Shown piece after piece: positions 1 to 64,000 of a stretch of DNA of 64,000 bases. Every line of letters starts with the position of its first letter. Within the stretch, counting starts at the first letter, position 1. The stretch is from Oscillospiraceae bacterium (lineage in GTDB: Bacteria > Bacillota > Clostridia > Oscillospirales > QAMX01). The notes under the pieces are model-generated. The model was given only the letters and a program-made list of their open reading frames with translations. It searched no databases and was not told the DNA's origin. The DNA lies in the NCBI GenBank assembly GCA_015067675.1, contig SVMB01000001.1, forward strand, positions 1 through 64,000, written 5' to 3'. The position numbers were made by a program, and so were the translations under genes.

Positions 1-188
1 AGGCGATGGTCGTCTCTGGAATGGGTTTCGAAAGGGAAAACCGGTGTTTTCCCTTCGGGTGCTTCTTTGGTTACTTTCTTGCACAAGCAAGAAAGTGACC
101 GCGGGGTGCATGCGCAATGCACAGGGCGTGTGTCAAGAACACGGCTTCCTCCCTGCGCCGCAGGCGAACACGCTTACAGATACAGAAA
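1..188. repeat. Modular hairpin-rich intergenic repeat, copy A
   Basis: This is one of three copies of a non-coding repeat. Bases 103-175 are identical over 73 nt to 5341-5413 (copy C). The left part (GGCGATGGT..., TTTCGAAA, TTCGGGTGCTTCTTTGG, TTGCACAAGCAAGAAA) matches the reverse complement of copy B at 4911-5084. It contains short palindromes such as GGGAAAACCGGTGTTTTCCC at 36-55. The left end may lie outside the window. Small ORFs across it (67-270, 117-398) have no support as genes. No transposase is present, so this is a non-autonomous or structural repeat. Confidence 0.8.
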
Positions 189-264
189 ACACAAATCTAT
201 GGGGAGCCGGCGTATGAGTTACAGACAGAAAAAGCTGCGGGGCGCGTTCACAGGCCGCATAACC

Positions 265-2430
265 TTATAGAAACAACGCACTCCTCTCGCCGGTATACAG
301 CACCCGCAGACTGTGCAGCGCACGGGTGCAGGCCACATACAGCGCACGCACACCGTCACGGTTTACCGGATAATCCGTCTCATCCGCGCCTGCGATGATG
401 ACCCGGTCAAACTCCAGTCCCTTCACCGACGCCGCATCAAAGATCGACGCGCCGCCCTCGTAGAGAAGCTCTTCCTCGGCATCCGAGACAAACAGCGGGA
501 TTTCCTGCCCCAGCGCTTCGTGCAGTGCCCGGGCGCGATCGGGGGTGGAACAGATGAAGGCAAGACTGCCGCGTCCACGGGCATGAAGGGAGTCCAGCTC
601 TTCCCGCAGGACTGCCAGCATGGCATCATAATCGGGGAGCGCGTCAAATGCCACCGGATCACCCCGCCGCACCACCGGCTCAATGCCGTAGCGGCGTCCG
701 GGGGCATGGGAGAGAACGGTGTTTGCCACATCCGCGATCTCGATGGTGTTGCGGTAGCTCTTGGCCAGGACGCAGAAGCGGGACTTGCGCCCGGCGAAAG
801 CTGTGGTGAGTACCTCGTCCCAGTCGTCGATACCGGCGTCGCCCGCGATGTTCTGGCTGACGTCGCCGAGGATGGTAAAGGTAGCGCCGGAGAAGGCGCG
901 GGTGAGGCAGTCGTAGACCATGGGGCCGAAGTCCTGGGCTTCATCAATGACCAGATGCCGGAACTGATCGGCACGCTCGGGGGCATAGAGCCGTGCGGCG
1001 ATGAAGAGCAGGGAGGCCATGTCGCACAGGTCGTGCAGGTTTGCCTTGAGGGTTTTCGTGGTTGCCTTGGCGCAGGCCGCAGCAGCGGGGAGCTCATCCT
1101 TTGACAGCATACGCAGGAACTTGCGGTAGAGCTTGTGCTCGTCCTCGCGCTTGACGCGCCTGGCGTACAGGGTCAGACAGTCCTTGGCCTGCTTTTTTGC
1201 CAGCGCCTCCTGGGCGTACTTGTGATCGATGATCGCGGCGACGGAGTCAAAGCCCGTGGGGAAGCCGTCCCGGAACCTGTCCACATCCCGGTCGCAGTCG
1301 GCCTGGAGCCCTGCCAGTACCCGGCGAAGCGCACGATCCACGCGGATGGAGAGGATGCTTTTCATCTGTTCGGCGCGGTTTTCCATGCTGTGGCGGCGCT
1401 GACCGATGACCTTTTCACGGATCTCGTCGGCGGTCATCACCACCTCGTCGAGGATCTTCACGTCGTCGATGAATACGCTGTCCTCAAAGTCATCGATGAA
1501 GCTCTGCAGCCGCTCAAAGAAGCCGTGGCTGGTCTTGAAGGCACGCACGGCCTGCCCGATGGGGGTCATCTGCGGCGTCATGTGGAGCACGTAGCCCAGA
1601 AGCTCCGGCAGAATCATCTGCCGCACACTCTCTACGCCCAGATCGGGCAGCATGCCGGAGACGTAGTTGAGAAACATCCGGTTGGTGCCGATGATGACAA
1701 ACTGACCGGACTTGATGGTATCGGCGTGGTTGAAGATGAGATAGGCCAGCCTGTGCATGGCGACGGTGGTTTTGCCGGAGCCTGCCACACCCTGCACGAT
1801 GACGTCGTACCAGGGGGCGATGCGGATGATGTCGTTCTGATCCTTCTGGATGGTGGCGACGATGTCGCGCAGCACGGCATCGGCTGATTTGGATAGATAC
1901 TCCTGCAGCAGCACGTCGTTTGCCACGGTGTCGGCGTCGAAGAAAGCGGTCATCTCGCCCTTTTCGATGGAGTAGGTGCGCTTGACGGTCATCTCACCGG
2001 TGATCTCGCCGTCAACGCTCTGGTAGGAGGCATGGCCGGGGGTGGCATCGTAGTAGAGATTGGCGACCGGCGTGCGCCAGTCCACCACCAGTGTCTGCTG
2101 GGTGGCTTCGTCAAAGACACCCTGACGGCCGATGTAGATGCGCTCAGGATTCTGCTCACCCTCGGCACGGAAGTCCACGCGCCCGAAGAAGGGAGAATTG
2201 GCCGCACGTGCAAAGCGTGCCAGGAGTCCCTCCAGCTCACGCTGCTGATCGGTTGCGACGACCAGCGCGATGTGCAGATCCTGATTGTCGGAGTTGTAAT
2301 GCTCGAGCATTTCGTCGATCTCGGCGTCGAGCACGCGCTTGCGCTCTTCTTCGATGGCGGTCTGCCGCCGCACGAAGCCGAGAACCTCGCCGAGGTGCTG
2401 CTTTTCATAGCGCTCTGAGGTGAAATCCAT
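265..2430 (-). CDS. helD: HelD-like superfamily I helicase (RNA polymerase recycling factor type)
   Basis: The 721-residue protein looks like HelD, the UvrD/Rep-type ATPase that frees stalled or post-termination RNA polymerase in Gram-positive bacteria. The N-terminal 70 residues are charged and predicted coiled coil, as in the HelD arm that enters the polymerase secondary channel. Walker A GVAGSGKTT lies at about 214-222 and Walker B VIDEAQD at about 494-500. Later UvrD motifs include LGDVSQNIAG, KSYRNT, VKGLEFD and a terminal VACTRA. Length fits the family. The ATG at 2430 has an AGGACGGGAG ribosome site and a good upstream promoter (2471-2500). It follows the beta-propeller gene on the same strand after a terminator, so it is probably a separate unit. 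Assignment to HelD rather than another UvrD paralogue rests on the N-terminal arm and the absence of PcrA-like features. Confidence 0.85.
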   Translation of the reverse strand: MDFTSERYEKQHLGEVLGFVRRQTAIEEERKRVLDAEIDEMLEHYNSDNQDLHIALVVATDQQRELEGLLARFARAANSPFFGRVDFRAEGEQNPERIYIGRQGVFDEATQQTLVVDWRTPVANLYYDATPGHASYQSVDGEITGEMTVKRTYSIEKGEMTAFFDADTVANDVLLQEYLSKSADAVLRDIVATIQKDQNDIIRIAPWYDVIVQGVAGSGKTTVAMHRLAYLIFNHADTIKSGQFVIIGTNRMFLNYVSGMLPDLGVESVRQMILPELLGYVLHMTPQMTPIGQAVRAFKTSHGFFERLQSFIDDFEDSVFIDDVKILDEVVMTADEIREKVIGQRRHSMENRAEQMKSILSIRVDRALRRVLAGLQADCDRDVDRFRDGFPTGFDSVAAIIDHKYAQEALAKKQAKDCLTLYARRVKREDEHKLYRKFLRMLSKDELPAAAACAKATTKTLKANLHDLCDMASLLFIAARLYAPERADQFRHLVIDEAQDFGPMVYDCLTRAFSGATFTILGDVSQNIAGDAGIDDWDEVLTTAFAGRKSRFCVLAKSYRNTIEIADVANTVLSHAPGRRYGIEPVVRRGDPVAFDALPDYDAMLAVLREELDSLHARGRGSLAFICSTPDRARALHEALGQEIPLFVSDAEEELLYEGGASIFDAASVKGLEFDRVIIAGADETDYPVNRDGVRALYVACTRALHSLRVLYTGERSALFL

Positions 2431-2470
2431 GATTCTCCCGTCCTTTCTTCCGCAAAAACGCGGGATTTTT

Positions 2471-2500
2471 ATGATACCACGTCACCGGGAGAAATGTCAA
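2471..2500 (-). promoter_or_regulatory. SigA-type promoter of helD
   Basis: Read on the minus strand, TTGACA (2495-2500) and TATCAT (2471-2476) are separated by 18 bp, about 40 bp before the helD start codon. Confidence 0.6.
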
Positions 2501-2613
2501 GAGGCCAAAAGCGGATTTTGTTTGCAAAATACGTTGAAAATGCAAAATCTGACACGTACGCCGTGCGTTTAAAACCGATAACTGCGGTTTTAGATAAGAC
2601 AGGCGCGGCGGAT

Positions 2614-2652
2614 GATAAAAACTCCCCCGGAATCCGTCAGGATCCGGGGGAG
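2614..2652 (-). terminator. Intrinsic terminator of the beta-propeller gene
   Basis: The hairpin CTCCCCCGGA...TCCGGGGGAG at 2622-2652 is followed on the minus strand by TTTTTATC. It begins 16 bp after the stop codon of the gene at 2669-4702. Confidence 0.85.
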
Positions 2653-2668
2653 CGATTGTTGGAGGCGA

Positions 2669-4702
2669 TTACACGCCGCTCACATCCAGCACCACCACGC
2701 CGCCGAGCTCGTCGGCGCCGCCGATGGCAAGATATCTTCCGTTGGGGCTCAAGGCAAGCGTCACGGGGCGGTAGATCGACACGTTGCGTCCGCTCTCGGC
2801 CTTGAGCTCGGGGCAGATGCCCAGAAGCTGCACGCCGTCGGTCACGGTGTAGGTGAAGATCTGCCCCACACCTCTGTCATGTCCGGCAACACCCCAGACG
2901 CGGCCGGTGGCATCACAGGCCAGCGAATGCACGCCGCCGGCGGTGCAGACCTGACCGAGGCCGAACACGTGCTCACCGTCGATGCGGGCAAGCATGGTAT
3001 CCTTTGTACCCACGACGATGCTGCCGTCGGGCAGGGTAACGCTTGCCTCAGCCTCGGCAAGATAGCGCCGACCGGGGACTGCGGGCAGCTTTACCTCCGG
3101 CACCGCCGCATGAAGCTCCGAGTACGCGGGAGCCGTGCAGGCTTCGAGCTTTTCAAGATGAGCCTGAGTGCCTACGCTGACCTCACCGCGCCAGGTGTTA
3201 TCCCTGCCGCAGTAGAAGGTGAAGCTGTCATCGCCGGTCCATTCGATCTTTCGCACGGCGGAATCGGCACGTCCGGTGGTCTCCCAGACGCTGATGCCGG
3301 ACACGTGTGCATAGGGGTAGCGGGGAGCGTTGTCGCGGGTGAAGCGCTCATAGTACTGCACGGTATCCTTATAATAGGCGCTCCAGCGGGCAAAGCAGTC
3401 GTCGAAGTCATCCTTGGGATAATACTTGAAGCACTCGGCGGGATAGGGCAGGTAGTTGATGTAATCGTGGGAGAAGATACGGGGAGCGGTTTCCAGCGCG
3501 GGAACGAACTCGTCCAGGTCGATGGCGAGGATGCCGCAGGGCAGGTCGCGGTCACATACGTGGTTGGAGTCGGAGACATAGAGCACATCGTTGACGATGT
3601 GCAGCTCGGAGGTGATGGCGATGGTGCGCTTGGGTGTACCGAGGAAGCCGCAGTCCACGGGCTCACGGCCGTTCAGAAAATCCCACATGAAGAGCTTGGC
3701 ACCGGCGTACTTGATGCCGGGTACGAAGGTCATGCAGCCATACCAGAGGCGGCCCTGGCTGTCAAAATCCATGCCGTAGGCGTTGTAGAACACATTGGGA
3801 CCGGGTTTCTCTGCATCAGCCACGGGTACGGGACGGCCGACAACCTTGAGCTCGCGGGTTTTGAGTTTGTAGGCAAAGAGCTCCTGACCGGCGCCTGGGG
3901 TGGAGCAGGTGCCGGTGGTGAAATAGAGGATGCCGTCGCGCTCACGGGCAAAGCGCATGAGGCCGGAGGCGGAAACGCCCAGGTACTCGATATCCCGCAG
4001 GTCGGTATTCCAGCGGAAGAGGGCACCGGTGAAGGTAGAGCCGTAGAGATGCCCGTCGGAGCAGGTGAACATACGGCTGGTATGGCTGTCGGTGACCTGA
4101 CCGAGGCTGCGGCGCTCGCCGGTGTGGATGTTATAGACGATACCCTCGCCGCGCATCCAGGTTGTGCAGAAGTAATCGCCGTTCTTGGCATCGTAGATAC
4201 CGCCGTAGGTGGTATCGTGGTAAGAGATCATGCCAAGACCTTTCGACTCGCCGGTGAGGTAGTTATAGATCATCAGGTGAGAGCCCTGATACTGCTCGTA
4301 AGGGTGACCGGCGTACTCGTAGGGCATCCACTGGGGATGACTGGGCGCGGGGGAGGTGGTATGGGTGGTGGTGAGGATGCGTCCGCCGCCGATGAAGGAG
4401 AGGGCAGTGTGGAATTTGCTGATGCGCAGGCCGGTGGGATCGGTGACAATGGCATCCTCGAGGGCGAGGTGGCGGATGAGCTTTTTCTGCTTATGGTCGT
4501 ACTCATAGAGTCTGGCATAAAGAGAGAGGTAGCTCTCGCCGCAGGAGGAGAAGAAGATGCGGCCCTCGGGGGAGACGGCCATGTCCCATACAGCGTTATG
4601 CTGGGGATCGGCTTCGCAGTGGAGATGAGTCACGCCGACTTGCGGAATCAAATGAAAGAACTCGGCGGGCTTTTCTTTGAGATAGGCAAAAGGATTGGTC
4701 AT
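2669..4702 (-). CDS. Large beta-propeller-like protein, function unknown
   Basis: The 677-residue protein is soluble with no signal peptide. It holds many repeating beta-rich segments of the pattern hydrophobic strand, Asp/Gly turn, 'DSQGRLWYGC', 'ATGRVWGVAG', 'SPNGRYLAIGG', typical of seven- or eight-bladed propellers (WD40/YVTN/SMP-30-like). The reading frame is open upstream to 5035, but the extra part runs through repeat DNA. The start at 4702 is chosen because an AGGGAGG site sits 7 bp before it and conserved-looking sequence begins there. It has its own terminator. The propeller may bind a ligand or protein, or may be a lyase/lactonase, but no catalytic signature is visible. The name is descriptive only. 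Confidence 0.7.
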   Translation of the reverse strand: MTNPFAYLKEKPAEFFHLIPQVGVTHLHCEADPQHNAVWDMAVSPEGRIFFSSCGESYLSLYARLYEYDHKQKKLIRHLALEDAIVTDPTGLRISKFHTALSFIGGGRILTTTHTTSPAPSHPQWMPYEYAGHPYEQYQGSHLMIYNYLTGESKGLGMISYHDTTYGGIYDAKNGDYFCTTWMRGEGIVYNIHTGERRSLGQVTDSHTSRMFTCSDGHLYGSTFTGALFRWNTDLRDIEYLGVSASGLMRFARERDGILYFTTGTCSTPGAGQELFAYKLKTRELKVVGRPVPVADAEKPGPNVFYNAYGMDFDSQGRLWYGCMTFVPGIKYAGAKLFMWDFLNGREPVDCGFLGTPKRTIAITSELHIVNDVLYVSDSNHVCDRDLPCGILAIDLDEFVPALETAPRIFSHDYINYLPYPAECFKYYPKDDFDDCFARWSAYYKDTVQYYERFTRDNAPRYPYAHVSGISVWETTGRADSAVRKIEWTGDDSFTFYCGRDNTWRGEVSVGTQAHLEKLEACTAPAYSELHAAVPEVKLPAVPGRRYLAEAEASVTLPDGSIVVGTKDTMLARIDGEHVFGLGQVCTAGGVHSLACDATGRVWGVAGHDRGVGQIFTYTVTDGVQLLGICPELKAESGRNVSIYRPVTLALSPNGRYLAIGGADELGGVVVLDVSGV

Positions 4703-4910
4703 GTTCAAACCTCCCTGATAATTTTCTGATTCTATGGTACTACAGGACGCAAAATAAAGCTTGACGGGAAGGGGGAAAGATTTGATGTTTTCTACGATGA
4801 TCGGTGAAAAGGATATGGAATCCATGGGGGATGTGGTATAATGGGGATGGAAGGCGTGGAGCTTGAGCTCCGGAACTATCATATTTCGGCGCCTTGAGGA
4901 TGTCATTGTG

Positions 4911-5084
4911 TTCTGACTCAAACGCCCTGTGCCCTGCGCGGGCACCCTCCGGTATTGGAACTCGCAGAGTTCCAATCTTTCATTGCTTGTGCAAGAAATG
5001 TCACTGAGGAACGCAAAGCGTTCCTCGAGAAGCACCCGAAGGAAGGACTACCGGTCCTTCCTTTCGAAACCATCTCCAGAGACG
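4911..5084. repeat. Modular hairpin-rich intergenic repeat, copy B (inverted)
   Basis: Read on the minus strand this copy follows the same order as copy A (TCTCTGG, TTTCGAAA, palindrome around ACCGGT, TTCGGGTGCTTCT, TTGCACAAGCAA, GCACAGGGCGT). It differs by carrying two extra palindromic modules: GGAACTCGCAGAGTTCC (inside 4955-4975) and GGAACGCAAAGCGTTCC (inside 5006-5026). The ACCGGT palindrome has different arms from copy A (GGAAGGAC versus GGGAAAAC), yet pairing is kept. Such compensation suggests selection on RNA or DNA secondary structure. Confidence 0.8.
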
Positions 5085-5189
5085 GGGATCAAGGCCTATG
5101 AAGCCCGGTGTAACCACGAAAGTTCCCCACACAGCACATAGGCTGCCTGGGTGCTGTGATCGGCATGACCCTGGTTAAGAGAAGTTCAT

Positions 5190-5426
5190 AGGCGATGGTC
5201 CGCTGAAATCTCGGCCGGGGACCGGGGCATGACGCGGTATCGATCGATCAAAACTGCTTGTAGGCCCCGGCGGCGTTCTTTGGTTACTTTCTTTCGACGT
5301 AGAAATGAAAGATTGGAACTCTGCGAGTTCCAATACCGCAGGGGTGCATGCGCAATGCACAGGGCGTGTGTCAAGAACACGGCTTCCTCCCTGCGCCGCA
5401 GGCGAACACGCTTCCGGATACAGAAA
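5190..5426. repeat. Modular hairpin-rich intergenic repeat, copy C
   Basis: Starts with AGGCGATGGT as copy A does at 1-10. It shares TTCTTTGGTTACTTTCTT (5276-5293 versus 63-80) and then a 73-nt identical block (5341-5413 versus 103-175). Between these it carries the palindrome with core GGAACTCTGCGAGTTCC (5315-5331) where copy A has a different short segment. It ends about 75 bp before the araC-type gene, so it lies in or near that gene's promoter region. Confidence 0.8.
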
Positions 5427-5501
5427 GATGGTGCTGCGGGGAAGCCGCCGAGGCTTATCAGAAACAGAAAGAGAACAGCTGCCTGAGAGGAGGGCGAAAA
5501 A

Positions 5502-6419
5502 ATGCATATGCCCGTACGCTGGCGCATGGAAGATATGATCGACGACAGACCTGATCTGCCGCCGCCGCGCAAACACGGCTCCTCCCACGATATGCCCATG
5601 CGGGAACATATCATGAAATCCCCCATCTGCGATGCCTGCCATGTGCGTGAGCGCGGCTCCTCCGTGCTGCATGGACATCACCATTTCCTGCTCACCCTCG
5701 TCACCCGGGGAAAGGGTATCCAGACCCTCAACGGCGCGGAGATTCCCTTTGGTGTGGATGATCTGTTTTTGCTCTCTCCTGCGGATTTTCACAGTCATAC
5801 CATCCCCGATGACGAGACCTTTGACTTCTACCGGGTCTGCTTTCCCTATGAGCTGCTGGACGCCAGACTCTCCGAGCTCTGCGCGCTGGATCGCCTGCCG
5901 CTGCATCTGCATCTGCCGGAGGAAACCGCACGCACTGCCTGCGGCATTTTCTCTCAGCTGGTGGACGAATCCGCCCACGGGCATGATCGCCCGGGACACC
6001 GGGTCTACCTGCAGGCGCTGGTGGAGCAGCTGCTTATCCTCGTGCTCCGGGAATTGCCCGAACATCCGGCCAGTTCCCCCAGTACCCCGGTCAACCGTGC
6101 TCTGGGATATCTGCATACCCACTTCCATGAACCCATCAGCGTCGGCGACGCCGCGGCGTTTGTCGGCTACACACCCAATTACTTCAACGCCTGCTTCCGG
6201 GATCAGATGGGACAGCCCTTTGGCGAGTATCTGCGCCGTATGCGCCTGACCTACGCGGAAAATCTGCTGCGTGCAAGCGCACTGCCGGTGACGGAGATTG
6301 CCTTTGAGTCGGGATTTGGCTCCCTGCCGCACTTTTCGCGGAGTTTTCGCGGGATGTACGGCATGTCGCCGCTGGAATACCGTAAAAAGTACCTGGAAAC
6401 CGTATCAGAACCCATATAA
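5502..6419 (+). CDS. AraC-family transcriptional regulator
   Basis: The 305-residue protein has an N-terminal cupin-like sensor region (GHHHFLLTLVTRGKG, then 'DLFLLSPADFHSHTI', about residues 45-100). A C-terminal double helix-turn-helix of AraC/XylS type begins near residue 195 (ALGYLHTHFHEPISV ... ESGFGSLPHFSRSF). Such proteins usually sense sugars or cell-wall pieces and control a nearby gene. A GAGGAGGG site precedes the ATG by 7 bp. The next gene, a NamZ-like muramidase, starts 14 bp downstream on the same strand, so the pair is probably co-transcribed and functionally linked. A promoter was not found; the upstream DNA is repeat copy C. Confidence 0.85.
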   Translation: MHMPVRWRMEDMIDDRPDLPPPRKHGSSHDMPMREHIMKSPICDACHVRERGSSVLHGHHHFLLTLVTRGKGIQTLNGAEIPFGVDDLFLLSPADFHSHTIPDDETFDFYRVCFPYELLDARLSELCALDRLPLHLHLPEETARTACGIFSQLVDESAHGHDRPGHRVYLQALVEQLLILVLRELPEHPASSPSTPVNRALGYLHTHFHEPISVGDAAAFVGYTPNYFNACFRDQMGQPFGEYLRRMRLTYAENLLRASALPVTEIAFESGFGSLPHFSRSFRGMYGMSPLEYRKKYLETVSEPI

Positions 6420-6433
6420 CAGGAGGAATTGTC

Positions 6434-7597
6434 ATGAAAAACTGGATCCCCGGACGTGTCACACTGGCCTGTGATGCACTGAAAGCTGCAGTCAAAGGCA
6501 AAAAGATCGCTCTGATGATGAATACCTCGGCGCTGACCAACGACGGACGGCTTCTGCTGGATGTGATCGTGGGGGAGAAGTGGGCTGATGTCGGCTTCCT
6601 CTTCGGCATGGAGCACGGCGTGCGCGGCAATATGTTCGCAGGCGACCCCAACATCGGCCATCTTGATGAAAAGACCGGCCTGCCGGTGGTGAGCCTGTAT
6701 GACTATGAGGGCTATATCCCCCCGACGGATAAAATCCGCGAGGTGGATGCGGTGGTATTCTGTGCACAGGACGTGGGCGTGCGCCACTGGACCTATACGC
6801 CGTGGCTGATCACACTGGTGAAGAGCTGCGCCGAGGCAGGCCGTGAAGTGATCGTGCTGGACCGCCCCAATCCCATCCGCGGCGATATCGTGGAGGGCGG
6901 CTGCGCGGAGACCTTCTGCTGGGGCTATGACCTGCTGGCGGGTTTTGACTATCCGCTGCGCCACGGCATGACGATCGGAGAGCTTGCGCTGATGTATAAT
7001 GAAGAGAAGAAGATCGGCGCAGAGCTGACGGTGCTGCCCATGGAGAACTGGAACCGTGAGATGTGGTACGAGGATACCGGCCTTGTCTGGCTGCCGCCCA
7101 GTCCGAATATGCCCACTGTGGAGACAGCCCTTTACTTTGCCGCCGCAGGTCTCATGCAGGGCTCCAATTATTCGCTCGGCATCGGCACCACCACACCTTT
7201 CCGTTTTGTGGGTGCGCCGGACTTTGACGGCGATCTGCTGGCAGACGAGCTCAACGCTCTGGGACTTGACGGCGTGTACTTTGTCCAGAAATATTACCAG
7301 ACCCGGGTCTACGGCCGGGAAGGGCTCACACTCTGCAGCGGCGTGATGATGTGCATTCACGACCGGAATATCTGGCGTCCGGTCACGACCCAGCTTCATA
7401 TTATGGATACCATCAACCGCCTTTTCCCTGAACAGGTGAACTTTGAGCGTTCCGGGATACAGGCACGCATGCGCATGGGTACCCATGTGATCTGCGATAA
7501 GCTTGCGCGGCATGAAAGCCTGGTACCCGTAATCGAGAACTGGCAGGCCGAGGCAGAGCGCTTTGCTGTACGCCGCCGTCCCTGGCTGCTTTATTGA
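6434..7597 (+). CDS. namZ: DUF1343/NamZ-type exo-beta-N-acetylmuramidase
   Basis: The 387-residue protein matches the NamZ (DUF1343) family, which removes N-acetylmuramic acid from the non-reducing end of peptidoglycan-derived glycans. Visible family blocks are FGMEHGVRGNMFAGD, 'FCAQDVGVRHWTYT', 'VLDRPNPIRGDIVEGG', 'RHGMTIGELALMYN' and 'WLPPSPNMPTVETALYF'. The characterised Bacillus enzyme is secreted, but this one starts MKNWIPGRV with no signal peptide, so a cytoplasmic role in muropeptide or MurNAc-glycan recycling is likely. AGGAGG lies 8 bp before ATG. It follows the AraC-type regulator closely. The family assignment is strong; the precise substrate is inferred. Confidence 0.85.
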   Translation: MKNWIPGRVTLACDALKAAVKGKKIALMMNTSALTNDGRLLLDVIVGEKWADVGFLFGMEHGVRGNMFAGDPNIGHLDEKTGLPVVSLYDYEGYIPPTDKIREVDAVVFCAQDVGVRHWTYTPWLITLVKSCAEAGREVIVLDRPNPIRGDIVEGGCAETFCWGYDLLAGFDYPLRHGMTIGELALMYNEEKKIGAELTVLPMENWNREMWYEDTGLVWLPPSPNMPTVETALYFAAAGLMQGSNYSLGIGTTTPFRFVGAPDFDGDLLADELNALGLDGVYFVQKYYQTRVYGREGLTLCSGVMMCIHDRNIWRPVTTQLHIMDTINRLFPEQVNFERSGIQARMRMGTHVICDKLARHESLVPVIENWQAEAERFAVRRRPWLLY

Positions 7598-7667
7598 GCC
7601 TGCCGGTTTTTCAAGCGCACAGAGTATCTTTTGCCGGATGAATCCTACGATCTGCCCTGCGGATTTC

Positions 7668-7696
7668 TTGCCATCCGGGCCTGTTTGTGATAAAAT
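7668..7696 (+). promoter_or_regulatory. Promoter of the split thrE operon
   Basis: TTGCCA (7668-7673), 17-bp spacer, TAAAAT (7691-7696), 27 bp before the start of the downstream gene. Confidence 0.55.
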
Positions 7697-7723
7697 ACTC
7701 CTATAACGCTTCGAGGTGATTTC

Positions 7724-8515
7724 ATGGACTACCCGGATCGCAGCATTGACCGCGGACAGGCGGCAATCTATGCAAGCGATATGCTCAGCCGCGTGCTGAC
7801 CATCGGCGAGGAACTGCTGTGCAGCGGCGCGGAAATCTCCCGTGTCGAGGATACCATCTCCCGTATCTGCCATGCCTACGGCGCCGAGCGCACCGAGGTG
7901 CTGGCCATTACCTCTTCGATTGTTGTCACCATGTACGCATCCCCCTACGGCTCCGTCACCCAGACACGCCGTATTCACGAGAGCGCCTACGATCTCTACC
8001 GGCTGGAGCTTCTCAATCAGCTCTCACGCGATATCTGCAAGAATCCCCCGCAGGAGCTTTCCGTCATCGATGAACGGCTGGATGAAATCGCCCACGCCAA
8101 ACACTACAGCTTCTGGCAGCTTGTGGGCTTCTATGCCGTCATCGCCGGCCCCTTCACGCTGCTCTTCGGCGGTACCTGGCAGGATGCCGTGGCGGCGTCG
8201 ATTATCGGCGTGGCACTCAAGCCTTTGCAGCTTCTGCTGACCCGCATTCAGGCCAATGCCTTCCTCAAGGCTGTCATCTGCAGTATCTTCGGCGGCGTGG
8301 CGGCGGGTCTGTTTGTCCGCTCGGGCTTTGCACAGAACGTGGATCTCATCGCCATCGGCGATATCATGATCCTCATCCCCGGTATCGCTCTGACCAACTC
8401 CCTGCGGGATATGTTCTCGGGCGACACGATCTCGGGACTGCTGCGCTTTTCGGAGGCCGTGCTGCTGGCGGTGACGATCGCCTTTGGCTTTGCACTCTCC
8501 GCGCGCTGGCTGTAG
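7724..8515 (+). CDS. ThrE-type exporter, N-terminal (DUF1212) subunit
   Basis: This 263-residue protein corresponds to the larger half of the threonine/serine exporter ThrE (PF06738). It has the N-terminal soluble stretch 'LLCSGAEISRVEDTISRICHAYGA' typical of the family, followed by five or so hydrophobic helices (from about residue 140). In actinobacteria both halves form one protein; in many Firmicutes they are separate adjacent genes, as here. The second half follows after 12 bp. The pair presumably exports small amino acids or related solutes; the substrate is not shown by sequence. Confidence 0.85.
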   Translation: MDYPDRSIDRGQAAIYASDMLSRVLTIGEELLCSGAEISRVEDTISRICHAYGAERTEVLAITSSIVVTMYASPYGSVTQTRRIHESAYDLYRLELLNQLSRDICKNPPQELSVIDERLDEIAHAKHYSFWQLVGFYAVIAGPFTLLFGGTWQDAVAASIIGVALKPLQLLLTRIQANAFLKAVICSIFGGVAAGLFVRSGFAQNVDLIAIGDIMILIPGIALTNSLRDMFSGDTISGLLRFSEAVLLAVTIAFGFALSARWL

Positions 8516-8527
8516 GAGGTGGACGGG

Positions 8528-8986
8528 ATGACTTGGATTCTGCAGCTTGTCTGGGCATTTTTCGGCTCCATGGGCTTTGCCGGCATCTTCAATGTCCGGG
8601 GAAAAAAGCTCATCACCGGATCCCTCGGCGGCCTGATCGCCTGGGGCGTATATCTTCTTGCACGGCACTGGATCGGCTCCGACCCGATCTGCTATCTGAT
8701 CGCAACGATTGTGCTCACCGTTTACTCCGAAACCCTTGCCCGCTTCACCCATACCCCGGCGATTCTCTTCACCATCTCCGGCGCGATCCCCCTCATCCCC
8801 GGCGGATCGCTGTATAAAACCATGAGCTTTGCCGTGAACAGCAACTGGGATGCCTTCTTCACCCAGGGTATCACGACGCTGCTGCTGGCGGTTGCCATTG
8901 CCGGTGGTATTCTGTTAACCATGAGCATCTGGCAGGTTGTTTCAAACATCGTGCGGCTGCTTCACGGCCGCAAAAAGAGGTCATAG
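8528..8986 (+). CDS. ThrE-type exporter, C-terminal (DUF3815) subunit
   Basis: The 152-residue protein consists of four to five transmembrane helices and contains 'ISGAIPLIPGGSLYKTM', a signature of the ThrE_2/DUF3815 family. The reading frame is open from a GTG at 8519, but AGGAGGT occupies 8514-8520, so the ATG at 8528, 7 bp later, is the sensible start. It is the partner of the preceding gene and ends 7 bp before a strong terminator, closing the two-gene operon. Confidence 0.85.
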   Translation: MTWILQLVWAFFGSMGFAGIFNVRGKKLITGSLGGLIAWGVYLLARHWIGSDPICYLIATIVLTVYSETLARFTHTPAILFTISGAIPLIPGGSLYKTMSFAVNSNWDAFFTQGITTLLLAVAIAGGILLTMSIWQVVSNIVRLLHGRKKRS

Positions 8987-8993
8987 ACATACC

Positions 8994-9030
8994 AAAGGCC
9001 GTCCCCACGTTTGTGAGGATGGCCTTTTTG
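8994..9030 (+). terminator. Intrinsic terminator after the thrE pair
   Basis: Stem AAAGGCCGTCC / GGATGGCCTTTTT with a short loop, starting 8 bp after the stop codon at 8986 and ending in a T tract. Confidence 0.85.
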
Positions 9031-9069
9031 CCGCGTGTGGGATTTTTTCTCTGACTTTTACAATTTCTC

Positions 9070-9098
9070 TTGCATTGCAGGTAAACCTGTGCGATAAT
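9070..9098 (+). promoter_or_regulatory. Promoter of the GH35/GH42-like gene
   Basis: TTGCAT (9070-9075), 17-bp spacer, GATAAT (9093-9098), about 50 bp before the ATG at 9147. Confidence 0.55.
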
Positions 9099-9146
9099 GT
9101 CCCCAACGGGACACATTCCGTACTATTTTTCAGGGAGGGAATCTGC

Positions 9147-11246
9147 ATGAAGCCAGCCTCGCGTGAAATCTTCGGCGGAGAGATCCAGTATTTCCGCATG
9201 GAGCCTCAGTATTGGGAAAAAGTCATCGCAGGACTTGCGATGAGCGGCCTGCGCACGGTGACCACCTACGTCCAGTGGGGGACGCATATGGTGGCGCCTC
9301 CGGATGACGCACATCCTGCGGGTGTGCTGGACTTTGAAGGCCGCACGGACCCCAAGCTCAATCTGCTTTACTTCATCGAGCTTGTGGAGAAGTACGGTCT
9401 CAACCTCAACTTCCGTGCAGGCCCCTTCTGCTGCGATGAAATGCCCTACGGCGGCTATCCGCGCTTTTTGACCATCGACGATCCCTCGATTTTCTGTCTG
9501 GACAGCCAGAACCGTGCCACGCAGGGTTACTGGATCGGTCTGCCCGAGGGATCCCAGCCGTCCTATCTGCATCCGGTGTATCTGGACTGGTGCCGCAAGT
9601 GGATCAACGAAGTTGACAAGATCATCCTGCCCCACCTGAAGGTCAACGGCGGCTGCATTACGATGATCAATCTGGATAACGAGATCTCCTACATCGTCCG
9701 TGATAACTTCCTGGGTTCCGACTATAACCCCGTCAATGTCTGCCGCGGCGGCTTCTATCACCAGTTCCTGACGGAAAAGTACGGCGCAGCCGATGCACTG
9801 CCCTATGCCCGTCAGTATGAGACCATCGAGGATGTCCAGCCTCCGCGGAGTGTGCCGGAATCAATCGACGGCGACTTTGCATGGTATGCAGACTGGATGG
9901 AGTTTAAAACCTGGGTCATGTGCCGTTATATTGAGGAGCTGCGGGGCATGCATGAGGCAAACGGCATCAAAGCCGATCAGGTGCTCTTCATGACCAACTT
10001 CAATCCCCATCTGCCCGAGGGTGTGCCCACCCGTATGCCCGATTTCGAGCGTGCCACCGGCGGCGTGGTCGGCTATGACTTCTATCGCGGTACCTTCATG
10101 AGCTATTCCGGCTATCAGTCCATGGCAAGAGTTCTCAAGCTCATGAACAATACCTGCAACTTTACGTTCAGCGCCGAGTTCATGGCCGGTACCTGGAACA
10201 AGGTTCTCAAGACCCGCGTATCCGACGATCATATGCGCTTCATGGCCCGCTGTGCCTTTGCACACGGCTGCAAGGCCATCGACTGGTTCATGTTCCACGA
10301 CCGTGACTGCTGGAACGATGCGCCCATGTCCTCTCATGGTCATAAGCGTCCCAGCTATGCCGTGCTGCAGGAGACGCCGCCGCTGCTGTATGAAAAGATC
10401 AGCCGTTGGGACGACATGGTGCCTGTCTGCGACATTGCCGTGATTTACGATCTGACGGCGCATCTGCATACTTCCATCGGCGATCCGCTTCCCTGTGCCG
10501 ATAACAGCAACTACACAGGCGCACCGACTGTCGCCGGTGTGCAGGCGGGTCTTTCTTCGAAAGAATATATCGGGATGTTCCGTCTGGCCGAGCAAAACGG
10601 CCTGCAGGCGGCGGCTTTTGATATCCGTCACTCAGACGCAGGACTCTGCAATTACCCGCTGGCAGTGTATCCCGGCTCACCTGTGGTGTCGAAGATTACC
10701 GAGGAGCGTCTGGATGATTATGTCCGCGCTGGCGGCACACTGCTCATCACCGGAGTGCTGCCCACGCAGTATGATGACGGGGAAAGCTGTGCATTTCTCG
10801 GCGGTCTGAAGGCAGGCTCCCAGTCACTGGGACGCGGACGGGTGATCTTCATCTCCCGTTGGCTTGCGCAGGCCGAGCCGGAAGAGGATGCCATGGAGGA
10901 TATCGAGGCCTTTGGTGCCTGCTGCGACGAGGCAGGGGTGGTACCGGCTGTGAAGATGAGCATGGATACCCCCGCATCCTGGGTGGATTGGGGCCGTCCC
11001 GGCGGCGGTCATATGCGCTATACGCAGGAGCGTATGCTGGGCAGCGCCGTGATTCAGAAAGCGGGCGATGAGACCATTCTCTTCCTGCTTAACCATTACC
11101 CGGAAGCGCATAAATTCAACCTTGAGTTTTCATTCCCCTGTAAAAAGCTTGTGTGCCTGACCGAAGAAGAGGATATTGACGTCATCAACGGCGCGGCCTC
11201 CGTGGAGCTTGACCGCAAGAACTGCCAGATCTACCGTGTGGAGTAA
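9147..11246 (+). CDS. GH35/GH42-like beta-galactosidase family protein
   Basis: The 699-residue enzyme begins FGGEIQYFRMEPQYWEKVI and continues 'TVTTYVQWGTH', the typical entry of GH35/GH42 TIM barrels. 'NFRAGPFCCDEMPYGGYPRFL' and 'MINLDNEIS' follow, the latter matching the acid/base NE pair. 'FSAEFMAGTW' around residue 350 may hold the nucleophile. The C-terminal part (from about residue 430) resembles the amidotransferase-like trimerisation domain of GH42 enzymes. There is no signal peptide, so it acts inside the cell, probably on imported beta-galactosides or other glycans. The frame is open back to 8937, but the AGGGAGG site at 9133-9139 and sequence similarity fix the start at 9147. It is a single-gene unit with promoter and terminator. 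Confidence 0.75.
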   Translation: MKPASREIFGGEIQYFRMEPQYWEKVIAGLAMSGLRTVTTYVQWGTHMVAPPDDAHPAGVLDFEGRTDPKLNLLYFIELVEKYGLNLNFRAGPFCCDEMPYGGYPRFLTIDDPSIFCLDSQNRATQGYWIGLPEGSQPSYLHPVYLDWCRKWINEVDKIILPHLKVNGGCITMINLDNEISYIVRDNFLGSDYNPVNVCRGGFYHQFLTEKYGAADALPYARQYETIEDVQPPRSVPESIDGDFAWYADWMEFKTWVMCRYIEELRGMHEANGIKADQVLFMTNFNPHLPEGVPTRMPDFERATGGVVGYDFYRGTFMSYSGYQSMARVLKLMNNTCNFTFSAEFMAGTWNKVLKTRVSDDHMRFMARCAFAHGCKAIDWFMFHDRDCWNDAPMSSHGHKRPSYAVLQETPPLLYEKISRWDDMVPVCDIAVIYDLTAHLHTSIGDPLPCADNSNYTGAPTVAGVQAGLSSKEYIGMFRLAEQNGLQAAAFDIRHSDAGLCNYPLAVYPGSPVVSKITEERLDDYVRAGGTLLITGVLPTQYDDGESCAFLGGLKAGSQSLGRGRVIFISRWLAQAEPEEDAMEDIEAFGACCDEAGVVPAVKMSMDTPASWVDWGRPGGGHMRYTQERMLGSAVIQKAGDETILFLLNHYPEAHKFNLEFSFPCKKLVCLTEEEDIDVINGAASVELDRKNCQIYRVE

Positions 11247-11269
11247 AGTCAATACAGCCCCCATACCTG

Positions 11270-11308
11270 AAAAGACCTGCCCGGACAAAATTTCCGGGCA
11301 GGTCTTTT
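11270..11308. terminator. Bidirectional intrinsic terminator between convergent genes
   Basis: Perfect stem AAAAGACCTGCCCGGA / (T)CCGGGCAGGTCTTTT, flanked by A and T runs on both sides. It serves the plus-strand gene ending at 11246 and the minus-strand gene ending at 11359. Confidence 0.85.
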
Positions 11309-11358
11309 GGTACGCGTTTCAGTTGTTCGGGACAAGGAACGGATCAGAGCCGCTTTCC

Positions 11359-12384
11359 TCAGTCCACTTTCCAGTCGATGTCCACGCCGCAGGAGGCAAG
11401 TACCATCTTGTGCAGACGCTTTTCGTAGTCGTAGGTGAAGGGGTTCTCCTTCTCCCCGCGCACATAGGAGGCAAAGGCGGTCATCATGCGCTGATAGCGG
11501 CCGTGAACCTCTGAGCGTTCGATCTCACCGCGGCGTCCCCAGGGCGTTTTGCCGTCGGGATCCGCGAAGGTCTCGGAGCGCTCGGTGTACTGGGAGGAGA
11601 AAAACTCACCCGGAGCAGAAGCTTCCAGAGGCTTGATCTCGCAGGTGCCGCGGCTGCCGCAGATGACCAGCTGACGGCGGGGGAAGCCGCCAGGCTCTGA
11701 TGCGCAGCTCTTGACGAAGGATACGCCGTTTTTGTACACAAAGGCACAGAAGCCGTAATCCTGGGCAGTTACGCCGTCAATACCGGTGCAGCAGTTCATG
11801 GGGATGATCTTCTCCGGATACCCCTGAATGCGGAATACCAGATCCACCAGATGGCAGCCCAGGAAGAAGAGCATACCGCCGGGGAATTCTTCCAGCCACT
11901 GACGCTTGGAGGTCACGTGCGGGCAGCTCATGTGAGCCTCAACGGCGTAGATTTCGCCGTAGTCGCCCCGGGCAATCTTTTCCATGGCCTCGGTGACGAA
12001 GGGATTGTAGCGGTACATGTAGCCGGTGTGAAATACCAGCCCCTTGGACTCCGCCATATCCACCATCCGGTCAAACTCGGCAGAATCAGCGGCGCCGGGC
12101 TTGTCCATGTGTACGTGCAGCCCGCGCTCAATGGCCATGGCGGCGTAGTGGGTCAGCTCCAGCTCGTAGGTCTCCACCGTCACGGCTTCAAGACCCGGAA
12201 TGGCCAGCAGCTCCTCGGGACTCATCTCCGGGATGCCGTCATACATCGGGCCGACGTTTCGTTCGCAGCCGCAGCGGGAATAACCCACAACCTCGAACAG
12301 GTCGGGATTCTGGCGCAGCGACGCCATCGCGGCGGGCGCGTGGTCGTGCTCAATGCCCAACTGGGCGATTTTGATCTTTTTCAT
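11359..12384 (-). CDS. Gfo/Idh/MocA-family oxidoreductase
   Basis: The 341-residue protein has an N-terminal Rossmann start (MKKIKIAQLGIEHDHA) and the family signature 'HMDKPGAAD' at about residues 91-99, equivalent to the EKP motif with the catalytic lysine. A C-terminal Gfo/Idh alpha/beta domain follows ('CPHVTSKRQWLEEFPGGMLFFLGCHLVDLVFRI'). Members oxidise or reduce sugars or cyclitols with NAD(P). It lies 27 bp downstream of an MDR dehydrogenase; such paired genes are common in sugar catabolic operons. Substrate is not evident. Confidence 0.85.
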   Translation of the reverse strand: MKKIKIAQLGIEHDHAPAAMASLRQNPDLFEVVGYSRCGCERNVGPMYDGIPEMSPEELLAIPGLEAVTVETYELELTHYAAMAIERGLHVHMDKPGAADSAEFDRMVDMAESKGLVFHTGYMYRYNPFVTEAMEKIARGDYGEIYAVEAHMSCPHVTSKRQWLEEFPGGMLFFLGCHLVDLVFRIQGYPEKIIPMNCCTGIDGVTAQDYGFCAFVYKNGVSFVKSCASEPGGFPRRQLVICGSRGTCEIKPLEASAPGEFFSSQYTERSETFADPDGKTPWGRRGEIERSEVHGRYQRMMTAFASYVRGEKENPFTYDYEKRLHKMVLASCGVDIDWKVD

Positions 12385-12411
12385 ACCTTTACCGTCCTTT
12401 CAGGTGCCGGA

Positions 12412-13431
12412 TCAGTCGAGCTTCGTCCAGTCAAACTGAACAACCGTCGGGAAATTGCGGTCATTGACCAGACGGTCGTACACCGCGCCGCAGTCGGCGG
12501 GAGAGTGGATTTCCGCCACCATGTCCTGCAGGCAGATTCTGCCGTTGGCCGCGAGCTTCAGCACAGCACGGATGTCGTCTCTGTGGGTAAAGAGACCGGC
12601 GGAGGATTCCTGATTGGGACGGGCGTTAGTGTGGGCGCCGATCAGGGAGATACCGGGGCAGTGAACCTTACGGTAATAGTCGATGGTAAAGTTCTTGTCA
12701 CGGGTACAGCCAAGCAGCGCCACGCGGCCGAATTTTGCCATGCAGTCCAGCGTTTCGTCAAGACCTGCGCCGACGCCGGTGACTTCGACGGCTGCATTGA
12801 TGCCGCCGGTGAGCTCTTTCACACGCTGGGCAAAGCCCTCTGCCAGCGGGTCAAGCGCAAAATCCGCGCCGTGGGCGAGTGCCTGCTCACGTCTCGCGGG
12901 ATTGGGATCGGCTGCGATCACCGGCACCGCGCCTGCCGCGTGCATGAGCTGCACGGCGCACTGACCGAGAATGCCCAGACCCATAACCATCGCCGTCTCG
13001 CCCAGCTCCACTTTTGTCTTGCGCACGGCAGCCATGGGGAAGGTGGCGATGAAAGCCATCGCGGCGGTATTGTTGTCGATGCGGTCGTCATCGATCTTCA
13101 CGACACGCTCTTCAGGGAGAATATTATAGATCTTATGCTTGCCCCAGTAGACGCAGACGCGGTCTCCGGGTACGACGCTTTTTACTTCATCGCCCACTTC
13201 TTCCACGATGCCCACGCTTGAGTAACCGGCAACGCGGGGGAATTTTGCCACCTTTTCCGGCGCACTGGCTCCTGCCACGTTGAGGTCGCCGGTGATGTTG
13301 GCGCGCTCGGTGCCGCAGGAAACGGTGGAGAGGAGGGTTTTGACTTTGACATCATGACTCCCAAGGTGTTCATCCTCGATGGTCAGAAGCTCGGCAGTGT
13401 TGAGCCGGGTAAAGATAATCTGCTTGTTCAT
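12412..13431 (-). CDS. Zinc-type alcohol dehydrogenase (MDR) family protein
   Basis: The 339-residue medium-chain dehydrogenase has 'TVSCGTERANITGD' near the N-terminus, 'VAGYSSVGIVEEVGDEVKSVVPGDRVCVYWGKH' and a Rossmann segment 'ETAMVMGLGILGQCAVQLMHAAGA'. The canonical structural-zinc Cys cluster is not apparent, as in the subgroup that associates with Gfo/Idh/MocA proteins. The frame is open to 13500, but AAGGAGGA lies just before the ATG at 13431 and a promoter lies upstream of it. It heads a two-gene operon with the Gfo/Idh oxidoreductase and probably performs the partner redox step on the same polyol or sugar. Confidence 0.85.
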   Translation of the reverse strand: MNKQIIFTRLNTAELLTIEDEHLGSHDVKVKTLLSTVSCGTERANITGDLNVAGASAPEKVAKFPRVAGYSSVGIVEEVGDEVKSVVPGDRVCVYWGKHKIYNILPEERVVKIDDDRIDNNTAAMAFIATFPMAAVRKTKVELGETAMVMGLGILGQCAVQLMHAAGAVPVIAADPNPARREQALAHGADFALDPLAEGFAQRVKELTGGINAAVEVTGVGAGLDETLDCMAKFGRVALLGCTRDKNFTIDYYRKVHCPGISLIGAHTNARPNQESSAGLFTHRDDIRAVLKLAANGRICLQDMVAEIHSPADCGAVYDRLVNDRNFPTVVQFDWTKLD

Positions 13432-13462
13432 GAAAAGTCCTCCTTTGACACGGTTTGGTACT

Positions 13463-13490
13463 ATTTTACCACAGAGTGCGGGATTTGCAA
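13463..13490 (-). promoter_or_regulatory. Promoter of the MDR-Gfo/Idh operon
   Basis: On the minus strand TTGCAA (13485-13490), 16-bp spacer, TAAAAT (13463-13468), about 32 bp before the start codon at 13431. Confidence 0.6.
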
Positions 13491-13563
13491 GCTTTTTCAC
13501 TCTGCTGACAGCATGAAAAATGTACGGAAAAACGATGGATACAATGAAATAGCATAATAAAGA

Positions 13564-13589
13564 TCCCCGGATTCCGACAAATCCGGGGA
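13564..13589 (-). terminator. Intrinsic terminator of the broken acyltransferase gene
   Basis: Hairpin CCCCGGATT / AATCCGGGG followed on the minus strand by ATCTTTATT. It starts only 8 bp after the stop that the acyltransferase would reach (13598) if one base of its homopolymer were removed, which supports 13598 as the ancestral gene end. Confidence 0.8.
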
Positions 13590-13597
13590 ACTTTTCA

Positions 13598-14633
13598 TCA
13601 TATCAGCCAGCGCCTGACCCAAGGAATACGGGAAAGGAGCATATACACCACTGCCGACGCGCCGAAGATCAGCAGGGCGTCAAAAAGCGTTATGTAAACC
13701 GGGGGGGGGTAAACCGATTTGATTTCTCACTGCACGCAGACCGTACAGGAAGAACACGTGCACCAGATAGATGCAGAAGGACGCTTTTGAAATCCATGCA
13801 GCCGCGACAGCAGGACGTCCTGCGAGTGTGTTTCCCACATGGGTGAATAAGGCGAACAGTCCCGCGGCGTAGAGACAAACGCCCAGGCTCATTCCCTCGA
13901 GAAATCCCTGATAGGTTGCGCCGCGCAGGCAGGAGACGACGATCGTTCCGCCAAATATCAGGAGGAAACCCGCCGCAGCCAGTGCGGCGCCGGTTTTCCG
14001 GGAAAGGGGGTACCGTCCCAGATAGTGCCCCAGCAATCCGTAGCCCGCCGATGCCCAGGCCATGTTGAGAAGCCATTGGGCGGGGATGCCCGAAAGCAGT
14101 GAGAACGGCCAGAACGGCCGCAGCGTGGGATAGACAATGCCCAGAACAAACCAGATACCCAGCGCGTAGAGAAGCTCGCGCTGAGTCGCGTGTACCGTCA
14201 GTATGCGCAGGATCGGTAGCAGTGCGTAAAACAGCAGCGTGATGTGCAGGTAATAGAGGTGAAACTCATGGCGAAAGAGCAGCAGGTCTTTCAGAGCCTC
14301 CGCGATTGCGCCGACGGAGAAATCCCCGCCGCGCAGCAGGCCAAAGAGCGCGTATGCACCTGCCCAGACAAAGAGGGCGACCAGAATGCGCGGGATATAG
14401 CGTGTCATGAGCTTCTTTACCGGCAATTCCCGGTCAGGATCGAGAAACAGTGCGCCCGAGCACATGAAAAACAGCGGCACGGCGGCGCGGGCAAGGCTGG
14501 CGGAGAGCACGCTGAATGTCCATTCAAAGGAGCGTATCGGCTGGTCGAAGGAACACAGATGGATGACGATGACACAGAAGATGGCAAACGCCTTGGTCAG
14601 GTCAACGCATGCGTTGCGGTTCGATGTGGGCAT
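13598..14633 (-). pseudogene. Acyltransferase 3 family membrane protein, frameshifted at a poly-C tract
   Basis: The intact part is a 10-helix O-acyltransferase of the acyltransferase 3/OafA family (MPTSNRNACVDLTKAFAIFCV ... 'SKASFCIYLVHVFFLYGL'), which acetylates or otherwise acylates surface glycans. As sequenced, translation ends at 13680 with the non-homologous tail GLHNAF, 317 residues. The break follows a run of nine C on the coding strand (13701-13709). Removing one C lets the frame continue through VYITLFDALLIFGASAVV and YMLLSRIPWVRRWLI to a TGA at 13598, giving 344 residues with the expected last transmembrane helix. The total length 13598-14633 is one base over a multiple of three. 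It could be a phase-variable gene, a real null or a sequencing error. Confidence 0.8.
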
Positions 14634-14643
14634 GAAATCCCTC

Positions 14644-15201
14644 CTACCTCAGCGCAAGCCCGTCGGAAAACGCCTTGCCCGCAATCTCGCCCATGCGGCG
14701 GTAGGTGTGGTGCACCGGGTCAAAGCAGATGGGATCGAGCTTTTCAGGATCGATCTTGCCGTCGGTGAGGATTGTCTCATCGGCGCTGACGTTGACAATC
14801 TCGCCGATGAGCAGCTCCGACTCCTCGTCGTAGCTCACCAGGGTACACTCAAGCGTCATGGGCAGCTCGTCGATGATGGGCGCGTCCACACGGGAGCTTT
14901 TGGTGCTGTGCAGTCCTGATTTGGCAAGCTTTGCCGGTACCTCGTTGCCGGATGCGATGCCCACATAGTCGCAGGCGGTCACATGGGCGGCGTCTGCCAT
15001 GCTGACGGTGAAGGCGCCCCGGGCACGGATATTCTCCATGGTCTTGTGGGTGGAGCTGACGTAGATGGCGATGCGGTTGGTGTCGGCGATGCAGCCCCAG
15101 GCGGCGTTCATGGCGTTGGCGGTGCCGTCTGCATTATAGGTGGCGATGATGAGCACGGGCATGGGATAGAGAAAGGCCTTTGCGCCGAAATCTTTACGCA
15201 T
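14644..15201 (-). CDS. Flavin reductase-like FMN-binding protein
   Basis: The 185-residue protein is a flavoredoxin/flavin reductase domain (FMN split barrel): 'YPMPVLIIATYNADGTANAMNAAWGCIADTNRIAIYVSSTHKTMENIRA' covers the flavin-binding strands, and 'ESELLIGEIVNVSADE' the later dimer strand. Such proteins hold FMN and serve as electron carriers or NAD(P)H:flavin reductases in anaerobes. GGAGG lies 8 bp before ATG 15201; ATG 15207 is only 2 bp from it, so 15201 is preferred. It is transcribed from its own promoter and ends 10 bp before the acyltransferase start, so the two may form an operon. Confidence 0.85.
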   Translation of the reverse strand: MRKDFGAKAFLYPMPVLIIATYNADGTANAMNAAWGCIADTNRIAIYVSSTHKTMENIRARGAFTVSMADAAHVTACDYVGIASGNEVPAKLAKSGLHSTKSSRVDAPIIDELPMTLECTLVSYDEESELLIGEIVNVSADETILTDGKIDPEKLDPICFDPVHHTYRRMGEIAGKAFSDGLALR

Positions 15202-15240
15202 AATCATATCCTCCGAAGCAGTTGTATCAGGTATGATTTT

Positions 15241-15269
15241 ATCATACCATGCAGAGCCGGAGAAATCAA
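15241..15269 (-). promoter_or_regulatory. Promoter of the flavin reductase-like gene
   Basis: On the minus strand TTGATT (15264-15269), 17-bp spacer, TATGAT (15241-15246). A short inverted repeat (GGTATGAT / ATCATACC, 15230-15248) overlaps the -10 and could be an operator. Confidence 0.55.
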
Positions 15270-15309
15270 GCCCGGCATGAAGTACCGGAAAGAATCTCTT
15301 GCCGCAGCG

Positions 15310-15339
15310 TTGCGGGACTTGACCTGCGCATGCTATAAT
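15310..15339 (+). promoter_or_regulatory. Promoter of the HAD hydrolase gene
   Basis: TTGCGG (15310-15315), 18-bp spacer, TATAAT (15334-15339), 36 bp before the ATG. Confidence 0.5.
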
Positions 15340-15375
15340 GGATGGGAAACATCATAAACGAACAGGAGCATCTGC

Positions 15376-16074
15376 ATGATCAGAGCGGTTTTGATGGACA
15401 TAGACGATACCCTGCTGGACTTCGGCGCCTCGGTGCGCGAGGCGATACGCACAGGCTTTGCGCGGTACGGACTGGGGGAGTGCACCGACGAGACGCTGGC
15501 AGTATTCCACCGGGTCAGCGGAGAACTGTGGCGGGCGCTGGAGCAGGGGAGCCTGACCTATGAGCAGCTGCTGGAAATCCGCTGGAACGGCGTATTCGAG
15601 GCGCTGGGGATTTCCTTTGACGGGCGGCTGTTTGAAAGGTTCTTCGTGGACTGCCTCTTTGACAGCGCCATACCGATCGCGGGCGCGGAGGAGATTCTTT
15701 CTTACCTGCGCACGCGCTGTATCCTCTGTGCTTCCAGCAACGCACCCTATGACCAGCAGATCAACCGCCTGCGCCGCAGCGGGATGCTGGACTCCTTTGC
15801 TCATCTCTTCATCTCGGAGAAGCTGGGAGTATCAAAGCCATCACGGGCGTTTTTTGACTGCTGCATGGCGGATTTAAACCGTGACCTGCCGGGAAACGCC
15901 GCAATCCAGCCACAGGAAGTGCTGGTGGTGGGGGACTCTTTGAGCTCGGACATGAAAGGCGGCATCAACAGCGGTATGCAGACCTGTCTCTATGATCCAA
16001 ACGGACAAGGTACGCGGGGAATGGCGGTGGATTACGTGATTGCATCCCTGGACGGGCTGCGGGAGATTCTGTAA
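15376..16074 (+). CDS. HAD-superfamily hydrolase, YjjG-like
   Basis: The 232-residue protein has the four HAD motifs: MDIDDTLLD (motif I, nucleophile D9 of MIRAVLMDIDDT), 'CILCASSNAP' (motif II), 'LGVSKPS' with the lysine (motif III) and 'VLVVGDSLSSDMKGG' (motif IV). The alpha-helical cap between residues 15 and 95 is C1 type, and overall organisation resembles YjjG/YfnB nucleotidases that remove phosphate from non-canonical pyrimidine nucleotides. AGGAG lies 7 bp before the ATG. It stands alone between its promoter and the DUF134 gene. Substrate within the HAD family cannot be decided from the sequence. Confidence 0.85.
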   Translation: MIRAVLMDIDDTLLDFGASVREAIRTGFARYGLGECTDETLAVFHRVSGELWRALEQGSLTYEQLLEIRWNGVFEALGISFDGRLFERFFVDCLFDSAIPIAGAEEILSYLRTRCILCASSNAPYDQQINRLRRSGMLDSFAHLFISEKLGVSKPSRAFFDCCMADLNRDLPGNAAIQPQEVLVVGDSLSSDMKGGINSGMQTCLYDPNGQGTRGMAVDYVIASLDGLREIL

Positions 16075-16087
16075 GCGATTTATTTAT

Positions 16088-16137
16088 GACATATGTCGAA
16101 AATAGTTATTGACATATGCCGGAAACTGCGGTATCAT
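16088..16137 (+). promoter_or_regulatory. Promoter with twin GACATATG palindromes
   Basis: TTGACA (16109-16114), 17-bp spacer, TATCAT (16132-16137) form a good promoter for the DUF134-NifX gene. A perfect palindrome GACATATGTC lies at 16088-16097. A second near copy, GACATATGCC (16111-16120), overlaps the -35. Their centres are 23 bp apart, about two helix turns, as expected for two dimers of a repressor bound to the same face. Autoregulation by the HTH part of the downstream protein is an attractive guess. Confidence 0.6.
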
Positions 16138-16172
16138 ATATCTGTACAAACGACTTGCCGGGAGGGATCGAC

Positions 16173-16973
16173 TTGTCCAGACCCAGAAAATGCCGCCGCG
16201 TCTGCCGTTTTCCCCAGACGATGGCCTTTATACCCGCCGATGGAGAGGAAACCGCACGCGAAGTAGTGCTGACGGTGGACGAGTACGAGACAATCCGGCT
16301 GATTGATCTGGAAGGATTCTCGCAGGAGCAGTGCGGCGCGTACATGAAGATTGCCCGCACGACGGTGCAGCAAATCTACACCGAGGCGCGGCGAAAGCTC
16401 GCCCGGATGCTGGTAGAGGGCTGCAGGCTGCGCATCGCGGGCGGCGACTATGAGCTGTGCCGGGGCGGAGAGTCCCACGGCGGCTGCGAGGGCTGCCAGA
16501 GACAGCGTTTGTGCATGGATTTTTCAAAACCGGAAGGAGAAGATATGATGAGAATCGCAGTTACCTATGCAAACGGACAGATTTTCCAGCATTTTGGTCA
16601 CACCGAGCAGTTTAAGGTCTACGATATCGCCGACGGCAAGATCGTATCGGCCAAGGTGATGGATACCAACGGTCAGGGCCACGGCGCGCTGGCGGGTATT
16701 CTGGGTGTGCTGGGCGTGGATACGCTCATCTGCGGCGGCATCGGCGGCGGCGCAAGAGCTGCGCTGGACGCTGCGGGCATTCGCCTCTACGGCGGCGTGT
16801 CCGGTGATGCAGACGCTGCGGTGCAGGCGCTGCTGGAGGGTACACTTGCCTACAATCCCGACGTGAAGTGCAATCACCACGGTGAGCATCACCACCACGG
16901 CGGCAATTGCGGTGAGCACGGCTGCCACAGCGGCGAGCATAAGTGCCACGATCACGACTGCAAGCACAATTGA
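16173..16973 (+). CDS. DUF134 DNA-binding / NifX-type metallocluster-binding fusion with His-Cys tail
   Basis: The 266-residue protein joins three parts. Residues 1-105 (SRPRKCRRVC..., 'EYETIRLIDLEGFSQEQCG', 'MKIARTTVQQIY') are a DUF134 domain, a sigma-region-4-like HTH. Residues 125-230 (MMRIAVTYANGQIFQHFGH ... 'LICGGIGGGARAALDAAGI') are a dinitrogenase iron-molybdenum cofactor/NifX-like domain that binds Fe-S or other metal clusters. Residues after about 231 form a His/Cys tail (NHHGEHHHHGG, CGEHGCHSGEHKCHDHDC). The TTG at 16173 is chosen because GGAGGG lies 6 bp upstream and family members begin M-x-RPRKCRRV. A second GGAG-ATG start is present at 16545, so the NifX domain might also be made alone. 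Suggested role is a metal- or redox-responsive regulator. Confidence 0.8.
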   Translation: MSRPRKCRRVCRFPQTMAFIPADGEETAREVVLTVDEYETIRLIDLEGFSQEQCGAYMKIARTTVQQIYTEARRKLARMLVEGCRLRIAGGDYELCRGGESHGGCEGCQRQRLCMDFSKPEGEDMMRIAVTYANGQIFQHFGHTEQFKVYDIADGKIVSAKVMDTNGQGHGALAGILGVLGVDTLICGGIGGGARAALDAAGIRLYGGVSGDADAAVQALLEGTLAYNPDVKCNHHGEHHHHGGNCGEHGCHSGEHKCHDHDCKHN

Positions 16974-16985
16974 GCGGGCATAGAG

Positions 16986-17020
16986 AAAGCAGAGCAGGCG
17001 AATACCTGCTCTGCTTTTTT
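16986..17020 (+). terminator. Intrinsic terminator after the DUF134-NifX gene
   Basis: Stem AAAGCAGAGCAGG / CCTGCTCTGCTTTTTT, 12 bp after the stop codon, with a T6 tract. Confidence 0.85.
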
Positions 17021-17037
17021 GCGCTTTTCAGCGCGAT

Positions 17038-18906
17038 TTACACGTAATACTGTGCCTGGGCGTTCCAGAGTTCATGGTATTTCCCACCCGCAGCGGCGAG
17101 AAGATCGTCGTGGGTGCCGTGCTGCACCACACTGCCCTGATCAAATACCAGAATCTCGTCGCAGAACCGGCAGGAGGAGAGCCGGTGGGAGATGTAGATC
17201 GCGGTCTTGTCGCCCACGATGCTGTCAAAGCGGGCATAGACCTCTGCTTCCGCGATGGGGTCCAGCGCCGCCGTGGGCTCGTCGAGCACGATGAAGTGCG
17301 CATCCCGGCAGAGTGCTCTTGCCAGCGCCACCTTCTGCGCTTCACCGCCGGAGAGCTCCACGCCGCCGTCCTCGTAATCATGCCCGAGGGGCGTGTCGAT
17401 GCCGTTGGGCAGGGAGGAAAGCCGATCACCGAAGCCTGCCTTTTCAAGGCAGTCCCGGATGCGGGCTTCGTCCACGGTATTGCCCGCCGCCACATTCTGC
17501 CCGAGGGAGAAGTCGAAGAGCTTGAAGTCCTGAAACACCACCGAGAATACCGACAGGTATTCGTCGTAGTTGTACTTGCGGATATCGATGCCGTTGAGGG
17601 TGATGACGCCCTCGGTGGGGTCGTAAAGACGGCAGAGGAGCTTGATCATCGTGGTCTTGCCCGAGCCGTTCATGCCCACCACCGCCAGACGCTTGCCCAC
17701 CTTGAAGGAGAAGTTCACGTTCTTCAGCGCGTAATCTTCACTTCCGGGGTACTTGAATGACACATTGTGAAAGGCGATCTCGTACTCGTTGTCGCGCCGC
17801 TTTTCCACCGGGATCGTACCCTGATACATCCGATTGGGCATATCGAGGAACTCAAAGGGCACGTCGAGGAATGCTGCGTTGGTGCGGATTTCGCTGATGA
17901 CCTCCAGCAGCGTAGACACGCCTCCGGCTACGCGGGTGATCGCCGCCGCGTACTGGGTCACGGCGCCGATACCGAAGGCGCCCGCCCAGGCTTTCAGGCA
18001 GATGTAGGCGTAGGCGACACCGGTGAAGAGCGCGGAGATGGCCTGGGAGGCTGCCTTATAGGCGCCGAGCTTGCCCGCATGGAGCTTTGCAAGGGTGCCC
18101 TTGGAACCGAAGAACCCTTCCTTGTTGTTGTTATACTTGACGCAGATGCGCTCCTGACGGAACATACGCACGTCGGCGGCGCGTTTTTTGTCGTAGCCCA
18201 GGAAGCCGAAGTGCATGAACATCCGGTTGCCGTGAGCCCAGTCTTGAGTGTGGCGGGCGATTATTTTCTGTCCGAGATTGGTAAACCACGGGCCCGCGAC
18301 GATGATGAACACCATCAGGGCGATGACGCCGAGGGTGAACAGGGGATGGCTGAGAACGGCGTACCGGGTATCCGTGACGGGAGAGAGAAACAGTGTGGCC
18401 GTCATGGCGATACCGCCCAGCAGCGTGCAGACAGCGGTTGTGGCCTTGGGAATCATGTAGTAGATGTTGAAAGCGCCGTAGCCGTTGCCCATGCGGGACT
18501 CGCGGATCTTGGCCAGCAGATCATGGGTGTGGGTGTCGTCGATGTCCTGATAGTCCATGCTGAGCAGCTTCTTGGAGAAGAGCTGCTGTGCGTCGAAGAA
18601 CCAAACTTCCTGTACCGTGCTGTACCATTTATGAATCCATGCGCCGATCAGTGATACGATAAGCGCCGACCCCAGCGTCAGGAGAACAAGAAATAAAAGC
18701 CTTTTCGGGTCGCGGTTTCCGGCAAGTTCTGTAACGATCATAGCCGAAAGCCCGATGCCGATGTAGGGCGAGAGTGCCTCCCAGCCTGTCTTTATCACAC
18801 GGGACAGAATCGAGCGGGGGCTGTTGCGGTAGAGAATGCGGAGCATCCGGAGATTTAAGCGGAACGCTTCCCGGAACGAAATGCGCTTTTCATCCTTATT
18901 TTTCAT
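17038..18906 (-). CDS. ABC transporter, fused permease-ATPase, second subunit
   Basis: The 622-residue half-transporter has an N-terminal six-helix membrane domain (about residues 30-330) and a C-terminal ATPase. Visible motifs are Walker A GMNGSGKTT, 'VFQDFKLFDFSLGQNV' (Q loop), signature LSGGEAQKVALARAL, Walker B 'HFIVLDEPTAALDP' and H-loop ISHRLSS. This is the exporter (ABCB/MsbA-like) architecture. Its ATG at 18906 overlaps the last codons of the upstream ABC gene by 11 bp with an internal GGAGG, so the two are translationally coupled and probably form a heterodimer. The frame continues to 19059 but that is overlap with the neighbour. Export substrate unknown. Confidence 0.9.
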   Translation of the reverse strand: MKNKDEKRISFREAFRLNLRMLRILYRNSPRSILSRVIKTGWEALSPYIGIGLSAMIVTELAGNRDPKRLLFLVLLTLGSALIVSLIGAWIHKWYSTVQEVWFFDAQQLFSKKLLSMDYQDIDDTHTHDLLAKIRESRMGNGYGAFNIYYMIPKATTAVCTLLGGIAMTATLFLSPVTDTRYAVLSHPLFTLGVIALMVFIIVAGPWFTNLGQKIIARHTQDWAHGNRMFMHFGFLGYDKKRAADVRMFRQERICVKYNNNKEGFFGSKGTLAKLHAGKLGAYKAASQAISALFTGVAYAYICLKAWAGAFGIGAVTQYAAAITRVAGGVSTLLEVISEIRTNAAFLDVPFEFLDMPNRMYQGTIPVEKRRDNEYEIAFHNVSFKYPGSEDYALKNVNFSFKVGKRLAVVGMNGSGKTTMIKLLCRLYDPTEGVITLNGIDIRKYNYDEYLSVFSVVFQDFKLFDFSLGQNVAAGNTVDEARIRDCLEKAGFGDRLSSLPNGIDTPLGHDYEDGGVELSGGEAQKVALARALCRDAHFIVLDEPTAALDPIAEAEVYARFDSIVGDKTAIYISHRLSSCRFCDEILVFDQGSVVQHGTHDDLLAAAGGKYHELWNAQAQYYV

Positions 18907-20722
18907 CGTCCATGCCTCCTTCCCGGTAGTATCTGCTCTGTACCTCAAAGAGCGCGGCATAGCGTCCGCCGCGTGCGAGCAGTTCTTCGTGGGTTCCTTC
19001 CTCCGCGATACCGGCATCTTCGATGTAGAGAATGCGGTCGCAGAAGCGGGTGGAGGCAAGCCGGTGGGAGATATAGACCGAGGAGCGTCCGGCGGTCATT
19101 TCGTGGTACTTGCCGTACATCTCGGATTCGGCAATGGGGTCCAGCGCCGCCGTGGGCTCGTCGAGGACAATGACGGGGGCGTTGCGGTAGAGCGCGCGGG
19201 CAAGCATCAGCCGCTGCGTCTCGCCGCCGGAGAGCTCCACCGCGTCAAAGTGGACGCTGCGCAGAAGCTTTGTGTCGTAGCCCTCGGGCAGCGACTCGAT
19301 CTTGGCAGTCAGCCCCGCGCGATCGATGCAGTCACGTACCCGTGCCATGTCGATGTTCTCTTCCGACTGGGCGACGTTGGCCGCAATCGACACCGCGAGG
19401 AGCGAAAAGTCCTGAAATACCGCCGTAAAGAGCTTATAATAGTCCCGGCGGTTATACTCCCGGATGTCCCGGCCGTCGAGAAGTACCCGGCCTTCCGTGG
19501 GATCGAGGAATCCGCAGAGGAGCTTGACAAGTGTGGTCTTACCGGCGCCGTTCAAGCCAACCACGGCCACTTTTTCGCCGGGATGGAGGGTAAAGTTGAC
19601 GTTTTTGAGCACGTCGTGATCGGCTCCGGGGTAGCGGAAGGACACATTTTCCAGTTTCAGCTCATAAAGCCTCTCAGGTTCCGGGACGAGCGCCGCACCT
19701 TCCTCGAATTTGAACAGTTCGGGGTAGGAAAGATACTCACGCACGGCGCAGAGCTCAATGGAGTAGCGGCGAACCTCCGAGACGTTTTCAAGAATACCCG
19801 TGATCCACGCGGCAAAGCCTGCTACAGCGGTGAAGCTCAGCAGAAACTCGGGCACGCCGATTCTGCCCTGCAGAACCATGTAAATCAGGACTGCGTAGGC
19901 AGCTCCATTGCGCAGGAAGGTAAGCACAATCTCGCCAACCTTGGCAAGAAAGAGCCGCATCTGAACCTTGCCTGCAAAGAGGTAATAGGCTTCCAGAAGC
20001 TGATCGTACAGCGATTCCATCCACGGCTGCAGGCCGAACAGCCGGATATCCTTGGCATCAGCCGGATCCTGCATCTTCTGAAAGAGGTACCAAAGCCTGC
20101 GGTTGTGGGCCTGGTCCTCCTCACGATGCTCGTGCAGATATTCCGAGCACTTGCGGTTCAGCAAAAACGCGCCGCCGGTGGTCAGGAAGATGAGCAGCAG
20201 CAGTAACGGATGGATTGCCGTCATCAGCGCCACGTACACGGCAAAGCCCAGGACGTTGGTCACAAGCTGGCGGAGCGTGTAAAGAATCGCCTGTGCCGCC
20301 GCGTGGTCGTGGTTGATGGTGGACTGGCTCTTTTTGCCGAGCTTTTCAAAGTTGTCGTCGTGAATATTGGGGTAGGACGTGGACGACGCCTTGATGTTGA
20401 GCGCGTCGAAAACGGCAAAGCGGGTGGTAAGCCGTCCGTAGGCCTCCAGCGGCGTGATGTAGGTAGACAGCGCCCGGATGGCCATGAGCGCCGCGGCAAA
20501 TCCCGCGATGATGAGCGCGAGCCGCCCCAGCGGCGCGCGGGTTTCGACGGTGTCGAGGATCACCGGGACGACGTAGAGCTCGGTCAGGTTGAGCGATACC
20601 GTGAGAATGGCTGAGAGGATGCCGAGAAAGATGACCTTTTTCTCCTTCTCGCGCCACGCAAGGGCGAGCATCCAGAAGCTGTTCTGCCATGTGTTGAATT
20701 TGGGCTTTTCTTTTGCCTTCAT
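18896..20722 (-). CDS. ABC transporter, fused permease-ATPase, first subunit
   Basis: This 608-residue half-transporter has the same layout as its neighbour: membrane domain to about residue 340, then ATPase with Walker A GLNGAGKTT, signature LSGGETQRLMLARAL, Walker B 'PVIVLDEPTAALDP' and switch ISHRLAS. GGAGGTG lies just before ATG 20722; the longer frame to 20896 has no such support. It is the first gene of a two-gene operon with an operator-like inverted repeat over its promoter. The two-component genes lie upstream on the same strand, beyond a repeat element, and could regulate it. Exporters of this type move lipids, peptides or drugs. Confidence 0.9.
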   Translation of the reverse strand: MKAKEKPKFNTWQNSFWMLALAWREKEKKVIFLGILSAILTVSLNLTELYVVPVILDTVETRAPLGRLALIIAGFAAALMAIRALSTYITPLEAYGRLTTRFAVFDALNIKASSTSYPNIHDDNFEKLGKKSQSTINHDHAAAQAILYTLRQLVTNVLGFAVYVALMTAIHPLLLLLIFLTTGGAFLLNRKCSEYLHEHREEDQAHNRRLWYLFQKMQDPADAKDIRLFGLQPWMESLYDQLLEAYYLFAGKVQMRLFLAKVGEIVLTFLRNGAAYAVLIYMVLQGRIGVPEFLLSFTAVAGFAAWITGILENVSEVRRYSIELCAVREYLSYPELFKFEEGAALVPEPERLYELKLENVSFRYPGADHDVLKNVNFTLHPGEKVAVVGLNGAGKTTLVKLLCGFLDPTEGRVLLDGRDIREYNRRDYYKLFTAVFQDFSLLAVSIAANVAQSEENIDMARVRDCIDRAGLTAKIESLPEGYDTKLLRSVHFDAVELSGGETQRLMLARALYRNAPVIVLDEPTAALDPIAESEMYGKYHEMTAGRSSVYISHRLASTRFCDRILYIEDAGIAEEGTHEELLARGGRYAALFEVQSRYYREGGMDDEK

Positions 20723-20732
20723 GGTTTCACCT

Positions 20733-20760
20733 CCGGGGACAGTATAGCATGAGTCCCCGG
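20733..20760 (-). promoter_or_regulatory. Operator-like inverted repeat over the ABC operon promoter
   Basis: CCGGGGAC (20733-20740) and GTCCCCGG (20753-20760) are perfect 8-bp inverted arms separated by 12 bp. The minus-strand -10 hexamer TATACT (20741-20746) lies between them. No clear -35 is seen, which suits a promoter that needs an activator or is tightly repressed. The ABC start codon is 10 bp downstream of the repeat. Confidence 0.5.
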
Positions 20761-20860
20761 AAAAATGGGGATTTTGGCGCGAGTGGTATGAAATACGGCG
20801 CGAATGGTAAAACGGGGGCGTACTTTGTGCACCCAGCGGCTTTCGACTGATCTCGGGGAG

Positions 20861-21019
20861 TGCCCTCTCAGTCATGGGAACTCGCAGAGTTCCCATGACA
20901 GCTCTCCCTCTGGGAGAGCCAAGCTACAGTTTCAAGCGCGATCTATCAATTTCTGGCTTGGCTCCCCCTTTGGGGGAGCTGTCATGAAGCCGCGAAGCGG
21001 TTACATGACTGAGAGGGCA
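20861..21019. repeat. MITE-like inverted-repeat element, 159 bp
   Basis: Perfect 16-bp terminal inverted repeats TGCCCTCTCAGTCATG (20861-20876) and CATGACTGAGAGGGCA (21004-21019) enclose nested hairpins. One has the core GGAACTCGCAGAGTTCC in the left arm; others are GCTCTCCCTCTGGGAGAGC, GCTCCCCCTTTGGGGGAGC, and CCGCGAAGCGG in the right arm. The two 63-65 nt arms are nearly complementary around a central segment of about 31 nt, so the whole element can fold as one long cruciform. Similar short elements ('CCCTCTCAGTCA...GGGAGAGC') are, from general knowledge, frequent in Oscillospirales genomes. It fills most of the 312-bp gap between the kinase and ABC genes. No ORF of its own and no obvious target duplication. 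Confidence 0.85.
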
Positions 21020-21034
21020 GTGAGAAGAACGCGC

Positions 21035-21712
21035 TTATTCCTTCGTCAGCGGCAGCATGACCTCTGTTGCAAATACGCCCTCTTCATCCTGCCGGTTCAC
21101 GTAGCCGCCATTGCGCTCAACCACACGGTCGATGCGCATCAGGCCAAATCCCGCGCCGGTCTCCCGCTTGGCGGATAAATAGACCCGGCCGGATTTCTTT
21201 GCCCGCCCGAGAGCGGAATTGGTGACGGAGATGTAGAGCTGCTGGCGGAGAACGTCGATGTAGACGCGGATGAACCGGTCGGCGGGATCGGGGATGGCGG
21301 AGCAGGCCTCCATGGCGTTGTCCAGGAGGTTGCCGATGATGACGCAGAGATCCACCACGGGAATGTCAAGCTCTGCGGGGACGGTTGCCCGGGCGTTGAC
21401 CGCGATGTCCCGGGACTTGATCAGGGAGAGCTTGGAATTGAGAATCGCATCCACCATGATGTTGCCGGTTTTCAGCACCGTATCCACGGTGGTCAGGTCG
21501 TGATTGAGACTGAGCAGATAGGCGCGGATTTCCTCGGGACGGTCGGCAAGGGCCAGCATCGTCTGGATGTGACCGTGGTAATCGTGCCGCCAGCCCCGCA
21601 TGGTGCGGTAGATGTTCTGCACCTCGTCGATATGCCGCTGGATGAGATCTGACTGCCAGGCGGCAATGCGCCGGTCGATGGCGCGGCCGAAGATCAGGTC
21701 AAAGAGTTTCAC
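21035..21712 (-). CDS. Soluble GHKL-domain sensor histidine kinase
   Basis: The 225-residue protein is a compact kinase of the AgrC/LytS-like HPK10 type. The phospho-acceptor region is WRHDYHGH (His43), the N-box is NLLDNAMEA (about 128-136) and the G-box GAGFGLMRI lies near the end. Unlike AgrC it has no membrane segments; only about 40 residues precede the His box. It starts with GTG at 21712, preceded by GGAGGG, inside the last codons of the response regulator gene (14-bp overlap). It should phosphorylate the adjacent LytTR regulator in response to a cytoplasmic or partner-protein signal. Confidence 0.85.
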   Translation of the reverse strand: MKLFDLIFGRAIDRRIAAWQSDLIQRHIDEVQNIYRTMRGWRHDYHGHIQTMLALADRPEEIRAYLLSLNHDLTTVDTVLKTGNIMVDAILNSKLSLIKSRDIAVNARATVPAELDIPVVDLCVIIGNLLDNAMEACSAIPDPADRFIRVYIDVLRQQLYISVTNSALGRAKKSGRVYLSAKRETGAGFGLMRIDRVVERNGGYVNRQDEEGVFATEVMLPLTKE

Positions 21713-22418
21713 GGTTATCCCTCCTGTAGTAGGATACAAAGGCGCGGTGCACCGCAGGCGCGGCATTGCGGGACAGCGGCAGTTTCTGCCCGCTTTCCAG
21801 AGTTACCTCGGATTTGGTAATCTGCGCCAGCGCGTGCAGCCCCACCAGATAGGAGCGGTGGCAGCGCACGAAACCCTCGCCCAGCAGCTCCTCCATGGCG
21901 GCCAGCTGCATGCGCAGCTCATAGGTGCGTGAGGTCGTCACCACTGCCAGCGTGTGGGAAAACGCTTCCACGTAGAGGATATCTTCGGCTGGAATGCGCA
22001 CGGCGGTGCCGTCCACGGTGAGGACGACCATTCGGGAGGGTTTTTTTAAGCCCTCGGCGGCGCGATCCAGTACCGTGCACAGCTTTTCAGGGTTGACCGG
22101 CTTCATCAGATAGTGCAGCGCGGAGACTTCGTAGCCCTCGGACATAAAATCCGGGTAGCCGGTGATGAAGATGATGCGCAGATCCTGCCCGTCGGCCCGC
22201 AGGGCACGGGCAAGTTCCACGCCGTTCATCCCGCCCATCTCAATGTCGAGCAGGAGGATGTCAAAAGCACCGGCGCCGGTAAAGAGAAAGGCCTCGGCGG
22301 AGGGGAAAACGGAAATCTCCGCCTGAAAGCCGTTTTCGGCGGCCCAGTCGGTTACAACGGAGGAGAGATACGCGGCATCGGTGGGGGAATCGTCGGTGAT
22401 AGCAATGCGGCAGAGCAT
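21699..22418 (-). CDS. LytTR-family response regulator (AgrA/LytR type)
   Basis: The 239-residue protein has an N-terminal receiver domain with the acidic pair DD near residues 9-10, phospho-acceptor D58 (ILLLDIEMGG) and conserved lysine in 'LMKPVNPEKL'. A C-terminal LytTR DNA-binding domain follows ('DILYVEAFSHTLAVVTTSRTYELRMQLAAMEELL', 'FVRCHRSYLVGL'). AAAGGAG precedes the ATG by 7 bp. It is coupled to the kinase gene and follows the hydrolase gene by 30 bp, making a likely three-gene operon. The ABC exporter further downstream on the same strand is a plausible target, by analogy with LytTR systems that control exporters. Confidence 0.9.
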   Translation of the reverse strand: MLCRIAITDDSPTDAAYLSSVVTDWAAENGFQAEISVFPSAEAFLFTGAGAFDILLLDIEMGGMNGVELARALRADGQDLRIIFITGYPDFMSEGYEVSALHYLMKPVNPEKLCTVLDRAAEGLKKPSRMVVLTVDGTAVRIPAEDILYVEAFSHTLAVVTTSRTYELRMQLAAMEELLGEGFVRCHRSYLVGLHALAQITKSEVTLESGQKLPLSRNAAPAVHRAFVSYYRRDNRETL

Positions 22419-22448
22419 AGGGAAACTCCTTTGGAAGAGAAAGACTTG

Positions 22449-23351
22449 TTATTTGAGCCAGCGGTCGAGGAAATCGTAGCCTTCACGCAACGCCCATGCA
22501 GGCGGACGATGACCGGTGGCGTGGTTGATGAAAAGGAACTTCCCGTCGCCGGGCGTATAGCCGGGCGCGCGGCGCATCATCTCAAAGCTCGAGTCGTCGT
22601 CGGCTTCGCCTGCCAGCAGAGCCATGGGCTTGCCGCCGGAGGCACCGAGAAGTCCGGAGTGATCCATTCCGTCTGCGATGAGCTCGTCCACCTGCGATCC
22701 CCAGTACCACTTGTCGCGCCAGTTGGTCTGATCCCAGCCCATACCGAAGTCGCTGGAAAGGATCACCTTCACCCGCTCATCCACACAGCCGGTGTAGAAG
22801 GCCATCTTGCCGCCGAGGGAATGCCCCGCGATGCCGATACTCTCAGCGTCCACCCGCTCATCGGCGCAAAGCGCATCGATCACAAGCTGCGTATCCGCAA
22901 TGAGCTTGCCCACGCCGCTCCAACCGGGATGATCCTGCCGCAGCGCGGCGGCAGCCTCGCGCCAGCGGGCAAATTCGCCGCGCTCGCGGGTGGATTCGTA
23001 ATAGGTCAGATGATAGCTATCGGCGCTGGCGCAGACATAGCCCCGGCGTACCAGATGGAGCATCATCTCGATGCCTGCGTACATGGGCAGCATCTCGCCG
23101 GTGTCGGGTTCAAAGCCCAGCATCGCCTCGGGGAAGTAGAAGGGGACTGCCACGGCGGGGCAGGGCGCGGCAATGCGCTTGGGGAATACCATCATCAGCC
23201 GCTGAGCAGTGCCGGGTCCGTTGGGCTGGGAATAGAGTTCGGCGTCGAAGTCGGGGAAATCGTAGCGGGTGATGAGGGTCATGGGGTCGGGGGTGTAATC
23301 GCAGGAAGGTTTGCCGATGGCACGGAGCCACTGTTCTCTTGCAGTTGACAT
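22449..23351 (-). CDS. Alpha/beta hydrolase (dienelactone hydrolase/acetyl xylan esterase-like)
   Basis: The 300-residue protein has the alpha/beta hydrolase nucleophile elbow GHSLGG with Ser178 and a late histidine in 'INHATGHRPP'; an acidic residue in 'LLAGEADDDSS' may complete the triad. Strand order and the 'ADTQLVIDALCADERVDAESIGIAG' segment resemble dienelactone-hydrolase/BAAT-like esterases. No signal peptide. It is the first gene of a run with the LytTR regulator and kinase and has its own promoter. Substrate unknown. Confidence 0.8.
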   Translation of the reverse strand: MSTAREQWLRAIGKPSCDYTPDPMTLITRYDFPDFDAELYSQPNGPGTAQRLMMVFPKRIAAPCPAVAVPFYFPEAMLGFEPDTGEMLPMYAGIEMMLHLVRRGYVCASADSYHLTYYESTRERGEFARWREAAAALRQDHPGWSGVGKLIADTQLVIDALCADERVDAESIGIAGHSLGGKMAFYTGCVDERVKVILSSDFGMGWDQTNWRDKWYWGSQVDELIADGMDHSGLLGASGGKPMALLAGEADDDSSFEMMRRAPGYTPGDGKFLFINHATGHRPPAWALREGYDFLDRWLK

Positions 23352-23435
23352 AATATACCTCTTTCTGATCGGATGATCTGATGGTTCTACAGAATCTGCA
23401 ATGAAAAGTCAGGGGAAAGCCGGGGCTTTGATACC

Positions 23436-23463
23436 ATTATAACGCGTTTGCGGTCCCAGTCAA
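23436..23463 (-). promoter_or_regulatory. Promoter of the hydrolase/two-component operon
   Basis: On the minus strand TTGACT (23458-23463), 16-bp spacer, TATAAT (23436-23441), about 85 bp before the ATG. The remainder of the 319-bp gap 23352-23670 holds the divergent permease promoter and nothing else recognised. Confidence 0.6.
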
Positions 23464-23601
23464 GTCCCATGATGCCCGAAAGAAAGGGGAGCGGATGAGG
23501 TGACGGGGACCGTGAACGGCAGTCGGCGCGCTGTGAGGGGAGAAAGGGATATTCTGCTTTAATATAGATGGTAAGGCTGCATTTTTTTATGCAAATGACC
23601 G

Positions 23602-23630
23602 TTGCAATCAGGGCGGGATAATGCTAAAAT
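23602..23630 (+). promoter_or_regulatory. Promoter of the anion permease gene
   Basis: TTGCAA (23602-23607), 17-bp spacer, TAAAAT (23625-23630), 40 bp before the ATG at 23671. Confidence 0.6.
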
Positions 23631-23670
23631 AAACACTCGTGTGAGCTTTTTCGTACAAGGAGTAAAACGC

Positions 23671-24783
23671 ATGGGAAAAGTGTTGAATGTGCTCAAAAAC
23701 AATGTTGTGCTGACCGTCGCACTGATTGCTGCGGTGCTCTCGGCTGTGGCCATCCCGCCGGACGCTGCATATGCGGGATATTTTGATCTGCGGACGTTAA
23801 GCTGCCTGTTCTGCACGCTGGCGGTGATTTGCGCCCTGAAGGAAGTTGATTTCTTCTATATTCTCGCCAAAAAGTTGATCATTCTTTGCGGTAGCACCCG
23901 CATCGTGCTGCTGGCGCTGATTTACATCACCTTCATCGGCTCCATGATCATCGCAAACGACATGGCGCTCATCACCTTCCTGCCGCTGGGATACCATATT
24001 CTCGATACCTCCGGGAAAAAGCGCCTGATGGCCTATACTTTTATCCTCCAGAACATCGCGGCAAACCTCGGCGGTATGCTGACCCCCTTCGGCAATCCGC
24101 AGAATCTGTTCCTCTACTCAAAGTTCAACATCCCCACCGGGGAATTTATGCAGATCATGGCGCTGCCGTTCGTGATATCGGTACTCATCATCACCGCCTG
24201 CTGCCTGTTTGTGAAAAACGAGCGTATTGAGATCCGTGCGGATACGCGGTTTCGCTCTCCGAAGAAGATCGCCCTGTATCTGGCACTGTTCTTCTTCTCG
24301 ATTCTGATCGTGTTCCGCCTGATTCCTTACTGGTTGGGCATGATCGTGGTGCCGCTGGTGCTGATCTTTGCCGAGCGGCGTGCACTGGCAAAGGTGGACT
24401 ATCCGCTGCTGCTGACCTTCTGTGCTTTCTTCGTTTTTGCCGGCAATATGTCGCGCATCGGCGTTGTGCGGGAGTTTTTCAGCTTCCTGCTGGATAAGAA
24501 CACGCTTCTGGTGTCGGCGCTGTCCTGTCAGGTGATCAGTAACGTCCCCTCGGCGGTTCTGCTGTCACAGTTCACGCAGAATTATCCCCAGCTGCTCGTC
24601 GGCGTCAACATCGGCGGCGTTGGTACGCTGATTTCATCCCTTGCAAGCCTGATTACTTTCCGGGAATACTCAAAACGTGATCCGTCAGGCGTGAAGTGGT
24701 ATCTGCTCATGTTCACCGCGATGAACTTCATGTTCCTCATTGTGCTCTACATCGTCTGCGCTTTGCAGTTTGGACTGTTCTGA
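23671..24783 (+). CDS. Permease of the ion transporter superfamily (CitM/ArsB/SLC13-like)
   Basis: The 370-residue protein has ten or so transmembrane helices and the paired signature loops of the ion transporter superfamily: 'ANDMALITFLPLGYHIL' in the first half and 'QVISNVPSAVLLSQF' in the second. The 'LGGMLTPFGNPQNLFLYSKF' motif resembles the NhaD/ArsB/citrate-permease substrate loop. It likely moves a carboxylate or inorganic anion with Na+ or H+. The frame opens at 23602, but AAGGAG before ATG 23671 and the promoter position rule out the longer form. Single-gene unit with promoter and terminator. Confidence 0.8.
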   Translation: MGKVLNVLKNNVVLTVALIAAVLSAVAIPPDAAYAGYFDLRTLSCLFCTLAVICALKEVDFFYILAKKLIILCGSTRIVLLALIYITFIGSMIIANDMALITFLPLGYHILDTSGKKRLMAYTFILQNIAANLGGMLTPFGNPQNLFLYSKFNIPTGEFMQIMALPFVISVLIITACCLFVKNERIEIRADTRFRSPKKIALYLALFFFSILIVFRLIPYWLGMIVVPLVLIFAERRALAKVDYPLLLTFCAFFVFAGNMSRIGVVREFFSFLLDKNTLLVSALSCQVISNVPSAVLLSQFTQNYPQLLVGVNIGGVGTLISSLASLITFREYSKRDPSGVKWYLLMFTAMNFMFLIVLYIVCALQFGLF

Positions 24784-24814
24784 GTGAAGAAACTATATTT
24801 GTTTACATAAATCA

Positions 24815-24856
24815 AGGCCAGACCGGCTGAAAAGGAACCGGTCTGGCCTGTTTATT
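24815..24856 (+). terminator. Intrinsic terminator of the permease gene
   Basis: Stem AGGCCAGACCGG / CCGGTCTGGCCT (24815-24849) followed by GTTTATT. Confidence 0.8.
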
Positions 24857-24920
24857 ATGTATGGAAAAATCCGGGGAATTGAATGCCGCGGCCTGTTACG
24901 GCTCACGAGCATTGGCAGCA

Positions 24921-25784
24921 TTAAGGTTTGGACTGAGTTTTGGATTGATTGAGGCGCTTTTTTGCTTCCTCAACGGTTTCGCCGTTTTTTGTGAGATACC
25001 GATCGACAAAGGCATCCTCGATTTTTATGTAGCTGTTTACAACGCCCTGTTCGACTTTATTGTAGCCGTTAACAACACCTTTTTCGATTTTGCTGTAACC
25101 GCTTACAACGCCCTTTTCGATCTTCTGATATCCGTCGCTCACAGCTTCGGAGATTCTTTCGGTGGTTTTGATGAGTTTGGATTTTGCCATAATGGTATAC
25201 TTTCCTCCAATCAGATTGATGCCCAGCAGCAGTACGATGACCCAAACCGCCGTGCCGGTCATGATATTGAACAGGCGGATTTCTGCAGGGCTCATCCCGG
25301 GAAAGGATACAAGCATGGAGCGCTGCAGGGTGAGAATCGATACACAGGCGTCAGCCATGGACAGGTTTCGCAGGGTGACTGCCACCGGTGAAGTGTGATG
25401 CCTGACCTTGACCATGCCGATGATGGCGGCGGTGATCTTTGAAAAAGTGAAAGCCGCGATCGTGATCATGATGATCTCGTGGTAGACGGTTCCGCGATCT
25501 TCCAGTGCCGACAGGACGTTGACCCCCACGATGCAGAAGGACAGCAGTACCAGCAGTATACCCGTGACGCGTCCGGCAAAGGATTCAAGGTCAGGTTCGC
25601 CGCCGGCTTTCTGACGGATTTTCAGTATGCAGAAGCGTGCGGCAGTCAGTACGGCATAATAGGCGCCGGCAGTGATGAACCACCATGAAAAGGCAGTTAA
25701 ACCGATGACACAGTTGTACACCGCATAGACAAAGTTCGTGATGAGGCTGGTGTAAGGATTTCCTCCGATCCGCCGAATGTTCAT
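24921..25784 (-). CDS. Membrane protein with a C-terminal five-fold 11-residue repeat
   Basis: The 287-residue protein has about five transmembrane helices in residues 10-195, then a soluble tail. Residues 210-264 are five consecutive 11-residue repeats of consensus K-I-E-K-G-V-V-x-G-Y-x (KIEKGVVSGYS, KIEKGVVNGYN, KVEQGVVNSYI, KIEDAFVDRYL), ending in 'GETVEEAKKRL'. Such 11-mers favour an amphipathic helix that can lie on a membrane or form a right-handed coiled coil. The ATG at 25784 overlaps the stop of the upstream gene (ATGA), so the two are translationally coupled. The tail could also be made alone from an internal start at 25190. Function unknown; a role near the membrane together with the small partner protein is inferred. 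Confidence 0.75.
   Translation of the reverse strand: MNIRRIGGNPYTSLITNFVYAVYNCVIGLTAFSWWFITAGAYYAVLTAARFCILKIRQKAGGEPDLESFAGRVTGILLVLLSFCIVGVNVLSALEDRGTVYHEIIMITIAAFTFSKITAAIIGMVKVRHHTSPVAVTLRNLSMADACVSILTLQRSMLVSFPGMSPAEIRLFNIMTGTAVWVIVLLLGINLIGGKYTIMAKSKLIKTTERISEAVSDGYQKIEKGVVSGYSKIEKGVVNGYNKVEQGVVNSYIKIEDAFVDRYLTKNGETVEEAKKRLNQSKTQSKP
24993..25157 (-). repeat. Five tandem 33-bp repeats coding 11-residue units
   Basis: The DNA for residues 210-264 of the membrane protein is five diverged 33-bp units. Third-position changes dominate between the two best conserved units, so the protein repeat is kept by selection rather than by recent slippage alone. Confidence 0.75.
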
Positions 25785-26149
25785 TTGATGCCTTTGATCA
25801 TCGGAATGAGGGCGATGAGCATGACAATGCCGAGCATACCGACCAGAGTACCCCAGATGATCTGCTGCCAGACAAGGCACATGCACAGTCCAAGGCCAAG
25901 CACCAGAACGGCGACGGTGGTGTAAATGCCGCGCCAGAGATTTTTTGCGTTGAGAGCGGGCATCTTCTTGTGCTCCATTTTACACCAGATAAGGAACGTG
26001 GCAATTCCGCCGACCAGTCCGAGGCTGCCCAGAACAATGCCTTCGGAAAAGGCGTTCCATTCCGGCAGAAGCGCCATGCACATGCCGAGCGCGAACAGAA
26101 CTCCGCTGACGGTTCCCATAATCAGGGCAATAAAGCTGCTTTTTTTCAT
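25781..26149 (-). CDS. Small four-helix membrane protein, unknown
   Basis: The 122-residue protein is almost entirely four hydrophobic helices (SFIALIMGTVSGVLFALG, 'GIVLGSLGLVGGIATFLIW', 'IYTTVAVLVLGLGLCM', 'LVGMLGIVMLIALIPM'). The frame also offers an ATG at 26167, but AAAGGAG sits 8 bp before ATG 26149, which is used here. It is coupled through ATGA overlap to the 11-mer repeat membrane protein and lies divergent from a TetR-type regulator, which probably controls the pair. No family could be named with confidence. Confidence 0.75.
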   Translation of the reverse strand: MKKSSFIALIMGTVSGVLFALGMCMALLPEWNAFSEGIVLGSLGLVGGIATFLIWCKMEHKKMPALNAKNLWRGIYTTVAVLVLGLGLCMCLVWQQIIWGTLVGMLGIVMLIALIPMIKGIK

Positions 26150-26199
26150 TGTGTGTTCTCCTTTCATAAAACCAACACTTGTGTTTTTATTGCAAGCAT

Positions 26200-26228
26200 A
26201 GTATACTGTTTTCGGATCAAAAAAACAA
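26200..26228 (-). promoter_or_regulatory. Promoter of the membrane-protein pair, in the tetR intergenic region
   Basis: On the minus strand TTGTTT (26223-26228), 17-bp spacer, TATACT (26200-26205). It is flanked by the inverted half-sites ACACTTG (26175-26181) and CAAGTGT (26244-26250), candidate sites for the divergent TetR-type regulator. Confidence 0.5.
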
Positions 26229-26269
26229 TCATCAAAAAAGCATCAAGTGTCGGAATAATGAGGAAAAAT

Positions 26270-26791
26270 ATGAATGTGAAAAACAACAGACGCCGCCGGG
26301 CGTCGCAGGAAAAGATCGTAAGAGCATTTATAGAGCTTCTGCAGACCCGGGAGATCAAGGAAATCACGGTTTCCGATATCATCAAAGCAGCGCAGCTCAA
26401 TCGCAGCACGTTTTACGCCAACTATGTCGACATATATGATCTGGCGGACAAAACACGGGAAGTGCTTGAAGCGGAGTTCAGCAGTGTGTTTGCTGATTAC
26501 GACTACATGAACGGCGACAGCGGCAGTCTGCGGATGTTTACGCATATCAGGGACAATCAGCTGTTCTACACGACCTATTTCAAGCTCTGTTATGATGATC
26601 AGCATCTGATCTCCCCCTATGATCAAAAACGTGCGGAAAAAGAGCAGCTGGATAAAAACATCCGGTATCATATCGAGTTTTTCCGCAACGGGTTCAATGC
26701 CGTTGTCAAGCTGTGGCTGGCGGGAGGATGCAGAGAATCGCCGGAGGAAATGGCGGAGGTTCTCAAGCTTGAGTACCGGGGAAGAAAGTGA
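26270..26791 (+). CDS. TetR/AcrR-family regulator
   Basis: The 173-residue protein starts with a TetR helix-turn-helix: 'SQEKIVRAFIELLQTREI' then 'ITVSDIIKAAQLNRSTFYANYVDIYDL', residues about 10-60. The remainder is a divergent ligand-binding domain of the DhaS/AcrR C-terminal type. GAGG lies 6 bp before ATG 26270; ATG 26258 is also in frame but lacks a site. It is divergent from the two small membrane-protein genes, the usual position for a TetR repressor of its neighbour. Confidence 0.8.
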   Translation: MNVKNNRRRRASQEKIVRAFIELLQTREIKEITVSDIIKAAQLNRSTFYANYVDIYDLADKTREVLEAEFSSVFADYDYMNGDSGSLRMFTHIRDNQLFYTTYFKLCYDDQHLISPYDQKRAEKEQLDKNIRYHIEFFRNGFNAVVKLWLAGGCRESPEEMAEVLKLEYRGRK

Positions 26792-26874
26792 GCATGCAGC
26801 CACCGCTGATCGTACGAAAAAAGCCCTGCCGGAGAGAAAACACCCGGCAGAGCTAAAGGATTGCAGAGAAGAAT

Positions 26875-26904
26875 AAAAGCCTGATGCAGAAGCATCAGGC
26901 TTTT
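26875..26904 (-). terminator. Intrinsic terminator of the tRNA-Ala gene
   Basis: Stem AAAAGCCTGATGC / GCATCAGGCTTTT starting 3 bp after the encoded CCA end; on the minus strand it runs into TTTTATTC. It may also end tetR transcription from the other side. A second weak hairpin (GCCCTGCCGG / CCGGCAGAGC) lies at about 26822-26853. Confidence 0.85.
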
Positions 26905-26906
26905 AC

Positions 26907-26982
26907 TGGTGGAGACGAAGAGATTCGAACTCTCGACCTCTCGGATGCGAACCGAACGCTCTACCAACTGAGCTACGCCCCC
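26907..26982 (-). tRNA. tRNA-Ala (anticodon CGC)
   Basis: The 76-nt cloverleaf includes an encoded CCA. Acceptor GGGGGCG / CGTCTCC has the G3-U70 wobble pair that marks alanine tRNAs. D arm GCTC-GAGC, anticodon stem TTCGG / CCGAG, loop TTCGCAT with anticodon CGC (codon GCG), T arm GAGAG-TTCGAAT-CTCTT. It is a single isolated gene with its own promoter and terminator. Confidence 0.95.
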
Positions 26983-27002
26983 ACATCAAATCAGCAAGAT
27001 AT

Positions 27003-27030
27003 ATTATACCACAGTTCTGGGATTTTGCAA
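27003..27030 (-). promoter_or_regulatory. Promoter of tRNA-Ala
   Basis: On the minus strand TTGCAA (27025-27030), 16-bp spacer, TATAAT (27003-27008), about 20 bp before the mature tRNA. Confidence 0.7.
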
Positions 27031-27140
27031 GAGGGAAAACAAAATTTTTCCGAAGTTTTTTCCCAATCCGCTGGAATGTACGCACATGAAAGGCAAATAC
27101 TGGGGCATCCTATTTTCATCACGACAGCGGGAGGGATTGG

Positions 27141-28625
27141 ATGCTGCGCTCCGATATCGAGAAAATGCAGCTTTCGGGGGTGCTGGAACAGGATACGGCG
27201 ATGATGCGGGAAATCTTCCGGGGGGATGATATCCTCAATGTGCGTCCCTGCGCATCCGGGGACGGGAAATGGAAACTGATGCTGTTTTTCTTCGACGGCA
27301 TGGTCAACAACAGCTACGTCGATGAATACCTGCTGCGACCGCTGCAGATATTCCGTCCCGGTGAGTTGGAGCCCGCGCTTGAATATGCACAAAAGCGCAT
27401 ATTCGCCGCCGACATGGTGGTGGTGCAGTCCGATCTTGCCACGGCGGTGGACATGATGCTCCACGGCGATACGCTCATCTTCATCGACGGCTGCAAAGGG
27501 GTGCTTTCGGCCTCCACAAAGGGGTACAATCTGCGAAGTGTGCAGGAGCCGGACGGTGAAAAGGTGGTGCGCGGGCCGAAAGAGGGGTTTACAGAAAACC
27601 TGACCGGCAACACGGCGATGCTCCGGCGAAAACTTCTGAGCCCTGATCTGAAACTGCAGGTGCAGATGATCTCCAAACGCAGCCGACAGCGGCTCTGCAT
27701 TGCCTATCTGGACACGCTGGTCAACCGGCACGTTCTGGATCGTCTCCTGCAGCGACTGAAAGGGGTGGATCTGGATATCCTGCTGGATACCCGGTATCTG
27801 GAAGAGATCATCCGGGACGGGCGCTGGTCGCCGCTGAAAACCATGGGTTCCACCGAAAAGCCCGACATCGCCGCGGCAAAGCTGCTGGAGGGAAAGATTG
27901 TAATCATGGTGGACGGTTCTCCCACCGCGTCCACGCTGCCGTTTCTGTTTCTGGAATACTTTCAGGCGGGGGATGACTACTACACCGGCTTCTGGAACGG
28001 CTCGATTGCCCGTCTGCTGCGGATTTTGGGTTTTTTCATCACCCTCACGCTGCCGGCACTCTATCAGGCGCTGGTGACGTTTCATCAGGAGATCATCCCG
28101 TCAAAGCTTCTGCTCAGCATTGCGGCCTCGCGCAGCGGCGTACCGTTTCCGACCTTTGTGGAGCTTGCGCTGATGCTGCTGGCATTTGAAATACTCCGGG
28201 AGGCAGGCTCGATGATGCCGGGAAGTGTGGGACAGGCGCTGTCCACGGTCGGAGCGCTGGTGGTGGGACAGGCGGCGGTGGAAGCGCGGATTGTCAGTGC
28301 GCCGCTGGTGATCGTAGTGGCGGTGACCGGGCTCACGGGCATGATGACGCCGAAGCTCGTGACGCCGGTATTGCTCGGACGCCTGTTTCTGATGGTTTTG
28401 GCGGGACTTCTGGGATTCCCTGGCATTGGGATTGGCCTGACGGCGATACTTGTGATGCTTCTGGATAAAGAAAGCTTCGGCATTCCCTATATGTCCTACC
28501 TGGGTACACTTTCACCCTCCGATCTCCGGGATACCCTGATCCGCGCACCGATGTTTTCCCTGCGATACCGACCCAAAAAGGAGATGACCCGCGACTATGT
28601 GCGTATGGATGACCATCAGACGTAG
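27141..28625 (+). CDS. gerA: Spore germinant receptor subunit A (GerA/SpoVAF family)
   Basis: The 494-residue protein is a GerA-type A subunit. It has a soluble N-terminal half (about residues 1-280, with 'LFFFDGMVNNSYVDEYLLRPL' and 'DLDILLDTRYLEEIIRD') followed by about five membrane helices ('LLRILGFFITLTLPALYQALVTFHQEIIPSKLLLSIAASRSGVPFPTFVE' region and beyond). These receptors sit in the spore inner membrane and help release ions on nutrient sensing. GGGAGGG lies 5 bp before ATG. It opens a gerA-gerC-small protein-gerB operon. No sigma-G promoter could be fixed with confidence in the short upstream gap. Confidence 0.9.
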   Translation: MLRSDIEKMQLSGVLEQDTAMMREIFRGDDILNVRPCASGDGKWKLMLFFFDGMVNNSYVDEYLLRPLQIFRPGELEPALEYAQKRIFAADMVVVQSDLATAVDMMLHGDTLIFIDGCKGVLSASTKGYNLRSVQEPDGEKVVRGPKEGFTENLTGNTAMLRRKLLSPDLKLQVQMISKRSRQRLCIAYLDTLVNRHVLDRLLQRLKGVDLDILLDTRYLEEIIRDGRWSPLKTMGSTEKPDIAAAKLLEGKIVIMVDGSPTASTLPFLFLEYFQAGDDYYTGFWNGSIARLLRILGFFITLTLPALYQALVTFHQEIIPSKLLLSIAASRSGVPFPTFVELALMLLAFEILREAGSMMPGSVGQALSTVGALVVGQAAVEARIVSAPLVIVVAVTGLTGMMTPKLVTPVLLGRLFLMVLAGLLGFPGIGIGLTAILVMLLDKESFGIPYMSYLGTLSPSDLRDTLIRAPMFSLRYRPKKEMTRDYVRMDDHQT

Positions 28626-29745
28626 GTTTGGAATGGCAGCGCTCTGCTTGTCGCTCATGCTCTGCGCCGGATGCTGGAACTATCAGGAGATCAGCGACGT
28701 GACCTTCATCGCAGGCGCGGGCGTGGACGCAGATCCCGCGGGCGGATATATCCTGACGCTGGAAACGGTGGACTTTTCCGGCGGAGATGCCGGGACCACA
28801 CCAAAATCCAGCCTGATTACCACCTCCGCGCCGACGATTGCGCAGGCGGTGGAGAATGCCGAGCGCAGCGTATCGGCAAGACTTTACTGGAACCATGCGT
28901 CCACCTTCGTGATCGGGGAGAGTCTGGCAGAGGAGAACATCATGCCGGTACTGGACTTCATCATGCACAATCTGGATACGGCGATGAATGTATGGCTGCT
29001 GGCAGCAGAGTCCGGTACGGCGCAGAGCGTGTTCGGACTGAAAACCCGTGGATCCGCCATCGTGTCCTACGCGCTGCGGGACATCATGCAGGATAATCCC
29101 CACTTCGGGCAGACGATCCCGCAGAGGTTATTTGAAGCACTGCCGGGGCTGAAATCTAGTGACCGGGCTGTTTTGACAGCGCTTGTGTCGCAGGTCAATC
29201 AAAACGGTGAGGATACAATCTCCGTCAGCGGCTGTGCAGTGATGCGCGGCGCAAGGCGTCTCTCAACACTGGACGGTGATCAGACGGCGGCAGCGCTTGC
29301 TCTGCAGGGGAGACTCTCACGACGGGTACTGGAGATAAACACCGGGGAAGAAATGGCGGCGGTACAGCTGTTGGGGGTAGAGCGAAGCCTTGCCGCATCG
29401 ACACAGGGAGAGAGGCTGCGGCTGGAAATCCGGGTGGATGCAGGCTATGCACCGATCCAGATACCGGTCGGGGGCGTGGGCCATACGGAAAAATCGCTGA
29501 CGGCGCGGGTGGAAGAGGCGGTGCATGAGGAGTTGACAGAAATCATAAACCATGCACAGACCAACCTGGGCTGCGATATCTTTGGCGTCGGGGCGTATCT
29601 GCAGGCGCATAATCCGGAGCTGTGGGAGCTGTACGCCGGTACGTGGGACGCAGCATTTTCCTGGGCGGAGATCAGCGTGACGGTGAATGCGCGGATGGTG
29701 CGGGACTCCACAGGTCCGGGTACCATGGAAGCAGCGGGTTCATGA
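28597..29745 (+). CDS. gerC: Spore germinant receptor subunit C, lipoprotein (Ger(x)C family)
   Basis: The 382-residue protein starts with a lipoprotein signal: basic MTIRRRF, hydrophobic core 'MAALCLSLMLCAGC' with lipobox LCAGC, then 'WNYQEISDVTFIAGAGVD', the hallmark of the family. The rest is the three-domain GerC fold. It overlaps gerA by 29 bp, so the start is between 28597 and 28609; 28597 is used because GGAG lies about 14 bp before it. The lipidated C subunit anchors the receptor on the spore inner membrane. Confidence 0.9.
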   Translation: MCVWMTIRRRFGMAALCLSLMLCAGCWNYQEISDVTFIAGAGVDADPAGGYILTLETVDFSGGDAGTTPKSSLITTSAPTIAQAVENAERSVSARLYWNHASTFVIGESLAEENIMPVLDFIMHNLDTAMNVWLLAAESGTAQSVFGLKTRGSAIVSYALRDIMQDNPHFGQTIPQRLFEALPGLKSSDRAVLTALVSQVNQNGEDTISVSGCAVMRGARRLSTLDGDQTAAALALQGRLSRRVLEINTGEEMAAVQLLGVERSLAASTQGERLRLEIRVDAGYAPIQIPVGGVGHTEKSLTARVEEAVHEELTEIINHAQTNLGCDIFGVGAYLQAHNPELWELYAGTWDAAFSWAEISVTVNARMVRDSTGPGTMEAAGS

Positions 29746-29755
29746 GGAGGAGCAA

Positions 29756-29968
29756 ATGGGAGAAGTAATCACGGCGCTTGTGATGGCAGCTGCGGCGGTG
29801 TTATGGCAGGGCAGGGGGATTCTCGGCGGAAGTCAGCGGCGGCTCAAAGCCGCATGGCTGCTGACGGGACTGGTCGGACTGGGGCTGACCGTACTGAGCG
29901 CTGCGCGGCTGTCGCAGCCGATGGCTGCAATGGCCGAACGGCTGCTGCGGGAGGTGACGGGACGGTGA
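29756..29968 (+). CDS. Small two-helix membrane protein, candidate germinant receptor D subunit
   Basis: The 70-residue protein has two hydrophobic helices (EVITALVMAAAAVLW and 'AAWLLTGLVGLGLTVL') joined by a basic loop. GAGGAGG lies 6 bp before ATG 29756; the in-frame ATG at 29687 is upstream inside gerC and lacks support. It lies between gerC and gerB and overlaps the gerB start (GTGA). Small two-helix 'D' proteins of about this length occur in some Bacillus and Clostridium gerA-type operons and modulate germination, so that role is inferred by position, size and topology. Confidence 0.7.
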   Translation: MGEVITALVMAAAAVLWQGRGILGGSQRRLKAAWLLTGLVGLGLTVLSAARLSQPMAAMAERLLREVTGR

Positions 29969-31050
29969 ATCGGGCCATATCCCAAAGAGCGATCCGGTGC
30001 ACGGCAGTGCTGGCACTGCTCAATACCTGCCTGCTGCGCACGCAGAATCCGGCGGAGCAGGATGTCTGGGCAAGTGTGATTCTTTCAGGGGTTGTGCTGA
30101 GCGGTCTGGCGGCGCTTTTTGCCCGGATGCAGGCGTGTTTTCCGGGAAAGAATCTGTTTGAAATGCTCCGTGCGGCGAGATCACGCCTGACGGCGGATAT
30201 TCTGACGCTTCTGTGGCTGATTCTGGGACTGGGCTGTGCCGTGCGTACGGTGCAGAGCTGGGGAGAATTCATCCAGTCCTGCGTACTCACCGAAACGCCG
30301 CATTATGTGATGGCGGCGGCGCTGCTCGTGTGCTGCCTGCTGTTCCTGACCCGGGGAACCCACATTCTGGGACAGTGGAGTATGTTTATAGCAGGCTTTG
30401 CGGCGGTGCTCGGCCTTGTGCTGCTGGGAATGAGCATACAGCATTATGATTGGGAACATCTGCTGCCGGGGCTTCGGAGTGCAGAGAATCTGGGACGGGG
30501 GACACTTTCGCTGACCGCTTTCCCGGGTGGGGAGCTGATTTTTCTCACGGCACTTTTTTCAGGCAGCGAGGCAGGTCTTTCCGATGACCGGGCGCGCGCC
30601 CGTCTCTGGCAGAGCATCGTCTGGACGACGGCGGGGATACAGCTGATCCTCTTTACCGTCAACGTGCTGGTACTCTCTGCGCCGCTGGCGGCGACGATGC
30701 GATTCCCGGGCTATTTCATGACCAGCATCATCGGCGCAGGGGATTTCTTCCGCCACGTGGAGGTGCTGTCCACCTTTATTGCCCAGATCACGGTGACTGC
30801 AAACGCTGCGGTGATCCTGCTGTTTCTCTGTCAGGGTACAGCCGGTCTCTGGCGGCTGGGTGACGCGCGGACGATGGCATTCCCGGTGATTCTGGTGGTG
30901 TACGGACTTGTATGCTGCCTGGATTTTGCGGATGCGGCGGCGATTTCGCAGGCGGCGGGAGGACTGAGGCTTGTGTGCGTGGCGGCGGCAGTGCCCACGG
31001 CGGCGATCATTTTGTGTCCAAGTCGTAAAATCCGCGTAAAGGCACAATAA
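29965..31050 (+). CDS. gerB: Spore germinant receptor subunit B, APC-type permease
   Basis: The 361-residue protein has ten transmembrane helices and belongs to the spore-germination branch of the APC amino-acid transporter superfamily; B subunits bind the germinant. The start is the GTG at 29965, which overlaps the stop of the previous gene (GTGA) and is preceded by GGGAGGTGA. The longer frame from 29803 would run through the 70-residue gene in another frame and is rejected. It completes the operon. Confidence 0.85.
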   Translation: MNRAISQRAIRCTAVLALLNTCLLRTQNPAEQDVWASVILSGVVLSGLAALFARMQACFPGKNLFEMLRAARSRLTADILTLLWLILGLGCAVRTVQSWGEFIQSCVLTETPHYVMAAALLVCCLLFLTRGTHILGQWSMFIAGFAAVLGLVLLGMSIQHYDWEHLLPGLRSAENLGRGTLSLTAFPGGELIFLTALFSGSEAGLSDDRARARLWQSIVWTTAGIQLILFTVNVLVLSAPLAATMRFPGYFMTSIIGAGDFFRHVEVLSTFIAQITVTANAAVILLFLCQGTAGLWRLGDARTMAFPVILVVYGLVCCLDFADAAAISQAAGGLRLVCVAAAVPTAAIILCPSRKIRVKAQ

Positions 31051-31053
31051 CGC

Positions 31054-31082
31054 TTGCAAATCGGTCACCAAACGGGTATAAT
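31054..31082 (+). promoter_or_regulatory. Promoter of the M50 protease-scpA-scpB operon
   Basis: TTGCAA (31054-31059), 17-bp spacer, TATAAT (31077-31082), 35 bp before the ATG. Confidence 0.65.
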
Positions 31083-31117
31083 ACCAGTATACTCATAAAA
31101 TTTGGTGACAGCACGAT

Positions 31118-31771
31118 ATGAATTTCTTCAACAGCCTTTTTAACTTCAATCTTTCCGAAATCATCATGGTCGCCTGCGCGACGCTCATCGCGCTGACCTT
31201 TCATGAACTCATGCACGGCTTTGTGGCCTATAAGCTGGGGGATCCCACGGCCAAAAACGCCGGCCGCCTGACGCTCAATCCCATTGCCCACATCGATCCC
31301 GTCGGCCTTATCTGCATGATTCTCTTTCGCTTCGGCTGGGCCAAACCCGTACCGGTGAATATGCGCTGGTTCCGGCATCCCAGACGCGGCATGGCGCTGG
31401 TGGCCGCGGCGGGCCCTGTTTCCAATCTGCTGCTGGGTACGCTGAGCATTTTCATCTACTATCTGCTGGGACTCTATGCCCCGGTACATGCCCTGACCGA
31501 GGCCTGCATGACATTTGCCGCGATCCTGGCTTCTCTCAACATCGGCTTTGCCGTGTTCAATCTCCTGCCGCTGCCGCCGCTGGACGGCTCGCGTATTATG
31601 GGACTGATACTGCCGCCTGCATGGTATTACCGTGTGATGCAGTATGAGCGCTATATTCAGCTTGCAGTGATGGTGCTTTTGTATCTGGGCGTGCTGACAC
31701 GTCCTTTGAGCATTGCGCGGGGCTGGGTATTTACCGGGATTGAGAGTATGGTACGATGGATACTGCTGTAA
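31118..31771 (+). CDS. Site-2 protease (M50) family membrane metalloprotease
   Basis: The 217-residue membrane protein has the zinc motif HELMH (in 'LIALTFHELMHGFVAYKLGDPTA', about residue 28) and 'LNPIAHIDPVG', followed by the third metal ligand region 'NLLPLPPLDGSRIMGLILP'. This is the minimal M50 (YwhC/SpoIVFB-related) form lacking PDZ. It is conserved next to scpA in Firmicutes. It overlaps scpA by 16 bp. A role in regulated intramembrane proteolysis is a family property; its target is unknown. Confidence 0.9.
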   Translation: MNFFNSLFNFNLSEIIMVACATLIALTFHELMHGFVAYKLGDPTAKNAGRLTLNPIAHIDPVGLICMILFRFGWAKPVPVNMRWFRHPRRGMALVAAAGPVSNLLLGTLSIFIYYLLGLYAPVHALTEACMTFAAILASLNIGFAVFNLLPLPPLDGSRIMGLILPPAWYYRVMQYERYIQLAVMVLLYLGVLTRPLSIARGWVFTGIESMVRWILL

Positions 31772-32565
31772 CGTATAAACTGCCCCAGTTTGAGGGGCCG
31801 CTGGAGCTGCTGCTGCATCTGATCTCGAAGAACAAGGTGGAGATTACCGACATCCCGGTGGCGATGATCTGCGAGCAGTATCTGGAAACCCTGGAGCAGA
31901 TGCAGGCCATGGATATGGAGATCGCAAGCTCCTTCATCGTCATGGCGGCGCAGCTCATTTATATCAAAAGTAAGACCCTGCTGCCGGCGGAGAATCCGGA
32001 GGAACCGGAAGAGGATCCCCGCGAAGCGCTGCAGCAGGCGCTGTTAACCTATGCCCGTTTCAAGGAACAGGCAGCCCTTCTGGAAGCCGATGCCCTGCGG
32101 GGCCTTGACCGGATCACCCGAGAGCCGCTGCCGCTGTCACGACTGATCAGCGAGGGCGCGTGGGAAGCGCCGGAATATCATCACCGTCCGGAGGAGCTGC
32201 TGCGTGCGCTGCGGCTGATGCAGGCCAGAGAAGAGCGGCGCAGTCTGCTGGGCATCGAGAGCGAGCGCAAATTCCGGGAGCTTCTGGGATCCAAACCGGT
32301 TTCTGTGGAGAAAAAAGTACAGTTTCTCATGTCAAAGCTGCTGGAATCGGGAACGCTGCGTTTCGGAGATCTGGTAAAGGGATCCCGCAGCCGTTCGGAT
32401 ATGGTTGCGCTGTTTCTGGCGGTGCTGGAACTGCTGGGACAGCGGCGCATCCATACCGGCAGCTCCGGCACGGATCTGGAAGAGGACGAGCTGATTCTGG
32501 GAGCACAGACAATCGATGCGCCGTGGATGACGGACAACACGCAAGGAGAGACGCAGAATGGATGA
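31756..32565 (+). CDS. scpA: Segregation and condensation protein A
   Basis: The 269-residue kleisin has the N-terminal SMC-binding helix region 'LPQFEGPLELLLHLISKNKVEITDIPVAMICEQYLE' and the C-terminal winged helix ('EKKVQFLMSKLLESGTLRFGDLVKGSRSRSDMVALFLAVLELL'). With ScpB it bridges SMC dimers for chromosome organisation and segregation. Start overlaps the M50 gene; end overlaps scpB by 8 bp. Confidence 0.95.
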   Translation: MDTAVTYKLPQFEGPLELLLHLISKNKVEITDIPVAMICEQYLETLEQMQAMDMEIASSFIVMAAQLIYIKSKTLLPAENPEEPEEDPREALQQALLTYARFKEQAALLEADALRGLDRITREPLPLSRLISEGAWEAPEYHHRPEELLRALRLMQAREERRSLLGIESERKFRELLGSKPVSVEKKVQFLMSKLLESGTLRFGDLVKGSRSRSDMVALFLAVLELLGQRRIHTGSSGTDLEEDELILGAQTIDAPWMTDNTQGETQNG

Positions 32566-33148
32566 ACGGATACAGTTTGACGAGGCGCTGACCGTTGACC
32601 CGGCCTATACGGAGGGCGCGCTGACGGCGATTCTCTTCGCGGCGGGAGATCCGGTGGAAACCTCCCGGCTGGCTGCCGTGGTGGGCATCGACGAGGATAC
32701 GGTCAACGATGCGCTGATACGCGCGGCTGACCGGCTGGCCTACGCCAGAGCGGGACTGCGGCTGATGCGGCTGGATGACCGCTGGCAGTTCGTGACGGCA
32801 CCCGAGTATGCATCCGTCGTGCGCCGTGCACTTGACCAGCGCAAGGCGCCGCGCCTTTCCCAGACTGCGCTGGAGGTGCTGACCATCATCGCCTACCGCC
32901 AGCCGGTGACGCGCGGATACATAGAAGCCGTGCGCGGCGTGGATTCGGGCTATACCGTGAACATGCTGGAAGAACGCGGCTTCATCGAGGTCGCCGGACG
33001 CCTGGACGCGCCGGGAAGACCCATGCTCTACCGTACGACGCCTGTGTTTCTGCGGGTGTTTGGAATTGCCTCTCTTGAGGAGCTGCCTCCGCTGCCGGAG
33101 GATATGCCGCTGCCGCCGGTACAGGAATCCGGGGTGGTGGAGGAATGA
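32558..33148 (+). CDS. scpB: Segregation and condensation protein B
   Basis: The 196-residue protein holds the two winged helices of ScpB, with the typical 'LSQTALEVLTIIAYRQPVTRGYIEAVRGVDS' and 'GFIEVAGRLDAPGRPMLYRTT' segments. It dimerises and binds ScpA. AAGGAG lies before ATG 32558. Ends with an ATGA overlap into the DUF2953 gene. Confidence 0.95.
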   Translation: MDERIQFDEALTVDPAYTEGALTAILFAAGDPVETSRLAAVVGIDEDTVNDALIRAADRLAYARAGLRLMRLDDRWQFVTAPEYASVVRRALDQRKAPRLSQTALEVLTIIAYRQPVTRGYIEAVRGVDSGYTVNMLEERGFIEVAGRLDAPGRPMLYRTTPVFLRVFGIASLEELPPLPEDMPLPPVQESGVVEE

Positions 33149-33834
33149 GTGTCGTCTGGCTGGTGCTGAAGGTGATTGGATGGCTGCTGCTGGGCGTGCT
33201 GGCGCTGCTTATCTTCACGCCGTTTGCGGTAAAGATTCACTATGGTGATGAGCTGCGGCTGAAAGTGGGCGCGGCGCTGTTCGGAAGGCACGGAATCTGG
33301 CTGCAGATTTTGCCAAAGCGTGAAAAAAAGCATGCACGCAAGCCAAAACCAAAAAAAGAAAAGCCTGAGAAGCCGAAAAAAGAAAAGAAACCCCAAAAAG
33401 ACAAAAAAACCGAAGAATCGGCGAAAAAGAAGCCCAAAAAGTCGATCTCCGAACTGCTGGACACCCTGGTGATGCCGGCGCTCCAGGCACTGGGAAAGAG
33501 TATTCATCCGCTGTTTAAAACCATCCGCTTCCGCCAGCTTTCTGCCCACATTTGGGTCGCTTCCGATGATGCGGCAAAGACCGGACAGCTCTACGGCTAC
33601 CTCTGCGCGGCGATTCCCGAGGCAATGCCGCTGGTCTGTGCGATCTTTAACGTGGACGACTGGCATCTGCGCGTGGATGCGGACTTCACCACCGAGAAAC
33701 TTACGGCCGAGGCCGATGTGGTGGTGAGCCTGACGCTGGGCGCGGTGATCTGGGTAATCCTTCGCATGGGATGGCTGTTCCTCTGGGAGCATCTGAAGCG
33801 CAAGCGTCGAAGAAAACGCGAACAACGTATGTAA
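33145..33834 (+). CDS. DUF2953 domain protein
   Basis: The 229-residue protein has an N-terminal transmembrane helix (residues 4-24), a long Lys/Glu/Pro-rich linker (about residues 60-105), then the DUF2953 core ('TIRFRQLSAHIWVASDDAAKTGQLYGYLCAAIP') and a second hydrophobic stretch near the end. DUF2953 genes are found beside ytfJ in many spore-formers, as here. The start overlaps the scpB stop. Biochemical function is unknown; the context suggests a sporulation-linked envelope protein. Confidence 0.85.
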   Translation: MSVVWLVLKVIGWLLLGVLALLIFTPFAVKIHYGDELRLKVGAALFGRHGIWLQILPKREKKHARKPKPKKEKPEKPKKEKKPQKDKKTEESAKKKPKKSISELLDTLVMPALQALGKSIHPLFKTIRFRQLSAHIWVASDDAAKTGQLYGYLCAAIPEAMPLVCAIFNVDDWHLRVDADFTTEKLTAEADVVVSLTLGAVIWVILRMGWLFLWEHLKRKRRRKREQRM

Positions 33835-33871
33835 TTATTAGTTTATCATAGAGAAAGGTCGGTATACTGCA

Positions 33872-34315
33872 ATGAGTGAGCATCCTATTCACAACATGAT
33901 GGATCTGAGCATGGAAAAAATCCGCGAGATGGTGGACGCCAATACCATCATCGGCACGCCTGTTACCACCCCTGACGGCACAACCCTGATTCCCGTGTCC
34001 AAGATCAGCGTCGGTTTTGCCTCCGGCGGCGCGGACTTCGGCGGTAAGGAAAAGCGCACCAGCGCAGATTCCGAAACCGTTCCCCAGAAGTTCGGCGGCG
34101 GCACCGGTGCCGGTATCAACATCACCCCCATCGCCTTCATCGTCATCACCGCAAATGGTGTGCGTATGCTGCCCGTAGGTGCACCTGCTTCCACCACCAT
34201 TGATCGTGTGGTTGACATGGTTCCCGAGGTGCTCGAGCGTGCCCAGCATTTCATCGACAAGCAGCACGCGGCCCATGTTGCCCAGGCCGAGGCACATCGC
34301 ACCGAGGAAGCATGA
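33872..34315 (+). CDS. ytfJ: Sporulation protein YtfJ (GerW family)
   Basis: The 147-residue protein matches GerW/YtfJ: an N-terminal 'MMDLSMEKIREMVDANTIIGTPVTTPDGTTLIPVSKISVGFASGG', a Gly-rich turn ('FGGGTGAGINITPIAFIVI') and an amphipathic C-terminal helix. Family members are made in the forespore and needed for proper germination response. It lies 37 bp after DUF2953 in the same direction. Confidence 0.9.
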   Translation: MSEHPIHNMMDLSMEKIREMVDANTIIGTPVTTPDGTTLIPVSKISVGFASGGADFGGKEKRTSADSETVPQKFGGGTGAGINITPIAFIVITANGVRMLPVGAPASTTIDRVVDMVPEVLERAQHFIDKQHAAHVAQAEAHRTEEA

Positions 34316-34341
34316 TCTGACCGAATACGGGGGTTTTTGAT

Positions 34342-35190
34342 ATGACTTACGCCAATCTCCACCTGCATTCCACCCACTCCGATGCAGGATTTCGTCCCGC
34401 CCATCTGGTTTGTCTTGCCAAGTCTCTGGGCTACGGCGCCATCGCCGTCACCGACCATGAGGCGATTTCCGGTATCCCCGAGCTTTTTGCCGCCGCCGAG
34501 CACAACGGCATCGAGGCCATGTCCGGCGTCGAGCTCTATGCCCGCCATGAGCCCTCAGGTCATATCTATCACGTGACCGGTCTTGACTTTGACCACACAG
34601 CCCGCTGCATCGTGGACTTCACCGACATGATGACCGAGCACCGCAACGAGCATACCAGAAAGCAGTTTGAGCTGGCCTGTGAACGCGGACTGTTTCGCGG
34701 CATCACCTGGGACGACGTGGTGCGCTGCAATCCCGGCAGCCGCTGGTTCTGCAACGATCAGGTATACTTTGCCCTGGACGCCATGGGTATCATCCCCATC
34801 GCCCGCCGTCATGAAACCTTCCGTGAGGCTTTCAAGACCGGTGAAGCGGCGAAGATCAAGATTTACGTTCCCACCATCAAGGATGTCATCGAAGCCATCC
34901 GCAGCGCCGGCGGCGTAGCTGTCCTTGCCCATCCCCCGGCAGTGGCGCACGATGACCTGCCTGCCCTCATTGAAATGGGACTCAACGGCATCGAAACCTG
35001 TCACCCCGATTTGTCCGAGGACGAGACCCGCATGGCCTGTGAGGCCGCGGTGAAGTATAACCTCTACACCTCCGGCGGCACCGATCACACCGGCCCCATG
35101 TCCGCCTGCGGCATTCCCCATGCCGTTCCCGCCGATCACGGTGTGAGCCGGGCGGAATACGTGGCCATCAAGATGAGAAGATACGGCTGA
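34342..35190 (+). CDS. PHP-domain metal-dependent phosphoesterase
   Basis: The 282-residue PHP protein starts YANLHLHSTHSDAGF (HxH plus D) and continues 'AIAVTDHEAISGIPEL', 'GVELYA', 'HPPAVAHDDLPAL' and 'SGGTDHTG', which cover the metal ligands. Close relatives are 3',5'-nucleoside bisphosphate phosphatases (TrpH/YciV) and histidinol-phosphatase-like enzymes. It follows ytfJ by 26 bp and ends at a bidirectional terminator. Confidence 0.85.
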   Translation: MTYANLHLHSTHSDAGFRPAHLVCLAKSLGYGAIAVTDHEAISGIPELFAAAEHNGIEAMSGVELYARHEPSGHIYHVTGLDFDHTARCIVDFTDMMTEHRNEHTRKQFELACERGLFRGITWDDVVRCNPGSRWFCNDQVYFALDAMGIIPIARRHETFREAFKTGEAAKIKIYVPTIKDVIEAIRSAGGVAVLAHPPAVAHDDLPALIEMGLNGIETCHPDLSEDETRMACEAAVKYNLYTSGGTDHTGPMSACGIPHAVPADHGVSRAEYVAIKMRRYG

Positions 35191-35200
35191 TTGAGGACAT

Positions 35201-35234
35201 AAAAAATGCCCACTCGGATGAGTGGGCATTTTTT
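35201..35234. terminator. Bidirectional terminator between convergent operons
   Basis: Near-perfect stem AAAAAATGCCCACTC / GAGTGGGCATTTTTT. Serves the PHP gene on plus and the sugar operon on minus. Confidence 0.9.
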
Positions 35235-35244
35235 GATGCGTGAT

Positions 35245-35802
35245 TTAGTCAATGGGGGTGCCGTCGGGCTTGAACAGCGGCAGGGGCTCCAGGAAGATGA
35301 TGTCGTCACGATCCTTGGCATCGCCTTCGGCGAGAACAGCCATGCGTCCGACGATCTGGCCGCCGGCCTGGTGCACCAGTTCTTCCACCGCATGCAGGCT
35401 TTCACCGGTGGAGATTACGTCGTCCACGATCAGGATGCGCTTGCCATGGATTTTTTCAGCCTCGGCAGTGTCCAGGAACAGGGTCTGCTCCTTGGCGGTG
35501 GTGATAGAGCGAACCTTGGCTTCGAAAACGCCGGACATATAGAGCTTGGGCACCTTGCGGGCGATGAAATACTCGTTCTGACCGCTTTGACGGGCCATCT
35601 CGTGAATCAGCGGGATGCCCTTGGCCTCGGCGGTGATCATGTAATCGTACTCGGGGGCCTTCGCAAGCAGCGCGCGGGCGGATTCAACGGTCAGCTCCAC
35701 GTCGCCGAACATGACGAAGGCGCCGATGTAGAGATTGTCATTGAGCTTGCACAGCGGCAGGTCGCGGCGCAGACCCGCAACGTTGAGGGGATAAGTCATC
35801 AT
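35245..35802 (-). CDS. Type I phosphoribosyltransferase
   Basis: The 185-residue protein has the PRPP-binding motif ILIVDDVISTGES (about residues 122-134) and an upstream 'YDYMITAEAKGIPLIHEMARQ' segment typical of adenine or xanthine phosphoribosyltransferases. It closes a four-gene minus-strand operon with two PfkB-type sugar kinases and a mannitol-phosphate dehydrogenase. The link between a PRT and sugar genes suggests nucleobase salvage using ribose-derived PRPP, but this is inference. GGAGG lies 9 bp before ATG 35802. Confidence 0.85.
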   Translation of the reverse strand: MMTYPLNVAGLRRDLPLCKLNDNLYIGAFVMFGDVELTVESARALLAKAPEYDYMITAEAKGIPLIHEMARQSGQNEYFIARKVPKLYMSGVFEAKVRSITTAKEQTLFLDTAEAEKIHGKRILIVDDVISTGESLHAVEELVHQAGGQIVGRMAVLAEGDAKDRDDIIFLEPLPLFKPDGTPID

Positions 35803-35825
35803 GGTTATATTCCTCCGATACAGGC

Positions 35826-36779
35826 TTAGATGATGCCCTTGTCGTAGTCTTCCATGAACTGCAGGATCTCAGGCATGGACTTGATACCGGTAGAAGCGCC
35901 GGCAGCCATGACGCAGTGGGTACCGACAGCATTGGCGAACTTCGCGCAGCGCTCGATATCCCAGCCCTGAGAGAGACCCGCCAGGAAGCCGGAGCAGAAG
36001 GAGTCACCGGCGCCGGTGGTGTCCACGGCCTTGATGCGGCTGAAGGTGGGCACGGCAAAGCTCTTCTGGCCCTTCTGCTTGATGAAGCAGCCCTTCTTGC
36101 CCCACTTGATGACGACGGTGTGGGGGCCCATCTCCAGGAACTTGTCGGCGATCTCTTCCGGATCGGTCAGGCCGCCGGAAAGTTCAATGGCTTCTTCGAT
36201 GCTGGGCATGAAGTAGTCGATGTAGGGCATGCAGGGGCCAACAAGCTCCATCCAGCGGCCCTTGGAGTCCCAACAGACGTCAAAAGCAGTGGTTTTGCCC
36301 ATTTCCTTGCACTTCTTGAGGAACTTGGCGCTCTCAAGACCATCGAAAGCGGGCATCAGCATGGCGCCGGTCAGGAAGACGATGTTGGTGTTTTCGATGA
36401 CGGAGTAATCGATATCGGCCTCAACCAGTTCACCGTTGGCGCCGGGGCAATGCAGGAAAGAACGCTCGCCGTTGGCACTGATGAGAGCAAGGGAGGCGGA
36501 AGTGGCGGAATTGGGATCAATGCACACGCCGCGGGTGTCGACGCCGCGGTTGCGCAGCTCGGATTCCATGAACAGACCAAAGCCGTCACGGCCGAGTTTG
36601 CCGAGAACGGCAGATTTCAGGCCCAGCTTGGACACGTTGATGGCACAGGTTGCGGCGTTGCCGCCGGTGTACAGGCCGATGGAATCGACCAGCTCAAGCT
36701 TACCCTCATCGGGCATCTTCACGATGGGCTTGGCGATGGCGTCGGCGACCAGAATACCTACGCTGACTACGTCGTACAT
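35826..36779 (-). CDS. PfkB-family carbohydrate kinase
   Basis: The 317-residue ribokinase-fold enzyme has 'GLYTGGNAATCAINVSKLG' near the start and the catalytic/anion-hole motif DTTGAGDSFCSGFL (about residues 249-262). GGAGG precedes the ATG. It lies 15 bp after the mannitol-1-phosphate dehydrogenase gene and 23 bp before the phosphoribosyltransferase. Substrate may be fructose, adenosine or another sugar/nucleoside; a nucleoside kinase role would fit the PRT neighbour. Confidence 0.85.
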   Translation of the reverse strand: MYDVVSVGILVADAIAKPIVKMPDEGKLELVDSIGLYTGGNAATCAINVSKLGLKSAVLGKLGRDGFGLFMESELRNRGVDTRGVCIDPNSATSASLALISANGERSFLHCPGANGELVEADIDYSVIENTNIVFLTGAMLMPAFDGLESAKFLKKCKEMGKTTAFDVCWDSKGRWMELVGPCMPYIDYFMPSIEEAIELSGGLTDPEEIADKFLEMGPHTVVIKWGKKGCFIKQKGQKSFAVPTFSRIKAVDTTGAGDSFCSGFLAGLSQGWDIERCAKFANAVGTHCVMAAGASTGIKSMPEILQFMEDYDKGII

Positions 36780-36794
36780 GTGTGTATCCTCCGA

Positions 36795-38036
36795 TCAAAC
36801 AATTTTCTTGGGAGTGAGAATGGAAGCCTTGAAGGCCTGAGCGCACTCAAGGACAGCGGCCAGATCCGCACCTTCGGCGAAGAGCTTATAGTAAGCCTTG
36901 ATGTACTTGGCGGAGTTGGCATTGGCATCCAGACCCATGTGATTGGTCAGGACTGCATCCAGACCCTGCTCGGCCAGCATATTCTTGACATAATCGGTGC
37001 CTTCGTCGTTCTCAGACTTGAAGAACAGAGCGGCAGCGGCGCCCAGAGCGATGTAGACATTGTCCATGCCCTTCTCATCGCAGAGCTTCAGCGCACCGGC
37101 GAAGCGGTCGGAAGCACCGAGCTTGCGCTTGGTATCACGGCCGACACGAGCCACGGTGTCACCCAGAGCCACATTGCCGAAACGCAGCAGCAGATCATCG
37201 ATGTGCTCAATGAGCTTATCCAGCGGATAGTCAAATTCGGCGGCCAGAGCCATGGCGCTCTCGCGCATGGCGCGCTCGGCGATGACCTTCACGCAGGGAT
37301 CGCTGACAGACTGCCAGATGTAGTCCACGCCCTTGAGGCAGCCAAGGTATGCAGAGGTGGCATGACCCATGTTGTGGATGAAGAGCTTGCGGCGGATGAA
37401 GAAAGCGAAGGGAGAGTAGGGGAAGAGGCTGGGGATGTTGGGCAGCTCGCCCTTCCAGGCAGCGGCGTCAACGGGCAGCTGGCAGTATTCCTCGACGCAC
37501 ACGCGCAGAATATCGCCGCGGCGCATTTCGTCGGTCATGACGGGAACCATACGGCCGATGGAAGCCTCAACCAGACCCACGCAGGACTCGAAGGTTTTCT
37601 TCTCGTCGTCGGTGAGCTGCTCGCAGATGAGCTTGTGCATGAGCTTGTCGGCATCCAGCAGATTTTCACAGATGATGATGTTGAAGGGGGTCAGATTGCC
37701 GTTCTCCCAGCGGCGCTTGAGGCCGGAGGTGATGAGGGGCACGATGCGGGGCATGATGTTGACGCCGACGGCGGTAGCCATGGCATCGGCATTGGCGATA
37801 GCCTCAATGACGGCATTGGCGTCGCGGCCGTCCACACCGGAGACATTGGTGATGATCTCATCACGGTTGCCGGCGTTGGAGACGATCTCAACGGGATACT
37901 GATGCAGCTCGTTGAGAGCATCGATGACGGTCATGTTGACGTCGACAAACTGCACGGCGTAGCCGGCCTTGGCAAAGAGGGCGCCGATGAAACCGCGGCC
38001 GATATTGCCCGCGCCGTACTGAACGAAGGTTTTCAT
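36795..38036 (-). CDS. mtlD: Mannitol-1-phosphate 5-dehydrogenase family protein
   Basis: The 413-residue long-chain dehydrogenase begins KTFVQYGAGNIGRGFIGALF, with the Rossmann GAGNIGRG motif. It carries 'IICENLLDADKLMHKLI' and the C-terminal-domain signature 'RRKLFIHNMGHATSAYLG' with the catalytic lysine and histidine of mannitol dehydrogenases. MtlD converts mannitol-1-phosphate to fructose-6-phosphate; about 30 residues longer than the E. coli enzyme. No PTS genes are in view, so the substrate could be another hexitol or pentitol phosphate made by a PfkB kinase of the operon. Confidence 0.85.
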   Translation of the reverse strand: MKTFVQYGAGNIGRGFIGALFAKAGYAVQFVDVNMTVIDALNELHQYPVEIVSNAGNRDEIITNVSGVDGRDANAVIEAIANADAMATAVGVNIMPRIVPLITSGLKRRWENGNLTPFNIIICENLLDADKLMHKLICEQLTDDEKKTFESCVGLVEASIGRMVPVMTDEMRRGDILRVCVEEYCQLPVDAAAWKGELPNIPSLFPYSPFAFFIRRKLFIHNMGHATSAYLGCLKGVDYIWQSVSDPCVKVIAERAMRESAMALAAEFDYPLDKLIEHIDDLLLRFGNVALGDTVARVGRDTKRKLGASDRFAGALKLCDEKGMDNVYIALGAAAALFFKSENDEGTDYVKNMLAEQGLDAVLTNHMGLDANANSAKYIKAYYKLFAEGADLAAVLECAQAFKASILTPKKIV

Positions 38037-38057
38037 GGTTTATTCACTCCTGTAAAA

Positions 38058-38951
38058 TTAGTCAGAGGGTAACGTTGTATGCAACACCTCGTCCAGCGTC
38101 GGGATGCTCTCGGCCGCACCCGGACGGGTGACGGTGAGGGCAGAGGCCCTGGCTGCCAGCGCCATGGCCTCCGGGATGGATCCGGAATCCAGATACGCTG
38201 CGAGGAAGAAGCCGGTGTAAGTGTCGCCGGCGGCGGTGGTATCCACCGCGCGGACAGGAAAAATGCCGTGGGACCAGGTCTCGCCGTTACAGGCGACGCG
38301 GGCTCCGTTGGAGCCGAGGGTCAAGACGACAATGCCGGGGCAGAGAGCGGCGAGTTTTTCAAGCTGGCGCGGAGCCGTCGTCTCGCCGGTCAGCGCTTCC
38401 GCTTCCGTTTCGTTGACAAAGAGGAAGTCAACATATTCATAGGGGCAGGCTTTTGCCGCCTCGTTCATGGGAGCGGCATTGAAGGCAACCTTAAAGCCGC
38501 GCTCATGTGCTTCCCGGATGAGGATATCGGTGTCATTGAGCTCGTTCTGAAAGAGCACCAGAGAACCTGCGGGGAGACTCTCCCAGACGACGCGGCGTTC
38601 ATCGGCAGTAATGGACTGATTTGCGCCGCCGAAGAGCAGAATGCTGTTTTGTCCCGAGGTTTCCACCTGAATGATGGCATGCCCTGTGACAGAATGCTCA
38701 TCCACGATCACGCGGGAGGTGTCAACGCCTGCCCGATCGAGAATATCCCGCAGGAAGAGTCCCTCCGGACCGATCTTTCCGGCGTGACAGGTGTCAAGAC
38801 CCGTACGGGAGAGGGCAACGGCCTGGTTTAAGCCCTTGCCGCCTGCATGGACGGCGTAATCGGTACTGGAAATGGTCTCGCCGGGACGTACGATGTGGTC
38901 AAGTGCGTACACACGGTCAATATTCAGGGATCCAAAGCAGCATACCTTCAT
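38058..38951 (-). CDS. rbsK: Ribokinase (PfkB family)
   Basis: The 297-residue protein has the ribokinase N-terminal 'GSLNIDRVYALDHIVRPGETISSTDYAVHAGGKGLNQAVALSRTG' and the C-terminal DTTAAGDTYTGFFLAAYL motif with catalytic Asp. AAAAGGAG lies 7 bp before ATG 38951; the longer frame to 39071 lacks support and would cross the divergent promoter. First gene of the operon rbsK-mtlD-pfkB-PRT, with gaps of 15-23 bp. Confidence 0.85.
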   Translation of the reverse strand: MKVCCFGSLNIDRVYALDHIVRPGETISSTDYAVHAGGKGLNQAVALSRTGLDTCHAGKIGPEGLFLRDILDRAGVDTSRVIVDEHSVTGHAIIQVETSGQNSILLFGGANQSITADERRVVWESLPAGSLVLFQNELNDTDILIREAHERGFKVAFNAAPMNEAAKACPYEYVDFLFVNETEAEALTGETTAPRQLEKLAALCPGIVVLTLGSNGARVACNGETWSHGIFPVRAVDTTAAGDTYTGFFLAAYLDSGSIPEAMALAARASALTVTRPGAAESIPTLDEVLHTTLPSD

Positions 38952-38969
38952 AAGCATACTCCTTTTGAC

Positions 38970-38998
38970 TTGACAAGAGAAATAGTAAAAGTTAAGAT
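38970..38998 (+). promoter_or_regulatory. Promoter of the pyridoxal kinase gene
   Basis: TTGACA (38970-38975), 17-bp spacer, TAAGAT (38993-38998), 39 bp before the TTG start. The divergent ribokinase promoter must lie in the same 86-bp gap but was not resolved. Confidence 0.6.
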
Positions 38999-39037
38999 AT
39001 AAGAGGAAACGATTATGGAATCGAGGAGAAACACGTT

Positions 39038-39871
39038 TTGAAACGAGTGGTATGTATTGAAGACTTCGCATCCCTCGGGCATTGCTCGCTGATGGCGGCT
39101 ATCCCGGTGCTGTCGGTGATGGGCGTACAGTGCTGCCCGGTACCGACGGCGGTTTTGAGCAGTCAGACCGACGGATACGAGGGCTACAGTTTTCTGGATA
39201 TGACGCCGCAGCTGCCCGGATTTCTGAATCACTGGCGGCAGATGGACGAGCATTTTGACGGGGTGCTGACAGGCTTTCTTGGAAGCGAGGAACAACTGGG
39301 CATCGTGGAAGGCTATGTCAGAGAGCTCAAAGCTGCAGGCACCCGGGTGATCGTTGACCCGGTGATGGGTGACAACGGCACAATTTACGATACCTATACC
39401 CCGGCGCTCTGCGACGGTATGCGCAGGCTGGCGCTCTTTGCAGACGTCATCACGCCCAACCTCACCGAGGCGGCAAAGCTCCTGGACAAGCCTTACGAAA
39501 ACGTGCCGACCACACTCGACGGCTGCCGGGAGTGGGTCAGACGGCTGGGGGAGCTGGGACCTTCGCAGGTCGTACTCACCGGCGTGCCGCTGGATGGAAA
39601 GCTCTGGGTGGTGCTGGGAGAGCGGGGAGAAACCGCCTGCTTTTCACGGCCGCTTTTGGGGCTGGACGGCCCGGCGAAGGGCGCCTATCCCGGCACGGGT
39701 GATGTGTTTGCATCGGTTCTGGCAGGGAGCCTGATGAAGGGTGAGTCGCTGCAGGCGTCTGCCCAACGGGCGGCGGATTTTGTCAGCCTGTGCATTGAGC
39801 GCACGGCGGAGCTTGCGTTGCCGCGGCGCGAGGGACTGGCAATTGAAGCCTGCCTCGGTGCGCTTGCGTAG
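39038..39871 (+). CDS. Pyridoxal kinase-like (PdxK/PdxY/ThiD superfamily)
   Basis: The 277-residue protein has 'VVCIEDFASLGHCSLMAAIPVLSVMGV' at the start, 'GVLTGFLGSEEQLGIVEGYV', 'VIVDPVMGDNGTIYDTYT', and the GAYPGTGDVFASVLAGSL C-terminal motif, all typical of PdxY-type pyridoxal kinases. It starts with TTG, with GAGGAG 10 bp upstream; there is no in-frame ATG nearby. It salvages vitamin B6 to pyridoxal phosphate. Divergent from the sugar operon. Confidence 0.85.
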   Translation: MKRVVCIEDFASLGHCSLMAAIPVLSVMGVQCCPVPTAVLSSQTDGYEGYSFLDMTPQLPGFLNHWRQMDEHFDGVLTGFLGSEEQLGIVEGYVRELKAAGTRVIVDPVMGDNGTIYDTYTPALCDGMRRLALFADVITPNLTEAAKLLDKPYENVPTTLDGCREWVRRLGELGPSQVVLTGVPLDGKLWVVLGERGETACFSRPLLGLDGPAKGAYPGTGDVFASVLAGSLMKGESLQASAQRAADFVSLCIERTAELALPRREGLAIEACLGALA

Positions 39872-39980
39872 CGCTTGAGCATACATCCCTATTATACGCC
39901 AGAGTTTTTATAATTTCAATTCTTTTTTTGCAAATACCGCGCCATAATACAGAGCGGATTCCGAAAGTGAGGAACGGATC

Positions 39981-40679
39981 ATGAAAGAGACCATCTATAC
40001 CATCCCGATCAACGAGGCATTTGAAGAGCGCTGCGGCTGCCCGCTGTGCAGACTGGAGCGCAAGACCGAGGAAAAATCCCTGGATTACATCATGGGCGCC
40101 GCGATGATGGAGCCCGATGTGCGCGAGGAAACCAATAAGAAGGGCTTCTGCCAGACCCATTATACGGCGATGCTGGCGATGAAGAACCGCCTGTCGCTGG
40201 CACTGACGATGGAGAGCCGCCTGGGAACGCTGGTCTCTCAGGTGAAGGACATGGCCGCGCGGGGCACCTCCGGCTGGGGTGAGGATAAGCAGGTGACGGC
40301 GCTGGCCAGGAGTGTACAGACCTGCTTTGTCTGTGAGCGCATCGCCGACGTGATGGAGCACTATTACCGTAACCTGCTGGATATGTGGCGCACGGAAGAG
40401 GACTTCCGCAAGCTGTTCTCCGAGCAGACGGGCTTCTGTATGCCTCATTACGGCCAGCTCATCGAGCGCGCGGCGAAGGCTTTTCCGAAGAAAACAGCAT
40501 CTGCGTTCATCAGGAGTCTGTCCGAGCTGCAGCTCTCTGCCCTTGAAAAGGAGCTGTCCGATGTGTCCGGTTTCTGCAAGAGTTTTGACTACCGCTACCG
40601 CGGCGAGCCTTTTGAGAAAGAAGCAGTGGAGCACGCCGCGACCCTGCTTTCGGGCCTTGAGATCCCGGTGAAGGAGTAA
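39981..40679 (+). CDS. DUF6062 family protein with two Cys-His motifs
   Basis: The 232-residue protein matches DUF6062 of Clostridia: MKETIYTIPINEAFEERCGCPLCRLE at the start. Two related halves are visible, each with a CxxC and a later CxxH: C18/C20/C23 region then GFCQTHY, and CFVCERI then GFCMPHY. Such pairs could bind Zn or Fe-S. No signal peptide or membrane segment. Function is not known. It stands alone downstream of a T-rich intergenic stretch; a convergent NUDIX gene follows. Confidence 0.8.
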   Translation: MKETIYTIPINEAFEERCGCPLCRLERKTEEKSLDYIMGAAMMEPDVREETNKKGFCQTHYTAMLAMKNRLSLALTMESRLGTLVSQVKDMAARGTSGWGEDKQVTALARSVQTCFVCERIADVMEHYYRNLLDMWRTEEDFRKLFSEQTGFCMPHYGQLIERAAKAFPKKTASAFIRSLSELQLSALEKELSDVSGFCKSFDYRYRGEPFEKEAVEHAATLLSGLEIPVKE

Positions 40680-40709
40680 AAAGTACGGTTTTTCGATGCA
40701 GCCGGGGGG

Positions 40710-41219
40710 TTATCTCCCTGCCACGTCGGTAAAGAAGTATCCAAGGGTAGGTACAAGCTCGCCTGCGTCAAAAAGTGCGCGGATTTCCTCGACTGTCATC
40801 CATTTCAGGTCGCAGACCTCATCGGTAGTGGCATTTTCCAGCGATACAGGTCCGTCGTAGATGAAGAGCCAGACGTCGAGGATATCGTTGAAGACCCGAG
40901 CGTTGATGGTCTTTCGTACGCGGGAGAAGAGATGCGTTGCATCCCCGGGCGCGAATTTCAGTCCGACCTCTTCTTCGGTCTCACGCAGGGCGCCGGTCAG
41001 CCCATCCTCGCCTTTGATCACCGAGCCGCCGACGCATTCCCAGTAAAGTGGATACGCCGGACGGGAGGCTGCCCGCCGGGAGATGAGGTATTTGCCCTCA
41101 GAATTGCGGATCCAGGCATGGACGACCAGATGATAGTATCCGTCCGGCACCGGAACGCCGCGCACATGGGTGAGCCCCGTGGGCTCCAGGTTTTCGGTAT
41201 AAAGATCCCAGAGTTCCAT
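40710..41219 (-). CDS. NUDIX hydrolase, YfcD/IPP-isomerase-like
   Basis: The 169-residue protein begins ELWDLYTENLEPTG and contains the NUDIX box pattern GGSVIKGEDGLTGALRETEEEVGL, with all catalytic Glu of REx2EE present. The leading 'WDLYTENLEPTGLTHVRG' is typical of the YfcD/isopentenyl-diphosphate isomerase-like subgroup. It is a paralogue of the NUDIX protein at 53826-54383. AAGGAGGG lies 7 bp before ATG 41219; a promoter precedes it. Substrate unknown. Confidence 0.85.
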   Translation of the reverse strand: MELWDLYTENLEPTGLTHVRGVPVPDGYYHLVVHAWIRNSEGKYLISRRAASRPAYPLYWECVGGSVIKGEDGLTGALRETEEEVGLKFAPGDATHLFSRVRKTINARVFNDILDVWLFIYDGPVSLENATTDEVCDLKWMTVEEIRALFDAGELVPTLGYFFTDVAGR

Positions 41220-41249
41220 GTTCAATCCCTCCTTGCGAAATCTGTTATC

Positions 41250-41278
41250 ATTGTAGCACATGCCGGATGATCGGACAA
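41250..41278 (-). promoter_or_regulatory. Promoter of the NUDIX gene
   Basis: On the minus strand TTGTCC (41273-41278), 17-bp spacer, TACAAT (41250-41255), 31 bp before the ATG. Confidence 0.6.
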
Positions 41279-41334
41279 GACCGAAAGCGTGCCGGGGCGT
41301 CTGTGCAGTTATTTGTGGAAAGGGAATGCATACC

Positions 41335-41871
41335 ATGCGAAACGATCGCTATATTTCCATTGTGCTGACCTTTCTGCTGGTCTGCTGCGTCGGTACCCTC
41401 GGCTTTACGCTGGGGCGTGTCACACAGGGGACAACGATCAACGTCTATATCGAAACCACGGCTCTGCATACAGTGCAGATTGAGGCCGAACGCTGGACGC
41501 AGGTGGAGGAATCGGCGGTATTTGTGACCACAAGTGCTGCGCAGTCCACGCCTGCCGCGTCCACTGCCGCCTCTGCTGTGCAGACGACCGGTGCGCCGCT
41601 GAGTACAACTGCGCAGACGACTGCTGCCACGACAACGACTGCCGCTCAGACAACCGCCGCGACAACAGTTCTGAGCGGAAAGCTCAATCTCAACACCGCA
41701 ACCCAGTCACAGCTTGAGACACTGCCCGGCATCGGGGAAAAGATCGCGGCGCGCATCATTGCCTACCGCGATGCAAATGGCGGCTTCAAAAGCGTGGAAG
41801 AGCTTGACAATGTGGAAGGCATCGGCGAAAAGCGTCTGGAACAGCTGCGAAGTCTGGTTACGGTGGGGTAA
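41335..41871 (+). CDS. ComEA-like helix-hairpin-helix protein with Thr/Ala-rich linker
   Basis: The 178-residue protein has a membrane anchor (residues 7-27, 'ISIVLTFLLVCCVGTLGFTLG'), a Ser/Thr/Ala-rich flexible linker at about residues 65-110, and a C-terminal double HhH DNA-binding domain ('KLNLNTATQSQLETLPGIGEKIAARIIAYRDANGGFKSVEEL', 'VEGIGEKRLEQLRSLV'). This is the ComEA layout, in which the domain faces outward and captures DNA for uptake. ComEC/ComEB are not adjacent. The low-complexity linker is unusual in length. ATG 41335 is taken over ATG 41326 for spacing to AAAGGGA. Confidence 0.85.
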   Translation: MRNDRYISIVLTFLLVCCVGTLGFTLGRVTQGTTINVYIETTALHTVQIEAERWTQVEESAVFVTTSAAQSTPAASTAASAVQTTGAPLSTTAQTTAATTTTAAQTTAATTVLSGKLNLNTATQSQLETLPGIGEKIAARIIAYRDANGGFKSVEELDNVEGIGEKRLEQLRSLVTVG

Positions 41872-41880
41872 CGAGCGTTT

Positions 41881-42378
41881 TTATGCAAAAAACAGGATCA
41901 GACGGGACACACTATCGATATCTGAGCCGTCTGCGATGGTGAAGGCAAGCTTTTTTCCCATAAAACCATCTTCCGGCAGTGCCGCGGTGCAGCATTCGGC
42001 GCATCCGGATGTTACCTCGGCACCCACGGCGCCGGGGATTCCCTCCGGCAGGCCAAACAGAATGCGCAGACCGGACAGGTCGTCGCAGAGTGCGTCGGTC
42101 AGGCTGATTGCGGGGAAGAAGCCTGCCGTGTCGAAGGCAATGCCTGCATCGGAAGAAGTCGGCAGCAGATAAAAAAGCGATCCGTCGGCAAAGGTGAAGC
42201 AAAGGTAGCCCTCGCTGTCGCTGAGCGATACCGGGTGCAGACGTTCCGAGCCGGTATCCAGCGTGACAAAAGGCACGGCAACATCCAGGCGGTTGTCTGC
42301 GTCAGAACAGCCGAAATGGATAAGCTTACCTGTGTCATCAAAACGCATGAGCAGGACGGGAGAGGAAATTGTGGTCAT
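41881..42378 (-). CDS. Hypothetical protein
   Basis: The 165-residue soluble protein has no recognised domain. It is rich in Asp, Gly and hydrophobic beta-like segments, and has a Cys motif 'SGCAECC' near residue 127. A GGGAAG site lies about 8 bp before ATG 42378. It is convergent with the ComEA-like gene and divergent from the patatin gene across a 36-bp gap. Confidence that it is a gene comes from its start signal, its fit between neighbours and lack of a better frame. Confidence 0.6.
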
Positions 42379-42414
42379 ATCATCACTTCCCTGACAGATT
42401 TAGGAGATTCAACA

Positions 42415-43806
42415 GTGAAAACAGCATTGGTACTGGGCGGCGGCGGAGCCAGAGGCGCCTACGAAGTCGGCGTCTGGAAAGCTCTGCGGGAGCTGGGAGA
42501 GTCCTTTGATATCATCACCGGCACCAGCGTCGGCGCCCTCAACGGCGCGATGGCGGCGCAGGGGGATTATGATACGGCGGAAGCGCTGTGGAACATCATC
42601 ACAACGGAAATGGTGCTGGGCATCGAAGCAGGAGACGATGAGACGCTTCAGCGGGAGCGGGAATCGTATGAAAGCCTGTCGGTGACGGAAAAGCTGGCAA
42701 GGCTGGGACTCTTTGCACGGGAGATCGTCGTCAACCGGGGAGCTGACACGACGCCGCTGCGGCGGCTTCTGGAAGCCCACGTGGATGAGCGGCAGGTGCG
42801 GGAGTCGGGCGTTGAGCTGGGGCTTGTGACCGTGCGGCTGGAGGACGGAAAACCCAGCACGCTGTATCTGGATGAGATCCCGGAAGGAATGCTTATTGAC
42901 TACCTGATGGCATCCTCCACCGTCTTTCCGGCGATGAAAAAGCAGACCATCGGAGACAAATCCTACATCGACGGCGGATTTTACGACAGCCTGCCGGTGG
43001 AGCTTGCGCTGGCGCGGGGCGCCGAGCGCATCATCGCGGTGGATCTGGCGACAATCGGCCTGTACAGACGGCCCGTGCTGCCGGAGAATGTGTGCGTTGA
43101 ATACATCGGCACGGCCTGGAATCTGGGGCCGATTCTGATGTTTGAGCCGGAAACCTCCCGGCGCAATATGCAGCTTGGCTATCTTGATCTGTACAAATCC
43201 CGGGGACGCTTTGAAGGAAAGCTCTATGCCTTTGAAAAGGGGGAGACGGCGCCGCTTATGGAAGCTGCCAAGCGCAGCGATCTGCGCTGGCGCACCTACT
43301 TCGGTACGGAGCTTGCAAGACTTCTCCCGGCATTGCGGCTGCGCATCCTGCGTACCCTGCGGGGAAAGTACCGTAATCTGTACATCCGTGGGCATGCGGC
43401 CTCAAAGCAGACGCAGATTGATCCGACCCTTGCGGCGGTGGAAAATGCCGCGCAGGTATTTGAACTGGATCCCACGGTGGTATACACCGCGGCGGAGTTT
43501 GTGTCGGCGCTGGATGCACAGATAGCCTGCACCCTTGAGCCGGATATGCAGGCTCTGGGAGAGCTTGCTGACCGAAGTCTGCGTCTGCAGGAAAAGGGAG
43601 AAAAGCTGCTGCAGGAGACGGAAAAGCTCTCCTCGCGCAGCATTGCCAGAATGCTGCTGCGTGAGGCGGAAGAACCGGCGGGAAAAGAGCTGCCGCGGAT
43701 GCTGACACCGCGTCAGCTGGCGGCGGTTACCTTTGCCTTTCCGGCAGAAGCGGCGGCTGCAGCCGTGGCGGCAGCACTTCGGACAGCCGAATCGACAGGA
43801 GAATAA
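42415..43806 (+). CDS. Patatin-like phospholipase
   Basis: The 463-residue protein has the patatin signatures: oxyanion hole [13 protein letters not shown], nucleophile elbow GTSVG and catalytic Asp in '[13 protein letters not shown]'. It resembles the RssA/YlbK-type lipid acyl hydrolases. A C-terminal extension (from about residue 300) is helical. It starts at GTG 42415, with TTAGGAG 8 bp upstream; earlier in-frame ATGs lie inside the divergent gene. It would act on membrane lipids or acyl esters. Confidence 0.85.
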
Positions 43807-43820
43807 TCCAACAGGTATTA

Positions 43821-43852
43821 AAAAGGGCCGCGGCGGATGCTGCGGCCCTTTT
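43821..43852. terminator. Bidirectional terminator
   Basis: Stem AAAAGGGCCGC / GCGGCCCTTTT between convergent genes ending at 43806 (plus) and 43893 (minus). Confidence 0.85.
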
Positions 43853-43892
43853 GCTGTACAGTGGGTGCGGATGTGGAATGGGAAAAGGGAGC

Positions 43893-44678
43893 TTACAGGC
43901 GGAACAGGGCTTCTTCCATCGTGGCGGCTTCCACCTCGTAGGTGCGGCCGTCGATGACGCGCATGTAGGGCTTGCCGTGGGTCGAGGGTACCTGACCGCG
44001 CTCGACGCATTCCTGACGCATGACCACGGGATGGTCGATGACGTAGGGTTTCATGGTGTCAAAAGCGGCGATAGCCTCGCGGGTCTTTTCTTTAATCAGG
44101 GCATGAGCCTTGGCCTGGGGCAGCAGCATACCGCCAAAGCAGTTGAGGGCACGCTTTACCTCACAGGTCACAACCCAGGGCAGGAATTCACGTGCCTCGG
44201 CGCAGACCTTGTCGTCGCCGGAGACCATGATGACGGGCTTGCCGCGCTCACCGACGATGGCGGCGTCGATGGCGGTTTCACCGACCAGTCGGCCGTTGAC
44301 CCAGTAGTTCTGCACACCCTTGGAACTCATGCTGTGCTCCAGGATCGCCGCCGGTGTACCGGCCATGGCATGATAACCCAGCAGAATCACCGCGTCGCAG
44401 TCCTCAAGACCGGCGAAGCGGTTGTTGCCGGTGGAGCCGCAGATGGCGTAATCGGCAAGCGGGGTGAGCTGATCGTAAATCAGTGTATTGGAACCGCCGT
44501 GACAGTCGCGCACATAGACCTTATCAACACCTGCTTCCTTACAGGCTTCGACACAGGCGTTGATGTCGGCGGTCATATAGGCACGGCCTTCGGCCAGACG
44601 GTGACCGTCAGACATGACCTGATCGGGACAGTAGATGCCGCTGATGCCTTCCAGATCAACCATCAGATAGACGTTCAT
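43893..44678 (-). CDS. M55-family D-aminopeptidase (DppA-like)
   Basis: The 261-residue protein matches DppA: MNVYLMVDLEGISGIY with metal-binding DxE, 'VYVRDCHGGSNTLIYD', 'LLGYHAMAGT', 'SDDKVC'-like 'VSGDDKVCAEA' and 'VEVKRA'-like 'CEVKRAL'. DppA is a zinc D-aminopeptidase that cleaves D-Ala-containing peptides, usually derived from peptidoglycan. GGGAGG lies before ATG 44678. It is the last gene of a five-gene minus-strand cluster. Confidence 0.9.
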   Translation of the reverse strand: MNVYLMVDLEGISGIYCPDQVMSDGHRLAEGRAYMTADINACVEACKEAGVDKVYVRDCHGGSNTLIYDQLTPLADYAICGSTGNNRFAGLEDCDAVILLGYHAMAGTPAAILEHSMSSKGVQNYWVNGRLVGETAIDAAIVGERGKPVIMVSGDDKVCAEAREFLPWVVTCEVKRALNCFGGMLLPQAKAHALIKEKTREAIAAFDTMKPYVIDHPVVMRQECVERGQVPSTHGKPYMRVIDGRTYEVEAATMEEALFRL

Positions 44679-44691
44679 GTACAAATCCTCC

Positions 44692-45582
44692 CTATTTGTG
44701 TTCGTGAACACCCGTCAGGGCGTCAAAATCGGGGATTTCCTCCGTACCGGAGGCGGAAAGCTCCTGAATGTAGCCGTCCAGCATGTCGTTGTCGCTCAGA
44801 AAAGCCGTTACGCGGTCATATTCCCGGGGCGTGAGAGTACGGTCAAGCGGCGGCATGGAGCGGGCCTTCCCACAGGGGGTATACTGAGCCATCACCGAGT
44901 ACCAGACGCCTTTTGGAAGATTGTCCCGGCACCAGCGCAGAACGGCCAGCGAATCTGCAGCGTATCCCGGCAGCACCAGATGCCGGATCAAGACGCCGCG
45001 GCGAAGGATGCCGTCGGAGTCAAACTCGCAGAGGCCGACCTGACGGATCATCTCCTGTATGGCGGCGGTGGCGACTTCAAAATAGTCCTTTGCGGCGGAA
45101 TAGCGGGATGAAAGAAGGCTGGAACGGTACTTTAAATCCGGCAGATAGATCTGGACTTTGCCTTCCAGACTGCGCAGTGCCTCAAGGGTGTCGTAGCCGC
45201 CGGAGTTGTAGACCACCGGTACACCCAGCGGTTTATCCAGCACTTCCCGGCAGACTTCGGTATAGTGGCTGGCGCTGACGAGACTGACATTGTGGCAGCG
45301 TGAGGCAAGATCCTCCATGATGGCGCGCAGGCGCTCCACGGAGACGACCTCGCCGAAGCCCTCGTGGCTGATGTGCTCGTTCTGGCAGAATACGCAGCCA
45401 AGGCAGCAGCCGGAGAAGAAGATGGTACCGGAGCCGCGTGTGCCGCTGATGCAGGGCTCTTCGCCATAGTGCGGTGCGGCCCGGGCGATGCGGGGCAGTG
45501 TGCCCATGCGGCAGTATCCCTGTCCGGTCAGCTCATCACGGACAGCCCCGCAGCGGCGGGGACAGGCAGAACAGATTACCAC
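44692..45582 (-). CDS. Radical SAM protein, PflA-like
   Basis: The 296-residue protein has the radical SAM cluster C59-x3-C63-x2-C66 (GCCLGCVFCQN). N-terminal Cys residues (C4, C7, C11, C24) could bind a second Fe-S cluster. 'LVSASHYTEVCREVL' and 'VYNSGGYDTLEALRSL' match pyruvate-formate-lyase activating-enzyme relatives. The target glycyl-radical or other substrate is not in the window. It overlaps the upstream NodB-like gene by 7 bp and is followed by the M55 gene after 13 bp. Confidence 0.85.
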   Translation of the reverse strand: MVICSACPRRCGAVRDELTGQGYCRMGTLPRIARAAPHYGEEPCISGTRGSGTIFFSGCCLGCVFCQNEHISHEGFGEVVSVERLRAIMEDLASRCHNVSLVSASHYTEVCREVLDKPLGVPVVYNSGGYDTLEALRSLEGKVQIYLPDLKYRSSLLSSRYSAAKDYFEVATAAIQEMIRQVGLCEFDSDGILRRGVLIRHLVLPGYAADSLAVLRWCRDNLPKGVWYSVMAQYTPCGKARSMPPLDRTLTPREYDRVTAFLSDNDMLDGYIQELSASGTEEIPDFDALTGVHEHK

Positions 45583-46658
45583 TGGGCTGTTGCGTCGCCG
45601 GAGAAGCAGGGCTTGTAGCCGTGATCAACACACCACTGAACGCCTGCGAAGATGCGTTCCTTGTAGTTGGGGATGTAGGCAGAATAATCCGGATAGAAAT
45701 ACTGCTCGTGAATCATCAGCTCGATGTAGCCGCGCTTGGGGAAGCGCACCAGACCCTCGTCCAGACGGGCACGGATGCCCTCGACGGGATAGAGGTTCAT
45801 GACACAGTCGATACGGCCGAAGGTCATATCCTCGCCGTGATCCTTCCAGAAGCCGTACTCATTGACCTTGTCCACTTCCTCGGGGGAGAGGTAGTAGCTG
45901 ACAAAGCTCTTGCCGTCCTGGACTTCCATATAACCCATGAGGGTGGTGATGCCGCGGGCACGGATGGCGCGCACGGCGGGACGGTTGCCGGAACCGAAGT
46001 GGATGGTTGTGGCGTTTTCCATGGCGTCCTGACCGGCGAAACGCTTGATCTCACGGGCGATGTCGGCGTAATCCTTCTGCATACGCTGATAGGTGACGTT
46101 GGAGTAGGGCCACTCGGGGAACTCCTGATCGGCGTGGAAGGCCAGATGCAGCCAGTCGGAGTTGGCTCGGAACTCGTCACGGTACTTGTCGGTCATCTGG
46201 GAGAGATTGAAGCCGCCCAGACGGGGAGTGGAATAGAAGATGTTGAGGCGGATGCAGGTACCGAAGGTATCGTGCAGCTCCTTGTACATGGCAAGGTAGG
46301 CATTGTCAAAGATCGAGGTGTAAGTATCGCGGTTGAGGTGCAGATCCTGTAAAAACCAGATGTTGTCGTCCACGGAGAAGGCGTAGCGGTGATCAAAATC
46401 ACGCAGCCAGTAGATACCGGCACGGGCGGAGTCGCCGCTTGCTTCATCAACGGCTTCCAGCGTCACGCGGTAACCGTCCAGCTCCACAGTGGCGCGGTGA
46501 GCGCCGTCTGCGTATACGGCGGGGATGCCGTTGACACTGATTTTGGCGTCGGGACAGGCGTCGATCACGACGGATACGGCGAGCACGTCGCCCTTGCGCA
46601 CACCGGCGGTATCGGTCAGCATCTGACCGTCAACAGGCGTCACAAAACGAATGGACAT
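45576..46658 (-). CDS. NodB-like polysaccharide deacetylase family protein
   Basis: The 360-residue protein has a beta-rich N-terminal domain (about residues 1-95) followed by a catalytic-like barrel with 'YAFSVDDNIWFLQDL' (Asp pair), 'LHLAFHADQEFPEWPY' (His pair region) and 'TTIHFGSGNRPAVRAIRARGITTLMGY', consistent with a divergent NodB/CE4-type fold. No signal peptide. The ATG at 46658 has AGGAGGG upstream; the longer frame (to 46787) overlaps the neighbour. Activity could be sugar or peptide deacetylation, but key residues would need a structural comparison. Confidence 0.65.
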   Translation of the reverse strand: MSIRFVTPVDGQMLTDTAGVRKGDVLAVSVVIDACPDAKISVNGIPAVYADGAHRATVELDGYRVTLEAVDEASGDSARAGIYWLRDFDHRYAFSVDDNIWFLQDLHLNRDTYTSIFDNAYLAMYKELHDTFGTCIRLNIFYSTPRLGGFNLSQMTDKYRDEFRANSDWLHLAFHADQEFPEWPYSNVTYQRMQKDYADIAREIKRFAGQDAMENATTIHFGSGNRPAVRAIRARGITTLMGYMEVQDGKSFVSYYLSPEEVDKVNEYGFWKDHGEDMTFGRIDCVMNLYPVEGIRARLDEGLVRFPKRGYIELMIHEQYFYPDYSAYIPNYKERIFAGVQWCVDHGYKPCFSGDATAQW

Positions 46659-46701
46659 GGCAAAAACCCTCCTTGTATATACAGTGAAAAGTTTATTCGG
46701 A

Positions 46702-47724
46702 TCAGCCGATGCGCACGAGACCCTTGATGACCTTGCCTGCACGCACCTGTTCAAAGGCGCGGGGAAGCTCGTCAAAGTCCCATACATGGGTCAGCAGGGC
46801 ATCCACCGGGATCTGATCCCGGTCGAGCAGCGCCGCAACCCGATCCAGCGCATCGGGGACGCGGGGATCAACCCGCTGCCAGCGAAAACTCTTGGGACAG
46901 CGCAGGAGATTGAAGCTGTAGGGCTGATGGGGAACGGCGTAGGAAGCAAAGATACCGTTTTCCTTGAGGCAGGGGAGCCCCTCGGCGAGGATAGCGTAGT
47001 TTCCGGAGGCCTCAAAGATCACATCAAAACCTCCGATGGTCTCGGCAAAGGCACACATATCCCGCATCGACAGGAACGTGTGGTCAGCGCCGAGCTTTGC
47101 GGCGGTTTCAAGGCGGGATGCACGGCGTCCCAGCGTGGAGACGGAGGCTGCGCCATAGAGGTGGGTGAAATAGGTCAGAGAATACCCGGCGATGCCGGTG
47201 CCGAGGACCGCCACATGCTTGCCGGCGACGGGACCGACCTGAAGCGCTGCGCTGGCAGTTTCCGCAAGGGGAAAGGCAAGGCAGGCCTTTTCAGGCGGCA
47301 GATGAGAGGGAATGACGGAGTTTGCCGCATACCGGCGGCGGTAATTGTTGGCCGCATCAAGCGGATTGCCGTCGGCGAGGTAAGCGTCCAGATCACCGGC
47401 GATGCCGTATTCGGCAAATGCACCCCAGGAGGAATAATAGGTGCCGTCAAAGCCTTTAACGATGGCATTGGAGCAGATGACGCGGTCGCCGAGCCGGTAC
47501 TTGCGGACCTTCGAGCCCACCTTCACAACCTTGCCGAAGCTTTCGTGACCGAATACCACAGGATAGGCAGGCGTTGCAAACAGCTCGTCCACAATCATGC
47601 GGTCGGTGGTATTGCAGAAAACACAGCCTTCGTGTTTGACCAGCACTTCATAGTCGTCCGGTTCCGGGATGGGCAGGTCGATCATGCGGATATCCGTGGG
47701 AGAGAAGGCGGCATAGGCTTTCAT
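46702..47724 (-). CDS. Zinc-type alcohol dehydrogenase (MDR) family protein
   Basis: The 340-residue medium-chain dehydrogenase has a catalytic-zinc region 'HEGCVFCNTTDRMIV' and 'PVVFGHESFGKVVKVGS', and a Rossmann segment 'GKHVAVLGTGIAGYSLTYF'. The structural-zinc loop is absent or altered. AAGGAGG lies before ATG 47724. It is the second gene of the five-gene cluster, 25 bp after DUF1846 and 43 bp before the NodB-like gene. Confidence 0.85.
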   Translation of the reverse strand: MKAYAAFSPTDIRMIDLPIPEPDDYEVLVKHEGCVFCNTTDRMIVDELFATPAYPVVFGHESFGKVVKVGSKVRKYRLGDRVICSNAIVKGFDGTYYSSWGAFAEYGIAGDLDAYLADGNPLDAANNYRRRYAANSVIPSHLPPEKACLAFPLAETASAALQVGPVAGKHVAVLGTGIAGYSLTYFTHLYGAASVSTLGRRASRLETAAKLGADHTFLSMRDMCAFAETIGGFDVIFEASGNYAILAEGLPCLKENGIFASYAVPHQPYSFNLLRCPKSFRWQRVDPRVPDALDRVAALLDRDQIPVDALLTHVWDFDELPRAFEQVRAGKVIKGLVRIG

Positions 47725-47749
47725 AAGAGGCTCCTCCTTGGACAGGGGA

Positions 47750-49231
47750 TCAGACGTTGTAGAGATCATCGGAGGCAAACTCCGGTTCGCAGGTCACGCG
47801 CAGACCGAGCTTGCGCAGGGTGGAGGCATCGGAAGAACTGAGGATGCAGGAGCTGTGGGCCTCGCAGCCGGAGAGCTCGTCGAGCTTGGACAGAGCCAGC
47901 TCCGCCGTGGGATTGGTGGCGGCGCAGATGCTCAGGGTGATGAGCGTCTCGGAGAGGGTCAGCGTGGGATCCTTGGAGTGCAGCTTGTCCTTTTTGAGTT
48001 CCGTGATGGGGTCGAGGAACAGCGGGGAGAGCATATGCAGCTCATCAGGAAGCCCTGCCAGAACCTTGACGGCGTTGAGCACGCAGCTCGACGGTGCGCC
48101 GAGAAGCTCGGAGGCGCGGCCGGTGACGATGCGGCCGCCCGGCAGCTGGATGGAGAGCGCGGCGCTGCCGGACTCGGCGGCACGGGCGCGGGCAGGCTCC
48201 ACGACGGCACGATCCTCGGGACGCATTTCCATCTGCTTGAGCAGAAGATTGAGGCGCTCGGCGGTTTCCTCGCCGACGCGGCCGAATTTGTAGTCACAGT
48301 GAACCTGATAGTAGCGGCGCAGGATCTCCTCGCAGGCAGCCTTGCGGACAGTTTCGTCATCGACGATGCCGAAACCGGCCATGTTGACGCCCATATCGGT
48401 GGGAGAACGATAAAGCTGGGACTTGCCGGTGATGCGGGAGAGAATGGTGCGCACGATGGGGAAAACCTCGATGTCGCGGTTATAGTTGACGGCGGTTTCG
48501 CCGTAGGCTTCCAGATGGAAGGGGTCGATCATGTTGACATCCTTGAGGTCGGCGGTGGCGGCTTCATAGGCCAGATTGACCGGATGCTTGAGGGGGATAT
48601 TCCAGATGGGGAAGGTTTCAAATTTTGCGTAGCCTGCCGAGATACCGCGGCGGTTTTCATGGTAGAGCTGGGACAGGCAGGTGGCAAGCTTGCCGGAGCT
48701 GGCGCCCGGAGCGGTCACGACTACCAGCGGACGGGTCGTCTCGATGTAATCGTTGCGGCCAAAGCCATCTTCGCTGCAGACGTAGTCGATGTCGGAGGGA
48801 TAGCCGTGGATGGTGTGGTGGATATAGGTGCGCATACCGCCGCGCTCGAGGAGCTTGCGGAAGGTATCGACGGCCGGCAGGTCCACATACTGGGTGATGA
48901 CGACGCCGTTGACCAGGAGCCCCAGATCGCGGAAGATATCGATGGTGCGCAGAAGGTCGCGTTCGTAGGTAATACCGAAATCGGCGCGGATTTTTGACTT
49001 GGCAATATCGCCTGCATTGATGCAGAAGACGATCTCGGCCTGATCGCGGAAGTTCTGCAGAAGCTTGATCTTTGCGTTGACGTCAAAGCCGGGCAGAACA
49101 CGCGCGGCATGATAGTCGTCAAAGAGCTTGCCGCCAAATTCCATGTATAGCTTGTTGAAAGACTGCATACGCTTTCTGATCTCTTCTGTCTGGCGGCGCA
49201 TGTACAGCTCGTTGTCAAAACCTTTTTTCAT
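47750..49231 (-). CDS. DUF1846 (UPF0371) family protein
   Basis: The 493-residue protein matches the DUF1846 family through its whole length: 'KGFDNELYMRRQTEEIRKRM' at the start, 'NARFIK'-like 'VNAKIKLLQNF', 'VVVTAPGASSGKLATCLSQLYHE' and 'VNLAYEAATADLKDVNMIDPFH'. The 'APGASSGKLATCLSQ' stretch looks like a nucleotide-binding loop. The family is conserved in anaerobes and streptococci and lacks a settled biochemical role. First gene of the five-gene cluster and transcribed from a good promoter (49276-49304). Confidence 0.9.
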   Translation of the reverse strand: MKKGFDNELYMRRQTEEIRKRMQSFNKLYMEFGGKLFDDYHAARVLPGFDVNAKIKLLQNFRDQAEIVFCINAGDIAKSKIRADFGITYERDLLRTIDIFRDLGLLVNGVVITQYVDLPAVDTFRKLLERGGMRTYIHHTIHGYPSDIDYVCSEDGFGRNDYIETTRPLVVVTAPGASSGKLATCLSQLYHENRRGISAGYAKFETFPIWNIPLKHPVNLAYEAATADLKDVNMIDPFHLEAYGETAVNYNRDIEVFPIVRTILSRITGKSQLYRSPTDMGVNMAGFGIVDDETVRKAACEEILRRYYQVHCDYKFGRVGEETAERLNLLLKQMEMRPEDRAVVEPARARAAESGSAALSIQLPGGRIVTGRASELLGAPSSCVLNAVKVLAGLPDELHMLSPLFLDPITELKKDKLHSKDPTLTLSETLITLSICAATNPTAELALSKLDELSGCEAHSSCILSSSDASTLRKLGLRVTCEPEFASDDLYNV

Positions 49232-49275
49232 AAACTGTAAAATCCTCCCTTACCTGCAAAAACCCAGGACACTTT

Positions 49276-49304
49276 ATTCTAACACCATGCCCCACCACTG
49301 GCAA
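49276..49304 (-). promoter_or_regulatory. Promoter of the DUF1846 five-gene cluster
   Basis: On the minus strand TTGCCA (49299-49304), 17-bp spacer, TAGAAT (49276-49281), 45 bp before the ATG. Confidence 0.65.
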
Positions 49305-49441
49305 GCGTGATTCTAGCCAAAACCAAGAGCGGTTTTTTGTGTTTTTCTGCAACAGCGCAGGAACCGGTGGAATTGCAGGGAGAAAAAAGGGAGTATCCAG
49401 AATCTGTATCTGAAAAAAGTCGAAAACTTTCATGAAAAACA

Positions 49442-49470
49442 TTGAATCCAGGAGTGGGCTGTGTTATACT
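49442..49470 (+). promoter_or_regulatory. Promoter of the SH3/NlpC-like lipoprotein gene
   Basis: TTGAAT (49442-49447), 17-bp spacer, TATACT (49465-49470), 38 bp before the ATG. Confidence 0.65.
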
Positions 49471-49507
49471 GATTCAGTAAAACCTCATTTCCAAGGAGTT
49501 AGAACGT

Positions 49508-50983
49508 ATGAAACGGTTTGCGGCGATATGCCTTTCGGTCATATGCCTGGTCAGCCTGCTTTCCGGCTGCGGCAGAAATAATCAAGAAGAGCAAAATCCC
49601 ATCATTGTCCACATGCCCAGCGTGACGGAAGCCATGTATGACGCTGCATACTGGACCGGCAAGGTCAAGGAGCCTGATGTGGTGCTGATGGATGCCGACG
49701 ATATCGAGCTGTTCAACGAGCAGACCGTCGCCAAATCCGGCGGCGAGGTCGTGGACCTGGTGGGTTATGCCAGTACCGTGACCGGTACGCAGCTCAAGCG
49801 CTGGCTGGGTGAAGCGCAGCTTCCCGCATCTGATCTCTACGCTGCCGACGGCAGTCTCTACGGCGAAGGCTATTTTGATGAACTGGTGGCCTCCGTCAAT
49901 GCCGAAGGCGTTTCCGATTCCAATAAGGTCAGCTTTGCCATTGCTGCGGCCAATGCGCCGGTGCGCCTGTTCCCCACGATGAACGCTGCCTACGAGGACA
50001 TGGAGCTTCGGGAAGAAGATGTGTTCCAGCAGGGTATGCTGCTGGTGGGTGAAGCCGTGGTGGTGCTTCACATGAACTTCGGGCAGGACTGGTTCTACGT
50101 GCAGAGCGCCAATCAGCGCGGCTGGGTGCGTATGGAAGACCTGATTCTGATGGAGAAGGGTTCCTGGGTCAGCTATCAGGAGGAAACCCTGTTCCTGGTG
50201 GTCACGGCCCCGTCCATCACGCTGGAAGTGGATCCCTATAATCCTGCAGTGTCCGGACAGACGCTGTACATGGGTACGAAGCTGCCGCTCTACGACGATG
50301 ACCACGTCGGTTCCGAGATTTCCGGCCGCGGAAGCGAAGGCTGCTACGTGGTACAGTATCCCACGCTCAACAGCTTTGGATACCTTGAGTATCAGCCGGC
50401 ATTGATTCCCATCTCCGACGATGTGAGTATCGGGTATCTGGACTACACTCCCGCCAATGTGGTCAGGCAGGCCATGAGCCTGGTGGGAGCGCGCAACTGC
50501 GTCAATCGTCTGGCCGGCGGCCGCGATAATGCCGCGTTCGTGGTGGATATCTACCGTGTGTTCGGCATCACAATGCCCTCGACCACCGCGCAGCAGAAAA
50601 AGCTGACGGCCATTGAGACCGACATGGCGTCCGAATCCTCGGATGAGCGGCTCAAGACGCTGACCGAAGCCAATCCCGGCAGTCTGCTGTTCAGCGGCGA
50701 TCAGGCGTTTATCTATCTGGGCATGGATGAAAAGGTTCCCTATGTGGTGGCGCCGGTGCCGGAGTATTATTATGATAACAAGGCCCATGTCACCAATTCC
50801 TGTATCCTGACCAGCCTCGAGGTTGTGCGCCGTGATGGCACGGCGTTCCTTGACAGCCTCAGAAGCCTGAAGGTTCTGGGCGTTGAGGAAGAGAAAGAGG
50901 ACGAAAAGGACGGCGGCAAGGCAGAAGGCGATGTGAAGACCACGACGAAGGCCGCCAAGGACGCAAAGGAAGATAAGAAGTAA
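49508..50983 (+). CDS. Lipoprotein with SH3-type repeats and a degenerate NlpC/P60 domain
   Basis: The 491-residue protein has a lipoprotein signal (MKRFAAICLSVICLVSLLSGC, lipobox LSGC, Cys21). It then has SH3b1-like segments ('APVRLFPTMNAAYEDMELREED', 'WFYVQSANQRGWVRMEDL'), a C40-like region from about residue 310 and a Lys/Glu-rich charged tail. In active NlpC/P60 enzymes the motif is GG-x-DCSGF and later GHV. Here the positions read AGGRDNAAFVVDIYRVFGI and 'LLFSGDQAFIYLG', so both Cys and His appear lost. It may be a cell-wall-binding regulator rather than a peptidase. Confidence 0.75.
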   Translation: MKRFAAICLSVICLVSLLSGCGRNNQEEQNPIIVHMPSVTEAMYDAAYWTGKVKEPDVVLMDADDIELFNEQTVAKSGGEVVDLVGYASTVTGTQLKRWLGEAQLPASDLYAADGSLYGEGYFDELVASVNAEGVSDSNKVSFAIAAANAPVRLFPTMNAAYEDMELREEDVFQQGMLLVGEAVVVLHMNFGQDWFYVQSANQRGWVRMEDLILMEKGSWVSYQEETLFLVVTAPSITLEVDPYNPAVSGQTLYMGTKLPLYDDDHVGSEISGRGSEGCYVVQYPTLNSFGYLEYQPALIPISDDVSIGYLDYTPANVVRQAMSLVGARNCVNRLAGGRDNAAFVVDIYRVFGITMPSTTAQQKKLTAIETDMASESSDERLKTLTEANPGSLLFSGDQAFIYLGMDEKVPYVVAPVPEYYYDNKAHVTNSCILTSLEVVRRDGTAFLDSLRSLKVLGVEEEKEDEKDGGKAEGDVKTTTKAAKDAKEDKK

Positions 50984-50995
50984 TCGTAAAATACG

Positions 50996-51032
50996 AAAGA
51001 GGCACGTTTCGATAGAAACGTGCCTCTTTTTT
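50996..51032. terminator. Bidirectional terminator
   Basis: Stem AAAGAGGCACGTTTC / GAAACGTGCCTCTTTTTT between convergent genes ending at 50983 (plus) and 51043 (minus). Confidence 0.9.
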
Positions 51033-51042
51033 GATACGCGGC

Positions 51043-51747
51043 TTATTCTTTGAAAATACCTTCGAGAGTCAGTACCTGCATGTCAACCTGATTACCGTCC
51101 ACCGTCACGACTGCGTAGCGGAAGGGAGACTCGCAGAACGCAGGCACGGCGGCGTAGGTCACGCCGTCCTCCACGAAGGGCTCAATGCCCCAGTGGTAGT
51201 GACCGCTCAGGGACAGCGCCACACCGTGACGTGTGTAGGAAGCGGCGATGTCCTTGTGCTGCGGCAGCGTGTAGGGATAGGCCGAATCGATGGCCGGCAG
51301 GATGGTGGAGTGCTGCAGCACGATCACGGAGCCTTCGGCAGCATCGAGCTGTGCTTCCATGGCGTCCAGATCGCGGGTGCAGACGTCGTGTTCGTCGTAG
51401 TGATCCCAGAAGGGGATGATGGTATAGTCGCCGACCTTGACAGGAGCGGGCTTGCCGAAAACCTCGGCAAAGGCGTCGGGACGGCGATCGTGATTGCCCG
51501 GCAGCACGAACAGAGGCTTGCCGAAGCCTTCCAGCACCGCGCGGAACTCTGCCCAGCGAAGGGGCGCCGTGTCACGAAAACCGTTTTCGATGATGTCACC
51601 CAGCACGCAGACGGCGTCGCATTCAGGGGCCAGACCTTTGAGGGTTTCCAGCAGCCGCAGGGTCAGATCACCCCGGCGGGCAGCAATCGTGGAACGCTCG
51701 TCGGGCGCGGCATAATGCATATCGGTGACAACGAGGATCTTTAACAT
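51043..51747 (-). CDS. Calcineurin-like metallophosphoesterase
   Basis: The 234-residue protein has the five metal motifs of the superfamily: TDMHY, GDIIEN, GNHDRRPD, 'LQHS' and 'GHYHWG'. AAAGGAG overlaps the stop of the upstream phosphoesterase gene. Last gene of the NUDIX-wecB-phosphoesterase-phosphoesterase operon. Substrate unknown; UDP-sugar or nucleotide hydrolysis would fit the wecB neighbour. Confidence 0.85.
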   Translation of the reverse strand: MLKILVVTDMHYAAPDERSTIAARRGDLTLRLLETLKGLAPECDAVCVLGDIIENGFRDTAPLRWAEFRAVLEGFGKPLFVLPGNHDRRPDAFAEVFGKPAPVKVGDYTIIPFWDHYDEHDVCTRDLDAMEAQLDAAEGSVIVLQHSTILPAIDSAYPYTLPQHKDIAASYTRHGVALSLSGHYHWGIEPFVEDGVTYAAVPAFCESPFRYAVVTVDGNQVDMQVLTLEGIFKE

Positions 51748-51759
51748 TTATGTTCTCCT

Positions 51760-52668
51760 TTAGCCCAGTGTAATCTTTGCAGACTGTACCCGCGGCGTGA
51801 CGGGACGTCCTGCGGCATCATAGATGGGATTTTCGGTGTGTTCACGGTTGATGCCCATGAACATGGAACTCTCCATACCTTCGATGGTAATGGTGGTACC
51901 CTCGAGGGTGATGATCGCGTGGATGGGATCGTTGTAGACAAGCGTATTGGAGAGAAGGCGGATTTCTTCGCACAGCTCCCTGGGATAGTTGTCGTGCTTG
52001 ATGCTTACCCAATCGTAGGACGCGGAATTCAGGTCGAAATAACACACGCCGTCAAGAATACGGATGAAGTCGCGGTGATAATGGCCGTTGATGCAGAGAA
52101 TGACACTGTGGGGCTTTTTCAGATTGGCTTCTTGGATGATTTTCAGCACTTCATCGCGGTTCTGAACGCCGTTTGCGCGCTCAAAACTCTCGTGGCTAAT
52201 GAAAATACAGGGACCGGGCGCGGAATCAATGGTTTCCCGGAGCCAGGCAAGCTGCTCGGGCGGCATAAAGTCGCGGTATGCGCCGAAGGGATAGTAGTTG
52301 CTCATGTCATAGTGGATGTACTCGCCGTCGACATGGAAGTAGTTCGGGTCACATACGATGAAACGGTAGCCGCCGTTGTCGAAGAAGTAATGCCCGTCGG
52401 GCATATTGTACATACGCAGGGTTTCGGCGTAAGGGGTCACGTCGGTGTCGTGGTTGCCCAGACAGTGGTAGCTCGGGATGTGGAAACTGTTGTACTTTTC
52501 CACGTAGTCGGGAACCAGCGACGGTCCGTGGGAGAAATCGCCTGCATGGATGATGAACGCGCAGTTTTCCTCTTCGGCACGCTTCTGGATAAACGCGAGA
52601 TCCTCGTCCGTACCACCCATAAAGACGCCGGGATGATGATGCAGATCGGTGAATACGGAAAACTTCAT
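51760..52668 (-). CDS. Calcineurin-like metallophosphoesterase
   Basis: The 302-residue protein has TDLHHHP, 'HAGDFSHGP', 'LGNHDTDV', 'ISHESFE' and 'NGHYHRD', a full set of metal ligands. Its start codon overlaps the wecB stop (TGATG), so the two are translationally coupled. It is longer than its neighbour by a C-terminal beta-rich region. The two phosphoesterases probably have distinct substrates. Confidence 0.85.
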   Translation of the reverse strand: MKFSVFTDLHHHPGVFMGGTDEDLAFIQKRAEEENCAFIIHAGDFSHGPSLVPDYVEKYNSFHIPSYHCLGNHDTDVTPYAETLRMYNMPDGHYFFDNGGYRFIVCDPNYFHVDGEYIHYDMSNYYPFGAYRDFMPPEQLAWLRETIDSAPGPCIFISHESFERANGVQNRDEVLKIIQEANLKKPHSVILCINGHYHRDFIRILDGVCYFDLNSASYDWVSIKHDNYPRELCEEIRLLSNTLVYNDPIHAIITLEGTTITIEGMESSMFMGINREHTENPIYDAAGRPVTPRVQSAKITLG

Positions 52669-53789
52669 CAGTTGTTTTCCTTCCAGGCAACAATGGCGTC
52701 GATGATGCGTTCGGAGGCAAAGCCGTCGCCGTAGGGATTGGCGGCGTGGGCCATGGCATCGTAGAAGTCACGGTCGGACAGGAGCTTTGCAGCGGTATCG
52801 TGGATGACATTTTCATCCACACCGACCAGACGCAGGATGCCGGTGGAGAGACCCTCGGGACGCTCGGTTTCGGTGCGCAGCACCAGCGTGGGAACGCCCA
52901 CGGCGGTGGCTTCTTCCTGAATGCCGCCGGAGTCGGTCATGACAAAGGTGCACTTGGCCATGAGGTTGTGGTTGTCCACAACGTCGGTGGGCTCGATGAG
53001 GTGGATGCGCTCCACATCACCCAGCTCGGCGTAGACGATCTCGCGCACGGCGGGATTGAGATGCACGGGGTAGATGATGTGCAGGTCGGGATACTCGGCG
53101 GCGAGACGGCGGGCAGCGCGGCAGATGTTGCGCAGCGGCTCACCGAGATTTTCGCGGCGATGGGCAGTGAGCAGCACATAGCGGCCTGCAGAAAAGTCAA
53201 GGGAGGCCAGAACTTCGTTTTCGAACCGATAATCCTCGCGCACGGTGTACTTCATCGAGTCGATGACGGTGTTGCCGGTGATGACCACGTTCTCGGTCAG
53301 ACCCTCGCGGGCAAGGTTTTCACGGTTGAGCTCGGTGGGGGCAAAATGCAGGGTGGCAATGCGGCCGACCAGGCAGCGGTTCATCTCCTCGGGGAAGGGA
53401 GAGTAGCGGTCGTAGGTGCGCAGACCCGCTTCGACATGGCCGACAGGGATCTTGGCGTAAAACGCCGCGAGAGCCGCCACAAAGCAGGTGGAGGTATCAC
53501 CGTGAACCAGCACGATGTCGGGCTTTGCCTCGGCCAGCACAGGCTCCAGGCCGGTGAGCAGATCGTTTGTGATGGAATAGAGAGTCTGGCGGGGCTTCAT
53601 GATGTTGAGATCGTAGTCGGGCTTCACGCCGAAGCGGCGGATGACCTGATCCAGCATCTCACGATGCTGCGCCGAGAGACAGACGATGCTTTCCGTGCGG
53701 GAATCCTTTTCCAGTGCCAGCACCAGCGGGCACATTTTGATGGCGTCGGGACGGGTACCGAAAACGGACATGACGCGAACAGGCTTCAT
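52668..53789 (-). CDS. wecB: UDP-N-acetylglucosamine 2-epimerase (non-hydrolysing)
   Basis: The 373-residue protein matches WecB/MnaA throughout: 'VMSVFGTRPDAIKMCPLVLALEKDSRTESIVCLSAQHREMLDQVI', 'VHGDTSTCFVAALAAFY', 'PVGHVEAGLRTYDRYSPFPEEMNR', 'LLTAHRRENLG' and 'TDSGGIQEEATAVGVPTLVLR'. It converts UDP-GlcNAc to UDP-ManNAc for teichoic acid or capsule precursors. AGGAGG lies 8 bp before the ATG. Confidence 0.95.
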   Translation of the reverse strand: MKPVRVMSVFGTRPDAIKMCPLVLALEKDSRTESIVCLSAQHREMLDQVIRRFGVKPDYDLNIMKPRQTLYSITNDLLTGLEPVLAEAKPDIVLVHGDTSTCFVAALAAFYAKIPVGHVEAGLRTYDRYSPFPEEMNRCLVGRIATLHFAPTELNRENLAREGLTENVVITGNTVIDSMKYTVREDYRFENEVLASLDFSAGRYVLLTAHRRENLGEPLRNICRAARRLAAEYPDLHIIYPVHLNPAVREIVYAELGDVERIHLIEPTDVVDNHNLMAKCTFVMTDSGGIQEEATAVGVPTLVLRTETERPEGLSTGILRLVGVDENVIHDTAAKLLSDRDFYDAMAHAANPYGDGFASERIIDAIVAWKENN

Positions 53790-53825
53790 GAAATTGGCCT
53801 CCTTGAAGTCGTATGATAGGTCTGC

Positions 53826-54383
53826 TTACATACAGGTACAGGGGAGAAACGGACGCTCGCCGAGGGCGCCGAGAAGTCCCTCACGGCGCAGATAACGGGT
53901 GAGCGCGAGCTGATAGGCGGGGGCATGGCGGCCGGAACCGGGTGTTGCGATGCGCACAAACTCCGCAGGGCTGACAAAACGCGCGGCATCCACCTCGTCG
54001 GGCTGCAGCACCATCTCATCAATGGTGAGCTCGGTTGTGGTGGACCAGATATCGAGGAATGCATGGGCCAGGCGGATGCGGTCGACGAAGTGAAAGGCCG
54101 TGAGAGGCGGACGGATGCCCATCTCCTCGGCAAGTTCGCGACCGGCAGCCTCGCGGCTGGTTTCACCGGCAATGACGGCGCCGCCGGTGACGGCCCATGT
54201 GCCGGGAAAGGATTTTTTGGTCTGCGAACGCTTCTGTACCAGAAGCTGACCTGCAGAATTGCGGACGAAAACGTGCACGAAACGGTAATAGTAACCCGGA
54301 GGCACCGGCTGCCCTCGCAGCATGGTTTTCCCGGTCAGGCGGCACTGCTCATCGAGCAGATCCCAACGTTCAGTCATGGACAC
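53826..54383 (-). CDS. NUDIX hydrolase, YfcD/IPP-isomerase-like
   Basis: The protein (185 residues from the GTG at 54383; 183 from the ATG at 54377) has the same 'ERWDLLDEQCRLTGKTMLRGQPVPPGYYYRFVHVFVRNSAGQ' opening as the NUDIX protein at 40710-41219. Its box GGAVIAGETSREAAGRELAEEMGI keeps the catalytic residues. The GTG is preferred because AAGGA lies 8 bp before it. It is the first gene of the operon leading into wecB and has its own promoter. Confidence 0.85.
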   Translation of the reverse strand: MSMTERWDLLDEQCRLTGKTMLRGQPVPPGYYYRFVHVFVRNSAGQLLVQKRSQTKKSFPGTWAVTGGAVIAGETSREAAGRELAEEMGIRPPLTAFHFVDRIRLAHAFLDIWSTTTELTIDEMVLQPDEVDAARFVSPAEFVRIATPGSGRHAPAYQLALTRYLRREGLLGALGERPFLPCTCM

Positions 54384-54453
54384 ATGACACTTCCTTCCAA
54401 AGCGGTGAGACGATAAGCTGCGCTGATGGGAAGGCACAGCTCTGGTTAATTCT

Positions 54454-54483
54454 ATCATACCACATCATAGCAGGCTGCGTCAA
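54454..54483 (-). promoter_or_regulatory. Promoter of the NUDIX-wecB operon
   Basis: On the minus strand TTGACG (54478-54483), 18-bp spacer, TATGAT (54454-54459), about 70 bp before the start codon. Confidence 0.65.
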
Positions 54484-54582
54484 TCATATGTTGGGAAAAT
54501 GCCGCATAACATGAAGGGACGTGCACACAGCGGTGAGCTCTGCGTACCGCGGATGCGCAATTCTGGTATGCGGAGGAATCCC

Positions 54583-56100
54583 ATGAATCGACAACAGATT
54601 CTGCGCAATGCGGCCATCATCACCGGTGTCAGCCTTCTGCTGCGGGCAAGCGGCATGATCTACCGGGTGTTCACGGCATCCCGGGTCGGAGCGCCGGGAC
54701 TGGGGCTTTATACACTGGTGCAGTCTGCGTTTTCCTTTGCCGTGACGCTGGCGACGGCTGGTATCAGCACGGCGGTGACGCGGCTTGTGTCGGAGGACAT
54801 GGCGCGGGAGAAGCACAACCGGCGGGTGCTGCAGGTGTCCCTTGGCTATGCGCTGAGCCTTGGCATCACAGCCGGCCTTGGTCTGTGGTTCGGTGCAGAA
54901 TTCATCGGCAAAAGCCTGCTGGGAGATGCGCGCACGGTACTGAGCCTGCGCATTCTGGCGCCTGCTCTGCCTTTCATGGCAGCGGCTGCCTGCCTCAAGG
55001 GCTATTTTTATGCCCGCCGCCGGGCATTCCTGCCGGCGACTGCCGACGTGGTGGAACAGGCCGTGGAGATCGCGGTGTTTGCATCCCTTGTCAATTCCAT
55101 GGCCTCCCGGGGCATCGAGTACGGCTGCGCGGCGATTGTGCTGGGAACCACCGCATCGGAGCTCATCAGCTGCAGCTATCTGGGGCTATTTTATCGCTTT
55201 CGTCCCGGACGGCAGCAGGAGAGTACCGGAACCGGGGTACTGACCAGGCTCACAAGAGTTGCGGTACCCGTATCCGCCACGGCATGTCTGGGCGCAGGCC
55301 TGCGTACGGTGGAGAATGCGCTGATTCCGGCGGGACTGCGCCGGGGAGGTACGGCGCAGGACACAGCTCTTGCACAGTACGGCATGGTACGGGGCATGGC
55401 GCTGCCGCTGCTGTTCTTCCCGGCGGCGCTGATCTCGGCGTTTTCTGCCCTGATGATCCCGGAAATCTCCGAAGCCCGGGTACGGGACGGCGCACGGAGC
55501 ATGAACGGGCCGATTGCCAGGGTTTTGCAGGCCTGTCTGCTGCTGTCAATCCTGGTGACGGCGGTATTCGTGACCTTTTCTCAGGAACTGGGCACGCTGG
55601 TGTACGATTCGGCAGAAGTGGGGAGACTTCTTTTGTATCTGGCGCCGCTTGTTCCGCTGATGTATCTGGACGCGGTGGTGGACGGTATGCTCAAAGGACT
55701 GGACCGGCAGCTCAGCGTTCTGCGCTGCAATCTCATCGACTCGCTGATCCGGGTGGCGATGGTGCTGGTACTGGTGCCGGTATTTGGCTTTCCGGGATTT
55801 ATAGCAGTGATGTACGTGTCCAATATTCTGGATCCGGCGGTGAGCCTGGTGATGCTGCTGCGCACAACCGGTTTGCGGCTGCGCTGGGGTAACTGGATTA
55901 TCAAGCCCTGCCTGTGCGCGGGACTTGCAGGAGCACTTGTACGGCTGTTTGCACGTCCATTGGGGATTTTCGGCACGCCATGGGGGATGGCGGCAGCCAT
56001 TGCGGCGATGCTCGCCGTATACATTGCCTCCCTTGCAGCCTGCGGCGCGGTCGGCATGGAGGATCTGCGCTGGGTACGGCGCATGGCGGGGAGAAAATAA
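54583..56100 (+). CDS. spoVB: SpoVB/MurJ-like polysaccharide flippase
   Basis: The 505-residue protein has 13-14 transmembrane helices and belongs to the MATE-like polysaccharide-transporter superfamily; 'TASRVGAPGLGLYTLVQSAFSFAVTLATAGISTAVTRLVSEDM' is typical of SpoVB/YtgP in spore-formers. SpoVB flips lipid-linked precursors for spore cortex peptidoglycan. GGAGG lies 6 bp before ATG 54583; an upstream in-frame ATG at 54499 lacks support. SpoVB versus vegetative MurJ (YtgP/Amj) function cannot be separated by sequence alone. Confidence 0.85.
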   Translation: MNRQQILRNAAIITGVSLLLRASGMIYRVFTASRVGAPGLGLYTLVQSAFSFAVTLATAGISTAVTRLVSEDMAREKHNRRVLQVSLGYALSLGITAGLGLWFGAEFIGKSLLGDARTVLSLRILAPALPFMAAAACLKGYFYARRRAFLPATADVVEQAVEIAVFASLVNSMASRGIEYGCAAIVLGTTASELISCSYLGLFYRFRPGRQQESTGTGVLTRLTRVAVPVSATACLGAGLRTVENALIPAGLRRGGTAQDTALAQYGMVRGMALPLLFFPAALISAFSALMIPEISEARVRDGARSMNGPIARVLQACLLLSILVTAVFVTFSQELGTLVYDSAEVGRLLLYLAPLVPLMYLDAVVDGMLKGLDRQLSVLRCNLIDSLIRVAMVLVLVPVFGFPGFIAVMYVSNILDPAVSLVMLLRTTGLRLRWGNWIIKPCLCAGLAGALVRLFARPLGIFGTPWGMAAAIAAMLAVYIASLAACGAVGMEDLRWVRRMAGRK

Positions 56101-56103
56101 AAA

Positions 56104-56134
56104 ATCCCTTCCGGAAGCAGGTTCCGGAAGGGAT
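56104..56134 (-). terminator. Intrinsic terminator of the HD-domain gene
   Basis: Stem ATCCCTTCCGGAA / TTCCGGAAGGGAT followed on the minus strand by a T6 run. It lies just after the flippase stop on the other strand. Confidence 0.85.
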
Positions 56135-56155
56135 GCAGACGTTTCAATTGTGGGC

Positions 56156-56824
56156 TCAGATAAGCTCCAGACCGTTGATGCGCAGCTTGAAGCGCTGCCC
56201 CAGATGGTCGGCAGCCTTGCGGCAGAGCATCATGCGGCCAAGGAAGATTTCAAAATACTCCATCACGGCGCAGTGCTTGGTGTCAATGGTCAGCTCCAGC
56301 CAGATTTCATGACGTTCGGGATAGAGCGTGACTTCGCTGGACTCAACGGCGTAATTGACGCGGTCGTGGATGTCAAACTTGGTCATGTCGGTGCCGCGTA
56401 CACGGGTACGGCGCACGTCGGTCTTGTCGGCGAGAATGAGAGCTGCGGCGACTTCGTTGACGGGGAATGCCGTGTGCTCGTCATGGTTGCCGATGGCGGT
56501 GACGACAACGGCAATATCCGCGGGATCCATGCCCATATGGTCAAGAATACGGAAGGCCATCATGGCGCCGGACTGGGCGTGATCCACACGATTGATCACG
56601 TTGCCGATATCGTGCATATAGCCGGCGATGCGGGACAGCTCCTGCAGTCTTGCGGGAAATCCGAGACGCTGCAGAATCAGGGACGCAGTATGGGCGCACT
56701 TGCCCACATGGGCAAAGCTGTGCTCGGTAAAGCCCATGGCTTTGAGGGAGGCATCGGCCTGCGCGATATAGGTTTTGATTTCTTCGGAGTCGCGCACCTG
56801 CGCGTAGGTAATGGTTTTCGACAT
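56156..56824 (-). CDS. HD-domain phosphohydrolase
   Basis: The 222-residue protein has the HD motif set: H in 'FAHVGKCAHTASLIL', HD in 'IAGYMHDIGNVINR', H in 'DHAQSGAMMAFRIL', then 'AIGNHDEHTA' and 'LILADKTDVRRTRV'. It is a metal-dependent phosphohydrolase of the HDc superfamily, possibly acting on nucleotides. ATG 56824 has AAAGAGG 5 bp upstream; an in-frame ATG at 56872 lacks a site. Single-gene unit. Confidence 0.85.
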   Translation of the reverse strand: MSKTITYAQVRDSEEIKTYIAQADASLKAMGFTEHSFAHVGKCAHTASLILQRLGFPARLQELSRIAGYMHDIGNVINRVDHAQSGAMMAFRILDHMGMDPADIAVVVTAIGNHDEHTAFPVNEVAAALILADKTDVRRTRVRGTDMTKFDIHDRVNYAVESSEVTLYPERHEIWLELTIDTKHCAVMEYFEIFLGRMMLCRKAADHLGQRFKLRINGLELI

Positions 56825-56862
56825 AGAAACCTCTTTCATACAGGGAGAAGAATTTGGGACAA

Positions 56863-56891
56863 AGTATACCACAAAGATTGGCTGTTGGCAA
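56863..56891 (-). promoter_or_regulatory. Promoter of the HD-domain gene
   Basis: On the minus strand TTGCCA (56886-56891), 17-bp spacer, TATACT (56863-56868), 39 bp before the ATG. Confidence 0.65.
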
Positions 56892-56937
56892 GAGTTTTTT
56901 TCGGAGATTGAAAGCGCAGACGGAAAAAATCTGCGTA

Positions 56938-59157
56938 TTACTGTCTGCCCCAGTCGGAGGGCTCGGAACCCATGACAAAATGCAGCTCGCCGCCTTCCAG
57001 AATCTGGCGGTGGGTCAGCTTGCAGCAGGAGAGCTCACGACCCTGCCAGGTGGCGGACTGCACGTAGATGTTTTCAGGCTCCACGTTTTCGCCGGTGATG
57101 AGCAGGTCACGGCCGTTGCCGAGGTGGAAGGTGATTTTTTCCACACGGGTGCCGTGCAGATAATAGTTTTCCGTGGTGGCATAGGGGAAGAAGCCGCACA
57201 TGAGGAAAACGTAGTAGGACGACATGCCGCCGTTATCCTCGTCGCCGGGATAGTCGTCGGCCAGGGAGAAGCGCTTGATGACATCGTCGATGACCTTTGC
57301 CGCCAGATCGGGACGGCGGATCTCGTCGGTGCAGAAGAGCCACGGAATATGGAAGGAAGGCTCGTTGGTAAAGTTGAGGTAGCCTTCCCTGCCGAGGTCA
57401 TCGTTATAGTAGTTGACACTGTGTGAGCAAGCCCAGAGCAGGCGATTGATGAACGTCTCGCGTCCGCCCATGGTCCGGACCAGATTCGGAACGTCGTTGT
57501 AATTGATATAAGAGGCGTCCCAGCCGGTTGCTTCATAGTAGTGGGTATTGTAACCGCCGTGGGGGTCGTAGCCTGCATCAAAGCTTCCGTCTGCATGACG
57601 TCCCTGGGGGAATCCGGTGAATCCCTCGCTTACAAGCTCATTATTCCACACATTGAGCCAGTTGAGCGCACGTTTTTCATATTTTTCACAGTCCTCGGCG
57701 GTGCCAAGCTCTTTTGCAGCGTTGAGGATCGCACGGTCGTTGAATGCAAAGCCAAGCGTACCCGAACCCGACTTGAAGCGCCCGGAGTATTCAACGCCCG
57801 AAACGGTCATACGGGAATCGGCAGCGAATCCAAGCTCGATATACTCTCTTGTACGCATCTCATCGGAACTCTTCAGGAGAACTTCGTAGGCCTTTTCCCA
57901 GTCATGACGGAACAGTTCAACACCCTTGAGGTAAGCGTCAACGATCACGTTGTCAACGTCATTGCCGCCCTGACCGCAAACAAATTCCTCACCGTTTGAG
58001 TATTCGTCACCGATGACAATGCCGTTGCCCAGTGCGGCGTTTTTGTCAGCTCGGTCGAGAAATGAGTCGATAATCTCGCCCATCTTCCTGGGATAGAGCA
58101 GGGAATACAGCGGAAATACCGTTTTCCAGGTATCCCAGAGCGTGTGGAAGTCGTCCCATGTACCGTGATCGGAGGTACGGTCACGGGGCTGGACGTTCAT
58201 GTGGTACATCGCCGTATAGAACCGGCGAAGCAGTGCAGAGTCTTCCGATGCAAGCTCGATGCAGCCCAGTGTCTGCCGCCAGATGCCGTGCGCAGCGTCC
58301 CGTACCGCGTCGTAATCAAATCCCGGGATCTGTTCGGCTAAAAACTGATCCGCGCGGTTGATGCTGACAAAGGAAATCGCGATTTTTACCTTAACAGCAA
58401 GCGGTTTTTCAGGTACGCCGAATTTGAGATACGCACCGAGTCGGCCGAGCGGTTCGGCCTCGACCGTAACCGCGCCGCCGTCATTGGCGGTGACGGTGTT
58501 GCCCTTGAAGTATCCGGTTTCGGTCGGCGTGGTATCAAACTTCAGCGCAAAATACATACGCCAGTCGTTGGGACCGTAGTTGCCGGTACATAAACCGCCG
58601 CCGCATACCGCCATACCGTCGGGATCAAGCGTCACATTGCCTTCCTTCATGCAGGCGTCGATGTCGAGCTTGTGTGCGGCGTCGATGAGCAGTACCGCTT
58701 CCTTGCCGGCGGGAAATACAAATTCATAGATTGCCGCATTATGGGCAGGCGTAACCTTTGCGGAAATGCCGTTTTCAAGCGTCACACGGTACTCATACGA
58801 CCGCGCAATTTCACTGCCCTTTACCGCAAACGAGGCACGTGCGGCATGGTCAAGCGCAATCTTGCCTGTCATCGGCGCAAGCAGAAAATTGCCGTAGCAT
58901 TTGCGCCCGCCGGCACCCGAGATAAAGGCGTTGCCAAAACCGATAATGGGCTGATTGCGCAGATAACCGCCGCAGTCCTTTTCCAGCGTTTCGGGACTGG
59001 GATGAATGGAACCGGCGGGCAGAGTAGGACCGGCGGAGGTGGCGCTTCCCACGCCGAAGAGGGGATCGGCATAGTCGGTGGGATCAATCTGAGCAGAAAA
59101 AGTGCGCTTCTGAGGGTGCGCAGCCGCTAAATGCGCTATATTCTGACGTATTTTCAT
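56938..59157 (-). CDS. GH92-family alpha-1,2-mannosidase
   Basis: The 739-residue enzyme has the GH92 N-terminal beta-sandwich ('PLFGVGSATSAGPTLPAGSIHPSPETL') and the (alpha/alpha)6 barrel with 'LWDTWKTVFPLYSLLYP', 'YNTHYYEATGWDAS' and 'DYPGDEDNGGMSSYYVF', which carry the Ca-binding and catalytic acidic residues. Family members remove alpha-mannose from N-glycans. Most known ones are secreted; this has no signal peptide, so it should act on imported oligosaccharides. GGAG lies 8 bp before ATG 59157. The M20 peptidase gene lies 97 bp upstream on the same strand. Confidence 0.9.
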   Translation of the reverse strand: MKIRQNIAHLAAAHPQKRTFSAQIDPTDYADPLFGVGSATSAGPTLPAGSIHPSPETLEKDCGGYLRNQPIIGFGNAFISGAGGRKCYGNFLLAPMTGKIALDHAARASFAVKGSEIARSYEYRVTLENGISAKVTPAHNAAIYEFVFPAGKEAVLLIDAAHKLDIDACMKEGNVTLDPDGMAVCGGGLCTGNYGPNDWRMYFALKFDTTPTETGYFKGNTVTANDGGAVTVEAEPLGRLGAYLKFGVPEKPLAVKVKIAISFVSINRADQFLAEQIPGFDYDAVRDAAHGIWRQTLGCIELASEDSALLRRFYTAMYHMNVQPRDRTSDHGTWDDFHTLWDTWKTVFPLYSLLYPRKMGEIIDSFLDRADKNAALGNGIVIGDEYSNGEEFVCGQGGNDVDNVIVDAYLKGVELFRHDWEKAYEVLLKSSDEMRTREYIELGFAADSRMTVSGVEYSGRFKSGSGTLGFAFNDRAILNAAKELGTAEDCEKYEKRALNWLNVWNNELVSEGFTGFPQGRHADGSFDAGYDPHGGYNTHYYEATGWDASYINYNDVPNLVRTMGGRETFINRLLWACSHSVNYYNDDLGREGYLNFTNEPSFHIPWLFCTDEIRRPDLAAKVIDDVIKRFSLADDYPGDEDNGGMSSYYVFLMCGFFPYATTENYYLHGTRVEKITFHLGNGRDLLITGENVEPENIYVQSATWQGRELSCCKLTHRQILEGGELHFVMGSEPSDWGRQ

Positions 59158-59204
59158 ATTGAATGCTCCAATCTGACGTGATATATAGGTGAGCGCCTCT
59201 GCAA

Positions 59205-59237
59205 TTACGGCGCCGTCTGAATCCAGCGGCGCCGTAA
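59205..59237 (-). terminator. Hairpin after the M20 dipeptidase gene
   Basis: Stem TTACGGCGCCG / CGGCGCCGTAA (11 bp) located 18 bp after the stop codon. The T tract is short, so it may be a partial terminator or a processing site before the GH92 gene. Confidence 0.5.
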
Positions 59238-59254
59238 TGAAAACGGTCGGTTGT

Positions 59255-60646
59255 TTACAGTTCCACGGTCTGGAGCTTTTCAAGGGTCTGGATGAAGATT
59301 TCCAGCGCAAGGTCAAGATTGGCGATGCGCACGGCTTCGTTCTTCATATGAGCGCCGCCTACCCATTCAGGGGTCTCACGGCCGTCGGCATTGAGGCCGC
59401 CGGTGCCGTAGGAAACGGCGTTGGGGATATGGCGGGCATAGGTGCCGCCGGACATGACATAGGGCTTCTTGTCGGAGCCGGTGAGCTCGTTGAAGATGGA
59501 GCACAGCAGCTTCACGGCAGGATATTCGGGATCCAGATAGAAGGGCTTGGAGTTATCCATATTGGTGAGGGTAAAGCCGCGATCGCGGGCTGCGGCTTCC
59601 AGACGCTGCTCGATGACCTCAGGGGCAATGGCGGTGCCGTAACGGCTGTTGACATTGAAGGTCAGGTGACCGTCTGCGAGGCTTGCCATGCCGACGATGA
59701 TGGTGTTGGGGGCAAAGAGACCGTCAGCGCCGTTGATGCCGTAGAGGGTGCCGTCGAGCTGACCGGCGGCATCGGAGAGGAAGGTGAGCGCCTGAGTCTC
59801 GGTATCATTGCAGACACCGGAGGCCAGAAGATAATCTGCCAGCTTGCCGATGGCATTGACGGAGCCTTCGGGGCCGCCTGCATGGGCAGCCTTACCGGCG
59901 GCGAGCACCTTCACATTGTCGCCGTCCGCTTCCAGGGTGATAGCCGGATGATCGGACAGCACCGCGTCCAGCTTGCAGCGGCAGGCTTTTACCACGGCCT
60001 CGGCACGGTCGGGCACCACGTTGGAGGCAACACCGCCCTCAAAGGAGAGAATGGCGCCGGGAACGATGGCAGGGGAGACGAAGTCAGCCGAGAGGATACC
60101 CTTTTCACCGTGACCGACGGGGAAAGCGGAGTCGGGGGTGTAGGTAAAGACCGGCGCGGGGTAGTTTTCCAGATAATAGTCGATATCGGTCATGCCGCAT
60201 TCCTCGTCCAGACCCATGAAGAGACGGATGCCGTAGCGCAGAGGCGTTTTTTCCTGGATGAGATACTTCAGAGCATACAGCGTGAGGACGAAGGGAGACT
60301 TGTTGTCGCCGGTGCCGCGGCCGACCAGATAACCGTCGCGCTCGATCATGCAGTAGGGATCGGAATCCCAGCCGTTGCCCTCGGGTACAACATCCAGATG
60401 GGCGATGACGCCGATGAACTGATCCTTGGGACCCAGATGGGCATAGGCAATACGGCCTTCGCAGTCAACGACCTCAAGGCCTGCCTCACGGCAGAGATCC
60501 ATCGCGGCAAGCTGCACTTTCCGCACACCTTCGCCGTAGGGCGCGCCGGGCGCGGGATCACCTTTGACGCTGCGGATGTTGACGAGGGTACGGATATCCT
60601 CGATGATACGATCATGATTGGCAGAGATAAATTCACGATAGGTCAT
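59255..60646 (-). CDS. M20-family dipeptidase (PepV/Sapep-like)
   Basis: The 463-residue peptidase keeps all metal ligands: 'GVIAHLDVVPEG' (H, D), 'GRGTGDNKSP' (bridging D), 'LFMGLDEECG' (E, E) and 'MSGGTYARHIPN' (H). The insertion between residues 180 and 340 is the lid domain of PepV-type dipeptidases, giving the usual 460-470 residue length. AAGGA lies 9 bp before ATG 60646. It processes dipeptides in the cytoplasm. Confidence 0.9.
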   Translation of the reverse strand: MTYREFISANHDRIIEDIRTLVNIRSVKGDPAPGAPYGEGVRKVQLAAMDLCREAGLEVVDCEGRIAYAHLGPKDQFIGVIAHLDVVPEGNGWDSDPYCMIERDGYLVGRGTGDNKSPFVLTLYALKYLIQEKTPLRYGIRLFMGLDEECGMTDIDYYLENYPAPVFTYTPDSAFPVGHGEKGILSADFVSPAIVPGAILSFEGGVASNVVPDRAEAVVKACRCKLDAVLSDHPAITLEADGDNVKVLAAGKAAHAGGPEGSVNAIGKLADYLLASGVCNDTETQALTFLSDAAGQLDGTLYGINGADGLFAPNTIIVGMASLADGHLTFNVNSRYGTAIAPEVIEQRLEAAARDRGFTLTNMDNSKPFYLDPEYPAVKLLCSIFNELTGSDKKPYVMSGGTYARHIPNAVSYGTGGLNADGRETPEWVGGAHMKNEAVRIANLDLALEIFIQTLEKLQTVEL

Positions 60647-60708
60647 GGTGAAGATTCCTTTCTGTGATGAAACATATGAATACTGATATCCTGCCCGAAG
60701 AGCAGGAA

Positions 60709-60736
60709 AATATAACCCGGAGAGCCTGCTTGACAA
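60709..60736 (-). promoter_or_regulatory. Promoter of the M20 dipeptidase gene
   Basis: On the minus strand TTGTCA (60731-60736), 16-bp spacer, TATATT (60709-60714), about 60 bp before the ATG. It overlaps a plus-strand promoter-like sequence (60730-60759). Confidence 0.55.
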
Positions 60737-60776
60737 GCAAAGGCCGGGAGGGGTATACTGAAAACCGGAAAGGGGC

Positions 60777-61265
60777 TCAAAGCAGTTCCCGCAGGGCAGG
60801 CGTCCAGGCATCGGCAAGCCGGTCGATTGTCCAGGCAGCGTTTGCGGGGCTCGTGGAGGGCAGGCAGACGGCGTCGATGCCGGTCACCGGCAGGAGAAAC
60901 CGCCGGTAGAGATTGTCTGCCGTGCGGCCGTTTGTGAGGATGCGCTCAATCGGCGCAGACGCAAGAATCTGCGGTACGTTGTTGGGCACCACATCCCGGA
61001 TGGAAGCATCGGACGAGCCTGTGATCTCGCAGCTTTGCACCACATCCCACAGCGCAATGCCGCGCCGCAGGAGAAAAGCCTTTTTGTTGTCGATGGAGCC
61101 GGGGGTGTCCTCACTGCAGAGCCTTGCCAGCAGCGGCCAGAAGCGGTTGCGGGGATGGCCGTAGTAAAATCCGTTTTCCCGGGACTGCACCGAGGGGAAG
61201 CTGCCCAGAATCAGGATGCGGCTCGAGGTGTCATAGACCGGCTCAAAGCCGTGGGACAGACGCAT
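60777..61265 (-). CDS. DNA-deoxyinosine glycosylase (UDG superfamily)
   Basis: The 162-residue protein begins 'RLSHGFEPVYDTSSRILILGSFPSVQSRENGFYYGHPRNRFWPLLARL', the signature of the hypoxanthine/uracil-DNA glycosylase subgroup (GSFPS replaces the GxDPG of classical UDG). It removes deaminated bases from DNA. 'CLPSTSPANA' is the second motif. It starts one base after the YfcE stop (TAAGATG) and so forms a two-gene operon with it. Confidence 0.85.
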   Translation of the reverse strand: MRLSHGFEPVYDTSSRILILGSFPSVQSRENGFYYGHPRNRFWPLLARLCSEDTPGSIDNKKAFLLRRGIALWDVVQSCEITGSSDASIRDVVPNNVPQILASAPIERILTNGRTADNLYRRFLLPVTGIDAVCLPSTSPANAAWTIDRLADAWTPALRELL

Positions 61266-61266
61266 C

Positions 61267-61833
61267 TTACCAGCCGATGTCCGCCAGCGTCACACGCTGC
61301 AGCACTTCGCCGTCGAGGGTCTTGTGATAGATCGCATCGTCAAGAAGCATATAGCCTTTGGCGCTTCCCTGTTTGGGGATGGTGATGGAGCCGGGATTGA
61401 GGTAGAGGAAATCCATATCACCCGGCTGGCAGCGGCGGATAGCGGGCACATGGGTGTGACCGTTGAAGAGAATATCGCCGGGAATGAGCGGCGGAGGATT
61501 GTCGGGATTTGCATGATGGCCGTGGGTGGCGTAGATAAGATGACCCTGCCACTCAAGCAGCGTATACTCGGCCATGATGGGGAAGGTGAGCACCATCTGG
61601 TCAACCTCAGCATCGCAGTTGCCGCGCACGCAGACCAGCTTCTCGCGGATTTCGTTGAGCTGCGTGATGACATTCTTCGGCGCGTAGGAGCCGGGCAGCT
61701 CATTGCGGGGACCGTGGTAGAGCAGATCGCCCAGCAGCACAAGCTTGTCCGCCTTTTCGGCGTGAAAAGCCTCGATGAGCTGCATGCAGGTGTTGGATCC
61801 GCCGTGGATATCGGAAGCAAACATCAATTTCAT
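61267..61833 (-). CDS. yfcE: YfcE-type metallophosphoesterase
   Basis: The 188-residue protein has SDIHGG, GDLLYHGPRNELP, GNCDAEVD, THGHH and GHTHVP, the complete ligand set, and closely resembles YfcE phosphodiesterase of E. coli in length and motifs. Upstream promoter at 61882-61910. Coupled with the DNA glycosylase gene. Confidence 0.9.
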   Translation of the reverse strand: MKLMFASDIHGGSNTCMQLIEAFHAEKADKLVLLGDLLYHGPRNELPGSYAPKNVITQLNEIREKLVCVRGNCDAEVDQMVLTFPIMAEYTLLEWQGHLIYATHGHHANPDNPPPLIPGDILFNGHTHVPAIRRCQPGDMDFLYLNPGSITIPKQGSAKGYMLLDDAIYHKTLDGEVLQRVTLADIGW

Positions 61834-61881
61834 AGCAAAGACTCCTGTTTGAAACGGAATGGGAGTTGTAAACCAACCTCT

Positions 61882-61910
61882 ATTGTACAGAATCCGGCAG
61901 CGCTTGTCAA
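61882..61910 (-). promoter_or_regulatory. Promoter of the yfcE-glycosylase operon
   Basis: On the minus strand TTGACA (61905-61910), 17-bp spacer, TACAAT (61882-61887). Confidence 0.7.
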
Positions 61911-61959
61911 GGTGAAAGCCGTGAACAAAGACGCTGCGTCAGGGAAAGGGAGAAGTACC

Positions 61960-63039
61960 ATGCGTGTCACCGTACCCGGCTGGTACCGGGATTTTCACTG
62001 TATTGCCGACGCCTGCACCGACAGCTGCTGTGTGGGCTGGGAGATCGATATTGACGATGAAAGCCTTGCGCATTACCGGGATATGCCGGGCGCATTCGGG
62101 GATTACCTGCGCGCTCATATTGACATGGAGGCAGAACCCGCCCACTTCATCCTGGACGGTGAGCGCTGTCCGTTTCTGGATGGGCGGGGACTTTGCAGGA
62201 TGATTCTCACCGGCGGTGAGGAGATGCTGTGTGATATCTGCGCCAGACATCCGCGCTTTTATGAGTGGTTCGGTGACGAGTGCGAGATTGGCCTGGGACT
62301 CTGCTGCGAGGAGGCCTGCCGCCTGTGGCTGACGGTACCGGAGCCCTTTGCGTTCACCTCTTACGAAACCGATGAGGAGCCGGATGAGCGGGAATACGAC
62401 CCTGCGCTGCTGAAAGCTCTGCGGCAGGTGCGTGCGCGTATGCTGGCGCTCCTTGAGGATCAGTCGCGCACACTGGATGAACGGCTGGGACTGATCCGGT
62501 ATCTTGCGGGCGAGGTGCAGGATACGCTGGATATGCTGCCGCCGGAAGCACAGGCATCGGATATCCCGGATGCGTTGGAGGCTTTTGAGGTGGTCTGTGC
62601 CGACGAGGAAGCATGCCGGGATGCGGCGGGCGAAAAGGAACAGGACTTGTTTACAGAAATCCTTGAGACTATGGCTTCCTTTGAGCCTATCCACCCGCAG
62701 TGGCCGGAGACTCTTCGAAACCTCGCAGCATCGGTGGATGCGCTGCGGAAGAGTGCGGCAGTTTCCGCATTCCGGGCAGCACAGAGCGGTGCCTATGCCC
62801 GGGTCGCCGGGTATTTTCTCTGCCGGTATTTGCTGAAAGCCGTGCATACGGGCGACGTGTACGGCCCTGTGATGCTGGCGCGTGTAAGTGCAGAGCTGAT
62901 TGCGCTGCTGGAGGCAAAAGCGTTTGCGGAAACCGGCGTCTGGACGCAGAGAGACCGCATCAATCTGCTGAAAATGTACTCACAGGAGCTGGAATACGAT
63001 CCAGACAATATCGACGCGCTGACAGAACTGCTGTATTGA
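61960..63039 (+). CDS. FliB-like lysine-N-methylase family protein
   Basis: The 359-residue protein has a Cys-rich N-terminal region: 'DFHCIADACTDSCCVGWEIDID', 'CPFLDGRGLCRMI' and 'MLCDICARHPRFYEWFGDECEIGLGLCCEEACRLW'. This matches the FliB/YkgJ-type Cys cluster that binds a metal or Fe-S centre. The remainder is helical. FliB methylates lysines of flagellin in enterobacteria; in Clostridia such genes often lie away from flagellar genes, and no flagellin is in this window, so the substrate is uncertain. AAAGGGAG lies 7 bp before ATG 61960. Confidence 0.8.
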   Translation: MRVTVPGWYRDFHCIADACTDSCCVGWEIDIDDESLAHYRDMPGAFGDYLRAHIDMEAEPAHFILDGERCPFLDGRGLCRMILTGGEEMLCDICARHPRFYEWFGDECEIGLGLCCEEACRLWLTVPEPFAFTSYETDEEPDEREYDPALLKALRQVRARMLALLEDQSRTLDERLGLIRYLAGEVQDTLDMLPPEAQASDIPDALEAFEVVCADEEACRDAAGEKEQDLFTEILETMASFEPIHPQWPETLRNLAASVDALRKSAAVSAFRAAQSGAYARVAGYFLCRYLLKAVHTGDVYGPVMLARVSAELIALLEAKAFAETGVWTQRDRINLLKMYSQELEYDPDNIDALTELLY

Positions 63040-63043
63040 CAGC

Positions 63044-63078
63044 AAAACGTCCGGGAATGACTTCTTCCCGGACGTTTT
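63044..63078. terminator. Bidirectional terminator
   Basis: Stem AAAACGTCCGGGAA / TTCCCGGACGTTTT, 4 bp after the fliB-like stop codon and 22 bp from the end of the convergent glycosidase-like gene. Confidence 0.9.
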
Positions 63079-63100
63079 AGCGTATATGGGGGGAAATGGA

Positions 63101-64000
63101 CTATACCTCGGCGATAATCATTTCAAACACGTGCATTCTGGGCAGCGTGATGCGGATATAGTCGCCTTCGCGGGTATAAGGAACACCGCGGCGGTCGGGA
63201 GCCGTGTACAGGGACTTGATCGGTTCCGGGATACGTACGCGCAGGGTGATATCGGGCAGCGTCAGCACCGGCAGCAGGGAATTGGTCAGGTTGATGACGT
63301 AATTCCCGCTCTCCTTCTGGCGGTAGACGACGATCTCCACCGGATGGGGCGCATCGGAGGTGAAGGCAAGATCCTCGCCTGTCAGACGATGCAGGATACG
63401 GGCAAAGAGGGCAGAGTGATCACGCCCGGTGAGGTTTTCGATGGGCGCTGCGGAATAGATGACCGTACCCTTGCCATACGGATGGATACACAGGGAGGGA
63501 TTGTCCATATGTCTGCCGGGAGGGTTGGAGATGGCTGAGGCAAATTTGGTGGTATCCTCGGGATGTACCCACGGCAGCGTCAGACGACCGAGCACCTTTG
63601 TGTCGGCGGATGCTTCAACAAGGGTCTGGAAGCTGCGGCAGGACAGCGGATGGGAAGCGGTGTAGCCGGGGAGAATATCGGTACCGTCCTCGGGACGGAT
63701 ATAGGTGAGCTTTTCGGAGGTCTCACCGGTGATGGTGACGCCCAGCACATCGCGCAGACGGCCGGCGGGATCCTTGCCGCCGAGGTTATCGCAGATCGCG
63801 CAGCGGCCGGAAGCATAGAGTGTACCGCCGTTTTCCACATAGGCACGCAGAGCAGCGATCTCAGCGTCCTCGAGCACATAGGCATCGGGCAGGACGATGG
63901 TACGGAAATCGGAGAGCCTGTGAAGCTGAAGCGGCGTGATGACGTCAAAGGGGATGTTGTGCTCGACCATGCGGGCAGCGGCATTGCGGGTGGCTGTGTT
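63101..64000 (-). CDS. C-terminal part of a glycosidase-like protein (GH42-type amidotransferase-like domain), cut by the window edge
   Basis: The frame is open to the window edge, so only about 299 C-terminal residues are visible. 'MVEHNIPFDVITPLQLHRLSDFRTIVLPDAYVLEDAEIAALRAYVENGGTLYASGR' matches the class I amidotransferase-like trimerisation domain of GH42-type enzymes and related hypothetical glycosidases. The last 80 residues form a beta-sandwich ('VEIVVYRQKESGNYVINLTN'). The catalytic domain must lie beyond 64000. The gene ends near a bidirectional terminator. It resembles the C-terminal organisation of the protein at 9147-11246. Confidence 0.7.
   Translation of the reverse strand, partial: NTATRNAAARMVEHNIPFDVITPLQLHRLSDFRTIVLPDAYVLEDAEIAALRAYVENGGTLYASGRCAICDNLGGKDPAGRLRDVLGVTITGETSEKLTYIRPEDGTDILPGYTASHPLSCRSFQTLVEASADTKVLGRLTLPWVHPEDTTKFASAISNPPGRHMDNPSLCIHPYGKGTVIYSAAPIENLTGRDHSALFARILHRLTGEDLAFTSDAPHPVEIVVYRQKESGNYVINLTNSLLPVLTLPDITLRVRIPEPIKSLYTAPDRRGVPYTREGDYIRITLPRMHVFEMIIAEV

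Follow-up and report, generated by a model that had tools for sequence, protein, structure and literature searches.

A poly-C tract as a candidate phase-variation switch in an acyltransferase 3 gene of Clostridia

In the stretch of DNA analysed here (64 kb, referred to as the window), an acyltransferase 3 gene loses its reading frame at a run of nine C. This raises the question whether the gene is decaying, wrongly assembled, expressed across the break or switched on and off at random, as proposed in an earlier note on this DNA. The following features are needed for the answer.

13680 to 14633, minus strand: acyltransferase 3 (PF01757) gene, truncated in the assembly reading, 317 aa (open reading frame; Pfam E 7e-30, residues 8-309)
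13701 to 13709, minus strand: C9 homopolymer, the proposed switch (from the sequence), in the loop of residues 307-310 before the last helix
13695 to 13715, minus strand: GGTTTA-C9-GGTTTA, the tract with identical 6-bp flanks (from the sequence)
13598 to 13700, minus strand: out-of-frame 3' end with the last transmembrane helix and the conserved C-terminus LSRIPWVRRWLI; stop TGA at 13600-13598
13564 to 13589, minus strand: intrinsic terminator past the full-length stop; 11-bp stem, -22.8 kcal/mol, z -5.6
14644 to 15207, minus strand: flavin reductase-like gene directly upstream of the acyltransferase (PF01613, E 3e-18)

The interrupted acyltransferase gene and its missing 3' end

The assignment to the acyltransferase 3 (AT3) family made in the earlier note was correct, as the PF01757 profile matches with 104.6 bits against a curated cut-off of 31 (E 7e-30). 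The residues D11, K14, H25, H125 and H292 are invariant in the window protein and its homologues (22 homologues aligned). The AlphaFold model of the read-through protein is confident and all-helical with a mean pLDDT of 90.9, and a Foldseek search of the PDB with this model yielded no significant match, HGSNAT being among the weak hits (E 0.39, probability 0.85). In known cases, AT3 proteins modify cell-surface sugars (PMC9558356), and judged by its family, the window enzyme probably decorates such sugars as well. The open frame of the flavin reductase-like gene ends 10 bp before the ATG of the acyltransferase, and both genes are probably part of the same operon.

A frame broken after nine C, a total length one base over a multiple of three and duplicated GGTTTA flanks had been described before, and all three were recovered in the sequence. 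Beyond C9, the annotated frame (14633-13680) reads LPPPGLHNAF* and closes at most seven codons past the ninth C (13701); the neighbouring frame reads VYITLFDALLIFGASAVVYMLLSRIPWVRRWLI* with its stop at 13600-13598. The GGTTTA copies lie at 13715-13710 and 13700-13695, and positions 13598-14633 comprise 1036 nt, one more than a multiple of three. Removing one base from C9, or adding two, opens 33 further codons. The window gene thereby shows two features of contingency loci, namely a frame-controlling homopolymer of at least eight bases and an otherwise intact gene on both sides, no lesion besides C9 being found before or behind the tract.

By sequence comparison, the 33 tail codons belong to the real gene, because they end in LSRIPWVRRWLI, as the genes of almost all homologues do, and because the last predicted transmembrane helix is encoded here. 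The homologues used for this comparison, from genomes of the same order and from named Clostridia and Oscillospiraceae MAGs, extend over 337-349 aa from the start of the match and nearly all terminate in variants of LS[KR]IPxVxRWLI. In the AlphaFold model, C9 falls into the loop of residues 307-310, and the lost part contains the long last helix (311-333) and a short C-terminal one (337-342). The coding score of the tail is 2.9 in the neighbouring frame vs -11.3 and -30.5 in the other two. Since the homologues continue in the other frame and the tail is coding in that frame only, the frame shift is not a chance effect, and the conserved C-terminus downstream together with the single coding frame points to a break that is either recent or reversible. 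The restoration of 33 residues with the missing final helix by dropping one C is hence supported by homologues, model and coding score. The further claim that the gene would then end at 13598, 8 bp before a terminator, also held: the full-length stop lies 8 bp from the stem given above (-22.8 kcal/mol, z -5.6).

Tracts in homologous genes

The survey of homologues covered 97 loci in draft sequences, mostly MAGs; the comparison set has one genome per species, with 21 genomes of the family, all of other genera than the source. In-gene G/C runs of at least eight bases were found four times, namely the C9 of the window, a C10 and a C9 in a pair of species from a single sister genus (G006 and G013, loci L157 and L147) and a G8 midway along the gene at L140 of the MAG SIG488. 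All four are out of frame. The relatives are thus not uniformly intact and free of homopolymers, the counter-case named in the earlier note; three other species carry out-of-frame runs of 8-10. In 105 kb of homologue genes the four runs stand against none in 443 kb of flanks (p 0.0014; 0.007 without the ascertained window and 0.037 if origins are counted, with the sister species as one). The tracts occupy at least three positions in the homologous genes (5' end, middle and 3' end).

In G006 and G013, the tract follows immediately after the start codon, the ATG frame runs into a TGA just past it, and no usual start codon leading into the gene body in its own frame was found. Both tracts probably share one origin. 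The gene bodies differ by dN 0.33 and dS 1.66, and the gene is therefore maintained by purifying selection although both assemblies are out of frame. The tract is kept in both species, with 42% of comparable fourfold sites kept and 58% changed. The combination of a maintained body and a retained tract favours a reversible switch rather than a dying gene as far as can be read from these sequences.

Most homologues have an open frame and no run. Others are split without a long run (L142 by an in-frame stop, L145, L162, G007), and some breaks among the homologues therefore represent decay or error. In L142, L145, L162 and L215, which are split by an in-frame stop or a frameshift, G/C runs of at least seven bases are absent. 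A search of viral contigs with the flank of the tract gave no match. Furthermore, 40 tracts of the family were classified by codon scores, a noisy procedure in which GC-rich loci often score on both strands, so that clear cases only were used. In another genus of the family, a G11 (L086 2195-2205, G005:C48) splits a Proton_antipo_M gene, off by one base; the product is a hydrogenase/NADH dehydrogenase-like membrane subunit.

Long G/C runs across the source genome

The source genome is a 3.67-Mb draft of 169 contigs and 73% completeness, in which runs were counted by pattern searches. Exact G/C runs of 7, 8, 9, 10 and 11 bases occur 19, 1, 2, 0 and 2 times, respectively, a series with an excess of long runs over simple decay. 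Together with the difference between homologue genes and flanks, this amounts to an over-representation of G/C tracts. Runs of at least eight bases are very rare in the actual genome, with five cases, two of them inside coding sequence and both out of frame. The C9 is the only G/C run of at least seven bases in the window; a dinucleotide shuffle of the window gave a mean of 3.5 C8/G8 matches, and the run is therefore not improbable by composition alone. Both coding 9-runs (in the window gene and in L035) are out of frame, whereas 10 of 10 clearly coding 7-runs are in frame (Fisher p 0.015).

The second coding C9 (L035 4220-4228, corresponding to G000:C93:24219-24227) lies within the gene of a secreted SLH-domain surface protein, which is out of frame in the assembly; by its sequence, it is a candidate for a second frame switch in the same genome. 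The two G11 tracts (G000:C89:2940-2950, L034, and G000:C152:13266-13276, L036) are located upstream of paralogous DUF3502 lipoprotein genes, one of whose products also carries SBP_bac_1. Each is placed exactly 20 bp upstream of a promoter-like pair (TTGAAA-17-TAAAAT / TATTAT), and this combination of G11 and promoter occurs at these two sites only in the whole genome. Such an arrangement is possibly a promoter-type form of phase variation. The single C8 (L033, G000:C3:414-421) belongs to a 5' untranslated region, with a TATAAT box on one side of it and a ribosome-binding site on the other, and no Pfam match was obtained for the gene of about 190 codons behind it. As a genome control, A/T runs of at least nine bases were considered; two with an apparent coding signal (L068, L076) seemed on inspection of their open reading frames to be intergenic or at gene ends and were thus uninformative on frames.

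Probable phase variation, its alternatives and known systems

On the comparative evidence, a phase-variable gene is the best reading of the window acyltransferase and a likely one. The proposal of the earlier note is thus supported in part: it gains from the out-of-frame runs of 8-10 in homologues of three other species, and the "surface glycan" named there as substrate derives from the family. Slipped-strand mispairing during replication would alter the length of the poly-C tract. Lengths of the class 8, 11 and so on would give the full protein with the last transmembrane helix and the conserved C-terminus, and other lengths, including the assembled C9, a truncated and presumably inactive one. 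The resulting population would be mixed, with some cells acylating a sugar at the surface or in the extracytoplasmic space and others not.

Homopolymers are the usual site of indel errors, and a consensus or assembly error, in which the true tract preserves the frame and the gene is intact, has to be considered for a source as fragmented as this one (169 contigs, 73% complete). In addition, the homologue tracts are all found in MAGs, and the contig of L140 has a coverage of about 5. However, the coding 7-runs are in frame without exception (10/10), the homologue cases stem from different isolates and from at least two MAG series (RGIG, SIG), and an error would account for the frame but not for the enrichment of long runs in homologue genes, which makes this explanation unlikely. 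Quite unlikely is also a fixed loss of function, that is, an ordinary slippage frameshift on the way to a pseudogene. Split homologues without long runs do exist (L142, L145, L162, G007), but the window gene has no second lesion before or after the tract, the bodies of out-of-frame homologues are under purifying selection and the tract was retained in two species at a dS of about 1.7.

The clearly frameshifted tracts (window, L095, L097, L140, L035 and L086) are all one base too long. This uniform excess is a little surprising and counts against free switching, for which in-frame or off-by-two states would be expected too; the common direction may well result from ascertainment by run length, a 9-run arising more often from 8 than from 10. 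The same six tracts would need an identical +1 step if the gene were subject to programmed recoding, in which a +1 shift of the ribosome or slippage of RNA polymerase on the C/G run yields some full-length protein from every copy, and CCC-C is a +1-prone site for tRNA-Pro. Against such recoding, which we consider very unlikely, stand the unconserved position of the tract (5' end, middle, 3' end), its composition of C in some genes and G in another, the majority of homologues with an open frame and no run, and the in-frame long runs that also occur in the family according to the (noisy) codon scoring (L087, L094, L116). Phase variation thus remains the preferred reading. Beyond the single gene, it can be suggested, tentatively and with somewhat more doubt than confidence, that the lineage runs a small G/C contingency set. 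This would comprise the AT3 frame switch, its tract gained independently at three places in different genera, the SLH frame switch and the G11 promoter switches at the paralogous DUF3502 lipoprotein genes, each G11 preceding the -35 box by exactly 20 bp.

AT3 genes are phase variable in Haemophilus influenzae (oafA) and Salmonella (oafB) (PMC9558356). The lipooligosaccharide O-acetyltransferase gene oafA, which was frameshifted in the first genome sequence, resembles the window gene as an AT3 gene that is phase variable there and a candidate here; in contrast, it is associated with tetranucleotide repeats instead of poly-C, belongs to a Gram-negative pathogen and its switching has been demonstrated (PMC9558356). 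Salmonella oafB is likewise an AT3 gene that is on or off within a population, but its control is epigenetic and tract-free (PMC9558356). With regard to the tract, the window gene is similar to the classical G/C homopolymer and other simple sequence repeat contingency loci of Campylobacter and Neisseria, whose hypermutable tracts are both coding and intergenic (PMC8355987; PMC5084427). These genera feature many tracts per genome with proven length variation, whereas the assembly of the source genome has five runs of at least eight bases. In the Firmicute Listeria, inlA is reversibly inactivated by a homopolymer frameshift, which differs by its 5' poly(A) and by the gene concerned (PMC2831843). 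A full-text literature search of limited extent gave no report for Oscillospirales-type Clostridia. The present finding is likely a further case of a known type of system.

Recurrent tracts at differing sites of one gene would indicate selection for switching rather than a chance repeat. If the reading as a phase-variable gene is true, the acylation of surface sugars would be switched at random in common, mostly uncultured gut Clostridia, as in mucosal pathogens, with implications for phage resistance, for recognition by the immune system and for variation at the level of strains.
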